DNA from: Spartinivicinus ruber
GTDB taxonomy: Bacteria; Pseudomonadota; Gammaproteobacteria; Pseudomonadales; Zooshikellaceae
Length of the DNA stretch: 64,000 nt
Direction: 5' to 3'
Assembly (NCBI RefSeq): GCF_011009015.1
Contig: NZ_CP048878.1
Location: 308,501-372,500 of the forward strand
A program made the position numbers and the translations under genes. Shown in pieces: positions 1-64,000 of the stretch. Under the pieces are notes generated by a model. That model was given only the letters and a program-made list of their open reading frames with translations, was not told the origin of the DNA and did no database searches. Numbering within the stretch: the first letter of the stretch is position 1; each line of letters opens with the position of its first letter.

Positions 1-185
1 GAGTTAAGGCACTCACCCTATTATCAAATACATCAATAGTAGTATCGGGTGTTCTAATAGGAATCGGAGATGCATCGACTAAAGCAATACTTAGCGAAGT
101 GGTTTTTGCCAGAGCCAAAGCAAGGGTGGCACCAACCAGTCCACCACCAATAATGATAATGTCTGTAGTATTGGTATTGTTCATA
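1..185 (-). CDS. ubiI: FAD-dependent ubiquinone hydroxylase, N-terminal part only (UbiI/VisC type)
   Basis: Only the first 61 codons lie in the window; the gene runs off its left edge. The start is the ATG whose complement is at 183-185. The protein opens with a beta strand followed by the dinucleotide-binding motif GGGLVGATLALALAK, a predicted acidic end of strand two (LVDAS), and DNRVSALT, which resembles the conserved substrate-side segment of UbiH/UbiI/UbiF flavin monooxygenases. It lies 11 bp downstream of ubiH on the same strand, as ubiI (visC) does in Pseudomonas, so it probably performs the C5 ring hydroxylation in ubiquinone synthesis at the inner membrane. The choice of UbiI over a paralog rests on gene order, not on the catalytic domain, which is outside the window. 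Confidence 0.75.
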
Positions 186-196
186 AGTTGTGGTTG

Positions 197-1456
197 CTAC
201 AGGTTAGTGCTGGGCTGATAAAAGCCAACGCCCATTGCTTGTTTGGTAAAGAGAGTTTTCACTTCCGATAAAAGGTCTAACCCGACCAAACCAATATTTC
301 GAAAAATAGATAAACCAGTATGTTGGTTGCTAAATGCTTTTACCAGCCAGTCGCTACCAAGGGTAGTAATAACTTGGTCGTTATTCTGTAATGCTAGATA
401 GCGATGAAGTATTTTATAATCGCTAATTGCCCCTTGTTGTTGCCAGCTGTTTTTTAATAAATTCGCCAGTTGTAGGGTATCTCTTAATGCTAGATTAAAA
501 CCTTGACCTGCGACAGGATGCAAAGCATGAGCAGCATTTCCTAATACCACTAAGCCAGGACGAATCTGCTCGCTGCAGTATTTTAGGGAAAGTGGATAAT
601 GGAAACGTTGCCCAACTTTGGTAAAGCGACCTAACCGAAAGCCAAAGCGTTTTTGTAATGTTGCTAGAAACTCTTCATCTGTTGTGTCTAGCCATTGTTG
701 GGCTTGGTCTTGATAAATAGACCAAATCAACGCTGAGTGGTTTTTGGCTAATGGCAGCAGCGCCATGGGGCCCTGTTCGGTAAAGCGCTCGAATGCTTGG
801 CCATTGTTTGGTTTAGACGTGGTTACATTGGTAATAATGGCGGTTTGGTGATAGTCAGTACTGTGTACATTAATGCCTAGCTGGGTTATTAATGGTGATC
901 GACCTCCATCAGCAATGACCAACAAATCAGTGGTTATACTGCGTGTTTTCTCACCCTGCTGAATTACTATTTCATATCCAGTAGATAAAGGCTTAACTTG
1001 GCTGGCAGTTGCAGGTGCTAATAATTCAATAGCAGTATATTGATCAATTACTTTAAATAAGCTTTGTCCAAGCTGTTGATTAGCGACCACATAACCGAAA
1101 GCATCCAGCCGATGTTCAACGGCATTCATTCTGGCAAATCCAAACTGGCCCTGATCGGAAACATGAATATGTTTAATTGCAGAGGCCTGGCGAGCAAGTG
1201 TTGGCCATACACCCAGCTGCTCCAGCAGAAACCGGCTACCCATAGATAGAGCAGTTGAGCGAGCATCATAGCTTGGTTGCTGGCTTGACTGGCTTATTGG
1301 GTAAGGCTCAATAATCGCCACCGGCATCGGTGGTTGGCTAACTCCCTGCTTGGATATGTTGGTTTGCAAGGCAAGTGCTAATGAAGCACCTACCATGCCA
1401 CCGCCAATGATGACAACAGGGAAGTGATTATTGTACTGCTGGTTGGCATTGGTCAT
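197..1456 (-). CDS. ubiH: 2-octaprenyl-6-methoxyphenyl hydroxylase UbiH
   Basis: This 419-residue flavin monooxygenase hydroxylates the aromatic ring of a ubiquinone precursor. The FAD-binding glycine motif GGGMVG is at residues 18-23, a DG motif (ADGGRSP) is near 182-188, and the second FAD motif reads GNAAHALHPVAGQGF near 306-320. The Asn in GNAAH, where most relatives have Asp, is typical of UbiH and separates it from UbiI/UbiF. Length is close to the family norm of about 400. It follows pepP by 21 bp and precedes ubiI by 11 bp on the same strand, so pepP-ubiH-ubiI look co-transcribed, presumably together with ygfB. Nothing in the sequence suggests damage. Confidence 0.92.
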   Translation of the reverse strand: MTNANQQYNNHFPVVIIGGGMVGASLALALQTNISKQGVSQPPMPVAIIEPYPISQSSQQPSYDARSTALSMGSRFLLEQLGVWPTLARQASAIKHIHVSDQGQFGFARMNAVEHRLDAFGYVVANQQLGQSLFKVIDQYTAIELLAPATASQVKPLSTGYEIVIQQGEKTRSITTDLLVIADGGRSPLITQLGINVHSTDYHQTAIITNVTTSKPNNGQAFERFTEQGPMALLPLAKNHSALIWSIYQDQAQQWLDTTDEEFLATLQKRFGFRLGRFTKVGQRFHYPLSLKYCSEQIRPGLVVLGNAAHALHPVAGQGFNLALRDTLQLANLLKNSWQQQGAISDYKILHRYLALQNNDQVITTLGSDWLVKAFSNQHTGLSIFRNIGLVGLDLLSEVKTLFTKQAMGVGFYQPSTNL

Positions 1457-1477
1457 TTAACATCACCTTCAAACTGA

Positions 1478-2791
1478 TTAGGCCATTAAAGCCTCTATTT
1501 CTGCGACTTCTTTAGGCACATCCCCTGACAATACCATATGACCAGATTCAGTAACGACAACATCATCTTCTATTCTTACGCCAATGCCACGCCAGCGTTT
1601 GTCTACATCTTCATTGTCGGGCGCAATATAAATACCTGGTTCTATGGTTAATACCATGCCTGGCTCTAATTTACGCCATTCACCATCAATTTTATATTCA
1701 CCCACATCGTGTACATCCATCCCTAGCCAATGCCCAGCTTTATGCATATAAAAAGGCTTATATTTTTCTTCTTTAATAAGCTGGTCTACATCACCTGAGA
1801 GCAGACCAAGCTCAACTAATCCTTCAGTAATCACTTGCACGGTTACATCATTCGGTTGGTTAAAATGATTGCCTGGTTGAACGGCTTCAATGGCAGCTAA
1901 TTGGGATTTTAATACTAATTCATAAATCACTTTTTGCTCTTTACTAAATTTGCCATTCACAGGAAATGTTCTCGTGATATCTGAGGCATAATGGTCCAGC
2001 TCACAGCCAGCATCAATTAGCACTAAATCACCATCGGATAATACTTCATTATTTTCGGTATAGTGCAATATGCAGGCATTAACACCACCCCCTACAATGC
2101 TGTTATAAGCAGCTGCACGACAGCCGTTGTAAACAAATTCATGAAGTAACTCTGCTTCGAGCTGATATTCGTAACAACCGGGTTGGCAGGCTTTCATCGC
2201 TCTTAAGTGCGCATTAGCCGAAATTTCGGCTGCCTTTTTCATCAATGCAACTTCAGCTTCGCTTTTAAAAATGCGCATTTCATGCAAAATATGGTCAAGG
2301 GCAACAAATTCTCCTGGTGGTACTGCCCCTTGCTTGGTTTTTGCTTTGATAGCATTAATCCATAGCATCATGCGGCGATCAAACGTCTCGTTAGTGCCTA
2401 TTTCATAATAAACACGGGACTTGCCTTCAATTAGACCAGGTAATATTTCGTCAATATCACTGATTGGAAAGGCATCATCAAAACCATATTTTTCACAGGC
2501 GCCTTCTTGTCCTGCGCGTAAGCCTTCCCATAATTCTTTTTCTGGATCTTTTTCACGACAAAATAAAATTGTTTCTCCATGACTGCGTTCTGGGATAAGC
2601 ACTAACACTGCTTCAGGCTCAGGAAAACCTGATAAATAATAAAAGTCGCTATCTTGTCGGTAAGGATAATCTACATCGCGGTTACGAACTTGAATTGGCG
2701 CTGAAGGGATTATTGCAATGCTATTGTCGTCCATTTCAGCCATTAAAGAAGAACGACGCTTTTTATATTCCGATACGGGTAATTGTTTCAT
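1478..2791 (-). CDS. pepP: Xaa-Pro aminopeptidase (aminopeptidase P)
   Basis: This is a cytoplasmic dinuclear metallopeptidase (M24B) that removes an N-terminal residue preceding proline. It has 437 residues, like E. coli PepP (about 440). The N-terminal half is the creatinase-like domain; the C-terminal half is the pita-bread catalytic domain. All five metal ligands can be placed: D260 (LIDAG), D271 (ASDITRTF), H354 (AGHWLGMD), E384 (TIEPGIYI) and E408 (GVRIEDD). It sits between ygfB (33 bp upstream) and ubiH (21 bp downstream), the conserved gammaproteobacterial ygfB-pepP-ubiH order. The start ATG at 2791 is accepted from the length match. Confidence 0.95.
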   Translation of the reverse strand: MKQLPVSEYKKRRSSLMAEMDDNSIAIIPSAPIQVRNRDVDYPYRQDSDFYYLSGFPEPEAVLVLIPERSHGETILFCREKDPEKELWEGLRAGQEGACEKYGFDDAFPISDIDEILPGLIEGKSRVYYEIGTNETFDRRMMLWINAIKAKTKQGAVPPGEFVALDHILHEMRIFKSEAEVALMKKAAEISANAHLRAMKACQPGCYEYQLEAELLHEFVYNGCRAAAYNSIVGGGVNACILHYTENNEVLSDGDLVLIDAGCELDHYASDITRTFPVNGKFSKEQKVIYELVLKSQLAAIEAVQPGNHFNQPNDVTVQVITEGLVELGLLSGDVDQLIKEEKYKPFYMHKAGHWLGMDVHDVGEYKIDGEWRKLEPGMVLTIEPGIYIAPDNEDVDKRWRGIGVRIEDDVVVTESGHMVLSGDVPKEVAEIEALMA

Positions 2792-2824
2792 TATTATACT
2801 TAACTCCTGAATATTTTATTCAGA

Positions 2825-3412
2825 CTAGTGAAGTTGAGAATCACTGTCTGTATCAGCATATTTTGGGCAGCACTCACTAAATACCAGTATTGCGTTAATG
2901 CGTACATACTCAGTTACTTGATGCCAGTCCATCTCGCTTGAATTAGTTTCGTTTATATCTTCACTTTCTACTTGAGCAATTTCAGTGAAGTCTAGAAGAA
3001 TATCCTTAACATCATCAGATAACTGCTCTTGTTGTTGTCCTGATAAACCAAAACCAGCCAAAAAACTATGGCTCCAGTTGGCAAGCTCCGTTAAGCGACT
3101 TTCCAGCTCAGTATCGTCATCAGGTAATAGCAGGCGAAAACCGTATTCTGGATCGGCCAGCTGTTCTTCCGTTTGCTGATATAAAGAAACCAACATTACC
3201 TTAGCTTGATCAGGTAAAATTTCTTCAATACCCAACAGTTGTTGAACATGGCAAAGCCAGCTGTCAGCAGATAGCTTTAAGCCACCTGCTAACATACCTG
3301 TTAACAAACCATGTAGTTCGGCTGGAGAGGCAAACAGCTCCATAGAGACAAACAGATTAGCAATATCGTCAAAGCTGATATTTGCTGAAGGGGTTTGAGC
3401 TGCATTCGTCAT
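2825..3412 (-). CDS. ygfB: UPF0149 (YgfB) family protein
   Basis: This 195-residue acidic protein has the N-terminal block FDDIANLFVSMELFASPAEL followed by HGLLTGMLAGG, characteristic of the YgfB/UPF0149 family, and a C-terminal segment RINAILVFSEC similar to the family's VRMAAMLLF-type end. The middle, about residues 140-165, is unusually rich in Glu and Asp. Family members have been linked to antibiotic tolerance regulation in Pseudomonas, but no enzyme activity is established. It is the first gene of the leftward ygfB-pepP-ubiH-ubiI run and is divergent from the zapA pair, with 211 bp between them that must contain both promoters. Confidence 0.88.
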   Translation of the reverse strand: MTNAAQTPSANISFDDIANLFVSMELFASPAELHGLLTGMLAGGLKLSADSWLCHVQQLLGIEEILPDQAKVMLVSLYQQTEEQLADPEYGFRLLLPDDDTELESRLTELANWSHSFLAGFGLSGQQQEQLSDDVKDILLDFTEIAQVESEDINETNSSEMDWHQVTEYVRINAILVFSECCPKYADTDSDSQLH

Positions 3413-3623
3413 TGCAATTCTACCTAGATGTTCAATTTGCCTCTATCCTATCATTTGAGGATATTGCAAACTACTGTACCCATTAAACGGGGTAGAGAGG
3501 CTTAGTCATAAAAACCAATATTAATAGTAAAGCGTTGAAATAGCTGGAGTTGCATTGACCCTGAGAAGACGGCCCACTATAGTAATCGCAAGCCTTATAC
3601 CCTTATACCTTAGTCGTTAAAAA

Positions 3624-3833
3624 ATGGATCATCACTTATTTCAGCAATTTGCAAAAAAAACTGAACAGTTGATCGCTTTATGCGAGCAATTAAAACAGGA
3701 AAATGCTCAGCTTCGTGCCAACGAGCAACAGTGGCGTGAAGAGCGGGTATATCTGATAGAAAAAAATGAAATTGCCCGAACTAAGGTTGAGGCGATGATC
3801 ACTCGATTAAGAACGCTGGAACAAGAGTCATGA
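3624..3833 (+). CDS. Small coiled-coil protein, TIGR02449/ZapB-like
   Basis: The 69-residue product is predicted to be an almost continuous coiled coil (from about residue 9 to 67, for example LIALCEQLKQENAQLRANE). Small proteins of this kind are found directly upstream of zapA in many gammaproteobacteria (TIGR02449 family) and resemble the division factor ZapB in size and architecture, so a role at the Z ring is plausible but not shown. Its stop overlaps the zapA start by four bases (ATGA at 3830-3833), indicating translational coupling. No convincing Shine-Dalgarno sequence precedes the ATG at 3624. Confidence 0.75.
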   Translation: MDHHLFQQFAKKTEQLIALCEQLKQENAQLRANEQQWREERVYLIEKNEIARTKVEAMITRLRTLEQES

Positions 3834-4150
3834 GTGATACAAAAACAGAAACAGCAATAGTCAATATTCTGGATAAAGGGTATCGGGTAAGTTGTAAGCC
3901 TGATGAGCACAGTGCCTTGGTGGATGCTGCCCAATATTTAGACCATAAAATGCGGGAAATTAGGGAAAGAGGTGCCGTTGTGGGTTTAGAGCGGATTGCT
4001 GTAATGGCGGCATTGAATATTTCTCACGAACTTTTGCAGTTAGCCAAGCAGCAACAGCAAACCAAAGAAGATACTCAAGCACAGCTACAGTCTTTGCTGG
4101 ATAAGGTCGAAAAAGTATTAACAGATAGTGATGTCCCTGCTTTTGATTAA
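3830..4150 (+). CDS. zapA: Cell division protein ZapA
   Basis: This 106-residue protein matches ZapA, which binds and cross-links FtsZ protofilaments at mid-cell. The N-terminal globular part carries VNILDKGYRVSCKPDEHSAL, followed by AAQYLDHKMREIRERG and a helix ending in a coiled coil rich in Gln (LAKQQQQTKED). Length fits the family (about 100-110). It overlaps the upstream coiled-coil gene by four bases and is followed by the 6S RNA gene and fau, the conserved zapA-ssrS-fau order of gammaproteobacteria. Confidence 0.93.
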   Translation: MSDTKTETAIVNILDKGYRVSCKPDEHSALVDAAQYLDHKMREIRERGAVVGLERIAVMAALNISHELLQLAKQQQQTKEDTQAQLQSLLDKVEKVLTDSDVPAFD

Positions 4151-4170
4151 AAATTTTCATAAAAAAGGGG

Positions 4171-4198
4171 GCGACAATCCAACTCAAATCGATATAAT
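4171..4198 (+). promoter_or_regulatory. Predicted sigma-70 promoter of 6S RNA
   Basis: A perfect -10 hexamer TATAAT lies at 4193-4198 and a partial -35 (GCGACA, four of six consensus bases) at 4171-4176, with a 16-bp spacer. It would start transcription around 4205, just where the 6S RNA homology begins. Confidence 0.65.
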
Positions 4199-4204
4199 GA
4201 AATC

Positions 4205-4388
4205 AAGCTCCCTGCTCTGTTGGCCAGTCATGAATGTCCCTGAGCCGATAATTTAGGAACTGGAGGCTCCTTGCAGGTGTAGGCGTGCAAGTCCGCTATA
4301 GGCGGAAAGCCCAAAGCATCTCAGCAGCCACCACCTTGAACCTAGGGTTCAAGGGCCGAAGTGACAGCGGCGGATTGGGGGGCGGTTT
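4205..4388 (+). ncRNA. ssrS: 6S RNA
   Basis: 6S RNA mimics an open promoter and inhibits sigma-70 RNA polymerase in stationary phase. Two blocks nearly identical to E. coli ssrS are visible: CCTGAGCCGATA near 4240 on the 5' side, and CACCTTGAACC-AGGGTTCAAGGG near 4332-4355, the conserved 3' hairpin. The gene lies between zapA and fau, its standard location. Both ends are estimates: the 5' end from the TATAAT box, the 3' end from the G-rich stretch that should close the terminal stem. A 72-codon ORF overlapping it is a coincidence. Confidence 0.9.
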
Positions 4389-4397
4389 TAAACTACT

Positions 4398-5117
4398 ATG
4401 CCTGAATCGAACAATAACTCATTTGTTACCAGTCATCATTCTGATCTTAACTGTCTATCTGCTAAGCAATACCAGCCAGCAATTAATAGCCATCAGTTGG
4501 TAGTGTCTGACAGTGCTCCAGCAAACCCTCAGCAACGAAAAGCGCTACGTAACCAGTTGCGACGGGCTCGTCGTGCGCTCACTTATCAGCAGCAACGGCT
4601 AGCTGGCCAGCGGTTATTGAAGATTTTATTAAGAAGACAAGAATTTCTTAAAGCCAAGCATATTGCTGTTTATTTAGCGAATGACGGAGAAATTAATCCC
4701 AGGCAGATAATTGAAGCAGCCTGGTCGATGGGGAAAACTTGCTATTTACCGGTATTACACCCAATTTACCACAATCGTTTGTGGTTTTTGCGTTATCAAC
4801 CAACCACAAAACTAGCGCCTAACCGCTTTAATATATTGGAGCCAACAGTTAGTAATGGGCAAGTTAAGTCGGCTTGGGCAATGGACTTGGTATTGTTACC
4901 ACTGGTGGGGTTTGATCAGCAGGGTGGTCGGCTTGGAATGGGGGGAGGCTTTTATGACAGAACGTTTGAGTTTATTTTAAAAAGCCCTCGGAAACCAAGG
5001 CCAAAGCTGGTTGGGCTGGCTCACGAGTGTCAGCGAGTGAACAAACTACCTATTGCCAGCTGGGATATCCCTCTAGCAGGTATTGCCAGCGATGCTAAGT
5101 ATTATGATGTTATTTAG
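4398..5117 (+). CDS. fau: 5-formyltetrahydrofolate cyclo-ligase
   Basis: This enzyme converts 5-formyl-THF to 5,10-methenyl-THF using ATP. The substrate/ATP loop GGRLGMGGGFYDRTF near residues 175-190 and the basic N-terminal helix RKALRNQLRRARRAL are diagnostic. At 239 residues it is longer than usual (about 180-200): roughly the first 45 residues are a low-complexity leader without family resemblance, so the true start may be internal (for example GTG at 4502). It begins about 10 bases after the predicted end of 6S RNA, consistent with read-through co-transcription as known for ssrS-ygfA in E. coli. Confidence 0.88.
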   Translation: MPESNNNSFVTSHHSDLNCLSAKQYQPAINSHQLVVSDSAPANPQQRKALRNQLRRARRALTYQQQRLAGQRLLKILLRRQEFLKAKHIAVYLANDGEINPRQIIEAAWSMGKTCYLPVLHPIYHNRLWFLRYQPTTKLAPNRFNILEPTVSNGQVKSAWAMDLVLLPLVGFDQQGGRLGMGGGFYDRTFEFILKSPRKPRPKLVGLAHECQRVNKLPIASWDIPLAGIASDAKYYDVI

Positions 5118-5153
5118 TGATTATTAGAAAGGTGTCAACGGCACGGAGGGTAC

Positions 5154-5187
5154 AGTAATTAGGCACTCAAATAAGTGCCTAATTACT
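5154..5187. terminator. Hairpin terminator between fau and a small leftward gene
   Basis: A perfect 14-bp stem AGTAATTAGGCACT / AGTGCCTAATTACT encloses a 6-base loop. It lies 37 bp after fau and 21 bp after the converging small ORF. T-runs are weak on both sides, so termination efficiency is uncertain; it could act in both directions. Confidence 0.55.
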
Positions 5188-5208
5188 TAATCGCGCACAA
5201 TTAACGCT

Positions 5209-5391
5209 TTATAGAGTGCGTTGCGCTTTAGTGCTGGACTGACTTACTGTTGGCGTAGCATTATTTGAAGCGGTGGTGAGCTCTGCAGAACTTTTTGATA
5301 AGGTCATTTGAGCAAAACCTGTGGTCAGCACCCCCAAGCCAAAAATAAAAACTAACACCAGCATAAAATCAGGTTTATTTTTCTGTGTCAT
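5209..5391 (-). CDS. Hypothetical small single-pass membrane protein
   Basis: The 60-residue product has a hydrophobic stretch FMLVLVFIFGLGVLTTGFA (about residues 9-27) followed by a Ser/Thr/Ala-rich polar tail. This is the layout of a small membrane-anchored protein or a secreted peptide. No family is recognised and the Shine-Dalgarno match (AGAG about 9 bases before ATG) is weak. It ends close to a shared hairpin terminator, which gives it some support as a transcribed unit. Confidence 0.4.
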   Translation of the reverse strand: MTQKNKPDFMLVLVFIFGLGVLTTGFAQMTLSKSSAELTTASNNATPTVSQSSTKAQRTL

Positions 5392-5865
5392 TTTGACTAA
5401 CTCTGCTGGTCTTTCCGTTAATGACTAAATTTCCCCACGTGTTTTTTGCTTTTCTAAAAAGCAAGATAGCTACAAGCTCAGATATTTCCACTAGAAGATG
5501 GTTGATTCCCCCAAGTGGTAGTGCCCATGTTCTTAGTAAATTGTTGTAAACAAATTGCTACTTGTTTTGTATTCTATCTATGTAACAATTAACGTTTACA
5601 TTATTTATAGTTTATTTGCTGGCCCTAAGAGTCTTTCTACATCATTTACCAATTAAATAGTTTGACTTTCATCAAACCTAATTGGGATGTATCAAGTACT
5701 TCACCCATCAAGCGCTTCACCTACTAAGTATTTCACATGTGCCGTATGAGCGTTGTGGTTTAATTGTACTCATTAGTTAATTAAGTGAACGTGACTATAG
5801 CCACAGTTTAAAATATGTGTGAAGTAAAACCAATTAGCATATAAAACGCAAGGAATATTTCTTAC
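5392..5865. other. Intergenic region without recognised gene
   Basis: These 474 bp separate the small leftward ORF from the EVE gene. I see no conserved ORF, RNA or strong hairpin. It should contain the promoters of both flanking genes; the 3' end carries AAGGAA about 11 bases before the EVE start. Confidence 0.5.
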
Positions 5866-6330
5866 ATGCCAAGTTACTGGTTAATGAAGTCTGAACCCGG
5901 TGTTTTCAGTATAGATGATCTTGCCAATTGTCCTAACCATACAGAACACTGGGATGGTGTAAGAAACTATCAGGCAAGAAACATGATGCGTGATCAAATG
6001 CGCAAGGGGGACTTGGTATTTTTTTACCACTCTAGTTGCAAAAAAACGGGAATTTCAGGAATTGCCAAAGTTGTCAAAGAAGCCTACCCAGATCACACGG
6101 CACTTGATCCAGACTCTGCCTATTTTGATCCAAAAAGCACAATAGATAATCCACGCTGGTTTATGGTTGATATTCAGTTTGTTGAAAAATTCACTCATTT
6201 AGTTTCATTACAACGCTTAAAAGAAAACCCTTTATTAAGTGATTTACCTCTGGTTAAAAGAGGGAATCGGTTATCGATAATGCCGATAACTGCAACTCAG
6301 TGGGATGAGATTTTAACTATGGCCAAGTGA
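5866..6330 (+). CDS. EVE domain-containing protein
   Basis: This 154-residue protein is a single EVE domain (PUA-like fold). Diagnostic elements are YWLMKSEPGVFSIDDL at the N-terminus, WDGVRNYQARN near residue 30, KGDLVFFYHS near 47, and a central GIAKVVKEAYPD. EVE proteins are thought to bind modified bases in DNA or RNA; in gammaproteobacteria this stand-alone form is a housekeeping gene often found near zapA and fau, as here. It stands alone on the + strand with 50 bp to the next gene. The exact ligand is unknown. Confidence 0.9.
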   Translation: MPSYWLMKSEPGVFSIDDLANCPNHTEHWDGVRNYQARNMMRDQMRKGDLVFFYHSSCKKTGISGIAKVVKEAYPDHTALDPDSAYFDPKSTIDNPRWFMVDIQFVEKFTHLVSLQRLKENPLLSDLPLVKRGNRLSIMPITATQWDEILTMAK

Positions 6331-6380
6331 GTATAATTTGCTCTCTAGCCAACTAATTCGGTTGTGACTATGCTTGGGTT

Positions 6381-8828
6381 ATGGAGCAGGAAAGGGCAGC
6401 TGTGTTATCTCCGACTACAGAATCGAGCTTAGTAAGGTGGGTTAATGTTGGTGGAGGCTTATTAGTATCTCTCATCAGTGTCTACCTTTTTGTATCAGAA
6501 ATTTCTCAACCGATTGCAACTAGTTTAATGCTCCTGGGGATAGGCTTGGTTGCCCGTCTCCATAACACTTTGTTAGCAATTGGGATAGCCTGTTTGGCGG
6601 TTATTGCGGCTTTATTTCCACTGATCCAAGGTGTTTCTTTTCAGCAATTTTATGTAGAAAATGAGTTGTTATACTCTGATGGAACAGGCCATGAAGCTGA
6701 AGCTGTACCAGGTAGTGTAATTTTTAGCTTGATTTGTGCAGCACTTTGTCTGATTAAACCAGAAAAGTTTTCCTTATTCAGTAATTCAAACCTTTTTAAA
6801 TGCTGTCTGGCGGTAATTCCACTGGTTTTTGGTACGGCAGGTTTGATTGCAGTGGCATTAAAACTGCCAGATAGCTATGGCTTTGCCCAAATTGTTAGTT
6901 TTAGTGTTTTAACCAATATTGCTTTAATCACGGTTGGGTTGTGCCTGCTGCTTGCCTTTACCAATTGGCAAGCAGGGGCTCAAGAGAAAATTCCGCAATG
7001 GGTTGCTGGCTATTTAGCTGTTGTGCTGATCATTATCTCGGTGTTTTTTGCCTTGGTTGTAGAGAAAAAAGATCTACGTTTTTTAACTCAGCACACGCAG
7101 CATATGGCTCAACAGTTGGGAAGTGAAATCTCTTCAACACTGGTAATCCAACGTAAGGCAATTGATCGGATGGCAGCACGTTGGGCTCACCAAGGTAGTA
7201 TGAATAAGGAAGGCTGGTTGGCAGATGCAAACAGGCTATTGAAAGACTTTCCAGAGTTTCAGGCAATAGAATGGATGGATCCAGACTATCGAATTCAATG
7301 GTTAGTGCCTTATGAAGGTAATGAAAGGGCATTAAATTTTCGAGTACCAGCTGAAAACCCCGCTGTGGTGCATTTACGTCGTGCGTTTAGTAATAAAACC
7401 AGTGTGATTACCCAGGTAATTCAGTTAAAGCAGGGTGGAGAAGGTTTTATCAACTACACACCCATTTTTGATCAGGGAGGTGGTTTTCATGGTTACATAG
7501 TGGGCGTTTTTCGGGTTAAAACATTGGTGGAAAGCTTGGCATTGTTGCCGGTTTATAAAGGGTTTTACTTTGAAATTAAGGAAAGAAATAAGCTTATTTA
7601 TCAATCTTCATCTGTGCTTAAACCCAGAGGTTTTTTTGGTCAGCCGGTAGCCCAACACACTATTAATCCTAATCAACATTCTCCATGGATTGTGGAAGCT
7701 TATCCCACTGCAGAGCTGGTCAGCCGCAGCCACTCACTATTACCCGCCGTTGTTCTGCTGTGTGGCCTGATATTTACCATTATGATTAGCACTACTATTG
7801 TCCTGCTGCGCCGCTCCTATCTTGAAGGCAGGGTGGCGGAACAGGCTATTAGTGAACTCAAAAAGGAAATTGAGCGGAGCAACGAAACTGAAAAAGTGCT
7901 TAAGGAAAGTAATGCTCAGCTGGAATTATTTTTTGACCTGATCAATCAGTCGCGTGATGCATTGATGGTAGTAGACCCTGAAACGCGAGAGCTGCTTTAC
8001 TATAACACTTCTACTTACGCTTCCTTAGGTTATACAGAAGAGGAGTTTGTAGCAGCTTTAGAGGAAGGCACATTAATTGCTGAAAAAATGGATCGAGTGA
8101 TAAAGAAAGCATTAAGCTCTCGTCGTAAGCTCACTTCGAATATTTATCAGATGGAAGTCATCAAAAAAGATGGGGGTGCGTTGCAAGTAGAAATAACTAC
8201 ACGGATGGTTAACCATCATCATAAAAAATATTTAATTATCGTAGCCCATGATGTCACGGCTAATAAGGAGATGGAACAACGGTTAATTAACTTAGCCACT
8301 AGGGATTCATTAACTGGATTGTTTAATCGTAAACACTTTGATAACTGTCTGGAAGAAGAGTGGAGCCGGGCCATTCGCCAAAATGAGCCGATTGCTTTAA
8401 TGATGGCTGACTTAGATCGTTTTAAACGATACAACGATAGCCAGGGTCATAAACAGGGTGATGTGTGTTTGAGAGACATTGCCAGCATTCTCAAGCGCTC
8501 AGTAACTCGTAGCACAGATTTGTTGGCAAGATATAGTGGTGGAGAGTTTGTTGCTATTTTCCCTGAAACTGATTTACGAGGCGCCCAAGAAATTGCCCGT
8601 CGCATTCACCACAATATTGGAGATGCTTATATTAGTCATCCCCGCTCGGATGTATCTGCCTACATTACCATGAGTGTTGGTCTGGCTTCTTGTACGCCGC
8701 TACCAGGTAGTAGTCGTCATGATTTATTGAAGAAAGCAGAAGCTGCGCTTAAGCAGGCAAAGGAGCAAGGACGAAATCGCACTTGCTCGCATCAGGATGA
8801 AAAGCCGCCACTAACCCTCACAAGATAA
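6381..8828 (+). CDS. Membrane CHASE-PAS-GGDEF protein with degenerate GGDEF motif
   Basis: The 815-residue protein has, in order: an N-terminal multi-helix membrane region (about residues 20-230), a periplasmic CHASE-like sensor (about 235-400), another membrane helix (about 450-475), a coiled linker, a PAS domain (about 515-640) and a C-terminal GGDEF domain. The catalytic signature reads SGGEF at 719-723, so the metal-binding acidic third residue is Gly, while the inhibitory-site motif RSTD (710-713) is intact. By family knowledge this predicts loss of cyclase activity with possible c-di-GMP sensing. A GTG at 6402 has a much better Shine-Dalgarno sequence (AGGAAAGGG, 5-base spacing) than the ATG at 6381 and may be the true start. 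The last 18 bp overlap the converging ilvA gene. Confidence 0.88.
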   Translation: MEQERAAVLSPTTESSLVRWVNVGGGLLVSLISVYLFVSEISQPIATSLMLLGIGLVARLHNTLLAIGIACLAVIAALFPLIQGVSFQQFYVENELLYSDGTGHEAEAVPGSVIFSLICAALCLIKPEKFSLFSNSNLFKCCLAVIPLVFGTAGLIAVALKLPDSYGFAQIVSFSVLTNIALITVGLCLLLAFTNWQAGAQEKIPQWVAGYLAVVLIIISVFFALVVEKKDLRFLTQHTQHMAQQLGSEISSTLVIQRKAIDRMAARWAHQGSMNKEGWLADANRLLKDFPEFQAIEWMDPDYRIQWLVPYEGNERALNFRVPAENPAVVHLRRAFSNKTSVITQVIQLKQGGEGFINYTPIFDQGGGFHGYIVGVFRVKTLVESLALLPVYKGFYFEIKERNKLIYQSSSVLKPRGFFGQPVAQHTINPNQHSPWIVEAYPTAELVSRSHSLLPAVVLLCGLIFTIMISTTIVLLRRSYLEGRVAEQAISELKKEIERSNETEKVLKESNAQLELFFDLINQSRDALMVVDPETRELLYYNTSTYASLGYTEEEFVAALEEGTLIAEKMDRVIKKALSSRRKLTSNIYQMEVIKKDGGALQVEITTRMVNHHHKKYLIIVAHDVTANKEMEQRLINLATRDSLTGLFNRKHFDNCLEEEWSRAIRQNEPIALMMADLDRFKRYNDSQGHKQGDVCLRDIASILKRSVTRSTDLLARYSGGEFVAIFPETDLRGAQEIARRIHHNIGDAYISHPRSDVSAYITMSVGLASCTPLPGSSRHDLLKKAEAALKQAKEQGRNRTCSHQDEKPPLTLTR

Positions 8829-10334
8829 AAATAGCTGGTAAGCTGGGTTGTCGGTTTCTTCCCAATAGTGATAGCCAATGTCGGTTAAAAACTCAGGTAC
8901 TTTTTCACGGTCGTTGTTGGGTACTTGCAAACCAACTACTACCCTGCCGTAAGCAGCGCCATGGTTACGGTAATGGAACATGGAAATATTCCAGCGTTGT
9001 CCTAACTTGTTTAAAAAGTTAAGTAGTGCACCAGGCCGTTCGGGAAATTCAAACCGATAAACCACTTCATTTTTTACTGCTTCTGCATGACCACCCACCA
9101 TATGGCGAATATGTAATTTCGCCATCTCATTATCGCTTAAATCAACAACAGGGTAGCCAGCTTGATCCAGCTGCTGAATTAGTTGCTCTTTGGTATCAGT
9201 GTCTGGTTTAGTTTGCACGCCAACAAAAATATGCGCTTGTTTATTGTCGTAATAGCGATAGTTAAATTCAGTGATATTGCGTTTGCCTAAGGTTTGGCAA
9301 AATGTTCTGAAACTGCCAGGTTTTTCTGGAATCGTCACAGCAATAATGGCTTCACGTCGTTCACCAAGTTCTGCTCGCTCTGATATATAACGCAACCGAT
9401 CAAAATTAACATTGGCACCGCTATCAATTGCTAATAAGGTTTGACCGTTGACTTGTTCGCGTTCTACATATTTTTTGATACCAGCAATACCGAGAGCACC
9501 GGAAGGTTCTGTGATAGAGCGGGTGTCATCGTAAATATCTTTAATGGCGGCACAAATTTCATCAGCAGTAACGGTGATGACTTCATCAACGTAATGCTTG
9601 CATACTTCAAATGTCTCCTGTCCAATTTGAGCCACAGCAACCCCATCAGCAAAAATCCCGACTTGAGGTAAAACCACTCTTTCACCGGCTTCAAGAGCTG
9701 CTTTCAGGCAGGCAGACTCTTCATATTCAACACCGATAATTTTAGTCTCTGGGCGTAGGTATTTTACATAAGCGGCAACTCCAGCAATTAATCCACCACC
9801 CCCTACTGGAACAAAGATCGCGTCAATTGGCCCAGAATGCTGGCGGAGAATTTCCATACCAATAGTGCCTTGGCCGGCAATGGTTTCAACATCATCATAG
9901 GGATGGATATAAACGTAACCATGTTGGTCAACTAGCTGTTTGGAATAAGCTAACGCCTGATCAAACGCATCGCCATGAAGGATAACTTTAGCACCGCGGG
10001 ACTGTACGGCTTTCACTTTAATTTCTGGGGTAGTTTGTGGCATTACAATAACTGCTTTAATCCCCAATCGTTGTGCAGCTAAAGCTAGCCCCTGGGCGTG
10101 ATTGCCGGCGGATGCAGCTATTACGCCCTGTTGTTGTTCGGCTTTGGTTAATTGCACCACTCGGTTATAGGCACCGCGAATTTTAAATGAAAATACGGGC
10201 TGCAAGTCTTCTCGCTTAATTAAAATTGAGTTCTGCAGCCTTTCAGATAAAAAAGTGGCGTGATCTAGTGGTGTTTCTACCGCTACATCATAAACAGGGG
10301 CTTCGAGAATTTTTTTTACATACCGCTGAAGCAT
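8811..10334 (-). CDS. ilvA: Threonine ammonia-lyase, biosynthetic
   Basis: IlvA deaminates threonine to 2-oxobutanoate, the first step of isoleucine synthesis. The PLP lysine is K51 in FSFKIRGAYN; the phosphate-binding glycine loop is PVGGGGLIAG near residue 177. Two C-terminal ACT-like regulatory domains follow (beginning around 325 and 420; KPGSFRTFCQTLG and RPGALLNFLNKLG), as in the allosteric, isoleucine-inhibited enzyme. At 507 residues it fits the biosynthetic type (about 510). It is divergent from rpiA, with 233 bp between, an arrangement also seen in Pseudomonas. Its 3' end overlaps the GGDEF gene tail-to-tail by 18 bp. Confidence 0.95.
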   Translation of the reverse strand: MLQRYVKKILEAPVYDVAVETPLDHATFLSERLQNSILIKREDLQPVFSFKIRGAYNRVVQLTKAEQQQGVIAASAGNHAQGLALAAQRLGIKAVIVMPQTTPEIKVKAVQSRGAKVILHGDAFDQALAYSKQLVDQHGYVYIHPYDDVETIAGQGTIGMEILRQHSGPIDAIFVPVGGGGLIAGVAAYVKYLRPETKIIGVEYEESACLKAALEAGERVVLPQVGIFADGVAVAQIGQETFEVCKHYVDEVITVTADEICAAIKDIYDDTRSITEPSGALGIAGIKKYVEREQVNGQTLLAIDSGANVNFDRLRYISERAELGERREAIIAVTIPEKPGSFRTFCQTLGKRNITEFNYRYYDNKQAHIFVGVQTKPDTDTKEQLIQQLDQAGYPVVDLSDNEMAKLHIRHMVGGHAEAVKNEVVYRFEFPERPGALLNFLNKLGQRWNISMFHYRNHGAAYGRVVVGLQVPNNDREKVPEFLTDIGYHYWEETDNPAYQLFLSCEG

Positions 10335-10567
10335 AATAATGACTGAGACACTGATTTAAACTATATGGAATTGAATTTGTATATTGGCGCATATGGCACC
10401 AAATAATTATAAACTCAGCATTTCACACTGTTTGAGCTAAGAATACAAGAGTAGCCCAGATTCTGTTGATGCTCTCTTGAAGAAAGGTATACCAGTAGAG
10501 CCTGGAAATCCTGATTATTTGTAGGATAATGTGCCCAACAGACTAATCCACCCAGGAATATTTGCAC

Positions 10568-11242
10568 ATGAACCAAAATGAGTTAAAACAGGCAGTCGCG
10601 CAAGCTGCTCTTGAGCAGATCGTCGATCAGCTAGAAGAAGACAGTATTGTTGGGATTGGTACTGGGTCAACCGCCAACTATTTTATTGATGCATTAGCTG
10701 CTCATAAAGACCGTTTTGATGGAGCTGTAGCCAGCTCAAATGCTAGTGCAGAACGCCTAAAAGGCCATGGGATTCCTGTTTATGACTTGAATGTAGTAAA
10801 TGAAATCAAGTGGTATATCGATGGTGCCGATGAAGCTAATAAACACTTGCAGTTAATCAAAGGTGGTGGGGCTGCGCTTACTCGGGAAAAAATTGTTGCT
10901 GCTGTAGCAGAACAGTTTATTTGTATTGCAGATGAATCCAAGCTAGTTGAAACCTTAGGTGCTTTCCCCTTACCTGTTGAAGTGATCCCAATGGCTCGCA
11001 GCCATGTTGCAAGAGAATTGGTTAAATTAGGAGGCGATCCAGTGTATCGGGAAGGTGTAGTTACCGATAATGGCAATATTATTCTGGATGTATGGAATTT
11101 GGAGATTGGCTCAGCAATACAGCTAGAAGAAGCAATTAATCATATTGTGGGAGTGGTAACTAATGGATTGTTTGCCAGACGACCTGCAGATTTGCTTCTG
11201 TTAGGGACTCAGGAGGGGGTTAAAGTACTTAAAGCTGTATAG
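10568..11242 (+). CDS. rpiA: Ribose-5-phosphate isomerase A
   Basis: RpiA interconverts ribose-5-phosphate and ribulose-5-phosphate in the pentose phosphate pathway. Conserved blocks are [12 protein letters not shown] near residue 28, the catalytic region [20 protein letters not shown] near 80-100 with Asp and Lys in place, and a C-terminal [20 protein letters not shown] start at the ATG at 10568, not the TTG two codons earlier, because AGGAA at 10553-10557 is then 10 bases upstream. The resulting 224 residues match the family. A hairpin follows about 65 bp downstream. Confidence 0.95.
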
Positions 11243-11305
11243 TGACAGTGTCATTAAGAATGCCTGACAAAAATAGTGGTTGATCAAAAAACAATCTCTT
11301 CACTA

Positions 11306-11326
11306 AGGCCCTCGTTCTGAGGGCTT
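11306..11326 (+). terminator. Probable rpiA terminator hairpin
   Basis: Stem AGGCCCTC / GAGGGCTT (one G-T wobble) with loop GTTCT. The downstream sequence is only moderately T-rich, so strength is uncertain. Confidence 0.5.
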
Positions 11327-11563
11327 GACATCTTTATCAAGACATCCCCTAATGGTCTTTTGTTAGTAACAATGCATTACAACTTAAGTTGTAGTATTCG
11401 TGCAACTTGTCTGTAAGTTGTTGCTTTGGTCAAGATAATAAGATTAAAACAAGAATTAACATAAAAACTAATCAAGCAGGCTGCTAAGCAAGCATCGAAC
11501 GATGTACAGATAAACCTGTATTTACTAAAGCTTTTGGCTAAATCAGCAGTAAGGTAGCGAGTG

Positions 11564-12367
11564 ATGTACAAATATAAAAAATCCAACCTGGGGTTCAGTA
11601 AGTATAAAGCAGTATTACCTGCAGCTTTATTATTGGTAGGGGGTAGTCTTGCAGGTATCAGTCAGGCAGCTATCAAAATTTTGCGGGCTGACTTTCGAGA
11701 ACGTCCTCCTGAGATGGTACGTAATGGTGTGGATTTGCAAGGACCATTGCGGGATATTTTAGACGAAGCAGCTAGTCAGTTAGGATATCAGGTAAAATGG
11801 CAGTTTACCCCTTTTTCTCAAAGCTTAAAGCGATTGAGAAACGGCACTGTTGATTTGGTTCCCAGAACTATCCGAAAAGATGATCGAGAAACTTACATCA
11901 ACTTTATTGGACCAATCGGTTTTCAGCAAAAAGATATTGTTTTTTTAGTAAGAAAAGGTCAGGAAAATCGAATTAATCGTTTTGAAGATTTATATAACCT
12001 GAAAATTGGTTTTAAGAGAAAAACAGCTTATTTTAAAGAGTTTGATACCAGTAATCGAATAAAAAAAAGCAGTTATCGAGATGATACTCAGCTGGCACAA
12101 AAGTTTGTTAATCAGCAGTTCGACGCAATTATAGTGTTGGACAAAGCTAGTTTAGAAAAACAACTGGGCCTGTTAGGTTATAGCAACTATAGCTATGCTA
12201 ATTACCGTTATCAACAAGATATAGGTAATTATTATGGTATGTCTAAGTATTCCCCTCATAAAAAACTGTATGAGAAACTTAGTGAAGTGATGACGACAAT
12301 GGCAACGAATGGTCGGGTTGCTGAAATATATCGTAAATATAAGCTAACACCGCCCTTGATACATTAA
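11564..12367 (+). CDS. Orphan periplasmic solute-binding protein, SBP_bac_3 type
   Basis: The ATG at 11564 is chosen over the GTG before it because AAGG at 11551-11554 gives normal spacing. A basic N-terminus and hydrophobic core (AVLPAALLLVGGSLAG) ending SQAA form a signal peptide. The mature part looks like a family-3 amino-acid-type binding domain: DILDEAASQLGYQVKW, then a lobe with GTVDLVPRTIRKDDRETYINF and EDLYNLKIGFKRKTA, and a C-terminal GRVAEIYRKY. There is no adjacent permease or ATPase. It is one of four such orphans in the window. It may bind a solute for a distant transporter or act as a sensor; ligand unknown. Confidence 0.75.
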   Translation: MYKYKKSNLGFSKYKAVLPAALLLVGGSLAGISQAAIKILRADFRERPPEMVRNGVDLQGPLRDILDEAASQLGYQVKWQFTPFSQSLKRLRNGTVDLVPRTIRKDDRETYINFIGPIGFQQKDIVFLVRKGQENRINRFEDLYNLKIGFKRKTAYFKEFDTSNRIKKSSYRDDTQLAQKFVNQQFDAIIVLDKASLEKQLGLLGYSNYSYANYRYQQDIGNYYGMSKYSPHKKLYEKLSEVMTTMATNGRVAEIYRKYKLTPPLIH

Positions 12368-12427
12368 TATAACCTATGCTTTGTCTATATTATCTGTATA
12401 TACTTTATGTGTATGTTGCGTTGAGCG

Positions 12428-13333
12428 TTAGGCATTTTTTTGGTCTAACGCGATTTCGGCAAATAACCAGTTTTTAAAAGCATTGATTTGTTGTTGAAAT
12501 CGTTGCTCTAGTGAGTGGACTAGAAAATAACCAATGCCATTTTCCAGAGATTGGCTAAAAGGCTCTACTAAATAGCCCAGTTCCAGCTCCTCCTGCACCA
12601 TGGTTAAATCGACCATAGCCATCCCATGTCCTCGTACTGCAGCATTAATAGCTAACTCCATTGCATCGAATACCAAGCCGCTATCGGTATCAACATGGTC
12701 AATATTGTTAGCATTAAGCCAGTTTTTCCAGTCGGTTCTATCTCTAGTCGGGTGAAGCAAAGTAACTAAACTTAGTTCGTTGATAGACTGCAATTGGTGC
12801 TTTTCCAAAAATGCGGGTGAACAAATGGGAGCCATGGTTTCTTTAAATAGTGGAATAGCATGATCTGGTACTTTACTGATGTAATCGTTAACAATAGCGG
12901 CCTGAAACTCATGCTGTACATCATAATGATGTTGTTCCCACATGGTAGTTAGGGAGAGTTCAACACCTGGTTGAAATTGCTGAAATTTTGACAGCCTGGG
13001 CAATAACCATTTCACTGAAAAAGTTGGGGGCACAACAACATTGAGTCTATTGCGTGGTTGTAATAAGTAATCCGTCGTACGGCAGATAGCGTCAAAGGAC
13101 TCAGTCAGGGTTTTGAATAAATCACTACCTGGTGGCGTTAATTGTAATCCTCTGGGTGTACGTTTAAATAACTGGCAATTGAAAAAGTCTTCTAAGACTT
13201 TTACCTGGCGACTGATTGCCCCTTGGGTAACAAACAGCTCATTAGCAGCCTCGGTAAAGCTGCCATGATGTGCAGCAGCCTCAAAGGCCCGTAGAGCTTT
13301 TAGGGGGGGTAAGTTTTTTCTGCGCCAAGACAT
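12428..13333 (-). CDS. LysR-family transcriptional regulator, GcvA-like
   Basis: This 301-residue regulator has the N-terminal winged helix-turn-helix LKALRAFEAAAHHGSF...LFVTQGAISRQVKVLE (about residues 9-50) with the PPLKALRAFEA opening typical of the GcvA/AmpR branch, followed by LysR substrate-binding lobes (from about 95). GcvA-type regulators often act on amino-acid metabolism or beta-lactamase genes, but no such target is adjacent. It converges on the solute-binding gene at 11564 and is divergent from the MATE exporter gene, so either could be its target. The effector cannot be told from sequence. Confidence 0.85.
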   Translation of the reverse strand: MSWRRKNLPPLKALRAFEAAAHHGSFTEAANELFVTQGAISRQVKVLEDFFNCQLFKRTPRGLQLTPPGSDLFKTLTESFDAICRTTDYLLQPRNRLNVVVPPTFSVKWLLPRLSKFQQFQPGVELSLTTMWEQHHYDVQHEFQAAIVNDYISKVPDHAIPLFKETMAPICSPAFLEKHQLQSINELSLVTLLHPTRDRTDWKNWLNANNIDHVDTDSGLVFDAMELAINAAVRGHGMAMVDLTMVQEELELGYLVEPFSQSLENGIGYFLVHSLEQRFQQQINAFKNWLFAEIALDQKNA

Positions 13334-13759
13334 GCGTTTTTGTCATACCTACCATGAAATAATATCGTTTGCTTAGTACTAAGCCATCGTAATAGATTAA
13401 CAGTGTCTGTTGACACTTGCTTGATATTACCCTGAGCCTAAATATTTCACCAGTTGCTAAAGGTTGAGTTGTTTTGGCGAGTCGTGGTCATCAAGCAAGC
13501 CTCGCAGGCTAAATCAGCATAACACACTGTACTTACGACTAAGGAACGACTGTCAGTGCAGACTCAGCATTACCGACTTAGCCAGGCACTTATACAAATT
13601 TTTGGCCCAAACCTCCTGTAGTGTGCTTGGTTGCTGAAAACCATCTAGGTTAATGTGTTGCTGATACCCTAGTAACTCCAAACTATTATATTTTTAGTTA
13701 TGCCTACTGTCCCCAGTAGGCTCCTTTTTTTGCCCTTCATTTAAGTGTTGTAGAGAATT
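13334..13759 (+). promoter_or_regulatory. Long leader of the MATE gene, possible attenuator or small RNA
   Basis: This 426-bp gap between the LysR gene and the exporter contains a clear intrinsic terminator at its right end, only 28 bp before the exporter ATG, plus small hairpins upstream (for example AGCCT-CGC-AGGCT near 13498). No ORF is convincing. The layout suits either a small RNA ending at the terminator or an attenuated leader. I could not match it to a known riboswitch class. Confidence 0.4.
13702..13731 (+). terminator. Intrinsic terminator just upstream of the MATE gene
   Basis: Stem GCCTACTG / CAGTAGGC with loop TCCC, followed by CTCC and seven Ts. It points in the direction of the exporter gene and ends 28 bp before its ATG, so exporter transcripts starting further upstream must read through it. 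Confidence 0.75.
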
Positions 13760-15163
13760 ATGAAACGGTGGTCGATCTTATCAAATCAGGCAAAGACGCT
13801 TTCTGCGTTAGCTTGGCCCATTATTTTGTCGCAAGTCGCCTTAGTGGCATTGGGTTTAACCGACACTATTATGATGGGCATGTTGGGCAAAGAAGCGCTG
13901 GCTGGGGGTGGTTTAGGAGTGACCATCACCAATTTATTGTTAACTTTTGCAATAGGTGTGTTGGGTGCGACTTCCAATTTGATTGCGCCCTGTGTTCATA
14001 AAAATCCCGATGGCTCGGTGAAGCAGTTCAGCTGTGCCAGCCTAATTCTAGCGACTGGGTTTGGCGTATTTATTTTATTGGTGTTGTTCTGGGCTAAAGA
14101 GTTAATTAGCCTAGCAGGGCAAAATGAAGCAATTACCGAGCTTGCAGACCAATATTTACAAGGGGTTTGTTGGGGAGTTCTACCTGGTTTATGGTTTCAA
14201 GCATTACGATTTACAGTAATGCCATTAGGACATACACGTATTGTTACATTAATTGCATGGGTTGATGTACTGTTAAATATACCCATTAACTATGTGTTAA
14301 TAACTGGTAGCTTTGGATTTCCTAATTTAGGTATTGAAGGTATCGGAGTTGCTACGAGTGTTGTGCATATAACCAGTTTTATTTTCTTGGCTGCTTATAT
14401 GATATTTCAGCCTAAATTAGCTGGGCAACGTAATGCGGTTATTAAAACCTTACGTATTGGTTTTTATTGTAAAGAAACCTTGCGATTAGGTGTGCCGCAA
14501 GGTGTAACTTATTTAGCAGAAGTTGGACTGTTTTCAACAGCTACATTTTTAATGGGGTTATTTGACAATGACACATTGGCTGCCCACCAAATAACCTTAC
14601 AAACTATTACTATCCCATTCATGATTGCAATGGGTATTGCTCAAGCAACAGGAATAAAAGTAGGTCATGAGCTTGGACAAAATAATATTCAAGCTTGTCG
14701 TTACTATGGTTGGTTGGGGTTAAGTATGGGAGGGTGTTGGATGTTACTTGCAGCGCTGGCTTTTTGGCTATTCCCTGATGTCATTATTGGTTTTTATTTA
14801 GATGACAATAACCCAGAAAATCACCAGGTATTTCTTATTGCAACCCAGTTGTTGGCTATAGCAGCTTATTTTGAGATTTTTGATGGTTCTCAAACCATTG
14901 CCAGCTTTGCCTTACGTGGTCTTAAAGAAGCCAAGCGGCCAATGGTGCTAGCGATTAGTAGCTATTGGCTGGTAGGACTGCCAATAGCACTATTACTTGG
15001 CTTTTGCTCGGAATTGGCTGGTTCTGGAGTTTGGTGGGGGTTGGCTGGTGGTTTGGCTGCAGCAGCAATTAGTCTGATTTGGTTATTTGAGAAAGCCACT
15101 CGGGAAGATAAAACAGGCTCTGGAGATTTTATTATCAATACAGCTATTGAGAAGTATGTTTAG
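13760..15163 (+). CDS. MATE family multidrug/cation antiporter, NorM-like
   Basis: The 467-residue product is a polytopic inner-membrane protein with about 12 hydrophobic segments. N-terminal ALAWPIILSQVALVALGLTD and MLGKEALAGGGLG match the first repeat of MATE exporters, and LRLGVPQGVTYLAEVGLF near residue 240 the start of the second repeat. These antiporters expel cationic drugs or metabolites using Na+ or H+ gradients. Length fits NorM (about 460). It stands alone behind a terminator-bearing leader and next to a divergent LysR regulator. Substrates cannot be predicted. Confidence 0.9.
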   Translation: MKRWSILSNQAKTLSALAWPIILSQVALVALGLTDTIMMGMLGKEALAGGGLGVTITNLLLTFAIGVLGATSNLIAPCVHKNPDGSVKQFSCASLILATGFGVFILLVLFWAKELISLAGQNEAITELADQYLQGVCWGVLPGLWFQALRFTVMPLGHTRIVTLIAWVDVLLNIPINYVLITGSFGFPNLGIEGIGVATSVVHITSFIFLAAYMIFQPKLAGQRNAVIKTLRIGFYCKETLRLGVPQGVTYLAEVGLFSTATFLMGLFDNDTLAAHQITLQTITIPFMIAMGIAQATGIKVGHELGQNNIQACRYYGWLGLSMGGCWMLLAALAFWLFPDVIIGFYLDDNNPENHQVFLIATQLLAIAAYFEIFDGSQTIASFALRGLKEAKRPMVLAISSYWLVGLPIALLLGFCSELAGSGVWWGLAGGLAAAAISLIWLFEKATREDKTGSGDFIINTAIEKYV

Positions 15164-15166
15164 TGA

Positions 15167-15194
15167 TTCACCAAGGCAATTAGTCTTTGGTGAA
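15167..15194. terminator. Weak hairpin after the MATE gene
   Basis: Stem TTCACCAA / TTGGTGAA plus one G-T pair around a 9-base loop, 4 bp after the stop codon. There is no T-run, so it may only protect the mRNA end. Confidence 0.35.
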
Positions 15195-15361
15195 AATTCG
15201 AAATTACTATACTTTTAACTATATTTCATGTTTTGGTTATATTAAGTACTTTATTTATTAAAAGTTTGCATTAGATTAGCCGCGATATCACTGGTTTGAA
15301 ACGGGCAATACAGATAGCCAAGCTATAATTATCTCATTTAGATAGAGAGTTGAGTTGCACT

Positions 15362-16744
15362 ATGGCTATTCCAGAAAAGGTTCAGGAAGCTCTAAATAAG
15401 CAGGGTGTTAAATATAAACAAGCTGACTACAGGAAGGTAATTAATAATAAGAAAAACATAGCTAACGTAATCTATTGCACTTTCTTAGAAGATGCTAAGG
15501 GCTTGGTCATGGTTATCTGCCCTCATACGCATATTATTGATCTTAATTTTTTAAACTCACAATTTAACCGTAAATTGATGGCAATTGACCCAGAACGCCT
15601 ACACAAGCTGCTAAAAGATAATTATTTAGAAAATTTACCTGCAATTCCTCAGTTATTTGATTTTCCTGTTTTAGTGGATAGCCAATTGTTTAAGGCCAAC
15701 CAACCGTTATGGTTAGATTGTGGTATTGACGGCCAATTAATTAGTGTGGATAACGATAGTTACAAAAAGCTGGTGAGCCACTACACACAATCTCAATTTA
15801 GCGTAAAGGTGCCTGAAATGGCTGAAAGTCCTGAAATCTGGCAGCAGGACATTTTTGAAATCACGCAGGCAGTTAATACTCATACTCAACTGGTAATGCG
15901 TGCTCAACTTGAAGAAACAATTGACTTACCCCCTTTACCACAAACTGCGCAAAAAATTTTACAATTAAGTACTGATCCCAATGCAGATATTAAGCAGCTG
16001 GTTAGGATTGTTGAATCAGATGCAAGTTTAGCTGCTCAAGTTGTTAGCTGGGCGGCTTCTCCTTATTATGGTGTTAAGGGAGAAATAAAAAATGTAAAAG
16101 ATGCCATCACCCGAGTGCTTGGCTTTGATTTTATTATGAGTATTGCTGTAGCAATGTGTTTAAACAAAACCATTGAGTTTCCACAGGATCAGCCAAAAGG
16201 ATTCACTCCATTCTGGCAACAGGCATCTTACGCTGCAATTACTGCTGAGCAGCTAGTGCGTAGAATGTCAGTATCAAAAAAATTCGATAAAGGCTTGGCT
16301 TATTTAAGTGGCTTACTACATAATTTTGGCTATTTAGTGATGGCTTATGTATTTCCAGATCATTTTTCAAATATATGCCGTTATATGGAAGTTAATCGGC
16401 ATATTAACCATATTGAAATAGAGCGATATTTAATAGGCGTCACACGTGATCAAGTATGTTGTTGGTTAATGCACTATTGGGATATGCCAGAAGAACTGGT
16501 AGTAGCCATAAGGTTTCAACATTCACCGGATTATGACGGTGAATACTCTCAATATGCCTTGTTACTTTATTTAGTACAGAGGTTGTTAAAAAATCAGGGA
16601 ATAGGTGATGCACCATATGAGCAAATTCAAAGTGAATTATATAGTCGTTTGAATATTGCTTCTGATCAGGCAGTAGAGATTATTCAGGAAGTAATAGAGA
16701 GTCATGATGATGTTGAAATGTTAGGAAATAGTTTAGCAGCATAA
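15362..16744 (+). CDS. Aminoacyl-tRNA deacylase-like plus HDOD domain protein
   Basis: The ATG at 15362 is preferred over an upstream TTG because GAGAG precedes it at a suitable distance. Residues about 1-150 resemble the YbaK/ProX aminoacyl-tRNA editing fold (VQEALNKQGVKYKQADY; AIDPERLHKLL; LDCGIDGQLISVD). Residues about 180-400 form an HDOD domain (LPPLPQTAQKILQLSTDP, SDASLAAQVVSWAASPYYG, LSGLLHNFGYLVMAYVFP). HDOD proteins are usually signalling scaffolds without phosphodiesterase activity. The fusion exists in several marine gammaproteobacteria. Whether the deacylase domain is active here is unclear. It stands alone and ends at a good terminator. Confidence 0.85.
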   Translation: MAIPEKVQEALNKQGVKYKQADYRKVINNKKNIANVIYCTFLEDAKGLVMVICPHTHIIDLNFLNSQFNRKLMAIDPERLHKLLKDNYLENLPAIPQLFDFPVLVDSQLFKANQPLWLDCGIDGQLISVDNDSYKKLVSHYTQSQFSVKVPEMAESPEIWQQDIFEITQAVNTHTQLVMRAQLEETIDLPPLPQTAQKILQLSTDPNADIKQLVRIVESDASLAAQVVSWAASPYYGVKGEIKNVKDAITRVLGFDFIMSIAVAMCLNKTIEFPQDQPKGFTPFWQQASYAAITAEQLVRRMSVSKKFDKGLAYLSGLLHNFGYLVMAYVFPDHFSNICRYMEVNRHINHIEIERYLIGVTRDQVCCWLMHYWDMPEELVVAIRFQHSPDYDGEYSQYALLLYLVQRLLKNQGIGDAPYEQIQSELYSRLNIASDQAVEIIQEVIESHDDVEMLGNSLAA

Positions 16745-16783
16745 AAATCATTTTACTTTTTACATTAGCTTTTAATATAAAAC

Positions 16784-16807
16784 AGACCGGTGTTTATCGG
16801 TCTTTTT
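16784..16807 (+). terminator. Terminator after the HDOD gene
   Basis: Stem AGACCG / CGGTCT, 8-base loop, followed by four Ts and a further T-rich stretch. It lies 40 bp after the stop codon. Confidence 0.75.
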
Positions 16808-17110
16808 ATTTTTCAGAATACTTGCTCTATTGTCTTATTGTGTGAAATGTGTAGTAATGCTTTATGCTTTTTGATGGTAAGGTTATTGCTAATTCCTGTT
16901 ATAAAAATATTAATAGTAAAATTATTATTTTATCTGGTCGATAATGATTTGAAACAAGGTATACTGTTATAATATTAGGGCTAATAAAATGTTCATAAAA
17001 AATTAGATAAAGTTTTAAGTTTATATGAACTGAATGGTGCACTATTTAGTTGTTGCTAAATTTAAAGTCTCGTCGTATTTAAATCTTCTGGATGAAGAAA
17101 TTTATAGTAT
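16808..17110. other. Gene-free AT-rich region left of the insertion sequence
   Basis: About 300 bp, very AT-rich, without a credible ORF. Before the IS inserted, this was continuous with 18391 onward and would have been the upstream region of the GH20-like gene. Confidence 0.5.
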
Positions 17111-17119
17111 ATTCAAACT
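17111..17119. repeat. Target-site duplication, left copy
   Basis: ATTCAAACT here is repeated exactly at 18382-18390, directly flanking the IS ends. A 9-bp duplication is within the IS4-family range. Confidence 0.9.
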
Positions 17120-18381
17120 CACTGCTGTCCCACATTTACAGCATCCTCATTTGCTTATGATCATCTGTATTATTCGGTGGTGAGGGTGTAAATAATGCTT
17201 TAAGCTCTCTACGCTCAAACAAAGTGAGTTGCATGAGTCGAGCTATTTGAGTGATCGATAGTGTTATTCCATGAGAAAATTTTAGATAAGCGACGAGCAA
17301 ATAAGCACACATGGCTACCCATATCTGGGTTAACACGGCATTTTTAGAGGTACCGACAAACGATTTTATCTTTAGGTTTTGCTTTATCCACTTAAAAAAT
17401 AGCTCTATTTTCCAGCGTTCTTTGTAAATAGCTGCAATGGTGCTGGCTGCGAGCTTACTATTATTAGTTAAAAAGTAATATTGGTTGCCAGTCTCTGGGC
17501 ATTTAAAACCGATACGACGTAAATGACCTTTATAAACAGCCCCTTGTTGGCTAGTCAACTGAATGTGCTGATCAGAAGTGACTGTACTGCTATTGTCGGT
17601 AGGCTGGCGCTTTAGTACACGGTATTTGGCTTGCTTTTTTAGTCGGGTTACAAAGAAGATTCCTTGCTCATTTAAAGTATTAAACCAGCGATAATCAGTG
17701 TAGCCACGGTCTACAGCAAGAATACTCCCCTTGGGGAGATCAAGGCTGCGTGCTATCTGTATTTCATGACATTTCCCTTCAGTAATACTCATAAATGCAG
17801 GCAAGTAGCCATTATGATCAAACCCAACATGTAACTTGATAGCACCTTTACTTTTTCGAAAATCTGCCCAAGGAAACATGGATAAACACAAGTCGATCAC
17901 TGATGCATCAAGAGAATACAATGGATTTTTAAAACGAAACTTATGCCCTGGCCGATGATGATGACATTTATTTAATAGCTTATAAAACAAGGCTTCATAA
18001 AGCGTAGCGGGTTGCTGTTCATTGACACGGGCCAAACTACTTCTGGTGATATTTCCAATACCATGGTGATAGCGTTTATGCTGCTGAATCGATAGGTGAT
18101 CAATGATGTCACGCAAACTATTGCGACCTGAGAGTTGACCAAATAATAGCGCAACAAACTGCCCCCACCGAGTCATTTTACGTAGCCGTTGACCCGTATG
18201 ATGCTGATTGGCTAGTGATTCAAACTCATGTCTAGAAAGCAACTGAAGTATTTGGTGCAAGATTGTGTTACGATGAGCCAAGGCTTAAATCCTCTGGTTT
18301 TGCAGTGTTTGGTTGCACTCTCATTGTAACAACTTATGGGGACTTAAGCCTTTTTTGTTTCAATCTTATGGGACAGCAGTG
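17120..18381 (-). mobile_element. IS4-family insertion sequence, complete
   Basis: A 1,262-bp element bounded by perfect 13-bp terminal inverted repeats CACTGCTGTCCCA (17120-17132) and TGGGACAGCAGTG (18369-18381), flanked by the 9-bp direct repeat ATTCAAACT. It contains one intact transposase gene on the minus strand. An internal inverted repeat AAGGCTTAA (18280-18288) / TTAAGCCTT (18344-18352) followed by a T-run forms a possible terminator on the + strand near the right end, able to block read-through into the neighbouring gene or into the element. Intact ends, duplication and ORF point to a recent insertion. Confidence 0.95.
17136..18281 (-). CDS. IS4-family transposase
   Basis: The 381-residue DDE transposase has catalytic residues D125 (LDASVID), D191 (AVDRGYTDY) and E293 within the YREK signature Y286-R289-E293-K297 (YKERWKIELFFKWIK). 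The N-terminal region RKMTRWGQFVALLFGQLSGR and the FFKWIKQNLKIKSF stretch are typical of the IS4 family subgroup that includes ISPepr1/IS4Sa-like elements. No frameshift or internal stop is present, so the element could be active. Subgroup assignment is from memory of the family. Confidence 0.95.
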   Translation of the reverse strand: MAHRNTILHQILQLLSRHEFESLANQHHTGQRLRKMTRWGQFVALLFGQLSGRNSLRDIIDHLSIQQHKRYHHGIGNITRSSLARVNEQQPATLYEALFYKLLNKCHHHRPGHKFRFKNPLYSLDASVIDLCLSMFPWADFRKSKGAIKLHVGFDHNGYLPAFMSITEGKCHEIQIARSLDLPKGSILAVDRGYTDYRWFNTLNEQGIFFVTRLKKQAKYRVLKRQPTDNSSTVTSDQHIQLTSQQGAVYKGHLRRIGFKCPETGNQYYFLTNNSKLAASTIAAIYKERWKIELFFKWIKQNLKIKSFVGTSKNAVLTQIWVAMCAYLLVAYLKFSHGITLSITQIARLMQLTLFERRELKALFTPSPPNNTDDHKQMRML

Positions 18382-18390
18382 ATTCAAACT
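18382..18390. repeat. Target-site duplication, right copy
   Basis: ATTCAAACT, identical to 17111-17119. It leaves 57 bp between the insertion and the ATG of the GH20-like gene. Confidence 0.9.
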
Positions 18391-18447
18391 ATAGGGAAGA
18401 TAAGTAAAAAGATATGTTTGTTATACCTGCTTAAAAGGAGTTAAGCA

Positions 18448-21400
18448 ATGTTGGTTGCCCAAAAGTGTTTAAGCCAATTAGTTGGATTTTTATTGCTATT
18501 GATAACTATTTCTGTATATGGAATGTTACCTAATGCTTCTTTTGAAGAAGGGCAGATTGGTGGTAGACCTGATGACTGGAAGTGGTTTGGTAATGATGAA
18601 TCTTTTATTCCGAAAATAGTAAATGATGCATATCATGGCGAACAGGCAGTAATGATTCCTATTAGAGACAAAGAGTGGGGAGATGCAGCATCGGGAGTGA
18701 AACCAAGCAATAATCTTTTTGCAGGAAACAAGAAATTTTATAAGTTTGGCTTTTATTATAAAAGTAAAGATTTAAAATCCATTCGTATACGAATGAGAAT
18801 GTATGACAGTTCCAATACAAGTATTGGCTATGTCGACTCACTATTTGGTGTAGAAGATACAGATAAATGGACTTATGGGGAACTGCATGTAAAAGCAAGT
18901 AAGCCTGAGGCAATTTATATTAGCCCTCAGTTCAGCGGAATTGGGATACGAGGCTGGGAACGTCTTTATTTGTATCATGATTATGATTACACACAAAATA
19001 ATTTTAAAAAGAATATAGTTCATGATATTAGTGAATTTACTAATCATGGATCGTTTATCGGCGATACTGTATTAGATGAAGGAAAGTATGGAGTTGCTTT
19101 ACGATTAGATGGCAGCGGTGATGCAGTTGCTATTCCTCATGATGAATCGTTAAACTTAAATAATGAATTTACAGTTGAGACATGGATTTCACCGGATGAA
19201 TCGTCAGGACAACAACATCGAACCATTCTAGGAAAGAAAGATAGTTATGAATTATACCTGGAAAGAAATAAACTTATCTTTTATGGCCATGGTTTAAGTC
19301 TTCCTCGTCATGAAGTTGCATTTCCTGTAAATCCAGGAACATGGAGTCATATTGCAGTAAGCTATCGAGGTTATGACTTGAGAATTTACATTAATGGTAA
19401 ATTACAATATAAAACAGATAAAATATCAGGTTCATTAAAAAGCTCAAGCTACGATCTTTATACTGGCAGCTATGATGAAACACTCACTAGCACGTTTAGC
19501 GGAAAAATTGATGAGCTTAGAATTTATAATGAAGGACTAACTCATCTCCAGGTAGTAGAGGATATGAATAAACATGATCCTACACCTGTTCTTTGGTTAG
19601 ATAATCTATCAATGCAAGAAATCGGTAGCTCAAATGGTATCGGTGAAATTAGAAATAGAATAAATCCTACTATTTTTCCTATACCAAAACAAGTGAGTTG
19701 GGGTAGTTCGGATAAGCTAGGTAAGTTTACTATAAATAGTAAAACAGTTATTTATATTCCTGACTTAAGAAGTATAGAAACTGCGATGACATTAAAGTCA
19801 GAAATAAAACGTTATTTTGGTTTGAATCTACCTATACGACCTTGGACAGGAAACTATCGACCTAATAATTCAATAGTTATAGGGCCTTTAAAAGCAAAAA
19901 ATATAACAACAATACTAATCAGTGAAGACTTAGATCAATTCTTTCAAAAAATGCCTAAATCAGGTCAAGGTTATTTATTAAAAGCTGACTCAAAGGGGAT
20001 TTTACTGATAGGGCAGGAGTATGCAGGTGCTTATTTCGCAAGTACTTCATTATTGCAAGTGTTAAAATTTGACTATGCTAATAAGGTTCTGCCGGTTTCT
20101 CCTTATGGTTTAATAGTTGACTATCCTGATACAAGAAACAGAGGGTTCCATTATACCATGTATAAGGATAAGCTTAAAATAGATATGGTGACCTGGGAGG
20201 AACTAATTCGAAGAGCATTAAGTCAGTTTAAAGTTAATGAACTTCAGCTTTATTTGGGAAATTTAGCTATTGGTAATGGTAGTTATTATTATGTTTGGGA
20301 TAGGTTTTTGACTCCTGAGGAAATGCAAAAACTAACACATTTTGCTAAGCAACATTATTTCGAAAAAATTGTGCCGACAGTTTATGGTGGTGCATTATTT
20401 AGGAAAAAGCACCCTGAGTGGGCATGGGTTGAAAAAGATGGAAAAAATTACTCTCATTTTTTTGATACAACTAATCCAGGTTATCAAGCACTGACAGATG
20501 CATATTACAAAGATATATTGTCTGCGTTCCCGACAGAAAAGGCATTTAATATTGCGCATGATGAATCATTGGGCGAATACTGGGTGAATGGATTGCCTTT
20601 TGAAGAGCAAGATTTCATTACACAGGGGCCTGGTCAATTCATGGATCCTCGGGTTGTTTGGTCTGATAGTATAGTTCGTCAATGTAAGTATTTAAGCGAA
20701 TTAGGAATTGAAGAAGTGAGGTTCTGGGCTGATGGTCTTACTGCTGATCGAAATGGTGGTACGCCCTTTCAAACGGATGTTCAGCTAACGACTATTGCAA
20801 AAAACTGTTCTAAGCTAGTGCCGATGTATTGGATGAGCAGGAGTAAACATTACGAAAGAGGCTTTATTAAAAAGCTTAAAAAAGGTGGTTTTGATGAAGT
20901 TATTTATTCAAGTAATAAAGCGGACACAACGCCTTATGATATACCAAAAATGGCTGAGACTGACACAATGTATTCTAATAAATGGTCTTCACCCTATCTT
21001 TGGTGTTCTGTAATGAATAACACATCTCAAGGCAAGGCTTCAGAAGGGTATGCTGACTATTGGTCCTTTTCAAAAGTTGTACATGAGGCAAATTTATTTT
21101 GGAATGCAAATCAAACCAATTTACCTCATTTTTGGGAGTTTACGAGCAAGTATGGTGTGGATATTTCTAGAATTACATCGGTTAACCCAAATGTAAATGG
21201 AGGAGACTATTATCAGGTATATCCTGTTGTAAACTATAATGCAGACTTAATAGGTGATAGTAATCATTGGAACTTGGCTTCCCCGGGCTTTGATTTTTCA
21301 CAAGTAAAAATGATAGGGAGTGAACCGGCGGAGTCATTTGCACCAGTTGTGCAAACGTTACCTGATGACTCACCTAATGCCCTGGTATTGTCCGCAAAAG

Positions 21401-21972
21401 CTATCAAATCTACAACACAAATTATTAATAGCGCTGCTTCATCAATTTCTCTTATTATTAGTGCCGCGTGGGAGGGACCTGATCAAGAGGCTTCAATGGT
21501 CAACTATATGCAACGAATTCAACAAATGTACCGTAACTATTACACAACAGATGATGGTAGGGACGGTGGTAAGATTGCGTATTTAACTATCAATTATACA
21601 GATGGTTCGACTTATGAAGAGCCCATTCGTTTTGGGAATGATATTTATCTTCATCAAACCAACGATATGACCAGGATTGCTTATGGTGCAAGGGATATAT
21701 TGCATGTTCCTGCGGGCCCAATGAATTCAAATGCTGCGTATATTTGGGAAATTGTAAACCCAAGCCCTTGCAAGCCAATTGAGTCAGTAACACTATGGTT
21801 AAATGATGGACGGTATGAGCCAGAAATAGATACTGGTGATTATTATCGGCCAGGGAATATTACAACAGAGCTTAAATTAGCATTATTCAGTATTGCAGGG
21901 AGGAGTGTGAAAAATACTTGCGTGGCAAGTAATAATACTAAACAATCAAGTTATAATTTAAAGTTAGACTAG
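18448..21972 (+). CDS. Large secreted GH20-like glycosidase with LamG domain
   Basis: The 1,174-residue protein starts with a signal peptide (hydrophobic residues about 11-26) after a strong AAGGAG ribosome site. Predicted order: a carbohydrate-binding-like beta domain (about 27-175), a LamG/concanavalin-like domain (about 185-365, with LNNEFTVETWISPDE and GKIDELRIYNEGL), a GH20 N-terminal domain (about 405-545, IFPIPKQVSWG to SLLQVLKF), then a TIM-barrel part beginning RNRGFHYTMYKD. D705-E706 in NIAHDES may correspond to the GH20 catalytic Asp-Glu pair, though the usual HxGGDE motif is not conserved. It probably cleaves an N-acetylhexosamine-containing polymer outside the cytoplasm. The match is distant; GH84-like or inactive variants are possible. 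Confidence 0.7.
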   Translation: MLVAQKCLSQLVGFLLLLITISVYGMLPNASFEEGQIGGRPDDWKWFGNDESFIPKIVNDAYHGEQAVMIPIRDKEWGDAASGVKPSNNLFAGNKKFYKFGFYYKSKDLKSIRIRMRMYDSSNTSIGYVDSLFGVEDTDKWTYGELHVKASKPEAIYISPQFSGIGIRGWERLYLYHDYDYTQNNFKKNIVHDISEFTNHGSFIGDTVLDEGKYGVALRLDGSGDAVAIPHDESLNLNNEFTVETWISPDESSGQQHRTILGKKDSYELYLERNKLIFYGHGLSLPRHEVAFPVNPGTWSHIAVSYRGYDLRIYINGKLQYKTDKISGSLKSSSYDLYTGSYDETLTSTFSGKIDELRIYNEGLTHLQVVEDMNKHDPTPVLWLDNLSMQEIGSSNGIGEIRNRINPTIFPIPKQVSWGSSDKLGKFTINSKTVIYIPDLRSIETAMTLKSEIKRYFGLNLPIRPWTGNYRPNNSIVIGPLKAKNITTILISEDLDQFFQKMPKSGQGYLLKADSKGILLIGQEYAGAYFASTSLLQVLKFDYANKVLPVSPYGLIVDYPDTRNRGFHYTMYKDKLKIDMVTWEELIRRALSQFKVNELQLYLGNLAIGNGSYYYVWDRFLTPEEMQKLTHFAKQHYFEKIVPTVYGGALFRKKHPEWAWVEKDGKNYSHFFDTTNPGYQALTDAYYKDILSAFPTEKAFNIAHDESLGEYWVNGLPFEEQDFITQGPGQFMDPRVVWSDSIVRQCKYLSELGIEEVRFWADGLTADRNGGTPFQTDVQLTTIAKNCSKLVPMYWMSRSKHYERGFIKKLKKGGFDEVIYSSNKADTTPYDIPKMAETDTMYSNKWSSPYLWCSVMNNTSQGKASEGYADYWSFSKVVHEANLFWNANQTNLPHFWEFTSKYGVDISRITSVNPNVNGGDYYQVYPVVNYNADLIGDSNHWNLASPGFDFSQVKMIGSEPAESFAPVVQTLPDDSPNALVLSAKAIKSTTQIINSAASSISLIISAAWEGPDQEASMVNYMQRIQQMYRNYYTTDDGRDGGKIAYLTINYTDGSTYEEPIRFGNDIYLHQTNDMTRIAYGARDILHVPAGPMNSNAAYIWEIVNPSPCKPIESVTLWLNDGRYEPEIDTGDYYRPGNITTELKLALFSIAGRSVKNTCVASNNTKQSSYNLKLD

Positions 21973-21980
21973 TAAGTGGA

Positions 21981-23228
21981 TTGATAACTTTGGTACTCAA
22001 CATTCAGAAAAACTTACAAGAGATATTACTGGGAGGCGTTGAAGACTGGAATATAGCTGAAACGGTGCACTGGTTATTAACCTCGGGGCGAGTCATAACA
22101 GACCCCGCTGTGTTCCTCAAAGACCTTGGAGAGCACTTAATTAAATCAGGCGCAAATGTTGCTAGAATACGTATTACACTCAATACTATTGATCCTGAAG
22201 TAAGGGCTACAGTTTATACTTGGTGGCGTGACAAAGATGAAGTTGAAGTGTTTGCGCCACCACATGGAGTTGATCAGACACCTTCTTATCGTGGTAGCCC
22301 TATAGAGGAAGTGCTTGAGCATCGTCGCATAGTTCGTCATAAGCTAACCAAAGAGTTAGCACCAGAATACCACGTTGTCCTACAGGAGCTGTGTTCTGAA
22401 GGAATTACAGACTATGTTGCCTTTCCCTTAGGGTTTACTGATCAAACAGTTAGTACTTTTATTATCGCAAGCGATAATGATCAAGGATTTTCTGAAAGCG
22501 ACTTTAAAAAATGGCAGGCATTGCTTTTATATTTATTACCTGTCTTGGAAGTATTTTCAGCCCGTAATACTATTAAATCATTGTTAAATACTTATGTTGG
22601 CCCCAGTACGGGAAAGAAAATTCTCAACGGTATTGTAAAGCGAGGAGACTCTGAGCTGATTGAATGTGCCTTATGGTATAGTGATTTACGAAACTTCACA
22701 GCTTTGACAGAATCTTTGTCGACAGAAGCGATGTTACAACTGTTAAACTCCTACTTTGAATTAATCACAAATGCGGTAACCCAGCATAATGGTGAAGTTT
22801 TGCGCTTTATCGGTGATGCAATGCTAATTGTATTCACAGCAGAAGAATTAGGTTCAATTGATAATGCTTGTATAGCAGCATTACAGGCTGCGCTTGATGC
22901 AAATAATCAATTACAGCAATTGAATAAAGAGCTAGCTACACAAGACATGCCTCTTTTATCATTTGGTGTGGGTTTGCATATGGGAAAGGTAGTCTACGGT
23001 AATGTTGGTTCACTTTCTCGTTTAGATTTTACTGTTATGGGACCTGCAGTCAATCGAACAGCTCGACTTGAAGAGTTAACTAAAAAACTAGACTCAGACT
23101 TATTATTGACTTCTGAGTTTGCTGAACATATTACAGAACCGTCTGTATTTCTTGGAAGCCATAATGTGAAAGGTGTGGCTGAGCCATTACAAGTACATAC
23201 CTTAAAGCAGTTCCTTAAAAATAAATAA
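21981..23228 (+). CDS. Class III adenylate/guanylate cyclase
   Basis: The 415-residue protein has an N-terminal region of about 200 residues resembling a GAF-type sensor (IARIRITLNTIDPEVRA-like to FPLGFTDQTVSTFIIASD), then a class III nucleotidyl cyclase domain. The two metal-binding aspartates are present in YSDLRNFTAL and RFIGDAMLIVF, and the C-terminal part shows GVGLHMGKVVYGNVGS and FTVMGPAVNRTARLE. No membrane segment is seen, so it should act in the cytoplasm, making cAMP or cGMP. No ATG is near the N-terminus: TTG at 21981 or 21990 must start it, 9-18 bp after the GH20-like stop, suggesting co-transcription. Confidence 0.85.
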   Translation: MITLVLNIQKNLQEILLGGVEDWNIAETVHWLLTSGRVITDPAVFLKDLGEHLIKSGANVARIRITLNTIDPEVRATVYTWWRDKDEVEVFAPPHGVDQTPSYRGSPIEEVLEHRRIVRHKLTKELAPEYHVVLQELCSEGITDYVAFPLGFTDQTVSTFIIASDNDQGFSESDFKKWQALLLYLLPVLEVFSARNTIKSLLNTYVGPSTGKKILNGIVKRGDSELIECALWYSDLRNFTALTESLSTEAMLQLLNSYFELITNAVTQHNGEVLRFIGDAMLIVFTAEELGSIDNACIAALQAALDANNQLQQLNKELATQDMPLLSFGVGLHMGKVVYGNVGSLSRLDFTVMGPAVNRTARLEELTKKLDSDLLLTSEFAEHITEPSVFLGSHNVKGVAEPLQVHTLKQFLKNK

Positions 23229-23462
23229 TTAAATTATAAAAATATACCAGGAGTTAGTTTTTATTCAAAATGAGAGGTTGAACTTTACAAAAAGTTTAGG
23301 GTTTATCAATTGTTATAATATCTAAAAAAGTATTTATATTGAAAACTGAAGTTAAAATTATAACTGTCTTATTAATAATTAAGTAAGCATTATACTCGAA
23401 CGTTAAGAAATGCAAAAAGCAGTGCCCCCAATATTGGAGACACATAACTAGGATACTGTTAT

Positions 23463-24327
23463 TTATTGCACTTTCAGTTCTAACATGTCGGCGGTACCAA
23501 ATGCCTGGTAAATGTTTTTAGTTAATGTAGCTAATTGCTGGTTGTAGGCTTCAATTGGCTCTCCCATACCCATCTTGTCAACCACTGTTCGGAATGGTCG
23601 TGAACCAGGTGCTGTAGTGATTACCTGGATGATAGCATCGGCAACAATCCGAGGATTTTGTGCTGGGTTGGCAGACAGTGCCTGCTCAAATCCTTCTAGT
23701 GAAGTTTTTGGTGCGTTGGCCATGTCTCCATAGCTTTTTAAACGTGCTGTATCTGATGGTTTTAAAAGTCGGCCGATAAACTCTGTTGGAAAACCACCGG
23801 GCTCAATGATGGCGACATCAATACCAAAACTTGACAGCTCAGTCCGGTAATTTTCTGATAAAGCTTCAACAGCCCACTTTGAGGCATTATATGGACCATA
23901 AAAAGGAATAGTCATACGCCCAAGTAGGCTTGATACATTAAGGATCAAGCCAGAGCGGCGTTGATGAAAGTGGGGTAAAATTGCACGAATCATTCTGTTT
24001 AGCCCAAACACATTGATCTCAAAGACAGCTTTTAAGTCATCAGATGAGAAGCTTTCTTGTATTCCATGAACCCCAATGCCAGCGTTATTTACTAATACGT
24101 CAATGTGCCCTGCTTGTTCAATCGCAGAGGCCACCCCTGAAGCAACACTACTTTCATCAGTGACATCAATATTTACAATCGTACCACCCAAGCTTTTGAT
24201 TTCGTTAGCAATTTTGGTATTTCTTCCTTTGGGATCGCGCATGGAAGCGACAACATTATGACCTTGTAGTAACAGTAACTTTGTTGTTAATAATATTTGA
24301 ACCGGTGATTAAGATATTTTGCTTCAT
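23463..24327 (-). pseudogene. Short-chain dehydrogenase/reductase, broken at the NAD(P)-binding motif
   Basis: The long reading frame (259 codons from an internal ATG at 24242) is an SDR with NNAGIG, catalytic Ser in LNVSSLLGR, YxxxK in YGPYNASKWAVEAL and PGGFPTEF. It starts only after the first beta-alpha unit. The real start is visible upstream: ATG at 24327 with GGAGG seven bases before it encodes MKQNILITGSN, the classic SDR opening, but in another frame. The expected glycine-rich SGxGR segment is missing, and the frame continuing LTTKLLLLQGHNVVASMRD is shifted. A short deletion has therefore removed the cofactor loop and broken the frame. The divergent LysR gene 92 bp away was probably its regulator. 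Confidence 0.85.
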
Positions 24328-24418
24328 GATTAAGCCTCCAAATTGGTATCTGCTGTTTAACTAATGATCAATAGTTTAATCTTGTTAATTGTCAGAACAA
24401 GATGAGGAATTTGAACTT

Positions 24419-25336
24419 ATGGTTCATAAACTGAGAACAATGAGCTTCATGGAGTTAATCATTTTTCAGGAGGTTGTTCGTTGTGGAGGCATTACTGCAG
24501 CAAGTAACAAACTCGGTATTGCTAAATCGGCTGTTAGCACTCAATTAAGTCGATTGGAAAAGAGGCTAGGGGTAAAACTGCTGGAGAGAAGCTCGCGGAG
24601 ATTGATGATGACTGTTGAAGGGCAGCAGCTGTTGCCAAGAGTTGAATCGCTGATCGCCGAAGGTGAGTTCTTGTTCGAATATGCGGAAACGCAAAGTAAA
24701 GAGCCCGGTGGTCAGGTTCGAATAGCTCTCACCCCAGACTTTGGCCAGATAGTAGTGGCTAAGTTTTTTCCTCAAGTAACTAAATTGTATCCACAAATTA
24801 CTCTGGGCTGTAAATTCAGCTATCAATTTGAGGATATGCAAGACACAGCTTTTGATTTGGGTGTGAGGATAGGAAAAGTCAACGATGAAAGCCTTGTTGC
24901 GTATAAGCTAGGACAGTTTAAAAGGGTATTAGTTGCAGGTAAAAAATATGCACAACAACACCCAACTTTTCTACCAAAAGATTTAAAAAAATTAAATTGT
25001 ATGACTTTTTCAAGTAGTAATAATCCTCGTGCCTGGTCTTTGATCTCCTGTGAAGATGGGGTAACTGAAGTATCGTTGGATGTTTGTGGCGATATTGCTG
25101 TGCAAAGCTTCAATATTTTGGTGGAATTATGCTTATCTAATCAGGGAGTGGCATATATCCCCTATTTTTTAGTCAAAGAATACATAAATTCAGGGCAGTT
25201 AAAGCACATATTGCCCCAGTGGCAAAGCAAAGTATCAAATGCTTATCTAGTATATAGGTTTGGGGCTGATAAAATCCATCGGATAAAAGCCGTTATTGAT
25301 TGTGCTAAGACATATTTACCCTCACTCCTTTATTAA
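24419..25336 (+). CDS. LysR-family transcriptional regulator
   Basis: The helix-turn-helix is IIFQEVVRCGGITAASNKLGIAKSAVSTQLSRLEKRLGVKLLE near the N-terminus (about residues 13-55), followed by a typical two-lobe effector domain with VRIALTPDFGQIVVAKFFPQ. I start at ATG 24419, with GAGGA at 24404-24408, not at the TTG at 24389. The gene is divergent from the broken SDR pseudogene, the usual pairing of a CrgA-subgroup LysR regulator with its target oxidoreductase. With the target inactivated, this regulator may be losing its role. Effector unknown. Confidence 0.85.
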   Translation: MVHKLRTMSFMELIIFQEVVRCGGITAASNKLGIAKSAVSTQLSRLEKRLGVKLLERSSRRLMMTVEGQQLLPRVESLIAEGEFLFEYAETQSKEPGGQVRIALTPDFGQIVVAKFFPQVTKLYPQITLGCKFSYQFEDMQDTAFDLGVRIGKVNDESLVAYKLGQFKRVLVAGKKYAQQHPTFLPKDLKKLNCMTFSSSNNPRAWSLISCEDGVTEVSLDVCGDIAVQSFNILVELCLSNQGVAYIPYFLVKEYINSGQLKHILPQWQSKVSNAYLVYRFGADKIHRIKAVIDCAKTYLPSLLY

Positions 25337-25468
25337 TAACTTGAATTTTTTCAAGTTATTTCTCAGGTGCCCCTATAGCACTTTCTATTTCTACTATCAC
25401 CCAATCACTGGTTACCTGCCTATAATATAGATACCTATAGATCAATCAAATGAACTAAATGGGACTTT

Positions 25469-27016
25469 ATGAGATATAGATTGTTATTCTTATGTTGGCT
25501 ATTCATATCTCCTATAGTGTTCAGTAAAGATGTAATTCGTATTGCCAGCGGAGAATGGCCACCCTTTTTATCTCAGCACTATAATGAATATGGTGCAGGG
25601 TCGCATATAGTCAAAGAAGCATTTGCATTAGAAGGAATTAAAGTAGTCTATATTTTTTACCCATGGAAGCGCTCTATGGAAACGGCTAAGGATGGTAAGG
25701 TTGACGCTACTTTGCTATGGTCAAAAAATAAAGAGAGAGCAAAGTACTTTCTATTCAGCGACCCTGTTTTAACATTGCGCCATGTATTTTTTCATCGTAA
25801 AGATTTCCAATTTGACTGGAAAACCATAGAAAATTTGAAACAGTATAAAATTGGGGTTACCCGTGGGTATTTTTATGGTGAACAAATACAAAATGCTATT
25901 GAAAATAAGTTAATCGATACAGAAATAGGTAATACCGATATAATTAACTTAAAAAAGCTTATTGCAAAGCGAATACAGTTATTTATTATTGAGCCAGAAG
26001 TAGGCTACGAATTATTGGTAAAAAACTTTTCAGCAAGTGATCAAAAGCTATTAACGAACCACCATAGAGCAATTCAAGAAAGACAGTGGTATTTATTGGT
26101 ATCAAATAAATCTCCGCAGGCAGAAAAATGGTTGGAAAAATTTAATAAAGGATTAGCTAAATTAAAAAAACAAGGAACTATCGATAAAATAATGGATGAT
26201 GTCTTAATGGGGCGATATTCTGAAAAGTCAAGGTCGGTTTCTCCAGCTAAAAACAAGCCATTTATCATCGTGGGTGATAGCCTTCATCCACCTTTTTCTT
26301 ATCTGGATAATGGTGTACCCAAGGGAATTTATGTGGAAATCATAATGAAAGCGTTTAAAAGAATGGGGCGCAGTGATATCAAAATTGAGTTAATGCCATG
26401 GAAGCGCGCGCTATATATGGTAGAGACTGGCCTGGCACAAGGTATTTTTCCACCACATTATTTCCTAGATCAACGGCCATATCTAAAGTATTATTCAGTT
26501 CCTATAATGCAGGAAATTTCCACGGTATTCTGTAACGTTAAAAATCTAATGAGGGTAGGTATTAATTTTAAACAACTGAAAAGTTGGCCTGATGATTTAC
26601 AAAGCGCCAGGTTTGTGTTGAGCTTGGGTGTACTTATGGGGGGAGATAAGTTTTGGCGGAGCGTTAATAATAATGAGCTAAACACAACCAACGTAACAGG
26701 CCCTGAAGCTGCAATTCGTAAGCTTGCTCCAGGAAAGTTGGACTGTCATATAAATGATCGGGTTACCATACAATGGTATCTAAAAGCACTGAAAAATGAA
26801 GACCATACTATCAAACTTGAAGATATAAAGGAGGTATTCCAAATCGAAGAAGAGGCTGGTTATTTAGCTTTATCTGCGTCTTTGTCAAATAAAGAAGCAG
26901 GTAATTTTTTTGATAAGTTCAACCAAGAAATACAGTATATGAAGAAAAATGGAATAGTAAAGCAGATAATTGAGAGAAATATTTCTAATGCTAAGCTGCC
27001 AAGATCAAATTTTTAA
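25469..27016 (+). CDS. Secreted protein with two tandem SBP_bac_3 domains
   Basis: A signal peptide (MRYRLLFLCWLFISPIVFS) is followed by two successive family-3 solute-binding domains. The first spans about residues 20-255 (IRIASGEWPPFLSQH, FYPWKRSMETAKDGKVDATL, IDKIMDDV). The second spans about 265-510 (FIIVGDSLHPPFSYLD, LMPWKRALYMVETGLAQG, VKQIIERNI). The two halves share the pattern of a W/F-P-P-F motif near the start and PWKR about 50 residues later, so the gene arose by internal duplication or fusion. No permease, ATPase or kinase domain is attached. A chemoreceptor-like or carbohydrate/amino-acid binding role is possible; ligand unknown. Confidence 0.75.
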   Translation: MRYRLLFLCWLFISPIVFSKDVIRIASGEWPPFLSQHYNEYGAGSHIVKEAFALEGIKVVYIFYPWKRSMETAKDGKVDATLLWSKNKERAKYFLFSDPVLTLRHVFFHRKDFQFDWKTIENLKQYKIGVTRGYFYGEQIQNAIENKLIDTEIGNTDIINLKKLIAKRIQLFIIEPEVGYELLVKNFSASDQKLLTNHHRAIQERQWYLLVSNKSPQAEKWLEKFNKGLAKLKKQGTIDKIMDDVLMGRYSEKSRSVSPAKNKPFIIVGDSLHPPFSYLDNGVPKGIYVEIIMKAFKRMGRSDIKIELMPWKRALYMVETGLAQGIFPPHYFLDQRPYLKYYSVPIMQEISTVFCNVKNLMRVGINFKQLKSWPDDLQSARFVLSLGVLMGGDKFWRSVNNNELNTTNVTGPEAAIRKLAPGKLDCHINDRVTIQWYLKALKNEDHTIKLEDIKEVFQIEEEAGYLALSASLSNKEAGNFFDKFNQEIQYMKKNGIVKQIIERNISNAKLPRSNF

Positions 27017-27063
27017 CATCATAATTAGTCAAATGAATGATGAATTTTTATAGATTAAATTGA

Positions 27064-27120
27064 ATTCACACCATCCTTGGTGCTGAGGGGTGACAACAAA
27101 TCCTAGTAATTATTCGTGAA
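27064..27120 (+). repeat. Dispersed intergenic repeat, copy A (short)
   Basis: Shares the exact 16-mer ATTCACACCATCCTTG and the following G-T-GACAACAAA-CC-type sequence with copy B at 33601-33757, and more loosely with copies C and D. Function unknown; it lies in the 107-bp gap between two convergent genes. Confidence 0.6.
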
Positions 27121-27123
27121 GAG

Positions 27124-28650
27124 TTAGCTATTGGACTGGCGTATTTTCTCTAAAGTTGCTTTTCCTACTCGTGGCAATGCTAATAGAACATCGTCAGGTG
27201 CATTACAAATGGCTTCCTTGTTGGTGTAACCCTGTTTATATAGCATGACAGCTAGTTTAGTGCTGATTCCTTTAATTGTTTTTACTTCAGATTCAAGACC
27301 CTTTATAATTTTCCAGTCTTGATCTTTACCAAAATGGTTAGTAATAAAAGGTTGCCAGTTTTCTTGAGTTTCAATTTTAGAGAGCTCTACTACTTTTTTC
27401 TCAGGTGCTAATTTTTTGTTATTGAGGGTAGTTAAGAGCTGTTTGAGAAATGCTAAATATACTAACTTATCTTCAACAGCAATATCTGTTTTATAAGGAA
27501 GATTGGCTGTTTTATTTACCCATTCGCCATGTTTGTCAAGCATATTTTTTGTGCGTTTAGGTAGTTTTTTATATTCATTACTATTTTCAGCTACTTCTGC
27601 CTGCTCAAGACAAACAAGCGGTGTTTTTATAGTGAGTTTTGGCAGATAGATTAAAGTATTTTCTTCGCTATCACTCTCGGTATTTGGTTTGATGATACTT
27701 ACCTGCTTCTCAGTAGTTTTAGTTGCTTCTTCAGGTTCGGGTACCTGCTCAAAAATAACGTCAGCTATAGTACTTGGTTGGATTGATGTTTCATTATTTT
27801 CAGTCAGTTCATCAGCGACAGTATCATTGTTAAAGATACTTTCTATTGGTTCTGCTGAAGCTAGTTCCTCACTATTATTAGCTTCAACTATTTCAGAGGT
27901 TTCTGTGTCTGAAGTATTATTAGACTGTTCATCTACCACTTGCTCACCAGCAGTTGACTGATCATTAACTGGGTTAGCGTTTAATGGTTCTGCTATTTCT
28001 GATGTGTTTGTCGCTTTTATTGTAGTTGCTATTTCAACAGGATAGGCTCTTTCAATAGTATCAACCGTTTCACCACTATTATTTTTATTAACAAGTGTAT
28101 TTGTATCTGGTGTCTCGTTTGTACCTGAAATATCGGTTATTTCCAGGGGAGCAGTAACCTCTTGATTATTATCACTATCACTTGATTGGTTTGGCTTTAT
28201 GAATGTTCGTTCTTCAAAATTACCAGTAGAGTTAACTGTTTCATGGTCAGAAGATTCTTGGTCAAGAGGTTTTATATCAGTGTGTTCTGTATTATCAGAT
28301 GAAGTGCTGTTCTTATCAGTATAAAGCTGCATTGTTGCTTTTATATTATTAAGCTGCACGTTAAGGTTTTGCGCTTTTTTGCTCGTTAATGCTTGTTCTT
28401 GCTCAATTTCATTGAGCTTTTCAATTAATGCTTCGCATTGTTCTATTTCAGTCGGGTGAATTGAGCTTAAACCAGTATGTTGCCAATCAGTAAAAGTTTG
28501 CTCTATTTCTTCAACTATTTTTTCAACGCTATTTTCTAAACTATCTACATTAGTTGCATTAATTTCGGCTACTTTTTTCGCATTAGCGTTTGAATTTGCC
28601 ATAGTATGGCTGCTGGTTTTGCGGAAAAAATAGAGCAATTTTTTAAACAT
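27124..28650 (-). CDS. Acidic low-complexity protein with C-terminal helix-hairpin-helix domain
   Basis: I start at ATG 28650 (GGAGG with 4-base spacing), giving 508 residues. After a basic N-terminus (MFKKLLYFFRKTSS) comes a predicted coiled coil (about 20-115), a long acidic Ser/Thr/Glu/Asn-rich stretch (about 115-330) that is likely disordered, and a compact C-terminal part. The last 60 residues contain two helix-hairpin-helix-like motifs: VKTIKGISTKLAVMLYKQGY and LLALPRVGKATLEKIRQ, similar to the DNA-binding tail of nucleases, UvrC and RNA polymerase alpha. No nuclease domain is seen. A DNA-associated structural or recruiting role is inferred. Confidence 0.6.
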   Translation of the reverse strand: MFKKLLYFFRKTSSHTMANSNANAKKVAEINATNVDSLENSVEKIVEEIEQTFTDWQHTGLSSIHPTEIEQCEALIEKLNEIEQEQALTSKKAQNLNVQLNNIKATMQLYTDKNSTSSDNTEHTDIKPLDQESSDHETVNSTGNFEERTFIKPNQSSDSDNNQEVTAPLEITDISGTNETPDTNTLVNKNNSGETVDTIERAYPVEIATTIKATNTSEIAEPLNANPVNDQSTAGEQVVDEQSNNTSDTETSEIVEANNSEELASAEPIESIFNNDTVADELTENNETSIQPSTIADVIFEQVPEPEEATKTTEKQVSIIKPNTESDSEENTLIYLPKLTIKTPLVCLEQAEVAENSNEYKKLPKRTKNMLDKHGEWVNKTANLPYKTDIAVEDKLVYLAFLKQLLTTLNNKKLAPEKKVVELSKIETQENWQPFITNHFGKDQDWKIIKGLESEVKTIKGISTKLAVMLYKQGYTNKEAICNAPDDVLLALPRVGKATLEKIRQSNS

Positions 28651-29197
28651 TGGGCCTCCGTAACACATAAAGCTGTGAAGGTGGATTGAATAATGAATGT
28701 ACTTTTAAAAATTAATCGGTGATCTTTAAATTCCAGCTAATATTCGGTTAAGGTTGTAAATAAAACAGACAATTGTAGTGGTTTGTTAATGTATAAACAA
28801 TACGTACAGAATACGCATTGATTTATAATGTTTGATTTGCATCACAGGAAACAGGAGTTAAATAATAACGGTATGTAAAGAAGGTTTTGTATAACAATAC
28901 TACTGATTATGGGAAAGGCTGTGAAAGAAATTTCTATCTCTATTTGGAGACTGTCGCAAATATTAATATGGGGTAACAGGTTATTCTAAGTTTAAGGCAT
29001 GGTTAGCGTTTGATGGGCTATTTTATTACTGTGTAACTTGTGGTAGCGCCATTAATTGATATTAAGGCGCTACTGGAGTAAGGAATGATTATTCAAGATT
29101 GGCGAAGAGTAGCCTGTTCCTTTATCAGACAATAGGCCTATCTTTAACACCTTTACGACAACCTCTATTTGAAAAAGAGGTAAGTTGCACTATCAAT
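28651..29197. other. Intergenic region with a prominent hairpin
   Basis: These 547 bp hold no convincing ORF. The main element is a dyad at 29043-29073: GTAGCGCC and TTAAT pair with ATTAA and GGCGCTAC around TGAT, with one bulged A (13 bp of stem). It lacks a T-run. It could be an mRNA-end structure for the convergent side or a protein site. Confidence 0.45.
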
Positions 29198-30418
29198 TTA
29201 ACGAAATGAGGATACATAAGGCGCTGTTCGACGTAGTACTAAAGCATTGTTGCTAACGCCTTTAATTCCCATATTGGTGCTTTCTTCATAATTGACCCAA
29301 GGCGTTGACCAAAAAGGGATTCGAGTTAGTCCTGAAACATCGCAATTATAAGCCATTACTGTGCGCCAGGTATCTGCCACTGGATTGCAGTGACCATGGC
29401 CATAAGTAAAAGGGTCTTGCGAATCATCTTGGGTAATTATATGTCTAGCGCCTTGTAAATGGCCAATTTCATGAGCAAATGAGTAATAGCCCGTTGCACA
29501 ACTGTCTTTTACTAAAGCAAAGGCTGTAGAGGGGTCAGCCATAATGCTATGGGCTACTCCACAGGCCATACCCGTGCCAGTTAATAGAATAGTAATATCT
29601 GCTTTATATCGGTTACGAATTTGATGAAGCTCGTCCATATGGCCATCTTCTTTATCTTTTAAACGCTCAACATCTGTATAGATATCGAAGAATGATTCAC
29701 TGTAATCTGTCTTTACGGTATAAACTAAACTTAGATCAATGGGAATGTTACTGTTTTGGTATGATTGATTAGATTCTTCAACGGCTTTTTGAATCAGTCC
29801 ATTAACCCCTTCAATACCGTCATTGTCGTCTATTGCTCGTTGTGTATAAGCAACCATAACAGTTACTTCATAACGTCGATTATGTGATAGCCGGTTTATA
29901 TCGAGCTTTGGCATTTTAATCATACTAGAGGCGTCTGAATGAACATCGCTAACTGACTCATGCTGTTGCTTGGGCATAGTTAGCAAACTATAGCTGCCAT
30001 CAGTTAAGTGCTTAATTCGATAAAGTTGGCCCTGATGATGTAAGTCGCCGAGAATGTAATTAGTGGTTTTAATGAGTGATAAATAGCTAGCGTTATTATC
30101 ACTATTTGCGCTTATGTATAGGCCATTTTGAGTTTGTTTAGCTTGAGTAATCGTAAGGGTTATTTTTTCATTTGGTAGTGGAAGTTCTATTTGTTGATGG
30201 GCTTTTAAATCATTAAGGGTATTTTTGTTGATATTGATGAGTTGGGCTGTTTGTGCTTGTTGTTCCTCAACCAGCTTGTGTTGCGCATCCAATAGTTTTG
30301 AATAGCCAGTATTAATTTGATAAACAGGAGGAAACTCATAAAGTTGTTTTGCTGCAAATACTTCCCCACTTAGACAGACGGACGACAACAGGGCTACTAC
30401 TTTAAAGTCCATTTTCAT
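29198..30418 (-). CDS. Secreted zinc metalloprotease of the metzincin type
   Basis: The zinc motif HEIGHLQGARH (HExxHxxGxxH) near residue 315 and the Met-turn TVMAYNC about 40 residues later define a metzincin, most like reprolysin/M12-type bacterial proteases. I choose the ATG at 30418, which has AAGGGA 8 bases upstream and yields a clean signal peptide (KMDFKVVALLSSVCLSGEVFA). About 180 residues follow that may be a pro-domain, then the catalytic region from about RRYEVTVMVAYTQRAI. It is probably exported to degrade proteins outside the cell. It is a single-gene unit; Cys residues near the active site may form disulfides. Confidence 0.82.
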   Translation of the reverse strand: MKMDFKVVALLSSVCLSGEVFAAKQLYEFPPVYQINTGYSKLLDAQHKLVEEQQAQTAQLININKNTLNDLKAHQQIELPLPNEKITLTITQAKQTQNGLYISANSDNNASYLSLIKTTNYILGDLHHQGQLYRIKHLTDGSYSLLTMPKQQHESVSDVHSDASSMIKMPKLDINRLSHNRRYEVTVMVAYTQRAIDDNDGIEGVNGLIQKAVEESNQSYQNSNIPIDLSLVYTVKTDYSESFFDIYTDVERLKDKEDGHMDELHQIRNRYKADITILLTGTGMACGVAHSIMADPSTAFALVKDSCATGYYSFAHEIGHLQGARHIITQDDSQDPFTYGHGHCNPVADTWRTVMAYNCDVSGLTRIPFWSTPWVNYEESTNMGIKGVSNNALVLRRTAPYVSSFR

Positions 30419-30558
30419 TGTTATATTCCCTTTATTTTTCTTATTAAAAAGCGTTGTTACTAATTTGCGTGAAGACAAGATGACAGCATGTTAAATGCAG
30501 TATTGAAAAAACGCAATTACAGTTATGGCTTAATTTTGTAGTTATTTTGGCTAACAAG

Positions 30559-31224
30559 TCAGGAAACACTTGTCGAAAATTGTGCATAATCTTGTAACTG
30601 AAAGGTAAGTTGGTCGCCAGAATTCAGTTTGCCAACTCCTTCTGGGGTCCCAGTCAGCACGACGTCTCCTGGTTGCAAGGTAAAAAACTGGCTGGCATAA
30701 CTTATCAGTTCAGCAATAGGGGTAAGCATTAATTTAGTTTGGCCTTGCTGGCAGGTGTTGCCATTGATTTTCAATTCAAAATATAAATCATTGAGTGGTA
30801 GACTGCTGTGGTATGGAATAAAAGACGACAGTGGACAACTACCATCGAATGCTTTGGCTTTTTCCCATGGATGTCCTTTTTCTTTTAGCTGGCTTTGTAG
30901 TTCACGCAATGTTAAATCTAAGGCTAGCCCTATACCACCAACTGCATTGATAGCTTCTTCAGGGCTAGCAGATTTTATTGGTTGTTGAATTAATATAGCT
31001 AGCTCTGTTTCATAATGAATTTCACCCAAGTTGTCGGGTAGTTGTAATGGTTTCTCAAGGGGTACTACAGCAGTAGCCGGCTTGATAAATAATAACGGAC
31101 TGGTTGGAATGGGGTTATTGAGTTCGGCTGCATGGGCTGCGTAATTTCTGCCAATACAAACTACTTTGCCGCATGACAAGCTGATAGGACTGCCATCAAT
31201 CCATTTATGATGGTATTGCTGCAT
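30559..31224 (-). CDS. Fumarylacetoacetate hydrolase family protein (YcgM-like)
   Basis: The 221-residue protein matches the small FAH-fold hydrolases such as E. coli YcgM: KVVCIGRNYAAHAAELNN near residue 20, the metal-binding EIHYETELAILI near 68-79, and the C-terminal GDVVLTGTPEGVGKL. Members act as acylpyruvate hydrolases or oxaloacetate decarboxylases on small diketo or beta-keto acids, using Mg2+ or Mn2+. The gene is divergent from hisB with a 313-bp gap. Nothing nearby suggests a specific catabolic pathway. Confidence 0.9.
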   Translation of the reverse strand: MQQYHHKWIDGSPISLSCGKVVCIGRNYAAHAAELNNPIPTSPLLFIKPATAVVPLEKPLQLPDNLGEIHYETELAILIQQPIKSASPEEAINAVGGIGLALDLTLRELQSQLKEKGHPWEKAKAFDGSCPLSSFIPYHSSLPLNDLYFELKINGNTCQQGQTKLMLTPIAELISYASQFFTLQPGDVVLTGTPEGVGKLNSGDQLTFQLQDYAQFSTSVS

Positions 31225-31328
31225 CGGAGTGACTCCTCGTTATATCTACTGCTTTACATTCTGTTTGGTTTTATCTGATTTGGCTATACATGAGCATAAC
31301 TGAAATTCTATCTATAAATTAAGTTATT

Positions 31329-31385
31329 TTGTATATACACAAAAATTCAAGTTAATTTTTGGGTGTTCTTTAGGTTGTATATACA
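31329..31385. promoter_or_regulatory. Two palindromic sites upstream of hisB
   Basis: The 11-mer TTGTATATACA occurs at 31329-31339 and 31375-31385, 46 bp apart, each containing the perfect dyad TGTATATACA. The first is extended to TTTTGT-ATATAC-ACAAAA. They lie in the 313-bp gap between the divergent FAH gene and hisB and could be operator sites. AT-rich background makes chance similarity possible. Confidence 0.35.
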
Positions 31386-31537
31386 TAAATAATCTATTTT
31401 AAAAGGTTGAAAAGTTGATATTAATAGATGTTATAACGGGAAAACCCCTGACCAATGGATACTGTTCAGTATATAATTGCCAATTGTAGGTTATTCATAC
31501 CGTAATTTGATGGAGATAGATACTCCAGGAGTGTTGT

Positions 31538-32131
31538 ATGGCTGATCGGCAGGCCACTGTAGAAAGAAATACCTTAGAAACTCAAATAAAAATCACTATC
31601 AACTTGGATGGAACAGGTCAGGCTCAGTTTGAAACTGGGGTACCTTTTTTAGATCATATGATGGACCAAATTGCCCGGCATGGTTTAATTGATATTGATA
31701 TCAAAGCCAAAGGTGATTTACATATTGATGCCCATCATACCGTTGAAGATATTGGGATCACCTTAGGCCAGGCTTTTAGTCAAGCAGTGGGAGATAAAAA
31801 GGGCATTCAACGTTATGGTCATGCTTATGTTCCGTTGGATGAAGCGCTGTCTCGAGTGGTGATAGATTTCTCTGGGCGGCCAGGTTTAGAGTTTAATGTA
31901 CCCTTTACCCGAGCTACGATAGGCCAGTTTGATGTAGACCTTTTCCATGAGTTTTTCCAAGGTTTTGTCAACCATGCATTAGTGACTCTGCATGTGGATA
32001 ACCTACGAGGTCAAAATTCCCACCACCAGGCTGAAACCATATTTAAAGCGTTTGGTAGAGCATTACGTATGGCCTTGACGCCAGATCCACGTATGCTAGG
32101 CATGATGCCATCAACCAAAGGTTGTTTATAA
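31538..32131 (+). CDS. hisB: Imidazoleglycerol-phosphate dehydratase
   Basis: This is the monofunctional 197-residue HisB, lacking the N-terminal histidinol-phosphatase domain of enterobacteria. Metal-binding motifs HHTVEDIGI (near residue 68) and a second [15 protein letters not shown] (near 165) are intact; [11 protein letters not shown] near 39 is also diagnostic. AGGAG lies 6 bases before the ATG. It catalyses the sixth step of histidine synthesis and starts the hisB-hisH-hisA-hisF operon. Confidence 0.97.
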
Positions 32132-32158
32132 AAAGACTACTTAAGAGGAATCGAGCGA

Positions 32159-32809
32159 GTGAACAAAGTAGTCGTTGTCGATTATGGTATGGGCAATTTG
32201 CACTCTGTTGCAAAAGCCCTGGAAGCAGTAGCAGCGCCAGATACCAAAGTAATCGTTAGCAGTGAGTCTCATCATATTAAAGCAGCCGACCGGATTGTGT
32301 TCCCAGGCGTGGGTGCTATTCGTGATTGTGTTGCTGCCGTTCGCCAGGCAGGTATAGATCAAGTCATTACCGAGGTGTTTGACAGTAAACCGATTCTGGC
32401 CATTTGTGTTGGTATGCAAATGCTATTTGAACATAGCGCAGAAAATAACGGGGTTGATTGTTTAGGCTTGCTACCTGGTCAGGTAAAATTTTTTGGTCGA
32501 GAATTAACAGACTCCAGTGGTCAACACTTAAAAGTACCTCACATGGGGTGGAATCAAGTCCATCAAACCCAAACAATACACCCAATGTGGCATAATATTG
32601 AGCAGGATAGTCGGTTTTATTTTGTCCATAGTTATTATGTCAAAGCTGCAAATGTGGCATTGGTTAAAGGCCGTTGTGAATATGGTCATTTAATTGATGT
32701 AGCGGTTGGGCAACATAATTTATTTGCCGTACAGTTTCATCCAGAAAAAAGTGCTCAAGCTGGTTTGCAGTTGCTTGCTAATTTTATGTCTTGGAATGGT
32801 GAAAGCTAA
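32159..32809 (+). CDS. hisH: Imidazole glycerol phosphate synthase, glutaminase subunit
   Basis: HisH releases ammonia from glutamine and channels it to HisF. The nucleophile Cys is in [12 protein letters not shown] (near residue 84) and the His-Glu pair in [12 protein letters not shown] (near 195). The N-terminal [13 protein letters not shown] is typical. The start is GTG at 32159 with AGAGGAA about 7 bases upstream. It follows hisB by 27 bp. Length 216 fits the family. Confidence 0.97.
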
Positions 32810-32832
32810 TAACTAAAGGTTTACATAGCATA

Positions 32833-33567
32833 ATGTTGATTATTCCTGCAATTGATTTAAAAGATGGTGCCTGTGTTCGACTGCGTCAGGGTGATATGGC
32901 TGATGCTACCATTTTTTCTGAAGATCCAGTTGCCATGGCTAGCCATTGGGTAGCACAAGGCGGGCGTCGTTTACATTTGGTGGATTTAAATGGCGCTTTT
33001 GAAGGCAAGCCGGTTAATGGCGAAATAGTAAACCAGATAGCCAAAGCTCACCCAAACTTGCCTATTCAGATAGGTGGAGGCATTCGTAATTTAGTAACGA
33101 TTGAGCACTACCTAAATGCAGGAGTGACTTACGTGATTATTGGCACTCAAGCAGTTAAACAACCACAATTTGTTAAGGAAGCCTGTAAAGCTTTTCCTGG
33201 ACATATCATTGTTGGCTTGGATGCTAAAGATGGCAAGGTGGCTACTGATGGTTGGGCACAGGTGTCGGATATTGAAATCACAGAATTAGCAAGTCAATTT
33301 GAAGGAGATGGGGTTAGCGCAATTGTGTACACGGATATTGCTCGGGATGGCATGATGCAAGGGGTTAATGTAGCAAGCACCCAAGCGTTGGCTAAAGCGA
33401 TTGATATTCCTGTAATTGCATCTGGCGGCATTACCAACATGGATGATATTAAAGCCTTACAAACAGTTGCTAAAGACGGCATTGAAGGTGCCATTACCGG
33501 TCGGGCTATTTACGAAGGTGGTTTAAACTTGGCTGAAGCTCAGCAATATTGTGATCAAAACAGCTAA
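32833..33567 (+). CDS. hisA: ProFAR isomerase HisA
   Basis: HisA is a TIM-barrel isomerase for step four of histidine synthesis. Conserved: [16 protein letters not shown] with the catalytic Asp8, a phosphate-binding loop QIGGGIRN, and the second half with the catalytic Asp in [12 protein letters not shown] plus SGGITNMDD. 244 residues, full length. It lies 23 bp after hisH. The gap to hisF is 212 bp, abnormally long for this operon. Confidence 0.97.
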
Positions 33568-33600
33568 ATAATAAAGTGCAGTTATAGCCAAATCGAATGG

Positions 33601-33757
33601 TTTTTAGGGGCGGCCGTCGAGTGATGAGGCCCCGAGTTTATGTATTTTATAAATGATTGGGGCGAAGACAGTTTATTGCTCCTGCATAAACTGCATTCAC
33701 ACCATCCTTGTGTGCTCAGCGACGACAACAAACCCTTAAAATCATTTGAGAAGGGTA
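33601..33757 (+). repeat. Dispersed intergenic repeat, copy B, inside the his operon
   Basis: Fills most of the hisA-hisF gap. It contains the 16-mer ATTCACACCATCCTTG (33695-33710) shared exactly with copy A, and ATTGCTCCTGCAT, AACTGCAT and AGAAGGGTATA-type segments shared with copy D at 50010-50140. Its left part can pair GGGGC with GCCCC (33607-33632 region). It is transcribed with the operon if there is read-through. Confidence 0.65.
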
Positions 33758-33779
33758 TAAAGCTGTGAGGTAAAAGAAA

Positions 33780-34553
33780 ATGGGATTAGCCAAACGAATC
33801 ATCCCTTGCTTGGATGTAGAGAATGGTCGGGTTGTAAAGGGAATTCAGTTTGTTGATATTCGTGATGCAGGGGACCCGGTAGAAGTTGCCAAACGTTACA
33901 ATGAGCAAGGTGCAGATGAATTAACTTTTCTGGATATTACCGCGAGTCACGAAGAAAGAGATACCACCATCCATACGGTAGAAAAGATAGCAGGTGAAGT
34001 ATTTATTCCACTCACAGTAGGCGGTGGTATTCGTAATTTGCAAGATATCAGAAACCTGCTTAATGCTGGCGCTGATAAAGTCAGTATTAACACAACAGCT
34101 GTATTTAACCCAGAGTTTGTTGCAGAGGCCTCTGCAAAATTTGGTGCTCAATGCATTGTGGTAGCCATCGATGCTAAAAAAGTAAGTAAATTGGGTGAAT
34201 CGGATAGATGGGAAGTATTTACTCATGGTGGTAGAAAGCCAACCGGAATCGATGCAATCGAGTGGGCAAGAAAAATGGAGCAGTATGGAGCGGGTGAAAT
34301 CCTTTTGACCAGTATGGATCAGGATGGTGTTAAAAATGGCTATGATTTAGGGGTAACCCGTGCTATCAGCGAAGCAGTAGTGATTCCCGTAATTGCCTCT
34401 GGTGGAGCAGGCAACCTGGATCATCTAGTTGAGGGGATTAAATCAGGTAAAGCTGATGCGGTACTTGCTGCTAGTATTTTTCATTTTGGTGAATACTCAA
34501 TTCCTCAAGCCAAGCGATACTTAAGCGACCAAGGCATAGAAATGCGCTTGTAG
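33780..34553 (+). CDS. hisF: Imidazole glycerol phosphate synthase, cyclase subunit
   Basis: HisF forms IGP and AICAR with ammonia from HisH. The catalytic aspartates lie in [12 protein letters not shown] (Asp11) and VVAIDAKK (near 130); the phosphate sites [10 protein letters not shown] and [11 protein letters not shown] are intact. 257 residues, full length. GAGGT precedes the ATG by 8 bases. It is separated from hisA by a dispersed repeat but remains in the same orientation, so it may have partly independent expression. Confidence 0.97.
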
Positions 34554-34627
34554 TTAAATATATTTCACGAGTGCAATAAACCGTTTGTATTGAGAAAGTG
34601 AATGCTTGTTTTTTTCATTATTTTAAT

Positions 34628-34656
34628 AAAAAAGGTCGCTTGTGTGGCCTTTTTTT
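34628..34656 (+). terminator. hisF terminator
   Basis: Stem of ten pairs (six A-T, then GGTC / GGCC with one wobble) around an 8-base loop, with the T-run on the 3' side. It ends the his operon 75 bp after hisF. Confidence 0.8.
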
Positions 34657-34842
34657 GTGTTTAATTAAAATGTGAGTGCTTAATTTTTTAATATTACTGT
34701 ATCTCATTTAATTTATATTTATTAAAGCTGTTTCGCTAGGTGAGATTCTGGCGTACTCTTTATTTACTCTTGAAGAAGTTGTTCATGAAGGACAGAATGG
34801 TGGACATAACTGTTGCATCATTCACAAAGCGAGCGTTTTTTT
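34657..34842 (+). ncRNA. Possible small RNA between two terminators
   Basis: This 186-bp interval lies between the hisF terminator and a second strong + strand terminator that no annotated gene uses. A TATATT at about 34716-34721 could be a -10 box. No ORF is credible. A short untranslated transcript is a reasonable inference, but no RNA family is recognised. Confidence 0.3.
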
Positions 34843-34868
34843 GCGGTAACTATGTTACCGCTTTTTTT
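34843..34868 (+). terminator. Strong orphan intrinsic terminator
   Basis: Perfect stem GCGGTAAC / GTTACCGC with loop TAT followed by seven Ts. The T-run is only on the + strand side, so it does not serve the nuclease gene converging from the right. Confidence 0.85.
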
Positions 34869-34878
34869 GTTTGTATTT

Positions 34879-35694
34879 TTAATCAAAAAAACTATTCAGT
34901 TTTCCCGCTAACCGCACACCTGACATTAATAACCTTTCATTAATAATTTTAGTTTTTTGATCAGCATATTTATAGCTTAACTGAGGTATGTCTGAGAGTA
35001 TGCTGTGAAAGTCGTAGGCTTGATTTCTAAGTTCTTTGGACTCTTTTGCCCAATCTAGGTATGAGGATGTTTGCCAGTCTTTTATTTGTTTGGCTGTGGG
35101 GTTATTAAGAAAGCTGGCATATTCTGTATAACTTAGCTGTTGGTTTTCAATTAAATCGGTGTCCCACACAACATGTAGATTGGAGCTTTGTTCAAACCAG
35201 TTAACTGTTATGTCATTTCCGCCTCGGTCATTACGGCGTCCTACATGCAATGGTTGATGAATATCGCCAACCAGGTGGGTATAAAACGCTAATGCTTGCC
35301 ATTTATCAAGCTGACTGGTTTTTGGGTTGGTTAATATGCTCTCGAAATGCTCTAAGGCAGATAATATATCGCCATTTGGGCTGCGTTTTAGCCCTTCAAA
35401 AGGTTCATCGTCATCAATGGAAATGTAATGCCAGGGTTTTGCGTAATCCCAGGTAGGTTCTGATTTGATTTCGTCTGGCCAAGTGGAGAGCTGTGCTAGC
35501 TGATTATTGCCTGTGATTTGTTTTAAGGCAGCTTTTGTTTTAGACGTTAGGTGTACATCTGCAATATGGGCCACAATGCGGTGACCATTTTGGCCAAAGG
35601 CCAATACCTTTTGTGAGATTAAGCAGAAAAGAGTGATTGCACAGAAAGTAATGCCAGATAAAAAATTGATTAGTTTTAATTTGTAAAATTTCAT
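34879..35694 (-). CDS. Secreted S1/P1-type nuclease
   Basis: Start is the ATG at 35694 with AAGGA 7 bases upstream; the longer frame would need a TTG. After a signal peptide ending VLA, the mature protein begins FGQNGHRIVAHIADVHL. S1/P1 nucleases coordinate three zinc ions through the mature N-terminus and His/Asp residues seen here in GHRIVAHIA, STWPDEI, WHYISID, FYTHLVGDIHQPLHVG and NLHVVWDTDLI. It degrades single-stranded DNA/RNA in the periplasm or outside the cell. Oddity: the usual first residue Trp is Phe. The length of about 271 residues is normal. Confidence 0.85.
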   Translation of the reverse strand: MKFYKLKLINFLSGITFCAITLFCLISQKVLAFGQNGHRIVAHIADVHLTSKTKAALKQITGNNQLAQLSTWPDEIKSEPTWDYAKPWHYISIDDDEPFEGLKRSPNGDILSALEHFESILTNPKTSQLDKWQALAFYTHLVGDIHQPLHVGRRNDRGGNDITVNWFEQSSNLHVVWDTDLIENQQLSYTEYASFLNNPTAKQIKDWQTSSYLDWAKESKELRNQAYDFHSILSDIPQLSYKYADQKTKIINERLLMSGVRLAGKLNSFFD

Positions 35695-35776
35695 GAAGTT
35701 GTCCTTATTCAATTTAAGACAACATTAAAATATAAAATTGTGAATTTGAAATGAAGAGTCTCTTGTGAATAGGTAA

Positions 35777-37006
35777 TTATTGTTTGTTGTACAGCTTGCG
35801 CCGTGCTGCTTCCAGTTTATCTGTAACTGTTTCAATATCAGTTGTTTCTAAAAAATCAGCAAACAGTGCATTAGCAATATCTACCATTGGTTTAGGGGCA
35901 TCTCGGTCAAAAAATTGAGTAATTCCTTTTGCTTGATCTAATAATCTTTTGCCTTTTTCTGTGAGTGCTTGTTCGCTTACATGTGCGCCAAGTCTGGGGG
36001 GTAAAAACTTCATTTTTTGATTAAGAATGGTTTGAACATCGGGTTTTGCAACCATTATTAAAAACTGCTCAGCCAACTTTAGGTTTTTGGTGTTGTTAGG
36101 AATGGTAAATACGTCTGTTGGTGCTTCTTCATATTGTGGTATTGAGGGATTTATTGTAGGAAATGGAAAAAAATCGAGATCATTGATTAAACTTTGGGAT
36201 GCTTTGCTGGTCATGAAATGGCCGATTAACATCATTGCTGAGTTTTCACGATTTAACTCAGGTAATAGCTCATACCAATCATATTCTGCAGGTAATGGAT
36301 TAAAACATTTGTTATCAATTAATTGTTTCCAGTGAATAAATATTTGTTTGACTCGTTGATCTTTATAGGAAATATCTCCAGCTAATAATGCTTGATGGAA
36401 CTCGATTCCATTTACTCTTAAGTTAATATAGTCAAACCAGGATTCAGCAGGCCATTCGAACTTATTACCCAATATGATGGGAGTGATTTGAGCAGAGCGT
36501 ATTTTTTTGCATGCTTCAATCAATTCATCCCAGTGAGTGGGTGGGGTTATATTCAGTTTTTTGAAGGTGGATTTTTTATAATAAATTGCCCAGTGGTAAT
36601 AGCTAAATGGTACGCCATAAAAATTATCGTTCAATTTTACCAGGTTTTGCATGCCGGGTGAAAAGGCATTATTCCATTGCTGCTGTTGCCATAATGAGGA
36701 GATAGGCATGATATAGTTTGCTCTGGCTAGTCGAAACAGTCGTTCACCTGCTTGCCAGTATAAAACATCCATGCCTTTTTCAGCCGTTAGCCACTCGATA
36801 AGTTTTTTTTTATAATTTGCATCAACTTCGGAATATAGTCTTACTTTTACTCCTGGATGGCGACGCTGGAATTCAGTGGCTAAGTAGCGAAAAGCAGACC
36901 CCATTGGTCCACCTAAATTCATTACCGAAACATCTAAGTATTTAACTTTACTCGCTGTATTGCAGGATATCGTCAGGAGTAGTAATGCAATAATTTTTGG
37001 CCACAT
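35777..37006 (-). CDS. Orphan extracellular solute-binding protein, sugar (family 1) type
   Basis: 409 residues with an N-terminal signal (MWPKIIALLLLTIS) ending at a Cys that might be lipidated, although the lipobox TISC is imperfect. The fold matches family 1 ABC binding proteins: SAFRYLATEFQRRHPGVKVRLY, KKLIEWLTAEKGMDVLYW, DNFYGVPFSYYHWAIYYKK and LNITPPTHWDELIEACKK. These usually capture oligosaccharides, but no MalF/MalG-type permease or ATPase is adjacent. Its neighbours are a nuclease and a TetR regulator. Substrate unknown. Confidence 0.8.
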   Translation of the reverse strand: MWPKIIALLLLTISCNTASKVKYLDVSVMNLGGPMGSAFRYLATEFQRRHPGVKVRLYSEVDANYKKKLIEWLTAEKGMDVLYWQAGERLFRLARANYIMPISSLWQQQQWNNAFSPGMQNLVKLNDNFYGVPFSYYHWAIYYKKSTFKKLNITPPTHWDELIEACKKIRSAQITPIILGNKFEWPAESWFDYINLRVNGIEFHQALLAGDISYKDQRVKQIFIHWKQLIDNKCFNPLPAEYDWYELLPELNRENSAMMLIGHFMTSKASQSLINDLDFFPFPTINPSIPQYEEAPTDVFTIPNNTKNLKLAEQFLIMVAKPDVQTILNQKMKFLPPRLGAHVSEQALTEKGKRLLDQAKGITQFFDRDAPKPMVDIANALFADFLETTDIETVTDKLEAARRKLYNKQ

Positions 37007-37329
37007 ATTACTAGTTAAAACACGTATAGCCGGTTCATATTAATACCTGTTATTACAATATAGCATGTCTCATCTGTAGTCAGTTTTGTACCTTGCTGGA
37101 GTAATGGCTGCTCACATTGGCTAATATGCTGCGAATGTCTTCAATCTTTAGTTGTTGTGACGGTGGTAGATGGTTATTAGCTACTTTGACAGTTATTGCT
37201 TGGGAGTAGCGACAAGCTTTGATAGGCTAGTCTATAGAGGTTAGGAAAGGGTATCGCCTTTTGGAGAAAAGGTTGCCTGTAGGGCCATAGCCTATTCCGG
37301 TTCAATTAACATTTGATGTGGCTTAGCTG
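37007..37329. other. Divergent promoter region, no gene
   Basis: 323 bp between the family 1 binding protein gene and the rutR-like gene. It must hold promoters for both. I see no strong RNA structure, repeat or RutR-box here. Confidence 0.4.
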
Positions 37330-38004
37330 ATGAGTAGTACTGAGAATATTCTGGCAAAGGCGGCGGCTGATAAACAGCGCAAGCCTACTGGTAAAATTCG
37401 CCAACAAAACGAGCAGTTGATTATCGATGCAGCTGAAATTGAGTTTGTTAACCATGGTTTTAAAGGAGCATCTGTTAGGAAAATAGCTGAAAGGGCTGGT
37501 CTTCCAAAAGCAAATGTTCACTATTACTTTAAAAGCAAGCTGGACCTCTATGGTGCTGTGTTACATAACATTATCGAACTGTGGAATTCAGCGTTCAACG
37601 ATATTAAACCAGATGATGACCCGGCAGAGGCTTTAGCTGCCTATATTCATTCCAAGGTGATGTATTCTAAAACCAACCCGTTAGCGTCAAGAATATTTGC
37701 CAGCGAAGTCATTCACGGCGCTCCATTTTTAAGTCGATATATTGAAACTGACTTCGAAAATTGGGTAGCAGAAAAAGCTAGTGTCATTAAAGCTTGGATA
37801 GCCCAAGGCAAAATGGACCGTGTTGACCCTTATCACTTATTGTTCTTAATTTGGGCATCTACTCAGCATTACGCAGACTTTGGTGAGCAAGTGAAAGCAG
37901 TGTTGGGTAAAGAAACACTTGAAGAAGACGACTATCAACTGGCAGCTGAACAAATTACTCAAATTATCCTTAAGGGATGTGGAATTAAGCGTGTAAGTGA
38001 TTAA
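37330..38004 (+). CDS. TetR-family regulator, RutR-like
   Basis: 224 residues: helix-turn-helix LIIDAAEIEFVNHGFKGASV and KIAERAGLPKANVHYYFKSK (about residues 28-70), then a YcdC-type C-terminal domain. The stretch HLLFLIWASTQHYADFGEQV near 176-195 closely resembles E. coli RutR (HLIFMIWASTQHYADF), which senses uracil and controls pyrimidine catabolism and purine genes. It is directly upstream of guanine deaminase, and a RutR-box-like site lies between them, so control of purine/pyrimidine salvage is likely. The ligand could be uracil or another base. Confidence 0.85.
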   Translation: MSSTENILAKAAADKQRKPTGKIRQQNEQLIIDAAEIEFVNHGFKGASVRKIAERAGLPKANVHYYFKSKLDLYGAVLHNIIELWNSAFNDIKPDDDPAEALAAYIHSKVMYSKTNPLASRIFASEVIHGAPFLSRYIETDFENWVAEKASVIKAWIAQGKMDRVDPYHLLFLIWASTQHYADFGEQVKAVLGKETLEEDDYQLAAEQITQIILKGCGIKRVSD

Positions 38005-38072
38005 CTGTTTATGGCCTGGGGTATTTTGGGAGTGTTTACACCAGGCAATATTCAAGCTATGCTCGTTACAGT

Positions 38073-38088
38073 TTGTCCTCATGGTCAA
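38073..38088. promoter_or_regulatory. RutR-box-like operator
   Basis: TTGTCCTCATGGTCAA matches the E. coli RutR consensus TTGACCAnnTGGTCAA at 12 of 14 specified positions, with a perfect right half. It lies 69 bp after the RutR-like regulator gene and about 260 bp before guaD. The match is by eye from remembered consensus. Confidence 0.5.
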
Positions 38089-38130
38089 GTTTTTAAGATT
38101 TTGTAGGATAAGCTAACCTCTTGTAATTAA

Positions 38131-38158
38131 CAAAACCAAGCCAATGGCTTGGTTTTTG
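38131..38158 (+). terminator. Terminator after the rutR-like gene
   Basis: Long stem CAAAACCAAGCC / GGCTTGGTTTTTG with loop AAT and a T-run. It separates the regulator transcript from guaD. Confidence 0.85.
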
Positions 38159-38349
38159 TGCGTATAGTGCAGTGTTTTATGCACTTTGCAGTAGTGCTGG
38201 GGTTACGGGGTGCTGGTGTTTTCATAATGCATGTGATGCTCTATGAAGTGTCGGCTTTCCGAAAAGACGTCTTTTTATTACCCGAAACGTGAGTTAAAAA
38301 CCTTTCGTGATGGGGACAGTAATAAGCTAAGAGAAAGAGTCTAAATAGC

Positions 38350-39660
38350 ATGTCAGACACTATTACCGCTGTTCGCGCAGCTTTGCTTCACTTCATTGCC
38401 GACCCTGCCATTACAGGTGATCAGGCTTATCAATATTTTCCCGATGGACTGCTAATTGTTAAAAATGGTTATGTCGATCAAATAGGGGATGCTGAGCAGT
38501 TGTTACCCCTGTTGCCTCAGTCTATTACAGTCAATCACTATCCAAACTGCTTAATTACACCTGGATTTATTGATACACATATTCATTATCCTCAAACAGG
38601 CATGATTGCCTCCTATGGAGAGCAACTGCTGGACTGGCTTGATAAATATACTTTTCCTGCAGAAATGGCTTTTGTCAACCAGGCCCATGCGGCAGAAGTG
38701 GCAGAGGTCTTTCTTGACGAGTTACTGCGTAATGGTACAACTACGGCTTTAGTTTTTGGCACCGTTCATCCTGAATCAGTGGATGCTTTTTTTAGCCAAG
38801 CTCAACAAAGAAAGCTAAGAATGATTGCTGGCAAAGTCATGATGGACCGACAAGCGCCAGAGGCTTTATTGGATACCCCAGACGCCAGCTATCAACAATC
38901 TAAAGCTTTGATTGAGCGTTGGCATCAACAGGATCGCTTGTTATATGCAGTGACGCCACGGTTTGCAATTACGTCAAGTAATGAACAGTTGGCTAAAGCC
39001 GGGCAGTTGCTACAGGAATTTCCAGATGTTTATCTGCATACACATTTATCTGAAAATACTGATGAAATTGAATTAATCAAACAGCTGTTTCCTGATGCCG
39101 AAGATTATCTTGATGTTTATGATAAACATCAGTTATTGGGTAGTCAGTCTATATTTGCCCATGGGGTGCATCTTTGTGATGATCAGTGCCGGCGTTTAGC
39201 TGAAACTGATTCAGCTTTAGCTTTTTGCCCGTCTTCTAATTTGTTTTTAGGTAGTGGTTTATTTGATCTGGCTAAAATGGAAAAGTATGGTGTTAAAGTA
39301 GGGATGGGAACCGATGTTGGAGCAGGTACCAGTTTTTCATTACTGCAAACGCTTGGGGATGGGTATAAAGTCAGCCAGTTAAAAGGGCAACAACTGTCTC
39401 CGTTAAAATCATTTTACTTGGCTTCCTTAGGAGGTGCCAAAGCACTTAATCTTGATAGTAAAATTGGGAATTTTGCTAAGGGGAAAGAAGCTGATTTTGT
39501 CGTGTTAGATTACCAAGCAACGCCTTTGATAAAATATCGTTTGGAACATACAACAGATTTAGCAGAAAAATTATTTGTGCTCACTATGCTAGGTGACGAC
39601 CGAGCAGTAGCGGCGACTTATATTATGGGGCAGTTAGCTTATCAAAAGGAAAAAGTTTGA
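38350..39660 (+). CDS. guaD: Guanine deaminase
   Basis: 436 residues of the amidohydrolase superfamily, converting guanine to xanthine. Zinc ligands appear in FIDTHIHYPQTGMIASYG (near residue 77), HTHLSENTDEI (near 235), and the conserved Asp in GMGTDVGAGTSFSLLQ (near 325). The characteristic FCPSSNLFLGSGLF is present. Length fits GuaD (about 435). It stands downstream of the RutR-like regulator and ends at a bidirectional terminator shared with ctpA. I see no purine riboswitch in its 190-bp leader. Confidence 0.94.
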   Translation: MSDTITAVRAALLHFIADPAITGDQAYQYFPDGLLIVKNGYVDQIGDAEQLLPLLPQSITVNHYPNCLITPGFIDTHIHYPQTGMIASYGEQLLDWLDKYTFPAEMAFVNQAHAAEVAEVFLDELLRNGTTTALVFGTVHPESVDAFFSQAQQRKLRMIAGKVMMDRQAPEALLDTPDASYQQSKALIERWHQQDRLLYAVTPRFAITSSNEQLAKAGQLLQEFPDVYLHTHLSENTDEIELIKQLFPDAEDYLDVYDKHQLLGSQSIFAHGVHLCDDQCRRLAETDSALAFCPSSNLFLGSGLFDLAKMEKYGVKVGMGTDVGAGTSFSLLQTLGDGYKVSQLKGQQLSPLKSFYLASLGGAKALNLDSKIGNFAKGKEADFVVLDYQATPLIKYRLEHTTDLAEKLFVLTMLGDDRAVAATYIMGQLAYQKEKV

Positions 39661-39683
39661 GAAAGTGATAAAATAGTATCCAT

Positions 39684-39722
39684 AAAAAAGCCGCTGATTT
39701 AATTAGAGCCAGCGGCTTTTTA
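39684..39722. terminator. Bidirectional terminator between guaD and ctpA
   Basis: Stem AAAAAGCCGCTG / CAGCGGCTTTTT with a 13-base loop; A-run on the left and T-run on the right allow termination in both directions between these convergent genes. Confidence 0.85.
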
Positions 39723-39742
39723 TGTTGGTTTTTAAATGTTTT

Positions 39743-41059
39743 CTATTTAACTGCTTTTTTAGCTATGCTCAAACCTTTAAGTAAGCTGAGTGCTTGTTGT
39801 AGCTGGTGATCGTCTTCCAGTTGTTTGTCGACTTTTTTGGCCTTTTTGCTGCTGGGTTTATCTTCCAGCCCATTGCCATTACCCAAATGACCTTGCAGAT
39901 CTGCTTCTTTGTAGGTTAGCCCTTGATCTAGTTTGGTGACTTTAGCCCTTTCTACAACAATGTCAGGCACAATTCCTTGGGCTTGGATAGAACGCCCGTT
40001 AGGGGTGTAATACAGTGCTGTAGTTAGCTTTAAGGCTCGTTCGTTATTGAGTGGTAACACAGTTTGCACTGAGCCTTTGCCAAAGCTATCAGTTCCCATA
40101 ATGATGGCCCGCTTATGGTCTTGCAGTGCTCCTGCCACAATTTCTGAAGCAGACGCTGAGCCACTGTTGATTAGCACAACGACAGGTATGCCATTGGATG
40201 GGTCTTTTTCATCTGCTTTAAATCGTAGTTCAGAGTTAGGAATACGGCCTTTAGTGTAGACAATTACGCCTTTTTTCAAAAAGGCATCAGATACATCTAC
40301 AGCTGCTTGCAAAACGCCACCTGGGTTATTACGCAGGTCGAGTATTAATCCGTTTAGGTGACCTTTATTGGCTTTGCCTAGTTTTTTGATTGCACTAACG
40401 ACTTCGCTTCCAGAATCAATTTGGAACTGAGTAATTCGAATGTAGCCATAGCCGTCATCAAGCGCTTTGGATTTGACGCTTTGCACTTTAATAATGTCAC
40501 GCTTAACCACGATATCAAAAGGTTTGCTTGACCCCTCACGGACAATTGTTAAGGTAATGGGCTCGCCAGGTTTGCCTCGCATCATGTCAACGGCTTCGTT
40601 TAGGCTCATTCCTTTTACTGGCTTTTGATCAAGCTTAATAATAAGGTCACCCGCTTCTATCCCAGCACGCTCTGCAGGTGTGTCATCAATCGGGGTAATT
40701 ACCTTAACAAAACCGTTTTCCATGCCAACTTCAATACCAAGTCCGCCAAACTCGCCGGTGGTATTGATTTGTAAATCTTCAAAGTCTTTGGGATCAAGGT
40801 AGGCTGAGTGGGGGTCTAACCCTGTTAACATGCCTTTGATAGCATTTTCTAAGAGGGTTTTATCGTCTACATTTTCAACATATGCCACCTTGATACGATC
40901 AAACACTTCAGCGAAAGTGCGAAGTTCTTCTAATGGCAGGCGACCTTTCAGGGGTTGATCTGAATCGACTTCGGCAAACGCTAGGCTACTAACTAAGGCA
41001 GTCACTGCGAAAGCGAGATGACGAACTGATGGTGAAAACTTTAAGCGTTTGCTGATCAT
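39743..41059 (-). CDS. ctpA: S41 C-terminal processing protease
   Basis: 438 residues with a signal peptide (hydrophobic about 13-28), a PDZ domain (about 95-180, GLGIEVGMENGFVKVITPI, IEAGDLIIKLD) and an S41 protease domain. The catalytic Ser is in LINSGSASASEIVAGAL and the Lys in GTDSFGKGSVQT, forming the Ser-Lys dyad. These periplasmic proteases trim exported proteins and, in Pseudomonas, cell-wall hydrolases. The order gpmI-envC-ctpA on one strand is conserved in pseudomonads. The C-terminal 50 residues are a lysine-rich tail. Confidence 0.95.
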   Translation of the reverse strand: MISKRLKFSPSVRHLAFAVTALVSSLAFAEVDSDQPLKGRLPLEELRTFAEVFDRIKVAYVENVDDKTLLENAIKGMLTGLDPHSAYLDPKDFEDLQINTTGEFGGLGIEVGMENGFVKVITPIDDTPAERAGIEAGDLIIKLDQKPVKGMSLNEAVDMMRGKPGEPITLTIVREGSSKPFDIVVKRDIIKVQSVKSKALDDGYGYIRITQFQIDSGSEVVSAIKKLGKANKGHLNGLILDLRNNPGGVLQAAVDVSDAFLKKGVIVYTKGRIPNSELRFKADEKDPSNGIPVVVLINSGSASASEIVAGALQDHKRAIIMGTDSFGKGSVQTVLPLNNERALKLTTALYYTPNGRSIQAQGIVPDIVVERAKVTKLDQGLTYKEADLQGHLGNGNGLEDKPSSKKAKKVDKQLEDDHQLQQALSLLKGLSIAKKAVK

Positions 41060-41213
41060 TAAAAACTCTCGATTTAAGAACTCTAATAAGGTATTTATAT
41101 CCTATGAGATACTGTAAAACCACTGCCCTTGTAACATCCTCTGCTGAGGCCCTCGCAATTCGTGATCTTTATCCATTAAATCAGTCCTTGAATCACTTTA
41201 ATTAGCAGGTTAT

Positions 41214-42395
41214 TTACTTGCGGGCAACTATCCAGCCACTTGGGTTTTGTGGCCGCCCCTTGTGCCTTATCTCAAAGTAAAGCCCGGTTTGACTGTTTCC
41301 GCCTGTATTCCCGACAGTTGCAATAGATTCTCCTGCTTTTACCCATTCCCCGGTTTCTTTCAGCAAGGTTTGGTTGTGTGCATAAAGAGACATGTAGCTG
41401 TCGCCATGGTCCACAATAATTAACAGTCCTGAGCCTCGTAGCCAGTCTGCGAATACTACTCGACCATGATGCACTGCAGACACTGATGCGCCCTCTGTAC
41501 TCTGAATGAATAGACCCTGCCACTTTAATTTAGTTTGTTTTTTCGGGCTGCCATAGCGGTTTGTGATTTGTCCTTGGATTGGCCAAGGTAATTTGCCTCG
41601 CTGCTTGTAAAAAGGGGTACCAGGAAGCGGTAGTGGTGTTATGGTTTTTGCTAGGGTTTTAAGGACTTGTTCTAACTCTGAGCGTTCTTTTTGTTTGTTA
41701 GCCAGAGCTTGGTCCTGTTGAGCAAGCTCTTGTTCCAATTGCCTTAGTAATAAGCGTCTTTTTGCTTTTTTTGTTGTAAGTGTTTGCTTTTGTTCGACGA
41801 GGGCCAATTGTTGCTGTTTTAATTCAGTGTTAGTGGTTTCAATTTGCTGACTCACCTGAGTAAGAGATTGAATGGTTTGGTTAAACTCAGTGACTTTTTG
41901 CTGACGTGCTTGAGCCAGGTAGCCAAGGTATTTTTGAGTGCGGGCTACATCTGTAGGCTGCTGCTGGTTAAGCAGCATTTTTATATGGGAATCTTGGCCG
42001 GTATATAGTGCCAGTAACATGGTTTGTTCTAACTGCTGCTGTTGCTGGCGTTTGGCAACACTAAGCTGGTGTTGCCTAGTTTGGAGCTTTTTTAGTTGTT
42101 TCTGGCCCTCCTGCAGCCGGCCTTCAATTTCTTGTACCTTCTTATGAAGCCGTTCCATTTCTTGTTCATTGGTTTGCAGGGATTGCTGAACATTAGAGCG
42201 TTGCTGTTTGATTTTTTGCAGTAGTTGCTGAGTTTTTTGAATTTCAGTCTGTAGTTGTTTTAACTGCTTTTCTTTTTCCTGTAATTCAGGATTAGCCCAG
42301 CTCATGCCACTATTGAGTAACATGGTGCTGCTAACTAAACAAATGCAGATAGGTTTATATAGCTGTCTGGTTAGAGAAAAAATTAACTTCAACAT
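41214..42395 (-). CDS. envC: Murein hydrolase activator EnvC-like
   Basis: 393 residues: signal peptide (about 12-34, ending SWA), a long coiled coil (about 38-255, Gln/Lys-rich), and a C-terminal LytM/M23 domain (about 290-390). The zinc ligands of active LytM enzymes are not conserved: the first His/Asp region reads LFIQSTEGASV and the last His of the HxH motif is replaced (YAHN, then LYFEIRHKG). As in E. coli EnvC, this means it activates amidases AmiA/AmiB at the septum and does not cut peptidoglycan itself. It lies between gpmI and ctpA. Confidence 0.92.
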   Translation of the reverse strand: MLKLIFSLTRQLYKPICICLVSSTMLLNSGMSWANPELQEKEKQLKQLQTEIQKTQQLLQKIKQQRSNVQQSLQTNEQEMERLHKKVQEIEGRLQEGQKQLKKLQTRQHQLSVAKRQQQQQLEQTMLLALYTGQDSHIKMLLNQQQPTDVARTQKYLGYLAQARQQKVTEFNQTIQSLTQVSQQIETTNTELKQQQLALVEQKQTLTTKKAKRRLLLRQLEQELAQQDQALANKQKERSELEQVLKTLAKTITPLPLPGTPFYKQRGKLPWPIQGQITNRYGSPKKQTKLKWQGLFIQSTEGASVSAVHHGRVVFADWLRGSGLLIIVDHGDSYMSLYAHNQTLLKETGEWVKAGESIATVGNTGGNSQTGLYFEIRHKGRPQNPSGWIVARK

Positions 42396-42485
42396 TGATT
42401 ACAACACTTGTAGTTAGAAAAATTAAAATAAACACACCAGGAGGTGTTTTTTAAGTATGCCTGCTAATTAAAGATGTCGCAAAGT

Positions 42486-42513
42486 AAAAACCCAACTTAT
42501 AAGTTGGGTTTTT
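42486..42513. terminator. Terminator between gpmI and envC
   Basis: Stem AAAAACCCAACTT / AAGTTGGGTTTTT, tiny loop; T-runs exist on both strands. It lies 103 bp after gpmI on the minus strand, so envC-ctpA may have their own promoter. Confidence 0.8.
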
Positions 42514-42615
42514 AGAGAGAGAAACGGTAGATTAATTCCGCTAATTTTTGAGTTTTCTTTTTTGGATTATGAGGAAATAAGCATGGGTTTACCTTATTTG
42601 ACGTATGTACCACCC

Positions 42616-44166
42616 CTAGTTTGCAGGTTCAATCAATACCTTTCCTGTCATTTCTTCTGGAACAGGTATATCCATTAAGCTGAGGATAGTGGGAGCAACG
42701 TCTGACAAGATACCACCATCTTTAATTTTAATAGCCTTGGGGCCAGCATAGACTAATGGTACAGGTTCGCAAGTATGGGCAGTGTGGGCCTGACCAGTCT
42801 CTTCATTACTCATTTGTTCTACATTGCCATGGTCAGCGGTAATTAAACACTGACCATTCACTTGTTCTAGTGCTTGGATGATTCGGCCAACGCACTCATC
42901 CAAGCATTCAACGGCTTTCACTGCTGCATCAAAATTGCCCGTATGGCCTACCATATCACCATTAGCGTAATTACAAACCACAAGGTCAAATTGACCACTG
43001 GTAATTGCTTCAACTAATTTATCAGTTACTTCCGGTGCACTCATTTCGGGCTTGAGGTCATAAGTGGCAACATCTGGAGAGTTAATCAATATTCGGGTTT
43101 CGCCGTCATAAGGTGTTTCTTCGCCGCCACTGAAGAAAAAGGTTACATGAGCATATTTCTCAGTTTCCGCTATTCGTAACTGGGTTTTACCTAAAGATGA
43201 TAGATATTCACCTAGGGTATTTTTTAAAGAAGCCGGTGGAAAGGCGCAAGGTGCAGGAATATCTGCAGCATATTGGGTGAGCATGACAAAGCCAGCCAGG
43301 TTAGGGCGGCAATTACGCTCAAAGCCAGTAAAGTCGTCTTCAACAAAAGCGCGAGTCAATTGTCTGGCTCGGTCAGCACGGAAGTTCATAAACACTACTG
43401 CATCACCGTCTTCGATTGCTGCTGGCTTATTATCAGCAGGGGTAATAACAGTAGCTTTAACAAATTCATCATTTTCATCCCGTGCGTAAGCAGCCTGCAA
43501 ACCAGCAACTGGGTCTTCTGCAGAAAATTCAGCACTACTTTCAGTAAGCATGTTGTAAGCAGCAGCAACTCGGTCCCAACGATTATCACGGTCCATGGAA
43601 AAGTAACGACCAATTAAGCTGGCGATGCGTCCTTTACCCAGTTCAGCAAGCTTTGCTTCGATGCGCTTCAAAGAAGCTTCAGCACTCCGTGGTGGAGTGT
43701 CTCGACCGTCTAAAAATGCATGCACATAAATTGCTTTGGCACCACGCTGAGCAGCCAAATCAATCATAGCCAAAATATGATTTTCATGGCTGTGGACACC
43801 ACCAGGTGATAATAAGCCTAAGATGTGAACTGACTTGTTGTCAGCAATAGCCTTATCAACAACGCCTGTCAGCGTTGGGTTGGTGAAAAAAGACGCGTCC
43901 GCAATGGCTTTGGTGATGCGGGTAAAGTCCTGATAAACAACCCGTCCTGCACCTAGGTTCATATGGCCGACTTCAGAGTTACCCATTTGGCCATCGGGTA
44001 ACCCCACATCGATGCCTGATCCTGAAATCAAATTGTGTGGATTATGCTGCCACAGTTTATCCCAAACAGGGGTGTTTGCCGCAGCAATTGCATTGGACTC
44101 TGAGGTTTCGCTATAGCCAAAGCCATCAAGAATTAGTAAGGCGGTAGTACGTCGTTGGTTACTCAT
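42616..44166 (-). CDS. gpmI: 2,3-bisphosphoglycerate-independent phosphoglycerate mutase
   Basis: 516 residues, alkaline-phosphatase superfamily, interconverting 3- and 2-phosphoglycerate with Mn2+. The N-terminal [10 protein letters not shown] carries the first metal Asp; the phosphorylated Ser is in [17 protein letters not shown] near residue 62; C-terminal metal sites are [12 protein letters not shown] and [12 protein letters not shown]. Length is standard (about 510-515). It is divergent from the rhodanese-grxC-secB group, and a MITE-like element sits in the shared upstream region. Confidence 0.96.
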
Positions 44167-44242
44167 AATTCAGTGCTGCTCAATAGTAAATGGTACAAAA
44201 AGCGAGTAATGAGATATTAGCGAGATTCTAATTAGAGGTCTA

Positions 44243-44467
44243 TTAGCCCGAATATTTCATCAAACCACAGAAAAAATCCATGTAGTTGAGTGAAACCATT
44301 GTTAAGTTTGTACCCAGGCTTGTTTATCAAATTTCTGCACTTTCTGGCGTTACATTTTGCTCCATTTACCTCGAGCCATAGAGCCACCAAGGCTTGTCAG
44401 AAAATAAAGCGAACTGTTTAGTCAGAATGCCCAGAACCTTTGATATCTGATGAAATATTCGGGTTAG
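44243..44467. mobile_element. MITE-like element with 16-bp inverted ends and TTAG duplication
   Basis: A 217-bp segment (44247-44463) is bounded by perfect 16-bp inverted repeats CCCGAATATTTCATCA and TGATGAAATATTCGGG and flanked on both sides by TTAG (44243-44246 and 44464-44467). It encodes no ORF of note. This is the structure of a miniature inverted-repeat element mobilised by a transposase elsewhere. It lies in the gpmI/rhodanese divergent promoter region. A long-range regulatory hairpin is the alternative. Confidence 0.65.
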
Positions 44468-44586
44468 GGGGCAATGGGGTTTTTATAGCGTTCAATGTTT
44501 GTCATTTAACCTGTTAACAGCTATTTAGCCTGGTTATTGAAACCTGTATACTTGCCACCCTATTTAATCGCAAGGTCTGAATACAA

Positions 44587-45000
44587 ATGGAGAAATTGAT
44601 AGAGTTTGTTGTCAACCATCCATACTTGGTTACTGCATTTATAGCGCTATTAGCGGCTTTAATTTATACCGAAGGGCGCAAAGCTGGGGCAACTATCACC
44701 ACCAGTCAGCTAACTTCAGCAGTAAACAACAAAGATGCAATAGTGGTAGATGTTCGAGATGGTAAGGAATTCCAAGAGGGGCATATTGTTAATGCTATCA
44801 ATATTCCTTCTGCCAAGTTTGCTGAACGGATGAAAGAGTTAGATAAGCATAAGGATAAGCCCATTGTTATTGTTGATAAAATGGGGCAACAAGGTAGTAC
44901 GGCAGGTAAAGCACTTAAAGCAGCGGGCTTTGAGCAAGTAATGAGGCTGCAAGGTGGCATGCAAACCTGGACCAGTGAAAACTTGCCGGTGATTAAGTGA
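44587..45000 (+). CDS. Membrane-anchored rhodanese-like protein lacking the catalytic Cys
   Basis: 137 residues: an N-terminal membrane helix (about 9-25, PYLVTAFIALLAALIY) and one rhodanese domain (about 40-135, AIVVDVRDGKEFQEGHI, INIPSAKFAERMKEL). Where active rhodaneses have a Cys loop (Y-C-x-x-G), this reads IVDKMGQQG, so the sulfur-carrying Cys seems to be Asp. It may bind rather than transfer sulfur, or have a structural role. It precedes grxC and secB, an order conserved in Pseudomonas. AlphaFold-type modelling would be needed to see the loop. Confidence 0.85.
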   Translation: MEKLIEFVVNHPYLVTAFIALLAALIYTEGRKAGATITTSQLTSAVNNKDAIVVDVRDGKEFQEGHIVNAINIPSAKFAERMKELDKHKDKPIVIVDKMGQQGSTAGKALKAAGFEQVMRLQGGMQTWTSENLPVIK

Positions 45001-45043
45001 CTTTTTATTGGCCAGTAATGATTGCTGAGGAAGTTATAGAGAA

Positions 45044-45304
45044 ATGAGTGGCATAACTATTTACAGCTCAGCTTATTGTCCCTTTTGTATCCGAGCAGTG
45101 CGCCTGCTGGATAGCAAACAGGTTCCTTATCAACTGATTAGTGTGGATGGTAAGCCCGCAGTACGTAGAGTGATGGCTGAAAAGGCGGGGCGTACCTCTG
45201 TGCCGCAAATTTGGATTGGTGAGCGGCATGTGGGCGGTTGTGATGAGCTTTACGCTTTAGAGAGAGCAGGTAAACTTGACCCGCTGATCGCTGAATACCA
45301 GTAA
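45044..45304 (+). CDS. grxC: Glutaredoxin 3
   Basis: 86 residues with the dithiol active site CPFC (SAYCPFCIRAVRLLDSK) near residue 11, the cis-Pro loop TSVPQIWIGERHVGGCDEL and the glutathione-binding GG. The usual site is CPYC; Phe is a minor variation. It reduces disulfides with glutathione in the cytoplasm. It lies 43 bp after the rhodanese gene and 179 bp before secB, matching the widespread grxC-secB order. Confidence 0.95.
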   Translation: MSGITIYSSAYCPFCIRAVRLLDSKQVPYQLISVDGKPAVRRVMAEKAGRTSVPQIWIGERHVGGCDELYALERAGKLDPLIAEYQ

Positions 45305-45483
45305 TCAAATCCACAAGCATAGCAGACAGCGAGAGTCGTCTTTATTTTGCGACACAAACACAGAATAGTGCTATGGTTGCTGTCACAGGCCAACGTGGTG
45401 ATGAATGACGAAGTGCGTCAGCTGAGTTAGTATTGCTGGCACGCTTACGATATTAAACAGAAATTAACTAAGGAATTACATAA

Positions 45484-45972
45484 ATGGCTGAAAACCAACA
45501 AAATCAGGCCGCTGGCGAAGAAAATCAACCTCAGTTTGCATTACAGCGGATCTATGTGAAGGACCTTTCATTTGAGTCGCCCAAGGCACCTGAGATTTTC
45601 ACTAAAGAATGGCAGCCACAGGTTAATTTGGATCTGAACACGCAAAATACCCAGCTTGAAGATGGTGTGTTTGAAGTTGTGTTATCCCTAACAGTTACTG
45701 TTACTAATAATGAAGAGACTGCATTTGTTGTTGAAGTTCAGCAGTCAGGGGTGTTCTTGATCAGAGGATTAGATGATGCTTCATTGCATCAAACACTAGG
45801 TGCTTTTTGCCCTAATATTCTATTTCCTTATGCTCGCGAGTGCATCGATAGCTTGGTATTACGCGGTAGTTTCCCTCCAATTATGTTAGCGCCAGTTAAT
45901 TTTGATGCGTTGTATGCTCAAGCACTACAGCAGCGTGAGCAAGAGCAACAGCAGCCAGAAACTATTCAATAA
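45484..45972 (+). CDS. secB: Protein-export chaperone SecB
   Basis: 162 residues. SecB tetramers keep preproteins unfolded and deliver them to SecA. Characteristic segments are [36 protein letters not shown] and [20 protein letters not shown]. The C-terminus is Gln/Glu-rich, as usual. AAGGA precedes the ATG by 9 bases. In many relatives gpsA follows; here the next gene is the convergent trmL. Confidence 0.97.
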
Positions 45973-46016
45973 GCTTGATACCTACGGGGTAATCTAGCTA
46001 TTTAATTAAACAATAA

Positions 46017-46036
46017 AGGGGCATTAATTAGCCCCT
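46017..46036. terminator. Terminator between secB and trmL
   Basis: Stem AGGGGC / GCCCCT with loop ATTAATTA, between convergent genes; T-richness is modest. Confidence 0.6.
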
Positions 46037-46046
46037 CTATTACGTC

Positions 46047-46514
46047 TTACTCCCCACCTTTAAAACCCAGTTGTCGCCAACTCTCATAAACCATCACTGA
46101 AACACAGTTAGATAAATTCATACTACGACTGTTGGGCTTCATGGGTAGCCTTACAATGTGCTCAGGTTTAACCTCATTTTGCAAAACATTATTAGGTAGT
46201 CCTCGGGTTTCTGGGCCAAATAATAGTGCATCATTAGGTTCATACTGAACATCAGTGTGGAGAGTAGAGCCTTTGGTACTAATAGCAAACAAGCGATTGA
46301 CATTGACTGACTGGCAAAAGCCTGCAAGTGACTTATGCACTGCTAGTTTGGCAAACTCGGAATAATCCAAACCCGCACGACGCAATTTTTTATCATCTAA
46401 GTCAAAGCCTAATGGCTCTATTAAATGCAACTGATAGCCAGTGTTTGCACATAACCGGATAATATTGCCAGTATTGGGTGGTATTTCTGGCTCAAAAAGC
46501 ACAATATGCAGCAT
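46047..46514 (-). CDS. trmL: tRNA (cytidine(34)-2'-O)-methyltransferase
   Basis: 155-residue SPOUT methyltransferase that methylates the wobble ribose of two tRNA-Leu species. Motifs: [20 protein letters not shown]-like N-terminus ([15 protein letters not shown]), [12 protein letters not shown] near residue 98, and the knot region [18 protein letters not shown]. The length is typical (about 155). It ends against the secB terminator and begins 38 bp after the acetyltransferase stop, so the two may be co-transcribed. Confidence 0.95.
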
Positions 46515-46552
46515 AAAGGTTAATACTCAAAGCTAGATTTTATACAGTACTA

Positions 46553-47122
46553 TTATACTGCTTCTGCTTTAGGATGCAGCACTAACGTGTCAGGAAATAA
46601 GCCAAACATATACGAATCCCGGGGTTTGTCTTCTATTCTACTGCGATGCCGAAGCTTACCTTCAAATTGCCCACCAACTTTTTTAGCTGTATTAATACTT
46701 GCATGATTATCAGTATCGACCACAATTTCTACTCGAATTAAATTAAGCGCTTCAAAACAAAACTGAGCAGCTGCAGTAATTATTTCAGATGCATAACCTT
46801 GTTTCAGACAACTGGCATTCACCCAATAGCTAAGATTGGTAAAGCCATGGGGGAAGTTAATGCCACTTATTCTAGTTTCACCAATATATTCTTGGGTCTT
46901 TTTATTGATAAAAGCAAAGTTGAACTCGGTATTAAGTGTTTGTTGATTCATGCAGTGTTCAATCCACTCTTTATTGGTGACTGCAGAATAGTCAGGATTA
47001 CACCAATATAACCATTTACCAACAAGAGGTGCCGATTGCTGGATAGCAGCTAGCCGTTGGTCAACTAATGATAAGTTGAGTGGCACTCCTTTCAGGCGTT
47101 TGGTATTAAGCTGTTTAAACAT
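46553..47122 (-). CDS. GNAT acetyltransferase, RimJ/RimL type
   Basis: The family usually begins MF(x)LNTxRL, so I start at the ATG at 47122 (189 residues) and not at 47161; neither has a strong ribosome site. Features are an N-terminal LNTKRLKGVPLNLS, the central GETRISGINFPHGFTNLSYWVNASCLKQGYASE split over beta strands, and RVEIVVDTDNHASINTAKKVGG, matching acetyl-CoA-binding and product regions of RimJ/RimL. It may acetylate a ribosomal protein N-terminus or a small amine such as spermidine. It lies just upstream of trmL. Confidence 0.8.
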   Translation of the reverse strand: MFKQLNTKRLKGVPLNLSLVDQRLAAIQQSAPLVGKWLYWCNPDYSAVTNKEWIEHCMNQQTLNTEFNFAFINKKTQEYIGETRISGINFPHGFTNLSYWVNASCLKQGYASEIITAAAQFCFEALNLIRVEIVVDTDNHASINTAKKVGGQFEGKLRHRSRIEDKPRDSYMFGLFPDTLVLHPKAEAV

Positions 47123-47277
47123 ATAAATTTGCTTTACACTTCTTGTTAAAAAAGCGGTCATTTTACTGACATATAGAAGTGGCTCAATATCAACAATAAT
47201 AATTAAATTTAATAGAACGGTCGTAATAAATAAATTCAGTTTAAATTACTGGTGTCATAATGGTTAAGGAAAATATC

Positions 47278-48840
47278 ATGCAACTAACAGTGAAAAGGAT
47301 TGCTGGTAAGTGCTTGCTAATTATCTGGTGTTGTTTACCAAAAGTCTCTATAGCTCAGCAAGAAAGCTCGGATACCTGGTATGAAGCAGGCCAGCAAGCA
47401 GTAGCAGCAGCGATCAGGCAGCAGTCAAATACTGCACTGGCACGTAATGTTATTTTGTTTGTTGGTGATGGTATGGGAGTATCCACAGTGACTGCGGCCA
47501 GAATTTTAGATGGCCAATTAAAAGAGAAAGCGGGAGAAGAAAACCTTCTAGCGTTTGAGAAACTCCCTTATGTGGGGTTGTCAAAAACCTATAACACTAA
47601 CCAGCAAACAGCAGATTCCGCTGGAACGATGACGGCCATGGTAACAGGGGTAAAAACCTTGGCTGGGGTTATCTCTGTTGGTCAGCAAGCAATTCGAGGA
47701 GACTGTGAAACTTCGAAGCAACACAAAGTAATGACATTACTGGAGCAGGCCGAAGAGGCTGAAATGTCAACAGGTGTTGTGACTACTGCGCGAATTACTC
47801 ATGCAACACCTGCTGCTACTTATGCTCATACCCCTGAACGAAATTGGGAAGATGACAAAGACTTACCTACTGCAGCAAAGCGAGCTGGCTGTAAAGATAT
47901 AGCAAGGCAGTTAGTTGAGTTTTCCTATGGTGATGGTTTGGAAGTAGCGCTGGGTGGTGGTCGTAGGAGTTTTTTGCCTGATAACCAAGCTGATCCAGAA
48001 GAACCAAATAAAACCGGTACAAGGGGGGATGGACGTAATTTAGTAAATGAATGGCTAACCCAATATGACAAGTCTCAATTTGTTTGGAATGCAAAACAGT
48101 TTAAAGCTGTTAAAGCAGAAAATGTTGATCATTTATTAGGACTTTTTAATCGCTCTCATATGGCTTTTGAAGCTGATAGAAGTGATGATAAAGGTGGGGA
48201 ACCTTCATTATCAGAAATGACCTCTAAGGCAATTAAAGTTTTAGAAAAAAATGAAAATGGTTTTTTTCTGATGGTTGAAGGAGGACGAATTGATCATGGT
48301 CATCATGCGGGGAATGCTTACCTAGCCCTGCATGATACGGTTGAGTTTGCCAATGCAGTAGCAACAGCAAGAAAAATGACTGATTCGCGAGAGACGTTGA
48401 TTATAGTAACAGCGGACCACAGTCATGTATTTACTATGGGAGGATATCCTACACGTGGTAACCCAATATTGGGTAAAGTGGTTGGCAATAACAGCAAAGG
48501 GCAACCAAATACGAAGCCCACGCTGGCAGCGGATGGTATGCCCTACACAACACTTGGTTACTATAGTGGGCTTGGCGCTATACATGACCAATCTGGTAGA
48601 CGCCAGGTAGGTCGACTTAATATTACTGATATTAGTACTAATGCTAAAAACTATTTTCAAGAGGCATTAGTACCAATGTCGGCAGAAACCCATGGGGGGG
48701 AAGATGTGGCGATTTATGCTTCAGGTCCATGGGCGTTTTTATTTCATGGGGTTCATGAGCAAAATTATATTTACCATGTAATGGCGCATGCAGCGAAGTT
48801 AAGTGGCCATCGGTCAAGTCAGCAACAACAGGCTCGATAA
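47278..48840 (+). CDS. phoA: Alkaline phosphatase
   Basis: The ATG at 47278 has AAGGA 7 bases upstream and gives a signal peptide, so it is preferred over 47260. Alkaline phosphatase motifs are intact: LFVGDGMGVSTV (metal Asp), the nucleophile Ser in TADSAGTMTAM, HATPAATYAH, EGGRIDHGHHAGN, TADHSHVFT and ETHGGEDVAIYASGP. It is a periplasmic or secreted phosphomonoesterase supplying phosphate. 520 residues. I see no clear Pho box upstream, so phosphate control is unproven. It stands alone. Confidence 0.93.
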   Translation: MQLTVKRIAGKCLLIIWCCLPKVSIAQQESSDTWYEAGQQAVAAAIRQQSNTALARNVILFVGDGMGVSTVTAARILDGQLKEKAGEENLLAFEKLPYVGLSKTYNTNQQTADSAGTMTAMVTGVKTLAGVISVGQQAIRGDCETSKQHKVMTLLEQAEEAEMSTGVVTTARITHATPAATYAHTPERNWEDDKDLPTAAKRAGCKDIARQLVEFSYGDGLEVALGGGRRSFLPDNQADPEEPNKTGTRGDGRNLVNEWLTQYDKSQFVWNAKQFKAVKAENVDHLLGLFNRSHMAFEADRSDDKGGEPSLSEMTSKAIKVLEKNENGFFLMVEGGRIDHGHHAGNAYLALHDTVEFANAVATARKMTDSRETLIIVTADHSHVFTMGGYPTRGNPILGKVVGNNSKGQPNTKPTLAADGMPYTTLGYYSGLGAIHDQSGRRQVGRLNITDISTNAKNYFQEALVPMSAETHGGEDVAIYASGPWAFLFHGVHEQNYIYHVMAHAAKLSGHRSSQQQQAR

Positions 48841-48851
48841 ACTTATATTTT

Positions 48852-48950
48852 TCGTGAATTATTTTTAGGATTTATTACCGTCGTTCTTGACTGCTGAGGA
48901 TTGGTGAAAATGCAGTTAATCCATGGTGGTATGGATACCACTAATTAGAG
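48852..48950 (-). repeat. Dispersed intergenic repeat, copy C (inverted relative to D)
   Basis: On the minus strand it shares 38 of 39 bases with copy D (48910-48948 versus 50038-50076), including the dyad GTGGTAT-CC-ATACCAC, then continues with a GACGGTAA-AAAT-CCTAA segment related to copies A and B. Confidence 0.8.
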
Positions 48951-49195
48951 TAATTGCCAAAGAACAATTAACTGTCATCCCAGTGATTTAGTTTACTAAG
49001 CGTCCAGTAGCGTCTTTAAATAAATTAAGGCAGCTACTGCAAATCATACAGTCGTAGGCTAGCAATAACTTATCCTTCGCTGTGAGTATATACCGATTGA
49101 TTTTTAGTCCCCTCCCTCTGGGGGAGGGTGTGTAGCTGGTTAATTTTTAAATATTACAAAAACATTTTTTTGGAAATTATTTTTAAGTTGGTAGT
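48951..49195. other. Gene-free region with a GC-rich hairpin
   Basis: Contains a perfect CCCTCCC / GGGAGGG hairpin at 49110-49128 with a 5-base loop but no T-run on either strand. Otherwise nothing recognised. Confidence 0.45.
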
Positions 49196-49666
49196 TTACG
49201 CGCACTCTTTTAGTAATACTGAAGGATTAACTCTGTTTACGGCTGTTTGACAAGTGTCTTCAATAAGGGAAAAATCATCTAATAAATTTTTTGCGTATAG
49301 ACATACATCTTTAACTAATGCAACTACTGGGATTAGACTTAAAATATAGTCAACATTAGTTTTTAATTGGTTAAATTTTTTTTGCAGGCGGTTGCTTACT
49401 CCTTGTAAGTGTTCTGCAATTTGATCAAACAAATAATGTAGTTTTCTTTTTAATGCTTGATCTGGTAGGCAAATTCCAATAATACGATATTTAGTAATAA
49501 TTGTTTTGCATAAAGGGCAAAATTCTGTCTCAATAAGTTGTAATAACTCTTCCAGCATCAAAAACTTGTCGCTATTTACTTTGCTGCTTTTTGCAGCTCT
49601 TTCGTAAAGAGTAACCACTTCCCGGCAGTTTTCTTTTACTTGATTAAAGTAATTAACCAATTCCAT
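49196..49666 (-). CDS. Hypothetical helical cysteine-containing protein
   Basis: 156 residues behind an excellent ribosome site (GGAGG, 7-base spacing), so it is very probably translated. It is predicted all-helical with leucine-rich amphipathic segments. Seven cysteines include a CPLC pair (FCPLCKTII near residue 50). A hydrophobic stretch YILSLIPVVALVKDVCLYAKN (about 107-127, written here as two parts of a longer helix) might insert in a membrane. No homologous family is recognised. It sits alone between two inverted copies of a dispersed repeat. Confidence 0.6.
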   Translation of the reverse strand: MELVNYFNQVKENCREVVTLYERAAKSSKVNSDKFLMLEELLQLIETEFCPLCKTIITKYRIIGICLPDQALKRKLHYLFDQIAEHLQGVSNRLQKKFNQLKTNVDYILSLIPVVALVKDVCLYAKNLLDDFSLIEDTCQTAVNRVNPSVLLKECA

Positions 49667-50009
49667 GGTGTAACCTCCAATATGTGCGTACTTATGAAAT
49701 AGCTAAGTATTTGGTGTTTTTCTGAATTTTTTGGATGCTATTTTTTTGTGCTGCTACTGCTAAATAAATACTGCAAGAAGAGATAAATTTATGTGTGTTG
49801 CTGACTTAGTTAAAAGTATAAACGGTGAGGTGAATATGAGTATTTTTAAAGAAAGAATTTGCTGGCTGTTTCTCAATAAATATTAGATCTTGAGAGAAAT
49901 AATGTTTTATTGAAAAATTGTGGATGTTATTTTAAATGAATAGAAATTCTTGTTGTATCAGACTGCCGCTCTGTGTTTATGTTTTTGTAAGTTGGGGGGG
50001 CAGATAAAT
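49667..50009. other. Gene-free AT-rich region
   Basis: About 340 bp upstream of the hypothetical gene; I see no ORF or RNA structure apart from a short G-run near 49994. Confidence 0.45.
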
Positions 50010-50140
50010 GCTCCTCGGCAATTGCTCCTGCATTGTTCTAATTAGTGGTATCCATACCACCATGTATTAACTGCATATCCATCTTTCATGGTGGTCAAGG
50101 TCGACGGTAACAAAACTTAAAAAATTTGAAAAGGGTATAT
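50010..50140 (+). repeat. Dispersed intergenic repeat, copy D
   Basis: Contains CTCCTCGGCAATTGCTCCTG, the 39-bp block shared with copy C (one mismatch), then GTCGACGGTAACAAAA and AAAAGGGTATA, which parallel copy B. The internal dyad GTGGTAT-CC-ATACCAC can form a hairpin. Confidence 0.8.
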
Positions 50141-50157
50141 TCGCAATGCAAGAAAAA

Positions 50158-50910
50158 CTAAATAGGGTGGCTATCATTTGCTGCTAGGGACTGTCTTCTT
50201 TGCTCTCGCTGCAGTTTAGCAATAAATCGGTCAAGTTTCTTGTGAATAGATGGTTCCATATTCATAAACTTACCACCCACTATCGTATGGGTAATTGGTT
50301 TACGATTAAATTCTAGATGTGTAACAAGAAGTTTACTTTTAACTTGTTCATCATCTGTTGTTTTAAAAATACAATTACCAACAAGCCCATCACGATGTAG
50401 TCCATCAGGAGGAGGGCCCATTAACTTTAAGCAGATACCACTGTTGGATAAGTCAATAATGCGTCCAGATGCGGTCACAGGTCCAAAGCCTGTAAGGCTT
50501 ACCCGAATGAAATCTTCAGGCGGTATTTGCACCCTAAAATTCATTCGCCGTTGGCCATGTTGTAACTCAATGGGCATTGAAAGGCGGTATGCAGGCATAT
50601 TCTCAAAGTGTTCACAGCCAAGAAAACTCGACTGAAAACGGGTACGAAACCCCTGGTCATGACAACTAATATCTAACAAATTACCTGGCTCAAGCACTTT
50701 TTGGGGAGGGGCTGGATACAGCTCGTCAATTAGTAAGTAATTTTCCTCTGGCTGCACCAATAAAATCATACTCCGATAGTTTTGATTGATATCAGTAGGT
50801 TGGACATCAATAAAACTATGTTCCTGACAGAGTTTATTTAGAACTTGTAAATTACTGCTGTCATAGCTGGAGGTTTTTTCATCCCGTTGTTTGCGAAGCC
50901 ACTGAAACAT
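50158..50910 (-). CDS. YcgR-like PilZ domain c-di-GMP receptor
   Basis: About 250 residues. The N-terminal YcgR/PilZN domain (about 25-115) has LLIDELYP; the C-terminal PilZ domain (about 120-235) has the c-di-GMP-binding RxxxR (QRRMNFRV) and DxSxxG (IDLSNSGICL). YcgR proteins slow the flagellar motor when c-di-GMP is high. The ATG at 50910 is used, since AGG lies 10 bases upstream; a GTG three codons earlier is too close. It is divergent from a response regulator with a GGDEF domain, an obvious functional partner. Confidence 0.88.
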   Translation of the reverse strand: MFQWLRKQRDEKTSSYDSSNLQVLNKLCQEHSFIDVQPTDINQNYRSMILLVQPEENYLLIDELYPAPPQKVLEPGNLLDISCHDQGFRTRFQSSFLGCEHFENMPAYRLSMPIELQHGQRRMNFRVQIPPEDFIRVSLTGFGPVTASGRIIDLSNSGICLKLMGPPPDGLHRDGLVGNCIFKTTDDEQVKSKLLVTHLEFNRKPITHTIVGGKFMNMEPSIHKKLDRFIAKLQREQRRQSLAANDSHPI

Positions 50911-51082
50911 TGTTGTCACACCTATAATGTTCGGTTGCTTTTCATCTTAAGCCTAGTTAGCTGTTGTTACTGCAGCAAGGCCATGTATATTTTTATTTAT
51001 CGGCAGCTAGTTAAATAAGTGTATATACTAGTAATAAAAACTAAGCCTCCTGCTGAGAAATACCAAGGAAAGGTAACGCCTT

Positions 51083-52039
51083 TTGAATATCCTGATTGCA
51101 GAAGATACTCCTTCAGTTAGACTGCTCTTAGCTAAGGTTGTTAGCAAAGCAGGGCATGTTCCTTATTTGGCTGAAAATGGCTATCAAGTTTTGGAATTTA
51201 TGCAATGCACTACCATTGATATGGTGTTGATGGATATCAGCATGCCTAAAATGGGAGGGCTGGAAACTACCCGTCAAATTCGTGAAGAATATGACAGTTG
51301 GTTACCTATAATTTTTATTACTGCCAGTACTGATGACAATGAATATGCTGAAGCGCTGATGATTGGTGGTGATGGCATTTTGGTAAAGCCTATCAAGCCT
51401 GCTTTGGTTCGAGCTCAAGTGAAAGCGATGGAGCGCATTGTTCAATCTCAACAAGAGCTAAATAGAATTAATGCCAAACTGGAAGCAATGAGTAAACAAG
51501 ATGTGCTGACAGGTGTTGCCAATCGTAATGGGCTGTATGAAGCTGTGCAAAAGGAGTTAAAACGGTCTCGACGTCGCAATAGTCCATTATGCTTAATGAT
51601 GATTGATGTGGACTATTTTAAGCAATATAACGATACCTATGGCCATTTAGGGGGAGATGAATGCCTTCGCCTTGTGGCACAAACCATCAAACGACAATTA
51701 AGGCGTCCAGTTGACTTAGTTGCCCGCTTTGGTGGTGAAGAGTTTGTAATATTGTTGCCAGATACAAGGCTAACAGGGGGTAGGCAAATTGGCGAGAGCT
51801 TGCTTGAAGCAATCCGGGAAGCCAAGATCCCTCATGAAGGCAGCCCAGTTGCAGAAATACTAACTGTGAGTGCTGGTTTGGCAGCTAATGAATACGCGAT
51901 TAACGACTATCAGCTTAATGATTTGTTAGATCAGGCAGATGCGGCGCTCTATAAAGCTAAATCTGAAGGGCGTAACCGTTTGGTGAGTATGGCGGACATG
52001 TCAAATAGCAAATCTCCTACAAAACAAGTTGGTGTTTAG
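51083..52039 (+). CDS. Response regulator with diguanylate cyclase output
   Basis: 318 residues: receiver domain (about 1-120; acidic ED at 7-8, phospho-acceptor Asp in MVLMDISMPKMGG near 52, Thr/Lys switch residues in FITAS and LVKPIKP) and a GGDEF domain (about 145-305) with intact GGEEF (ARFGGEEFVILLP) and inhibitory site RPVD five residues upstream. It should make c-di-GMP when phosphorylated. The TTG at 51083 is the only sensible start, supported by AAGGAAAGG at 51065-51073. No partner kinase is adjacent. The Csr-type RNA cluster begins directly downstream. Confidence 0.92.
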   Translation: MNILIAEDTPSVRLLLAKVVSKAGHVPYLAENGYQVLEFMQCTTIDMVLMDISMPKMGGLETTRQIREEYDSWLPIIFITASTDDNEYAEALMIGGDGILVKPIKPALVRAQVKAMERIVQSQQELNRINAKLEAMSKQDVLTGVANRNGLYEAVQKELKRSRRRNSPLCLMMIDVDYFKQYNDTYGHLGGDECLRLVAQTIKRQLRRPVDLVARFGGEEFVILLPDTRLTGGRQIGESLLEAIREAKIPHEGSPVAEILTVSAGLAANEYAINDYQLNDLLDQADAALYKAKSEGRNRLVSMADMSNSKSPTKQVGV

Positions 52040-52056
52040 CGGCTGTATCCTCACTT

Positions 52057-52087
52057 TTGATCCTCCATAATGAATCCCACTTATGAT
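52057..52087 (+). promoter_or_regulatory. Possible promoter of the first Csr-type RNA
   Basis: TTGATC at 52057-52062 and TATGAT at 52082-52087 with a long 19-bp spacer would start transcription near 52094. I found no GacA-type TGTAAG/CTTACA upstream element. Confidence 0.35.
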
Positions 52088-52093
52088 GATCTG

Positions 52094-52493
52094 CGTTACT
52101 TCAGCAAGGAACGCTGAGGCAGATGATCAAGGATGATCGGTGCAAGGAAGCACCTCGCAAGGATTGCGCTAGTTTAAAAGGATGTCTTTGCTACGGAAGC
52201 AATAAATAGGGATAGCAAGGGAAAGGAAATAGGAACTGAACTCAAGGAATAAGGATAGCTGGAGTTGACACAGGGATGCTGTGTCGAGGGAGTCAAGCTA
52301 GGAAAGCTAAAGGAATTCATTAGAGAAGGACTGAAGTAGGAATAGGAAATCGCTTCAGGATGAAGCAACAGGGTTTGTGCTTACGGATGAGCTAAACAGG
52401 AAGTTAACACAAGCACACAAGATTTCAGGATTATGAGTTAACAGGATGTTGACCATACACAAGGAATAAAAAGCCCGCAAATGCGGGCTTTTT
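52094..52493 (+). ncRNA. CsrB-like CsrA/RsmA-sequestering RNA (first of three)
   Basis: About 400 nt with about 26 GGA motifs, 19 of them AGGA, many in the loops of short hairpins: TCAGC-AAGGAAC-GCTGA near 52101-52117, GGTGC-AAGGA-AGCACC near 52139, GCTA-GGAA-AGC near 52297, CTTC-AGGAT-GAAG near 52353 and TTAAC-AGGAT-GTT near 52438. This is the architecture of CsrB, which titrates the translation regulator CsrA. It ends in a clear terminator (52468-52493). No protein-coding signal fits. The 5' end is an estimate. Length and motif number resemble E. coli CsrB (369 nt, about 22 motifs). Confidence 0.88.
52468..52493 (+). terminator. Terminator of the first Csr-type RNA
   Basis: Stem AAAAAGCCCGC / GCGGGCTTTTT, loop AAAT, then GG. 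Confidence 0.9.
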
Positions 52494-52679
52494 GGTTTGG
52501 AGCTAGATAATTAAGCTTTTATATGAGAAGCCGAAATCACTTTAATCATGACATTACTTTGGCTTTCCCTGCATTAAAACGTTCAGGTCAAATCATGACC
52601 TATTAAATAGCTGATATCTCACAGAAGTTAGCGATGATCGCTAATGATCTCATCAGTAAAATTAATAATACTTAATAAC

Positions 52680-52857
52680 AGCAAAAGATGTTAAAGCCTG
52701 TTCCAAGCAAGGAAGCACCACAAAAGGTCATGGAAGACCTTAGTTTGTAAGGAACAGCTTATACTAAAGGCCTCAAGGATGGGGTAATAAGGAGCGCTGG
52801 CAGGAAGCTAGCATCAGGGACGGTAAGAAAAAACCCACTAGTTAAGTGGGTTTTTTT
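52680..52857 (+). ncRNA. Csr/Rsm-type small RNA (second of three)
   Basis: About 110-180 nt with seven GGA motifs between 52710 and 52820. Two hairpins present GGA in the loop in canonical form: AAGGTC-ATGGAA-GACCTT (52724-52741) and GCTGGC-AGGAA-GCTAGC (52796-52812 region). It ends in the terminator at 52828-52857. The size fits the shorter RsmY/RsmZ/CsrC group. The 5' end is uncertain; upstream dyads (AGGTCA-AATCA-TGACCT near 52585, TTAGCGA-TGA-TCGCTAA near 52628) may be regulatory or part of a longer RNA. Confidence 0.78.
52828..52857 (+). terminator. Terminator of the second Csr-type RNA
   Basis: Stem AAAAAACCCACT / AGTGGGTTTTTT, loop AGTTA, seven Ts in all. Confidence 0.9.
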
Positions 52858-52980
52858 GTTTGGCGGCCTAGGCAAAAAGAGGTAATCGTTTGTTTAATAG
52901 CCATACTTGTTGCTGTTGAGCTAAATGCCTTACTCACTATGGCAAATTTCCTACACGGCTTTACTCTTTTACTGAATGAC

Positions 52981-53206
52981 AGTCGGTTAGCAACTGGGCA
53001 CAATAGCACTCAGATTCAGCGACGTAGCAAGGGAATCAAAAGGATTGCAGCTAAGGGATTCTGAAAGGAATTCAGGCCCGTAAGTGTTAGGAAAACACAT
53101 GGACTGTCCTGAACAATAGGATTGAATGGAAACAATAGCCAAAGGGAACTTGACTCAAGGATGGCAAAATTTTAAAAGCCTGCTTATTTATTAAGCAGGC
53201 TTTTTT
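52981..53206 (+). ncRNA. Csr/Rsm-type small RNA (third of three)
   Basis: About 220 nt with ten GGA motifs between 53031 and 53161. Two hairpins show the exact CsrA-binding geometry, a 5-bp stem with loop AGGAA: CTGAA-AGGAA-TTCAG (53061-53075) and GTGTT-AGGAA-AACAC (53084-53098). CAAT-AGG-ATTG (53114-53124) and ATTG-AATGGAAA-CAAT follow. It ends in the terminator at 53174-53206. The 5' end is a guess. A 72-codon ORF at its left edge is not credible. Confidence 0.8.
53174..53206 (+). terminator. Terminator of the third Csr-type RNA
   Basis: Stem AAAAGCCTGCTTA / TAAGCAGGCTTTT with a 5-base loop and six Ts. Confidence 0.9.
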
Positions 53207-53403
53207 CGTTATTGATTAGATTTTTTTACTAAAGAAACGACTTTCTTAATGTATATAGCTTATAAAGTATATACCCACAGTGAAGGGTATTTTAGATGAG
53301 GCCATCAAGTGATGAGTTGCAGCGACTTTTCTAAAAATCATTCACACAGGGTATATTGACAGAGATAGTTTGATTAACTATTATCACCATTCCTTTCTAC
53401 AGT
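53207..53403. other. Spacer before tRNA-Thr with a weak relic of the dispersed repeat
   Basis: AGTGATGAG and AAAATCATT...AGGGTATA near 53309-53355 resemble parts of copy B. The tRNA promoter should lie here. Nothing else is recognised. Confidence 0.3.
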
Positions 53404-53479
<76 letters not shown>

Positions 53480-53499
53480 TCTTCTCTCTTATCAATAAC

Positions 53500-55119
53500 T
53501 TAATGATTTAAAATATAAAGATTTTTTGAGTACAACTGATCTGTAGGGTTTTTGTTCATATAGCCTCCAACATGGGGTTTAACCAGTCGTACTCGTACAT
53601 AGTGGTAAATTGGCGCAATCGGCATATCTTTCGCTAGAACAGCTTCCGCCTGCTGGTAGATTGTCGATGGGTCTTTTGCTTTTTTTGCATTTAGCATTAA
53701 TTGATCATATTTTGGGTTACTATATTTTCCATCGTTATTGCCATGATTAGTGGTCAACACATCTAACATGGAGGAGGCTTCGTTATAATCGGCAATCCAT
53801 GCAGCTCTTGCTACATCAAAACTACCTTGTCGGGTAGTGCTTAAAAATGATTTCCATTCTTGATTATTGATTGTCACTTTTACGCCTAAATGTTTTTTCC
53901 ACATAGAAGCAATCGCTAGCGCAATTTTTTTATGGCCTTCGCTTGTATTATAAAGTAAGTCAAATGTAAGTGGTTTTTCCTTGGAAAACCCGGCTTCTTG
54001 ATAAAGCTTTTTCGCCATTTTTAATCGCTCTTGCTGAGAAAGTTTTTCATATGGATTGTCTGGCTTAACAAAGCCGTTAATAGCTGGAGGTGTAAAGCCA
54101 AATGCTTCTTGTTGACCTTCTCCTAATACTTTATTAACAATGATATCTCTATCGATAGTCATTGATAGCGCCTTGCGTACCTTTACATTATTAAAAGGCT
54201 TACGTTTAGTATTGAAAACATAGTAATAAGTAGCTAAATGGGGTTTTACTTTAAGTTCACTAGGAATATCTTTTTTTAATCGCTGATAAAAATCAGGTGG
54301 AATAGTACTGGTTAAGTCTAATTCGCCCGCTTTATAACGGTTTAGTTCAGCATTACTTGATTCAATAGGTAGAAAAACGACTTTATTAATAATTGTATTT
54401 TGGTTATCCCAATAATGTGGATTACGTTCAGCTTCAACTCGCTCATTAACTACCCATTTAGTTAATTGATAGGCACCATTGCTTACCATATTGCCCGGTT
54501 GACTCCATTTATCTTGAAATTTTTCTATCGTTTTTTTATGGACAGGAAACATAGTATAATGAGATAGCATTTTTATAAAATAAGGTTTAGGATTGGCAAG
54601 TTTTATTTGTAAGGTATAGTTATCTAAAGCTGTTACAGCTAGAGTATTTGGCTTTCGCTTACCTGCAAGAATTTCTTTAGCATTAATAATATCTGCCATT
54701 TCCAGATACCAAGCGTACTCTGAAGCGGTTGCTGGATTTACAGCACGTTGAAAACTATAAGCAAAATCATGAGCAGTAACTGGGTCACCATTAGACCATT
54801 TAGCATTTTTTCTTAAGTAAAAAGTGAAGGTTTTATTACTATCGGCCACTTCCCAGTGGGTTGCAACAGCTGGAATAATATCACCAGCTTCGTTCTGGCT
54901 GACTAATCCCTCAAATAAGTCACCTGTGATACTTCCACCAACATTGCTTTGTACATGATGTGGGTCTAAGGATGTAGGTTCAGATCCGTTACCCCTATAT
55001 AATGTTTGTTGTTTTGCTAATTTAGCACCTGATGGGATATTGGCTGCATGAGTGAGGGCGTTGAAGGTTAGAATAAAAAAGGTAAAGGTGGTTAGTATAA
55101 GACGAGTTTTTCTTATCAT
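53500..55119 (-). CDS. Peptide ABC transporter substrate-binding protein, OppA-like (paralog 2)
   Basis: 539 residues, family 5 solute-binding protein. Signal peptide (about 1-25, ending THAA); then LYRGNGSEPTSLDPHHVQSN, VATHWEVADSNKTFTFYLR, AKWSNGDPVTAHDFAYSFQR and the C-terminal KDMPIAPIYHYVRVRLVKP, typical of OppA/MppA. It captures oligopeptides in the periplasm. GAGG stands 7 bases before the ATG. It is a close paralog of the gene immediately upstream, separated by a hairpin, and no oppBCDF genes follow in the window, so the permease must be elsewhere. Confidence 0.92.
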   Translation of the reverse strand: MIRKTRLILTTFTFFILTFNALTHAANIPSGAKLAKQQTLYRGNGSEPTSLDPHHVQSNVGGSITGDLFEGLVSQNEAGDIIPAVATHWEVADSNKTFTFYLRKNAKWSNGDPVTAHDFAYSFQRAVNPATASEYAWYLEMADIINAKEILAGKRKPNTLAVTALDNYTLQIKLANPKPYFIKMLSHYTMFPVHKKTIEKFQDKWSQPGNMVSNGAYQLTKWVVNERVEAERNPHYWDNQNTIINKVVFLPIESSNAELNRYKAGELDLTSTIPPDFYQRLKKDIPSELKVKPHLATYYYVFNTKRKPFNNVKVRKALSMTIDRDIIVNKVLGEGQQEAFGFTPPAINGFVKPDNPYEKLSQQERLKMAKKLYQEAGFSKEKPLTFDLLYNTSEGHKKIALAIASMWKKHLGVKVTINNQEWKSFLSTTRQGSFDVARAAWIADYNEASSMLDVLTTNHGNNDGKYSNPKYDQLMLNAKKAKDPSTIYQQAEAVLAKDMPIAPIYHYVRVRLVKPHVGGYMNKNPTDQLYSKNLYILNH

Positions 55120-55153
55120 TGTATAGCCTCGTATTTGTTATTTTTTTATTAAT

Positions 55154-55182
55154 CCCTTTAAGAAAATCCTTTTCTTAAAGGG
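55154..55182. terminator. Intercistronic hairpin between the two oppA-like genes
   Basis: Perfect 13-bp stem CCCTTTAAGAAAA / TTTTCTTAAAGGG with loop TCC. On the minus strand no T-run follows, so it probably stabilises the upstream mRNA or attenuates the second gene. Confidence 0.7.
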
Positions 55183-55190
55183 TGTAGTAA

Positions 55191-56831
55191 TTATTTTTTA
55201 GTAATATAAAGATTTTTCGAATAAATGTTTTCTAGAGGGTTAGCATTAGCATAGCCACCTACATTCCGCTTTACTAAAACATGGCTTACATAATGATAAA
55301 ATGGCAAGATTGGCATATCTTTAGCGATAATGGCTTCTGCCTGTTGATAATACTTATTCGGATTTTTTGCTGTTGCTGATTGGCTTAATAACTTGTCATA
55401 TTCTGCATTATTATATTTTCCATCATTTGCACCACTTGAAGTGGTAAGAATGCTTAACATGGTAGATGCTTCGTTATAGTCGCCATTCCATCCGTAGCGG
55501 GCAACAGTAAAATTTCCCTGTTTCTTGGTTTCTAAGAAGGTTTTCCATTCCTGATTAAGCAGCTCAACTGTGACATGCTTTAAGTTTTTCTTCCACATAG
55601 ATGCGGCAGCAAGAGCAATTTTTTTATGCGATTCCAAAGTATTGTATAAAATTTCAAATTTTAATGGGTTGTTTTCATTGATACCTGCCTCAGCTATTAG
55701 CTTTTGAGCTTCTTTTACTCGCTCCGCTTGGCTCATTTTAGAGTAGGGGTTTATTGGTGCTTCAAAGCCATCGACATAGGGAGGGGTTAGTGAAAAGGTG
55801 GGAATTTGTCCCATGCCCAGTAATTTATCAGTGATGATATTGCGGTCGATGGCTAATGCTAAGGCTTTTCTTACCCGTACATCATCAAAAGGCTTTTTCT
55901 TGGTATTGAATACGTAAAAGTAGGTAGCAACTATACCATGTACTTTAATTTCGTCAGGAATATTCTTTTTAAGGTTACGAAAATGATCTTCAGGAATCGT
56001 ATGAGTTAGATGCATTTCGTCTGCTTTATAGCGATTAAGCTCTGCATTGGAAGATTCAATTGGCAAATAAGAGACGTTATTTATGACCGTTTTTTTATCA
56101 TTCCAATAATGACGGTTTCTTACTGACTCCATACGTTCATTAACTACCCATTTCGTTAACTTGTATGGGCCATTGGATACCATATTCTCTGGTTGGGTCC
56201 ACTTATCACCAAATTTTTCTACGGTTTTTTGGTGCACTGGATAAGTTGTATAGTGTGCAAGGGTTTTGATAAAGAAAGGAAGAGGCTTGGCTAAGGTAAT
56301 TTCAAACATTTTGTTATCAATGGCTTTAACCCCTAACTCAAACGGTTTCACTTTACCATTAATTGCATCGGAAGCATTTTTAACTCCCATTAATTCCATA
56401 TACCAAGCGTAGTTTGAGCCTAATTTTGGGTCGACGGCCCGACGGAAAGCAAATACAAAATCATTAGCAGTTACTGGGTCACCATTTGACCATTTTGCGT
56501 TATCGCGTATTTTAAAGGTATATACTTTTTTATCTTTGCTAACAGTCCAGGACTCTGCTTGCCCTGGAATAATTTTGCCATAAGGGTCTTCAGTAACTAG
56601 CCCTTCAAATAAGTCTCTCACTACATAACCGCCTGGTGTTCCTTCCACTTTTTGTGGGTCTAACGAGCCAGGTTCAGCACCAATGCCGCGAATAAGTTTC
56701 TGCTTTTTGGCTAGCTCAACACCCGCAGGCACTTCTGCTGCAACTGTGGGATAGCTCATGCTAAGTCCTGTTGCTACGACCGTTGCAGTTATTGTGGATG
56801 CTAATATTTTAGATAATTTATTGAGTTTCAC
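55191..56831 (-). CDS. Peptide ABC transporter substrate-binding protein, OppA-like (paralog 1)
   Basis: About 546 residues, family 5. Signal peptide with cleavage near AAEVPAGVELA; IRGIGAEPGSLDPQKVEGT, AKWSNGDPVTANDFVFAFRR and KDMPILPFYHYVSHVLVKR align with the second gene throughout, showing a tandem duplication. Start codons are unusual: GTG at 56843 directly abuts AGGA, whereas GTG at 56831 is 11 bases after AGGAG and gives a good signal peptide, so I use 56831. It binds oligopeptides, or murein peptides as MppA does. No transporter genes adjoin. Confidence 0.92.
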   Translation of the reverse strand: MKLNKLSKILASTITATVVATGLSMSYPTVAAEVPAGVELAKKQKLIRGIGAEPGSLDPQKVEGTPGGYVVRDLFEGLVTEDPYGKIIPGQAESWTVSKDKKVYTFKIRDNAKWSNGDPVTANDFVFAFRRAVDPKLGSNYAWYMELMGVKNASDAINGKVKPFELGVKAIDNKMFEITLAKPLPFFIKTLAHYTTYPVHQKTVEKFGDKWTQPENMVSNGPYKLTKWVVNERMESVRNRHYWNDKKTVINNVSYLPIESSNAELNRYKADEMHLTHTIPEDHFRNLKKNIPDEIKVHGIVATYFYVFNTKKKPFDDVRVRKALALAIDRNIITDKLLGMGQIPTFSLTPPYVDGFEAPINPYSKMSQAERVKEAQKLIAEAGINENNPLKFEILYNTLESHKKIALAAASMWKKNLKHVTVELLNQEWKTFLETKKQGNFTVARYGWNGDYNEASTMLSILTTSSGANDGKYNNAEYDKLLSQSATAKNPNKYYQQAEAIIAKDMPILPFYHYVSHVLVKRNVGGYANANPLENIYSKNLYITKK

Positions 56832-57077
56832 TTGGGTCTTCACTCCTAATGGTTATTATTGTTTTATACTCTACATATGAACATGCCATTTTGATTGGCA
56901 GGATGACTGATTAGTCATTTTTATGTAAAGCAAAAGCACTATGAGTAGCTTTATGCTTACAGAATGAAACTACTCAAAAATAATAATAGAAGCAATAGTA
57001 GAGTTGAGGGTATCTCTAATAATTGTGTATAGCCCCTGGCCTTCTAGTAAACCCACATTCTGTGTTGAATAAGCCAG

Positions 57078-57914
57078 TTAAGGTTTAGGGTTTATTGTTA
57101 GCTCTTGTTTGAGAGCCTTTTCCCAATGGTTGATAATGTTTTGATAGCGTCCATCTGTTTTAAAATTATGCAATACTTTAATAAACTGATTCCGAATAGC
57201 TGATAAATCTCGTTGTTTGGTAAATACCATATAACTGGGAGTGTCTTCTACATCAGGTGTAAGACGTTTAATAGTTCTTTTGTGTCTGATAAAAGTATGT
57301 TGGTAAAGGTATAACATGCCATATTTATCACCTATTAATATATCTATTTCTCCAGTATTTAGCATACGTAATAGATCTTCATTTTTAGTTCGTCTAGTAA
57401 TGATTTTATACTGGTTACTGGCAATTGAGCTATCGAAACTTGAGCCATAACTAAAGTCTTGCCGAACACCAATTTTATAAGATGAAAGTGTTGATAAATT
57501 ACCACTAAACTGGATGGATGAGTTACCTAAGACAAAAAAAGATGCTGTTTCAGGCATCAGCACTTCTTTGGCATAGTCCATATAAGTTTCTCTTTCTTGC
57601 TTCCATAAAACTTCGATAAAGCAATCAATCTTTCCTGTTTTTAATGCTTTTAGCCCTCTTGACCAGGGCAACTCAAAGAGTTCAAATTCAACACCCATTT
57701 CTTGAAAAATAGCTTTAACAATATCAACAGAAATACCAGTAATGACGTCATCAGATTTATATTCATAGGGTGGAAAGTGAAATGTAGCAATTTTGAATGG
57801 AGCACAATAACTTAAACTGCTGGCTGTAAATAAACAGTAGGTTAATAGGATAATGACTTTATATGGAACGGTAATTTCAAGGCAATAAAACTGACTTTTA
57901 TACAATAATAGCAA
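57078..57914 (-). CDS. Orphan periplasmic solute-binding protein, SBP_bac_3 type
   Basis: 278 residues in the longest form. Residues about 15-38 are a signal segment (VIILLTYCLFTASSLSYC), followed by a family-3 binding domain: FPPYEYKSDDVITGISVDIV, FELFELPWSRGLKALKTGKI, KIGVRQDFSYG and EIDILIGDKYGMLYL. There is no ATG or GTG ahead of the signal peptide; TTG at 57914 or 57905 must start it, without a Shine-Dalgarno sequence, 11-20 bp after the cysQ stop. Translational coupling to cysQ is likely. No permease is near. Ligand unknown. Confidence 0.78.
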   Translation of the reverse strand: MLLLYKSQFYCLEITVPYKVIILLTYCLFTASSLSYCAPFKIATFHFPPYEYKSDDVITGISVDIVKAIFQEMGVEFELFELPWSRGLKALKTGKIDCFIEVLWKQERETYMDYAKEVLMPETASFFVLGNSSIQFSGNLSTLSSYKIGVRQDFSYGSSFDSSIASNQYKIITRRTKNEDLLRMLNTGEIDILIGDKYGMLYLYQHTFIRHKRTIKRLTPDVEDTPSYMVFTKQRDLSAIRNQFIKVLHNFKTDGRYQNIINHWEKALKQELTINPKP

Positions 57915-57925
57915 CGAAATTCAGA

Positions 57926-58744
57926 TTAAATAACTTGTTGGAAAACTCTATTGACTGTTGTTAATCTAGAGCCAGTTAAGGTAGTAGCTAGGAAAGGTCC
58001 ATTAATCAGAGAGTCTTTCTGGTTATAAGCAAAGTTGTTGCCTGCAGAGGTAAGCATGATGCCACCTGCCGCTTCAACAATCGCTTGTCCAGCGGCTGTA
58101 TCCCACTCTGAGGTTGGAGTAAAACGGCAATATAGGTTGGCTTTACCGGTAATTAGCCAGGTAAACTTTAGGGCGCTGCCTGCATGCACCACTTTGACAG
58201 AAAATGTTTTCTTTAGATCAGTGAGCAATTGTTGGTCTTTAGTAGATAAGTGGCTCCGGCTCATTAAAATTGAGAGTGTTTTACTATCTTGAGCTGTGTG
58301 ATTAATGGGTTGCCAAGATTCTTCTGCTGTCCACCGCATTGGTGCAAAGCTTTTCCCTCCTACATAGCACTCACCACTGACTGGCACATAAAGCATACCT
58401 AAGATGGGCTGATGGTTTTCAATTAAGGCAATATTAATGGTGAATTCATCATTGTGTTTGATAAATTCTTTAGTGCCATCAAGGGGATCAACCAGCCAAT
58501 AACGCGACCATTGTTGTCTTTTACTAAATGGAATAGTGGAAGATTCTTCAGATAAAATGGGGTATTGTTCAGTCAACTGCTGAAGGGCTTCAACAATAAT
58601 CTGGTGTGATGCATAGTCTGCTTCAGTTACAGGGGACTGATCCTGCTTATGCCATTGCTCAAAATCAGCTTGGTGATAAATATCCATAATGGATTTAGCT
58701 GCTTGTTGGCAGATGGTTAGTAGTGGATCAGTCAGTGATTTCAT
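57926..58744 (-). CDS. cysQ: 3'(2'),5'-bisphosphate nucleotidase
   Basis: 272 residues of the inositol-monophosphatase superfamily. CysQ removes the 3' phosphate from PAP made during sulfate assimilation. Metal-binding motifs are present: YPILSEESSTIPF, WLVDPLDGTKEFI and SEWDTAAGQAIVEAAGG. Mg2+-dependent and Li+-sensitive by family. It overlaps nudE by four bases (ATGA), as in Pseudomonas, so the two are translationally coupled. Length is slightly above E. coli CysQ (246). Confidence 0.94.
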   Translation of the reverse strand: MKSLTDPLLTICQQAAKSIMDIYHQADFEQWHKQDQSPVTEADYASHQIIVEALQQLTEQYPILSEESSTIPFSKRQQWSRYWLVDPLDGTKEFIKHNDEFTINIALIENHQPILGMLYVPVSGECYVGGKSFAPMRWTAEESWQPINHTAQDSKTLSILMSRSHLSTKDQQLLTDLKKTFSVKVVHAGSALKFTWLITGKANLYCRFTPTSEWDTAAGQAIVEAAGGIMLTSAGNNFAYNQKDSLINGPFLATTLTGSRLTTVNRVFQQVI

Positions 58745-59289
58745 TTTGTTAAAAACTCTTTAACATAAAATAAGGCTGCAATAGCCCGTGCTTCTGTAAA
58801 GTCGGCTCTTGTTGTCCATTCATATAAGTTTCCCAATGGTAGACGGCAAGTGTCTAGTTGTTCAGGCTCATCTCCTGGTAATCGGGAAGGGTACAGGTCT
58901 TGGGCTAAGATGACCTTCATCTTGTGAGACATATAGTTTGGCGAAAGACTGAACTCGGTAAGCACTTGCAATTGTCGAGCAGCTAGGCCAGCTTCTTCCT
59001 GTAGCTCTCGGTTAGCTCCGACTAAAACATCCTCTCCAGGCTCTACCAAGCCTTTGGGTAAAGACCATTCATATTGATTGGATCCCGCTGCATACTCCTG
59101 AATCAGAATAGCTTCGTTATTTTTAGTGATAGGAACCACCATTACGGCTTGGTGGCCAGTACCACGCGGTGCCAACCGTTCATAAACTCTTTCAACGCCA
59201 TTACTGAAACGTAGCGCCATTTGCTCAATACGAAACAGACGGCTTTCTGCAACGATTTGCTGCTTTAAAATGGTTGGCTTGGTTTTCAT
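58741..59289 (-). CDS. nudE: ADP compounds hydrolase NudE
   Basis: 182-residue Nudix hydrolase cleaving ADP-ribose, NADH and Ap(n)A-type compounds. The Nudix box GLVEPGEDVLVGANRELQEE (GX5EX7REUXEE) near residues 80-100 is intact. The N-terminal VERVYERLAPRGTGHQAVMVV and LSPNYMSHKMKVILAQDL mark the NudE branch. It is divergent from yrfG with a 78-bp gap and starts the nudE-cysQ-binding protein run. Confidence 0.94.
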   Translation of the reverse strand: MKTKPTILKQQIVAESRLFRIEQMALRFSNGVERVYERLAPRGTGHQAVMVVPITKNNEAILIQEYAAGSNQYEWSLPKGLVEPGEDVLVGANRELQEEAGLAARQLQVLTEFSLSPNYMSHKMKVILAQDLYPSRLPGDEPEQLDTCRLPLGNLYEWTTRADFTEARAIAALFYVKEFLTK

Positions 59290-59367
59290 TTTGTTCCCTC
59301 CTCGAACAGGCTATCATACCTCTGCTTACCTAAACTCTAAAGGGCACATTATCTCAAAAGGTATAGT

Positions 59368-60024
59368 ATGTTGGATTGGCAGCAAATTGACACGGTACTT
59401 CTGGATATGGATGGTACCTTACTGGATTTACACTTTGATAATCACTTTTGGCTGGAATATGTACCAATCAAGTATGCAGAAAAACACCAGTTAACAGTGG
59501 AGGAAGCCAAGCAGCGTATCTACCCTAAATTTCAGGAAACGATGGGCAAATTGCAATGGTATTGCCTTGACTACTGGAATCAAGAGCTGGACCTGAATAT
59601 GGTTGCCCTTAAGCAAGAAATAAAACACTTAATTAGCTTACGTCCTGGGGTAGCTGAGTTTTTGCATGCACTACACCAGTCGGATAAGCAGGTGGTGATG
59701 ATTACTAATGCCCATCAGGATAGTTTATCGTTAAAGCTGGAACGGGTTGAGTTAGCCCAATATTTTGATTGGCTTATCAGTTCTCATGAGTTTGGTTATC
59801 CGAAAGAAGAGCAGCATTTTTGGCAGGGGCTAAGCAAGCGCATTAGTTTTGATGGTGGTCGAACCCTTTTTATTGATGACAGCTTGCCCATTCTTCGCTC
59901 TGCTAAAAAGTATGGAATTAAACACTTACTTGCAATCAAGCAACCTGATAGTAAAAAAGCAATTAGAGATACAGAAGAATTTAATGCGGTGGATAACTAT
60001 CAAGATTTATTACCGGTTTTATAG
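59368..60024 (+). CDS. yrfG: GMP/IMP nucleotidase YrfG (HAD family)
   Basis: 218 residues. HAD motif I DTVLLDMDGTLLDLHFDNHF holds the nucleophile and general-acid Asp; motif II VMITNAH supplies Thr; motif IV is TLFIDDSLPIL. YrfG dephosphorylates purine mononucleotides. AAAGG stands 6 bases before the ATG. It is divergent from nudE and lies 26 bp before hslR, the conserved nudE/yrfG-hslR arrangement. Confidence 0.93.
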   Translation: MLDWQQIDTVLLDMDGTLLDLHFDNHFWLEYVPIKYAEKHQLTVEEAKQRIYPKFQETMGKLQWYCLDYWNQELDLNMVALKQEIKHLISLRPGVAEFLHALHQSDKQVVMITNAHQDSLSLKLERVELAQYFDWLISSHEFGYPKEEQHFWQGLSKRISFDGGRTLFIDDSLPILRSAKKYGIKHLLAIKQPDSKKAIRDTEEFNAVDNYQDLLPVL

Positions 60025-60050
60025 TTTGTTCGATTTGAGGTTATTTGTGA

Positions 60051-60458
60051 ATGGCAAAAGGTAATCAGGAAACAGATAAAATTCGTTTAGATAAATGGCT
60101 GTGGGCAGCTCGTTTTTTTAAGACTCGTAATTTAGCTAAAGAAGCGATTGAAGGAGGTAAGGTTCATTACAATGGGATAAGAACTAAACCCAGTAAAGAG
60201 CCTCAAATTGGCGATCAGCTGACTATTCGCCAAGGTTGGGATGAGCGTATCATTGTTATTAAAGCACTTTCTGATCAGCGCCGAGGAGCTCCTGAGGCCC
60301 AGTTATTGTATGAGGAAACGGAGGAGAGCATTAATAAACGGGAAGCCAAAGCGGCAGAACGAAAATCGGTATATGCCAGTCAATTATCGCCAGACAAGCG
60401 ACCAACCAAAAAACAACGGCGGGATATTCGACAGTTTAAAGATAAAATGGATCACTAA
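60051..60458 (+). CDS. hslR: Heat-shock ribosome-associated protein Hsp15
   Basis: 135-residue S4-domain RNA-binding protein. IRLDKWLWAARFFKTRNLA and EAIEGGKVHYNGIRTKPS (about residues 11-50) form the S4 fold; the C-terminus is basic (RPTKKQRRDIRQFK). Hsp15 rescues stalled 50S subunits carrying nascent chains after heat shock. GAGGT is 9 bases before the ATG. It forms an operon with yrfG; hslO, often next, is not present here. Confidence 0.95.
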   Translation: MAKGNQETDKIRLDKWLWAARFFKTRNLAKEAIEGGKVHYNGIRTKPSKEPQIGDQLTIRQGWDERIIVIKALSDQRRGAPEAQLLYEETEESINKREAKAAERKSVYASQLSPDKRPTKKQRRDIRQFKDKMDH

Positions 60459-60562
60459 GGTGATTTATTTTAAAAATAGTCAAAGCGCATGACTTTTAGG
60501 GGGCTAACCTGTTAACACTATTTGAATCACCATTGCCGCAGACTATCTTTCGCCCAGCTGCG

Positions 60563-61099
60563 TTAACAGGCCCTAGTACCTTGCCTTGACCAGGCACGAA
60601 TAGCTTTAATTTCAGCCTCATCTATGCCTAAGCATTCTAGAAAGTCCTGATGACCTTCTGGCATAGCCTTTTCAAACTCAATGTGCCAGCGGCTCATATC
60701 CTCTTCAGTTAATCCAGTTGCCCGTAATAGCTGAACCCATTGCTCTTTATTAATAGCACGAGTTTTAGTTTGCAAAGATTGTTGTTCAATTAACTGGACT
60801 ATGATTTGCTGTTGTTTACGAAGATGATTGATTTCTTTATTAAGCTGCAATAATCGTTGTTCCAAAATAGTGTTGCTTTTATTTGAATCGCTTTCTATTA
60901 ACTGAGCAATTTTTTCTAAGGATAACCCTGTTTGGCGGTAGGTATTTATTAACTCCATTTTTTGGACATCATTGTCAGTATACAAACGGTAATTAGCCTG
61001 GCTGCGTGCAGAGGGTTTCAATAGACCAATTTTATCGTAATACAACAAAGTACTTCTGGATAAATTAAACTGTTTGCTAACTTGACCAATGGTGTACAT
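60563..61099 (-). CDS. MerR-family transcriptional regulator
   Basis: 178 residues: winged HTH MYTIGQVSKQFNLSRSTLLYYD...GLLKPSARSQANYRLYTDND at the N-terminus (1-48), a coiled-coil dimer helix (about 75-110) and a C-terminal part with ELECLGIDEAEIKAIR-like sequence. It lacks the metal-binding Cys of MerR/CueR types, so an organic or protein effector is likely. It lies 8 bp after a hypothetical gene on the same strand, forming a two-gene operon. Confidence 0.88.
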   Translation of the reverse strand: MYTIGQVSKQFNLSRSTLLYYDKIGLLKPSARSQANYRLYTDNDVQKMELINTYRQTGLSLEKIAQLIESDSNKSNTILEQRLLQLNKEINHLRKQQQIIVQLIEQQSLQTKTRAINKEQWVQLLRATGLTEEDMSRWHIEFEKAMPEGHQDFLECLGIDEAEIKAIRAWSRQGTRAC

Positions 61100-61107
61100 A
61101 ATTTTCT

Positions 61108-61530
61108 CTAAATTGCTATAGATGTATCCGTTGTAAAAGCTTGTTTATCAGGTTTGATGAAAAACTGTTTTGCTTCAAGGGAATATAATATTTCTTCTGA
61201 ATAATACTGATAAATAACCGCTTTGGCATTATTTACTAAATCCTGATTTGTGGATAAAAAATCAGCGAAAGTAGGGTCGGTTTGCCCAATGAGCCTGTTA
61301 TGGATGATATATACCAGGGCTTCAGTAATAGTATGGTGAAATTTGTCTGTAGCTCCCAGGTGATTAGCATACGCTTGAATACCTGTTGTTGTTTTAAAAA
61401 CGGCATTGGTGAGGCTATTTTTCTGCAAATATAGCCATGCTAAACGAAGATGGCCAATATGATTAAAATGCTCAGGGGATAATATTTTTCGTTCAAATTG
61501 ATCAATAAAATCAGCATCAGATAGTGGCAT
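61108..61530 (-). CDS. Conserved hypothetical protein in operon with MerR regulator
   Basis: 140 residues with a strong ribosome site (AGGAG, 6-base spacing). Features are FNHIGHLRLAWLYLQKN near residue 21 and DKFHHTITEALVYIIH near 62, whose spaced His residues look like a metal or substrate site; the remainder is helical. I have seen similar short bacterial proteins without an assigned function. It is upstream of and probably co-transcribed with the MerR regulator, which may sense its substrate. Confidence 0.7.
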   Translation of the reverse strand: MPLSDADFIDQFERKILSPEHFNHIGHLRLAWLYLQKNSLTNAVFKTTTGIQAYANHLGATDKFHHTITEALVYIIHNRLIGQTDPTFADFLSTNQDLVNNAKAVIYQYYSEEILYSLEAKQFFIKPDKQAFTTDTSIAI

Positions 61531-61675
61531 GAGGAACTCCTACCTTGTGGGTAAAAGATATACCCTAAAGTATAAAGTTATAGACAGGTCAATCGAATTG
61601 CTCATCTAATTTAAAAAACTGTCAGTGCTAAAGGTATCTTAAGGTATAATTGCTTGCGACAGAGGAGTAGGTAAA

Positions 61676-62062
61676 GTGCCAGTAACCGTTGAAGTATTAA
61701 CTAACATTAATGATCAGGATTACCAGGATATAGCTAAAAGCTACCAACAATGGCTAACCAATAGTCATAGCTCGACAGTAGAGCCTTTGCCTTCACTAGA
61801 GCAGTTTTGGACTCAATGGTGTGAGCAATCAGCTAGTCGCTTATATGTGGCTCGTTTTAATGGTCGAGTCATAGGTTGGGCATTGGTTAATCAGTCAACA
61901 GCCTGGAAGTTGGTCGCGTTATGTATTTGCATGCCAAATCAAGGCCGAGGGGTCGGGCAGCGTGTAATTCAGGTATTAACTGAACAAGCAGCTGAAGCTG
62001 TTCGTCAGTTAGTGGTTGATCAACCAATCATATATTTTGAAAAGAGTTCTCCTAAAACATAA
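61676..62062 (+). CDS. GNAT-fold protein, possibly PanZ/PanM-like
   Basis: 128 residues starting at GTG 61676 with GAGGAG upstream. The C-terminal half has RLYVARFNGRVIGWALV and the acetyl-CoA loop MPNQGRGVGQRVIQVLTEQA. PanZ, the acetyl-CoA sensor that activates aspartate decarboxylase maturation, shares the short length and the AARFN-type strand, so that is possible, but a simple N-acetyltransferase is equally likely. Single gene, divergent from the MerR operon. Confidence 0.7.
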   Translation: MPVTVEVLTNINDQDYQDIAKSYQQWLTNSHSSTVEPLPSLEQFWTQWCEQSASRLYVARFNGRVIGWALVNQSTAWKLVALCICMPNQGRGVGQRVIQVLTEQAAEAVRQLVVDQPIIYFEKSSPKT

Positions 62063-62121
62063 TTACTGACAAAGGGTCGGCTACACTCAAAAGAGAACAT
62101 ACAGTTGGGTGTAGACCAAAA

Positions 62122-62991
62122 ATGCTACATAAATCATTTCTTCTCATATCAGCTGTTTGCTGTAACTTAGTACTATATCCACTGAGTATTGCTCAAGAAA
62201 TAATTAAAGTAAAAATAGCAGCTCCAGAATACGTTTATGAGAATTTTAATCAATGGAATACGGCTGTTCCTTGTAAAAGTTTAAAAGCTTATGATTCAGA
62301 GTTTGCTAATCGAGCAACAGTGGATTTAATACTAATTTGCCGGGCGTTATATGAAAGCGGCCTGAAGTTTAATCTTCAGCTAACACTTTACCCAAACTAT
62401 ACAAGAATGTTGGCGGAAGTGAAAAAGGGAAGGGAAAATATTCCTGCTGAAACTATTTGGAAAAATGAAATTGATGAGGTTGCACTTTATCAATCAGAAC
62501 CAATTATTCCTGTTGGAGGCTTTATTAAAGGAATATATGTAAAAGCAGGTAATACCAAATTGGACAGTGTGAAAACACTAGAAGATTTAAGAAAGTTTAA
62601 AGGAGTTATGATAAAAAACTGGGTAATTGATTGGAATACCTTGAAAAGCTTTAATTTGGATACACTTTATGAAACCAATGGGTTGGAGTCTATGTATAAG
62701 CTAATCAATAACAACAGAGCTGACTTTACCCTTTTTGAGTTTAGTCAAACTCAGCATAAAGTGCAAAAACTAAAAGATATCAATCTGGTTCCAGTTAAAG
62801 GTATTAAGATAAAATTGCTAGGTGAACGTAGCTTTGTTGTATCAAAAAAATCAAAAAATGCAGATAAGATTTATCAGCACTTAACTAAAGGAGTAGCAAT
62901 TCTAAGAAAGAATAAGGAAATTGAGCGTGCGTATTTAGAGTCAAAATTCATTAATCCAGATGTAGCTGACTGGGTTTTACTAAATCCCTGA
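62122..62991 (+). CDS. Orphan periplasmic solute-binding protein-like
   Basis: 289 residues. A signal peptide (about 4-25, ending SIAQ) is followed by a two-lobe fold like family-3 binding proteins: LYPNYTRMLAEVKKGR (lobe one), LEDLRKFKGVMIKN (hinge), FTLFEFSQTQHKVQKLKDI and GVAILRKNKEIERAYLE at the end. It differs from the others in its long N-terminal part with Cys residues (VPCKSLKAYDSE). There is no transporter gene nearby and no clear ribosome site. Ligand unknown. Confidence 0.65.
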   Translation: MLHKSFLLISAVCCNLVLYPLSIAQEIIKVKIAAPEYVYENFNQWNTAVPCKSLKAYDSEFANRATVDLILICRALYESGLKFNLQLTLYPNYTRMLAEVKKGRENIPAETIWKNEIDEVALYQSEPIIPVGGFIKGIYVKAGNTKLDSVKTLEDLRKFKGVMIKNWVIDWNTLKSFNLDTLYETNGLESMYKLINNNRADFTLFEFSQTQHKVQKLKDINLVPVKGIKIKLLGERSFVVSKKSKNADKIYQHLTKGVAILRKNKEIERAYLESKFINPDVADWVLLNP

Positions 62992-63090
62992 TCCATGAAC
63001 GAAGTTACCTAATAGTAGAAGAAAGCTAAGCAAAATTAGTAAACTTGGTCTATTCTTTTGGATATTAATATTACAAACGAAAGGCCGGTT

Positions 63091-63279
63091 ATGCCTCGTA
63101 AGAAAAAACAATCAACTTGTATAGAAACCCACCAGAGTATTGAACAGCAAACTGCGGACTTCCTCAAATCTGGTGGTGAAATAACCAAAATTCCTTATGG
63201 CAAAAGCGGTAGACCCAGTATTGTAGACCGTAAGAAATCAATGTATGGACGTAGTATGGTAAATTTTATGCCAAACTAA
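63091..63279 (+). CDS. Small basic protein of unknown function
   Basis: The ATG at 63091 has AAGG 6-8 bases upstream and gives 62 residues: MPRKKKQSTCIE, then a helix SIEQQTADFLKSGGEITKIP and a basic C-terminus RPSIVDRKKSMYGR. Small gammaproteobacterial proteins with an F-L-x-x-G-G-x-I-x-x-I-P segment are common, which supports it as real. A nucleic-acid or RNA-polymerase contact role is conceivable but unproven. Confidence 0.55.
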   Translation: MPRKKKQSTCIETHQSIEQQTADFLKSGGEITKIPYGKSGRPSIVDRKKSMYGRSMVNFMPN

Positions 63280-63282
63280 AAC

Positions 63283-64000
63283 TTACAATAACTGCCATAG
63301 CGTATTAAATGATAACTGCAGTGCTTGGCTAATTGCAGCTGATTCAATAACAACGGCAGTAGGGTAATTTCCTTCCTGTAATGAAATCATAGCGCATTTA
63401 GGTGGGAAAATGGCCACATAACTTGCTTGTCCACCATTATTGCCGTCATCAATCCATTTTCTTTCTGAAAGCGGTGCCTCTTCACCGCCTTCACCAATGG
63501 CAATGGCTCTGACTCGAATATTACGTTTTACCCGTTGTAATGTATAATTGGGAAAAGGCCGATACAGGTATTTTCGAATAGCTTTAGATGAATAAACATC
63601 ATAACTTCTCGATTCAGCTTTTTCTGCAGTATTTAAAATGTCTTTTAATACTTTTTCAATTCCCTCATCTCCCTCATAGTATTTGACTTGAGGAGAGCTG
63701 GTTTCTGGCCTGAGTCGATTTAAGTCAGGAATAATATCGCTTACTAAATGCCGTGTTGCAGAGCGTAGCTTTTCTTGTCGATCGGTTGCCAGTTCCAATA
63801 ACTTAGTGGGTGATTCGGCACAAAAGTGGCGTCGCTTTCCCTTGGGATGAAAACTAACCAATCCTCTCTTTAGTAGATTTTTAAGTATCTCATGGGTTGT
63901 ACCACGATTTACGCCTGATTTTTCAGCAATGTCGCGAATAGAGGCAGTGCCAAGCGCTAATAAAGTACAATAAACGTCAACTTCTCTGGCCTCCAAATCT
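63283..64000 (-). CDS. TrmB/ArsR-type transcriptional regulator, N-terminus outside the window
   Basis: The frame is open to the right edge; the visible 237 codons begin within the first helix (LEAREVDVYCTLLALG). The DNA-binding winged helix is TASIRDIAEKSGVNRGTTHEILKNLLKRGLVSF (about residues 17-49), typical of TrmB-like regulators. A C-terminal region (about 105-235) contains KYYEGDEGIEKVLKDIL and a sensor-like fold with AIRKYLYRPFPNYTLQRVKRN. The TTG at 63996 is probably not the true start. Target genes are unknown. Confidence 0.8.
   Translation of the reverse strand, partial: DLEAREVDVYCTLLALGTASIRDIAEKSGVNRGTTHEILKNLLKRGLVSFHPKGKRRHFCAESPTKLLELATDRQEKLRSATRHLVSDIIPDLNRLRPETSSPQVKYYEGDEGIEKVLKDILNTAEKAESRSYDVYSSKAIRKYLYRPFPNYTLQRVKRNIRVRAIAIGEGGEEAPLSERKWIDDGNNGGQASYVAIFPPKCAMISLQEGNYPTAVVIESAAISQALQLSFNTLWQLL

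Follow-up and report, generated by a model that had tools for sequence, protein, structure and literature searches.

CsrA is a master regulator protein, and the Csr sponge genes have so little in common beyond their GGA loops that they are hard to find by sequence. In a 64,000-nt window of the Spartinivicinus ruber genome (NZ_CP048878.1, positions 308,501-372,500, forward strand; the whole stretch of DNA that was analysed, whose positions are used for all coordinates below), a first-pass annotation had pointed to three tandem RNAs of the Csr/Rsm sponge type. The locus thus raises the question of whether these units are sponge genes and, if so, whether each answers to a signal of its own or all three to a common activator. 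The analysis described here supports the sponge assignment in silico through GGA content, conservation, a weak CsrB match and the folding of units 1 and 2, and further through the presence of a CsrA gene, a UvrY/GacA orthologue and a common upstream box; the units are very likely real sponges of the CsrB/RsmX type that lack annotation and form an unusual cluster (Table 1).

Table 1. Features of the array and its neighbours, in window positions
Feature	Position	Strand	Basis
Upstream neighbour, response regulator with GGDEF domain	51083-52039	+	Named from its translation by inspection
Unit 1 box AATAGCAAATCTCCTACA, candidate UvrY/GacA site	52004-52021	+	Identical in the three genus genomes
Unit 1 predicted -10, CATAAT	52067-52072	+	Chosen by eye, box spacing taken into account; absent from promoter scan
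Unit 1 RNA, CsrB-like, ~415 nt, 26 GGA	52079-52493	+	Weak RF00018 match, GGA, folds; predicted 5' end
Unit 1 intrinsic terminator	52468-52493	+	Folds; pattern scan lists minus strand only (hairpin symmetric)
Unit 2 box AATAGCTGATATCTCACA, weaker	52606-52623	+	Sibling-genus matrix, E. coli csrB site match
Unit 2 predicted -10, AATACT	52667-52672	+	Chosen by eye with spacing in mind; same in three genomes; absent from promoter scan
Unit 2 RNA, RsmX-like, ~180 nt, 7 GGA	52679-52858	+	Weak RF02144 match, GGA, folds, covariation, conservation; predicted 5' end
Unit 2 intrinsic terminator	52828-52857	+	Forms in folds; absent from pattern scan list
Unit 3 box TATGGCAAATTTCCTACA	52938-52955	+	Matrix; exact match to box search pattern
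Unit 3 predicted promoter, -35 ATGACA, 17 nt, -10 CACAAT	52976-53004	+	Promoter scan, 9/12
Unit 3 RNA, Csr-like, ~197 nt, 10 GGA	53010-53206	+	GGA, folds, conservation; without convincing Rfam match; predicted 5' end
Unit 3 intrinsic terminator	53174-53204	+	Pattern scan (plus strand), folds
Downstream neighbour, tRNA	53404-53476	+	

Composition, folding and termination of the units

Counts on the plus strand bear out the head-to-tail arrangement of three GGA-rich units, with 26 GGA in 52090-52493, 7 in 52690-52857 and 10 in 53020-53206, and none in either of the intervening spacers (52500-52680 and 52860-53015); the reverse strands of units 1, 2 and 3 contain 0, 1 and 1, respectively. The richest 404-nt stretch on either strand of the 64 kb lies over unit 1 (27 GGA; mean 3.7, sd 2.5), and the second richest separate stretches of 168 nt and 187 nt in the window both fall in unit 3. 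Unit 2 is unexceptional by itself, 7 or 8 GGA being reached elsewhere in the window. No plus-strand open reading frame of at least 50 codons lies within any unit, and one at 52846-53064 spans the spacer between units 2 and 3. As the first-pass annotation had stated, the units are not simple copies of each other: the sole BLAST link between any two of them is a 42-nt match of units 1 and 2 (E 0.004-0.009). Simple tandem duplication was dropped as the origin of the array, the units being without recognisable copies of one another, and transcription as a single operon was dropped because there are three boxes and three terminators.

The hairpins that were proposed to close each unit with its own intrinsic terminator were found, and are conserved, for all three, and the pairing of the unit 2 terminator is preserved in relatives through changes on both sides at two pairs. 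Fold energies relative to composition shuffles correspond to z values of -3.7, -4.7 and -3.0 for units 1, 2 and 3. The further proposal that many GGA motifs lie in loops was examined with shuffles that preserved GGA triplets and base composition, not dinucleotides, and holds for two of the units: 10 of 26 GGA are wholly within hairpin loops in unit 1 (reached by 0/100 shuffles) and 4 of 7 in unit 2 (0/200), and the single loop GGA among the 10 of unit 3 was reached by 119/200. Alignments of three sequences only contain three double-changed pairs in unit 2 (reached by 16/500 shuffles) and two in unit 3 (54/500).

Family matches and conservation in the genus

The comparison with Rfam models that the first-pass annotation had suggested gave no match at gathering score for any unit, and none to CsrC, RsmY or RsmZ in the window; there were weak matches to CsrB for unit 1 and to rsmX for unit 2. 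Unit 1 aligned with the full length of CsrB (RF00018) at 25.2 bits over 52135-52502 (E 1.1e-4; gathering score 71), and in a search of the whole genome at 22.5 bits (E 7.8e-4), placed at 52314-52498. Unit 2 aligned across the whole rsmX model (RF02144) at 25.5 bits (gathering score 56), and the CsrC match of unit 3 (10.8 bits) is at the level of a terminator. A Leu leader match on the minus strand has an E-value of 7e-4, and the CsrB E-value is near those of such chance-type terminator matches. Stricter filters recovered neither CsrB nor rsmX in the organism's own genome. Nor did model searches find a fourth Csr RNA there: the CsrB model returned nothing at E <= 10 besides the array, and models of units 2 and 3 returned only matches of at most 23.2 bits or matches on the reverse strand of the array terminators, the 23.2-bit match (G000:C1:1297048) falling outside any stretch rich in GGA on its strand. 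Of 37 genomes, 30 contain matches of the unit 2 model at E <= 1, many of which are due to chance or cover a terminator only.

A search of related genomes, likewise suggested at the outset, located the array in both other genomes of the genus that were examined. BLAST of the array against 37 genomes, the organism's own included, gave long matches in the three of the genus, and matches of 26-40 nt only in G028, G030 and G032. With gaps taken as changes, columns invariant over the three genomes account for 68%, 81% and 86% of units 1, 2 and 3 and for 65-76% of the stretches upstream of them, compared with 25% (27/107) and 43% (40/92) of the two spacers and 13% (17/134) beyond the array. All GGA motifs of unit 2 (7/7, p 0.014) and unit 3 (10/10, p 0.009) are kept in the three genomes, these p values being rough because the triplets overlap; 13/26 are kept in unit 1, which is not significantly above other triplets (p 0.14). 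The corresponding place of the downstream tRNA is occupied by tRNA-Thr(TGT) in genomes G003 and G004. An approach through the upstream gene was also tried, using the 80 best-matching relatives of this GGDEF response regulator (30-45% identity over the best segment, from many phyla); in one of these, L018, a check for GGA clusters gave a maximum of 7 GGA per 200 nt, and a tRNA was absent, so that the approach says little about the locus.

The upstream box and its candidate activator

An 18-bp box is located about 65 bp upstream of the predicted start of each unit; for unit 1 it falls within the 3' end of the upstream GGDEF response-regulator gene. A matrix built from eight sibling-genus sites only gives its three highest scores in the 64 kb to the boxes of units 3, 1 and 2, in that order, the unit 2 box barely above background (13.7 versus 13.5). 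Identity to the UvrY site of E. coli csrB is 11/18 for unit 1, 12/18 for unit 2 (in reverse orientation) and 12/18 for unit 3, values reached by 0.2% (11/18) and 0.03% (12/18) of the 18-mers in the window, and within each 120-nt upstream stretch the box is the best match to both the csrB and the csrC sites of E. coli. The resemblance to the consensus half-site is confined to the right half, without a good left half-site. In unit 1 that right half, TCTCCTACA, is the reverse complement of TGTAGGAGA, reported as an extra element beside the E. coli csrB site (PMC4682653). The classical GacA box TGTNAG-N4-8-CTNACA has 26 sites genome-wide (control pattern 13) and none in the window, and an inverted repeat of the TGTAAG-N6-CTTACA type upstream of the units was rejected, being absent from the window.

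The letters of the unit 1 predicted -10 element are the same in the three genomes and at the G003/G004 locus; TATGAT at 52082-52087 is an alternative candidate. The listing of the unit 3 promoter carries little weight alone, since the scan found 11 such sites in 3.5 kb versus 9.3 expected; in the two relatives its -35 is identical and its -10 reads CAAAAT.

Surveys of other genomes associated the box with GGA-rich RNAs repeatedly. Two genomes of the sibling genus each have four such RNAs preceded by it, all 12 of its exact sites in five family genomes lie before GGA-rich RNAs, and it precedes such RNAs in two other families, at three sites in G224 and one in G049. A 17-base pattern, searched regardless of GGA, raised the number of candidate sponge genes by three in the sibling genus and by four in two other families, together with nine sites not clearly preceding sponge-type RNAs. 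No comparable GGA cluster lies downstream of two one-mismatch sites in the family or of six exact sites in genus g94, and one site in G319 is ambiguous. A one-mismatch box of the organism's own genome (G000:C1:6089026) has no GGA cluster. The three G224 RNAs are similar to one another, contain 14-16 GGA and each lie near a contig end of a draft assembly. Among four other RNAs tested, only G004 C83 had loop GGA above all shuffles; the values of the others were reached by 32/200 (G004 C146a), 33/200 (G003 C10) and 27/200 (G224).

The genome encodes a canonical 61-aa CsrA (90.9 bits), with three divergent homologues also over the cut-off, and a UvrY/GacA orthologue 57% identical to E. coli UvrY, in which LSPKTVNSYRYR is identical. 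Because the box is the best csrB-site match upstream of each unit and precedes GGA-rich RNAs elsewhere, a single activator common to the units is most likely. The explanation favoured here, held with good though not full confidence, is of three co-activated sponge genes that form a single UvrY/GacA-driven bank for the titration of CsrA. Start sites, transcription, CsrA binding, the identity of the activator and the dose function all enter it as predictions: three separate non-coding sRNA genes, with a promoter and an intrinsic terminator apiece, would be started by the phosphorylated UvrY/GacA orthologue (the putative activator) acting at the box; all three RNAs would display GGA motifs that sequester CsrA, and CsrA-bound mRNAs would be freed. 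Since the same response regulator would start all three, the cluster would amount to a co-activated bank of 43 GGA over three RNA species that differ in size and perhaps in turnover, and would probably deliver its sponge RNA as a single co-regulated dose.

That the units differ had been taken in the first-pass annotation to suggest distinct control, which would mean different activators or signals for each gene. Their dissimilar length and sequence and the weaker unit 2 box are in keeping with such control, as is the report that one of four csrB copies in Vibrio tasmaniensis is VarA-independent despite possessing a site (PMC6262261); the suggestion nevertheless lacks support here, because boxes of one type precede all three predicted starts at similar distances, and do so in three genomes, and it is judged unlikely. 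The weakest box, that of unit 2, makes a difference in strength among the units possible. Somewhat less unlikely, though still doubtful, is that the box is bound by some activator of the family's Csr RNAs other than UvrY/GacA. The lack of a good left half-site and the departure from TGTAAG-N6-CTTACA would fit that proposal, as would the Pseudomonas comparisons (the best matches to the rsmZ site lie elsewhere than the boxes, and only the unit 1 box is clearly best for the rsmY site) and the exact boxes of genus g94; against it stand the csrB-site matches in all three upstream stretches, the relationship of TCTCCTACA to the E. coli extra element, the similarly weaker symmetry reported for the csrC site (PMC4682653) and the presence of the UvrY orthologue.

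The two remaining alternatives concern the RNAs themselves. Read-through of the terminators might generate a composite sponge of about 1.1 kb with the 43 GGA of the units, as suggested by the head-to-tail order, by the lack of any recognised gene between units and by PrrH, which in another sRNA family arises from tandem prrF1-prrF2 of P. aeruginosa (PMC4211561); box and terminator are, however, kept for each unit and the spacers have diverged, which renders this improbable. Least probable is that the units are not sponges but leaders rich in A and G, genes for short peptides or remnants, with GGA that reflect composition. Unit 1 is indeed rich in A+G (259/404) and Rfam calls no unit, but the GGA are one-sided by strand, those of units 1 and 2 lie in loops beyond composition shuffles, open reading frames of the length given above are absent from the units, and terminators and upstream box are conserved.

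Known sponge sets and the proposed role of the cluster

Unit 1 is similar to the CsrB RNAs of E. coli, Vibrio and Shewanella in its length of about 415 nt, its 26 GGA, its GGA hairpin loops and its terminator, and differs from them in scoring below threshold and in lying in tandem with two other candidate sponges; in S. oneidensis, csrB1 and csrB2 occupy neighbouring intergenic regions with a transposase gene between them (PMC3171408). Unit 2 resembles RsmX, for which GacA control is a feature in Pseudomonas, as a short sponge in tandem arrangement that aligns with the whole model below threshold. The 18-bp element upstream of each unit likewise recalls the UvrY/GacA promoters of csrB, csrC and rsmX/Y/Z, although in E. 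coli the centre of the csrB site lies near -183 (PMC4682653), and the boxes here lie at about -65 from the predicted start.

The view that the array is unusual stands in part. Tandem rsmX pairs are in print, as for rsmX-1/rsmX-2 of Pseudomonas brassicacearum (PMC7911923); these are two copies, 75-81% identical, whereas the present array has three members that are not recognisable copies, and no three-member array of dissimilar Csr RNAs was found. Several sponges per genome are likewise known in V. tasmaniensis (csrB1-4, described as relocated after duplication; PMC6262261), Pseudoalteromonas (Pf1-3) and Azotobacter (rsmZ1-7 and rsmY); for the latter two sets, the literature consulted does not mention a tandem array, although one may exist. 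An rsmX scan of 293 genomes of the order (at least six genomes over the cut-off, at least 10 matches) contained, among the matches listed, two pairs, spaced by about 150 nt (G147 C105) and by 2.2 kb (G270), and no triple within that order of distance, a few kb; since it missed the present array as well, it measures rarity poorly. A CsrB scan of 274 genomes of the class, with five candidates scored per genome, gave no match and detected the E. coli control; it is uninformative, having scored so few candidates and failed to detect unit 1 itself.

A broader and more tentative proposal, which may well prove wrong, is that the genus has kept a three-gene array of unlike CsrA-binding RNAs, that in this family a shared, one-sided box of the UvrY/GacA type, with a consensus of approximately WATRGCAAATHTCCTACA, replaced the classical inverted repeat, and that the mix of RNAs, not separate signals, tunes GGA dose and turnover, to which read-through may add a composite giant sponge.

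The shared box offers a handle for finding sponge genes where Rfam calls none, and the array itself is a natural setting in which to ask what leads bacteria to retain more than one sponge. As the units seem to share one activator, then, if that activator is indeed common to them, the differences among them would reside in RNA dose, affinity or turnover, and not in separate inputs.

Anatomy and conservation of the array

The window was located within a 6.69 Mb genome (G000:C1:308501-372500), and a plus-strand count bore out the 26, 7 and 10 GGA motifs that the first-pass annotation had ascribed to three stretches within 52040-53210, with no GGA on that strand in the spacers (52500-52680 and 52860-53015). 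When 404-nt stretches were compared over both strands of the 64 kb, the one richest in GGA lay over unit 1 (27 GGA, against a mean of 3.7 and a standard deviation of 2.5), and the second richest separate stretch at unit 3's own length sits in unit 3; unit 2 by itself is unremarkable, 7 or 8 GGA also being reached elsewhere in the window. The three terminators claimed for the units are present, two in a pattern scan (one on the minus strand only) and the third in folds.

A search of related genomes for the same array had been proposed; among 36 relatives searched besides the organism's own genome, it was found in the same order in G001 and G002, both of the same genus, with the same response-regulator/GGDEF gene upstream and the same tRNA downstream. 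Across the three genus genomes, with a gap scored as a change, invariant columns accounted for 277/409, 133/165 and 168/196 positions of units 1, 2 and 3, and for 34/45, 66/93 and 39/60 of their respective upstream stretches, as opposed to 27/107 and 40/92 in the two spacers and 17/134 past the array. Every GGA of units 2 and 3 was retained in all three genomes (7/7, p 0.014, and 10/10, p 0.009; both values are rough, overlapping triplets having been taken as independent); retention in unit 1 (13/26) was not significantly above that of other triplets (p 0.14), with totals of 21 GGA in G001 and 23 in G002. Judged by invariant columns and GGA retention, the three units and their upstream stretches look to be under constraint, whereas the spacers do not.

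Coordinates of the array and of related features (window positions unless a contig or locus is named)
Feature	Location	Description
Upstream gene	51083-52039 (+)	response regulator/GGDEF
Unit 1 box	52004-52021	AATAGCAAATCTCCTACA; in end of upstream gene; identical in three genus genomes
Unit 1	~52079-52493 (+)	predicted CsrA-sponge RNA
Unit 2 box	52606-52623	AATAGCTGATATCTCACA; from upstream alignment
Unit 2	~52679-52858 (+)	predicted CsrA-sponge RNA
Unit 3 box	52938-52955	TATGGCAAATTTCCTACA; from upstream alignment
Unit 3	~53010-53206 (+)	predicted CsrA-sponge RNA
6S RNA (SsrS)	4206-4385 (+)	RF00013, 95.6 bits
Divergent CsrA homologues	L002, L003, L004 (G000:C1:851109, 4503755, 1319398)	
Array locus, sibling genus	L103 2423-2770; same locus in L104 (minus strand)	
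GGA-rich RNAs, G004	C83, C146 (two, 3.77 kb apart), C70	covariance model/box pattern
GGA-rich RNAs, G003	C135, C346, C10, C352	covariance model/box pattern
Box loci, genus g94	L175, L176, L177, L178, L181, L183	
RNAs of G224 (other family)	L185 445-710; L186 519-790; L187 (minus, from 49)	
Tandem rsmX pair, order scan	G147:C105:75-188 and 337-448	one genome; both strong, ~150 nt apart

Folding and family assignment of the units

The claim that many GGAs lie in loops held for units 1 and 2, in which 10/26 and 4/7 fall wholly inside hairpin loops (reached by 0/100 and 0/200 shuffles), but not for unit 3 (1/10, reached by 119/200 and no better than shuffles), the shuffles having preserved GGA triplets and composition, not dinucleotides. 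Among four further RNAs from relatives, one (C83 of the sibling-genus genome G004) places 5/9 GGAs in loops, above all 200 shuffles, and in the other three loop enrichment did not go beyond shuffles (reached by 32/200 for G004 C146a, 33/200 for G003 C10 and 27/200 for G224). Fold energies of units 1, 2 and 3 were below those of shuffles preserving GGA and composition (z -3.7, -4.7 and -3.0). In three-sequence consensus folds, double-sided compensatory changes were observed at 8/97 pairs of unit 1, 3/49 of unit 2 (reached by 16/500 shuffles) and 2/59 of unit 3 (54/500); covariation lends these structures mild support, because three related sequences hold little of it.

The suggested comparison with Rfam models returned no family at gathering score anywhere in the array, but did give sub-threshold matches to CsrB in unit 1 and rsmX in unit 2. 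The former (RF00018; 52135-52502, end to end, 25.2 bits, gathering 71) had the lowest E-value, 1.1e-4, of the 35 sub-gathering matches listed for 1.5 kb at E 5 or below; the latter (RF02144; 52753-52856) reached 25.5 bits (gathering 56) at E 0.026. Since leader families score comparably in bits on the array terminators (a minus-strand match has E 7e-4), the CsrB match is the only meaningful one, and not a strong one. Over the whole genome the top match of the CsrB model fell on unit 1, at window 52314-52498 (E 7.8e-4), and the next, which lacks significance, on unit 2 (E 0.58); with the same cut-off of E 10 the model also matched in 8/14 control genomes, archaea among them. Once the wide scans' stricter filters were applied, CsrB and rsmX both went undetected in this genome. 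The units are here termed CsrB/RsmX-like by design, but are not placed in those Rfam families.

A shared upstream box and its candidate activator

Alignment of the upstream regions revealed a common 18-mer, the box, ahead of each unit. Its centre lies 63-67 bp upstream of all three starts as predicted from -10 elements, those of units 1 and 2 having been chosen by eye with the box spacing in mind. A promoter scan recovered neither of these two; it contained the unit 3 promoter, in a total of 11 sites versus 9.3 in shuffles, which is no excess. A matrix trained on eight sibling-genus sites only ranked the boxes of units 3, 1 and 2 as the top three in the 64 kb (30.0, 22.4 and 13.7); because the last of these barely tops the next background site (13.5), the case for the unit 2 box is positional as much as one of score.

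A canonical CsrA of 61 residues is encoded in the genome, as is a UvrY/GacA orthologue that shares 57% identity with E. coli UvrY and is identical to it in LSPKTVNSYRYR, which we take to be the recognition helix. Within each 120-nt upstream stretch, it is the box that most resembles the experimentally defined UvrY site of E. coli csrB, at 11, 12 and 12 of 18 identities (in reverse orientation for unit 2), levels attained by 0.2% (11) and 0.03% (12) of window 18-mers, and the same is true of the csrC site (11, 12, 12). The best upstream matches to the Pseudomonas rsmZ site lie elsewhere than the boxes; for the rsmY site the unit 1 box is best, that of unit 3 is tied with another place and that of unit 2 is not best. 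The classical TGTAAG-N6-CTTACA form is absent from the window. An extra element, TGTAGGAGA, is reported to adjoin the E. coli csrB site, and the csrC site is described as having weaker symmetry (PMC4682653); TCTCCTACA, within the unit 1 box, is the exact reverse complement of that csrB element as given there. The best matches to the E. coli sites and this likeness make UvrY/GacA the likely activator at the boxes.

Three divergent CsrA homologues (159, 101 and 101 residues) are also encoded. The first carries a long tail, and the other two are very similar to each other; the same 77-residue ORF upstream of both, together with a 71-residue ORF, excisionase-like by eye, after one of them, suggests a mobile element.

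Distribution in relatives and significance

In the sibling genus (G003 and G004, draft assemblies that do not give contig-to-contig distances), the array is missing from its locus, which is flanked by the GGDEF orthologue (52% identity) on one side and tRNA-Thr on the other. Both the letters CATAAT and a box (TACGGTCAATTTCCTACA or TACGGCCAATTTCCTACA) persist at that locus, along with a strong terminator-like hairpin that is a different one and is followed by T's; by eye, three (G004) or five (G003) GGAs lie between box and hairpin, and the locus may represent a vestigial or a different small RNA gene. Elsewhere, at least four GGA-rich RNAs per sibling genome were found with the unit 2 covariance model and the box pattern. 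Each of these eight has 6-10 GGA, a box and a terminator hairpin (by eye), with 74-87 nt from box to first clustered GGA, and all are mutually BLAST-linked, directly or via a third; units 1-3, as the first-pass annotation had held, are not copies of one another by BLAST comparison.

The pattern ATRGCARATHTCCTACA, at up to one mismatch, occurs at 16 sites in the five family genomes (reversed control pattern, 0), and GGA-rich RNAs lie downstream of 12/12 exact and 2/4 one-mismatch sites. The pattern was written from 11 of the 12 exact sites, leaving five of the 16 independent, of which three precede GGA-rich RNAs (G003 C135, G004 C70 and G003 C352) and two do not (G001 C112 and G000:C1:6089026). 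The exact box is found in 12 of 341 genomes of the order, with 11 sites in seven genomes outside the family: Csr-like RNAs follow three sites in G224 (14-16 GGA) and one in G049 (6 GGA), six sites in genus g94 have no comparable GGA cluster downstream (at one, in G300, five GGAs are scattered across ~100 nt), and the remaining site, in G319, is ambiguous in this respect. Together, the G224, G049 and g94 sites indicate that the box reaches beyond this family and is not exclusive to Csr-like RNAs. Five of the six g94 loci have TTCCGTTGAAAAC downstream, with a G+C-rich hairpin then in three of these (by eye), and these loci perhaps specify another RNA under the same regulator. The G224 RNAs are mutually similar, and since each lies close to a contig end, a second array or a repeat is possible there.

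The arrangement had been called unusual. Tandem rsmX pairs are already described in P. brassicacearum, P. fluorescens F113 and P. stutzeri (PMC7911923), and csrB1 and csrB2 of S. oneidensis occupy neighbouring intergenic regions with a transposase gene between them (PMC3171408), but no publication describing three unlike Csr RNAs in one array was found in the literature covered, nor, among 15 of the 96 publications listed for Spartinivicinus and Zooshikella, any on Csr RNAs. What is new here comprises the array members, an arrangement for which no description was found, and an upstream box unlike the classical one. In the mechanism that we infer from the observed anatomy, conservation and shared box, phosphorylated UvrY/GacA would bind ~65 bp upstream of three promoters, the three RNAs would be transcribed, each ending at its own terminator, and their GGA loops would titrate CsrA. 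Distinct control of the units, as originally suggested, is the weaker idea, given the same box ahead of all three; unequal box strength would nonetheless allow unequal output.
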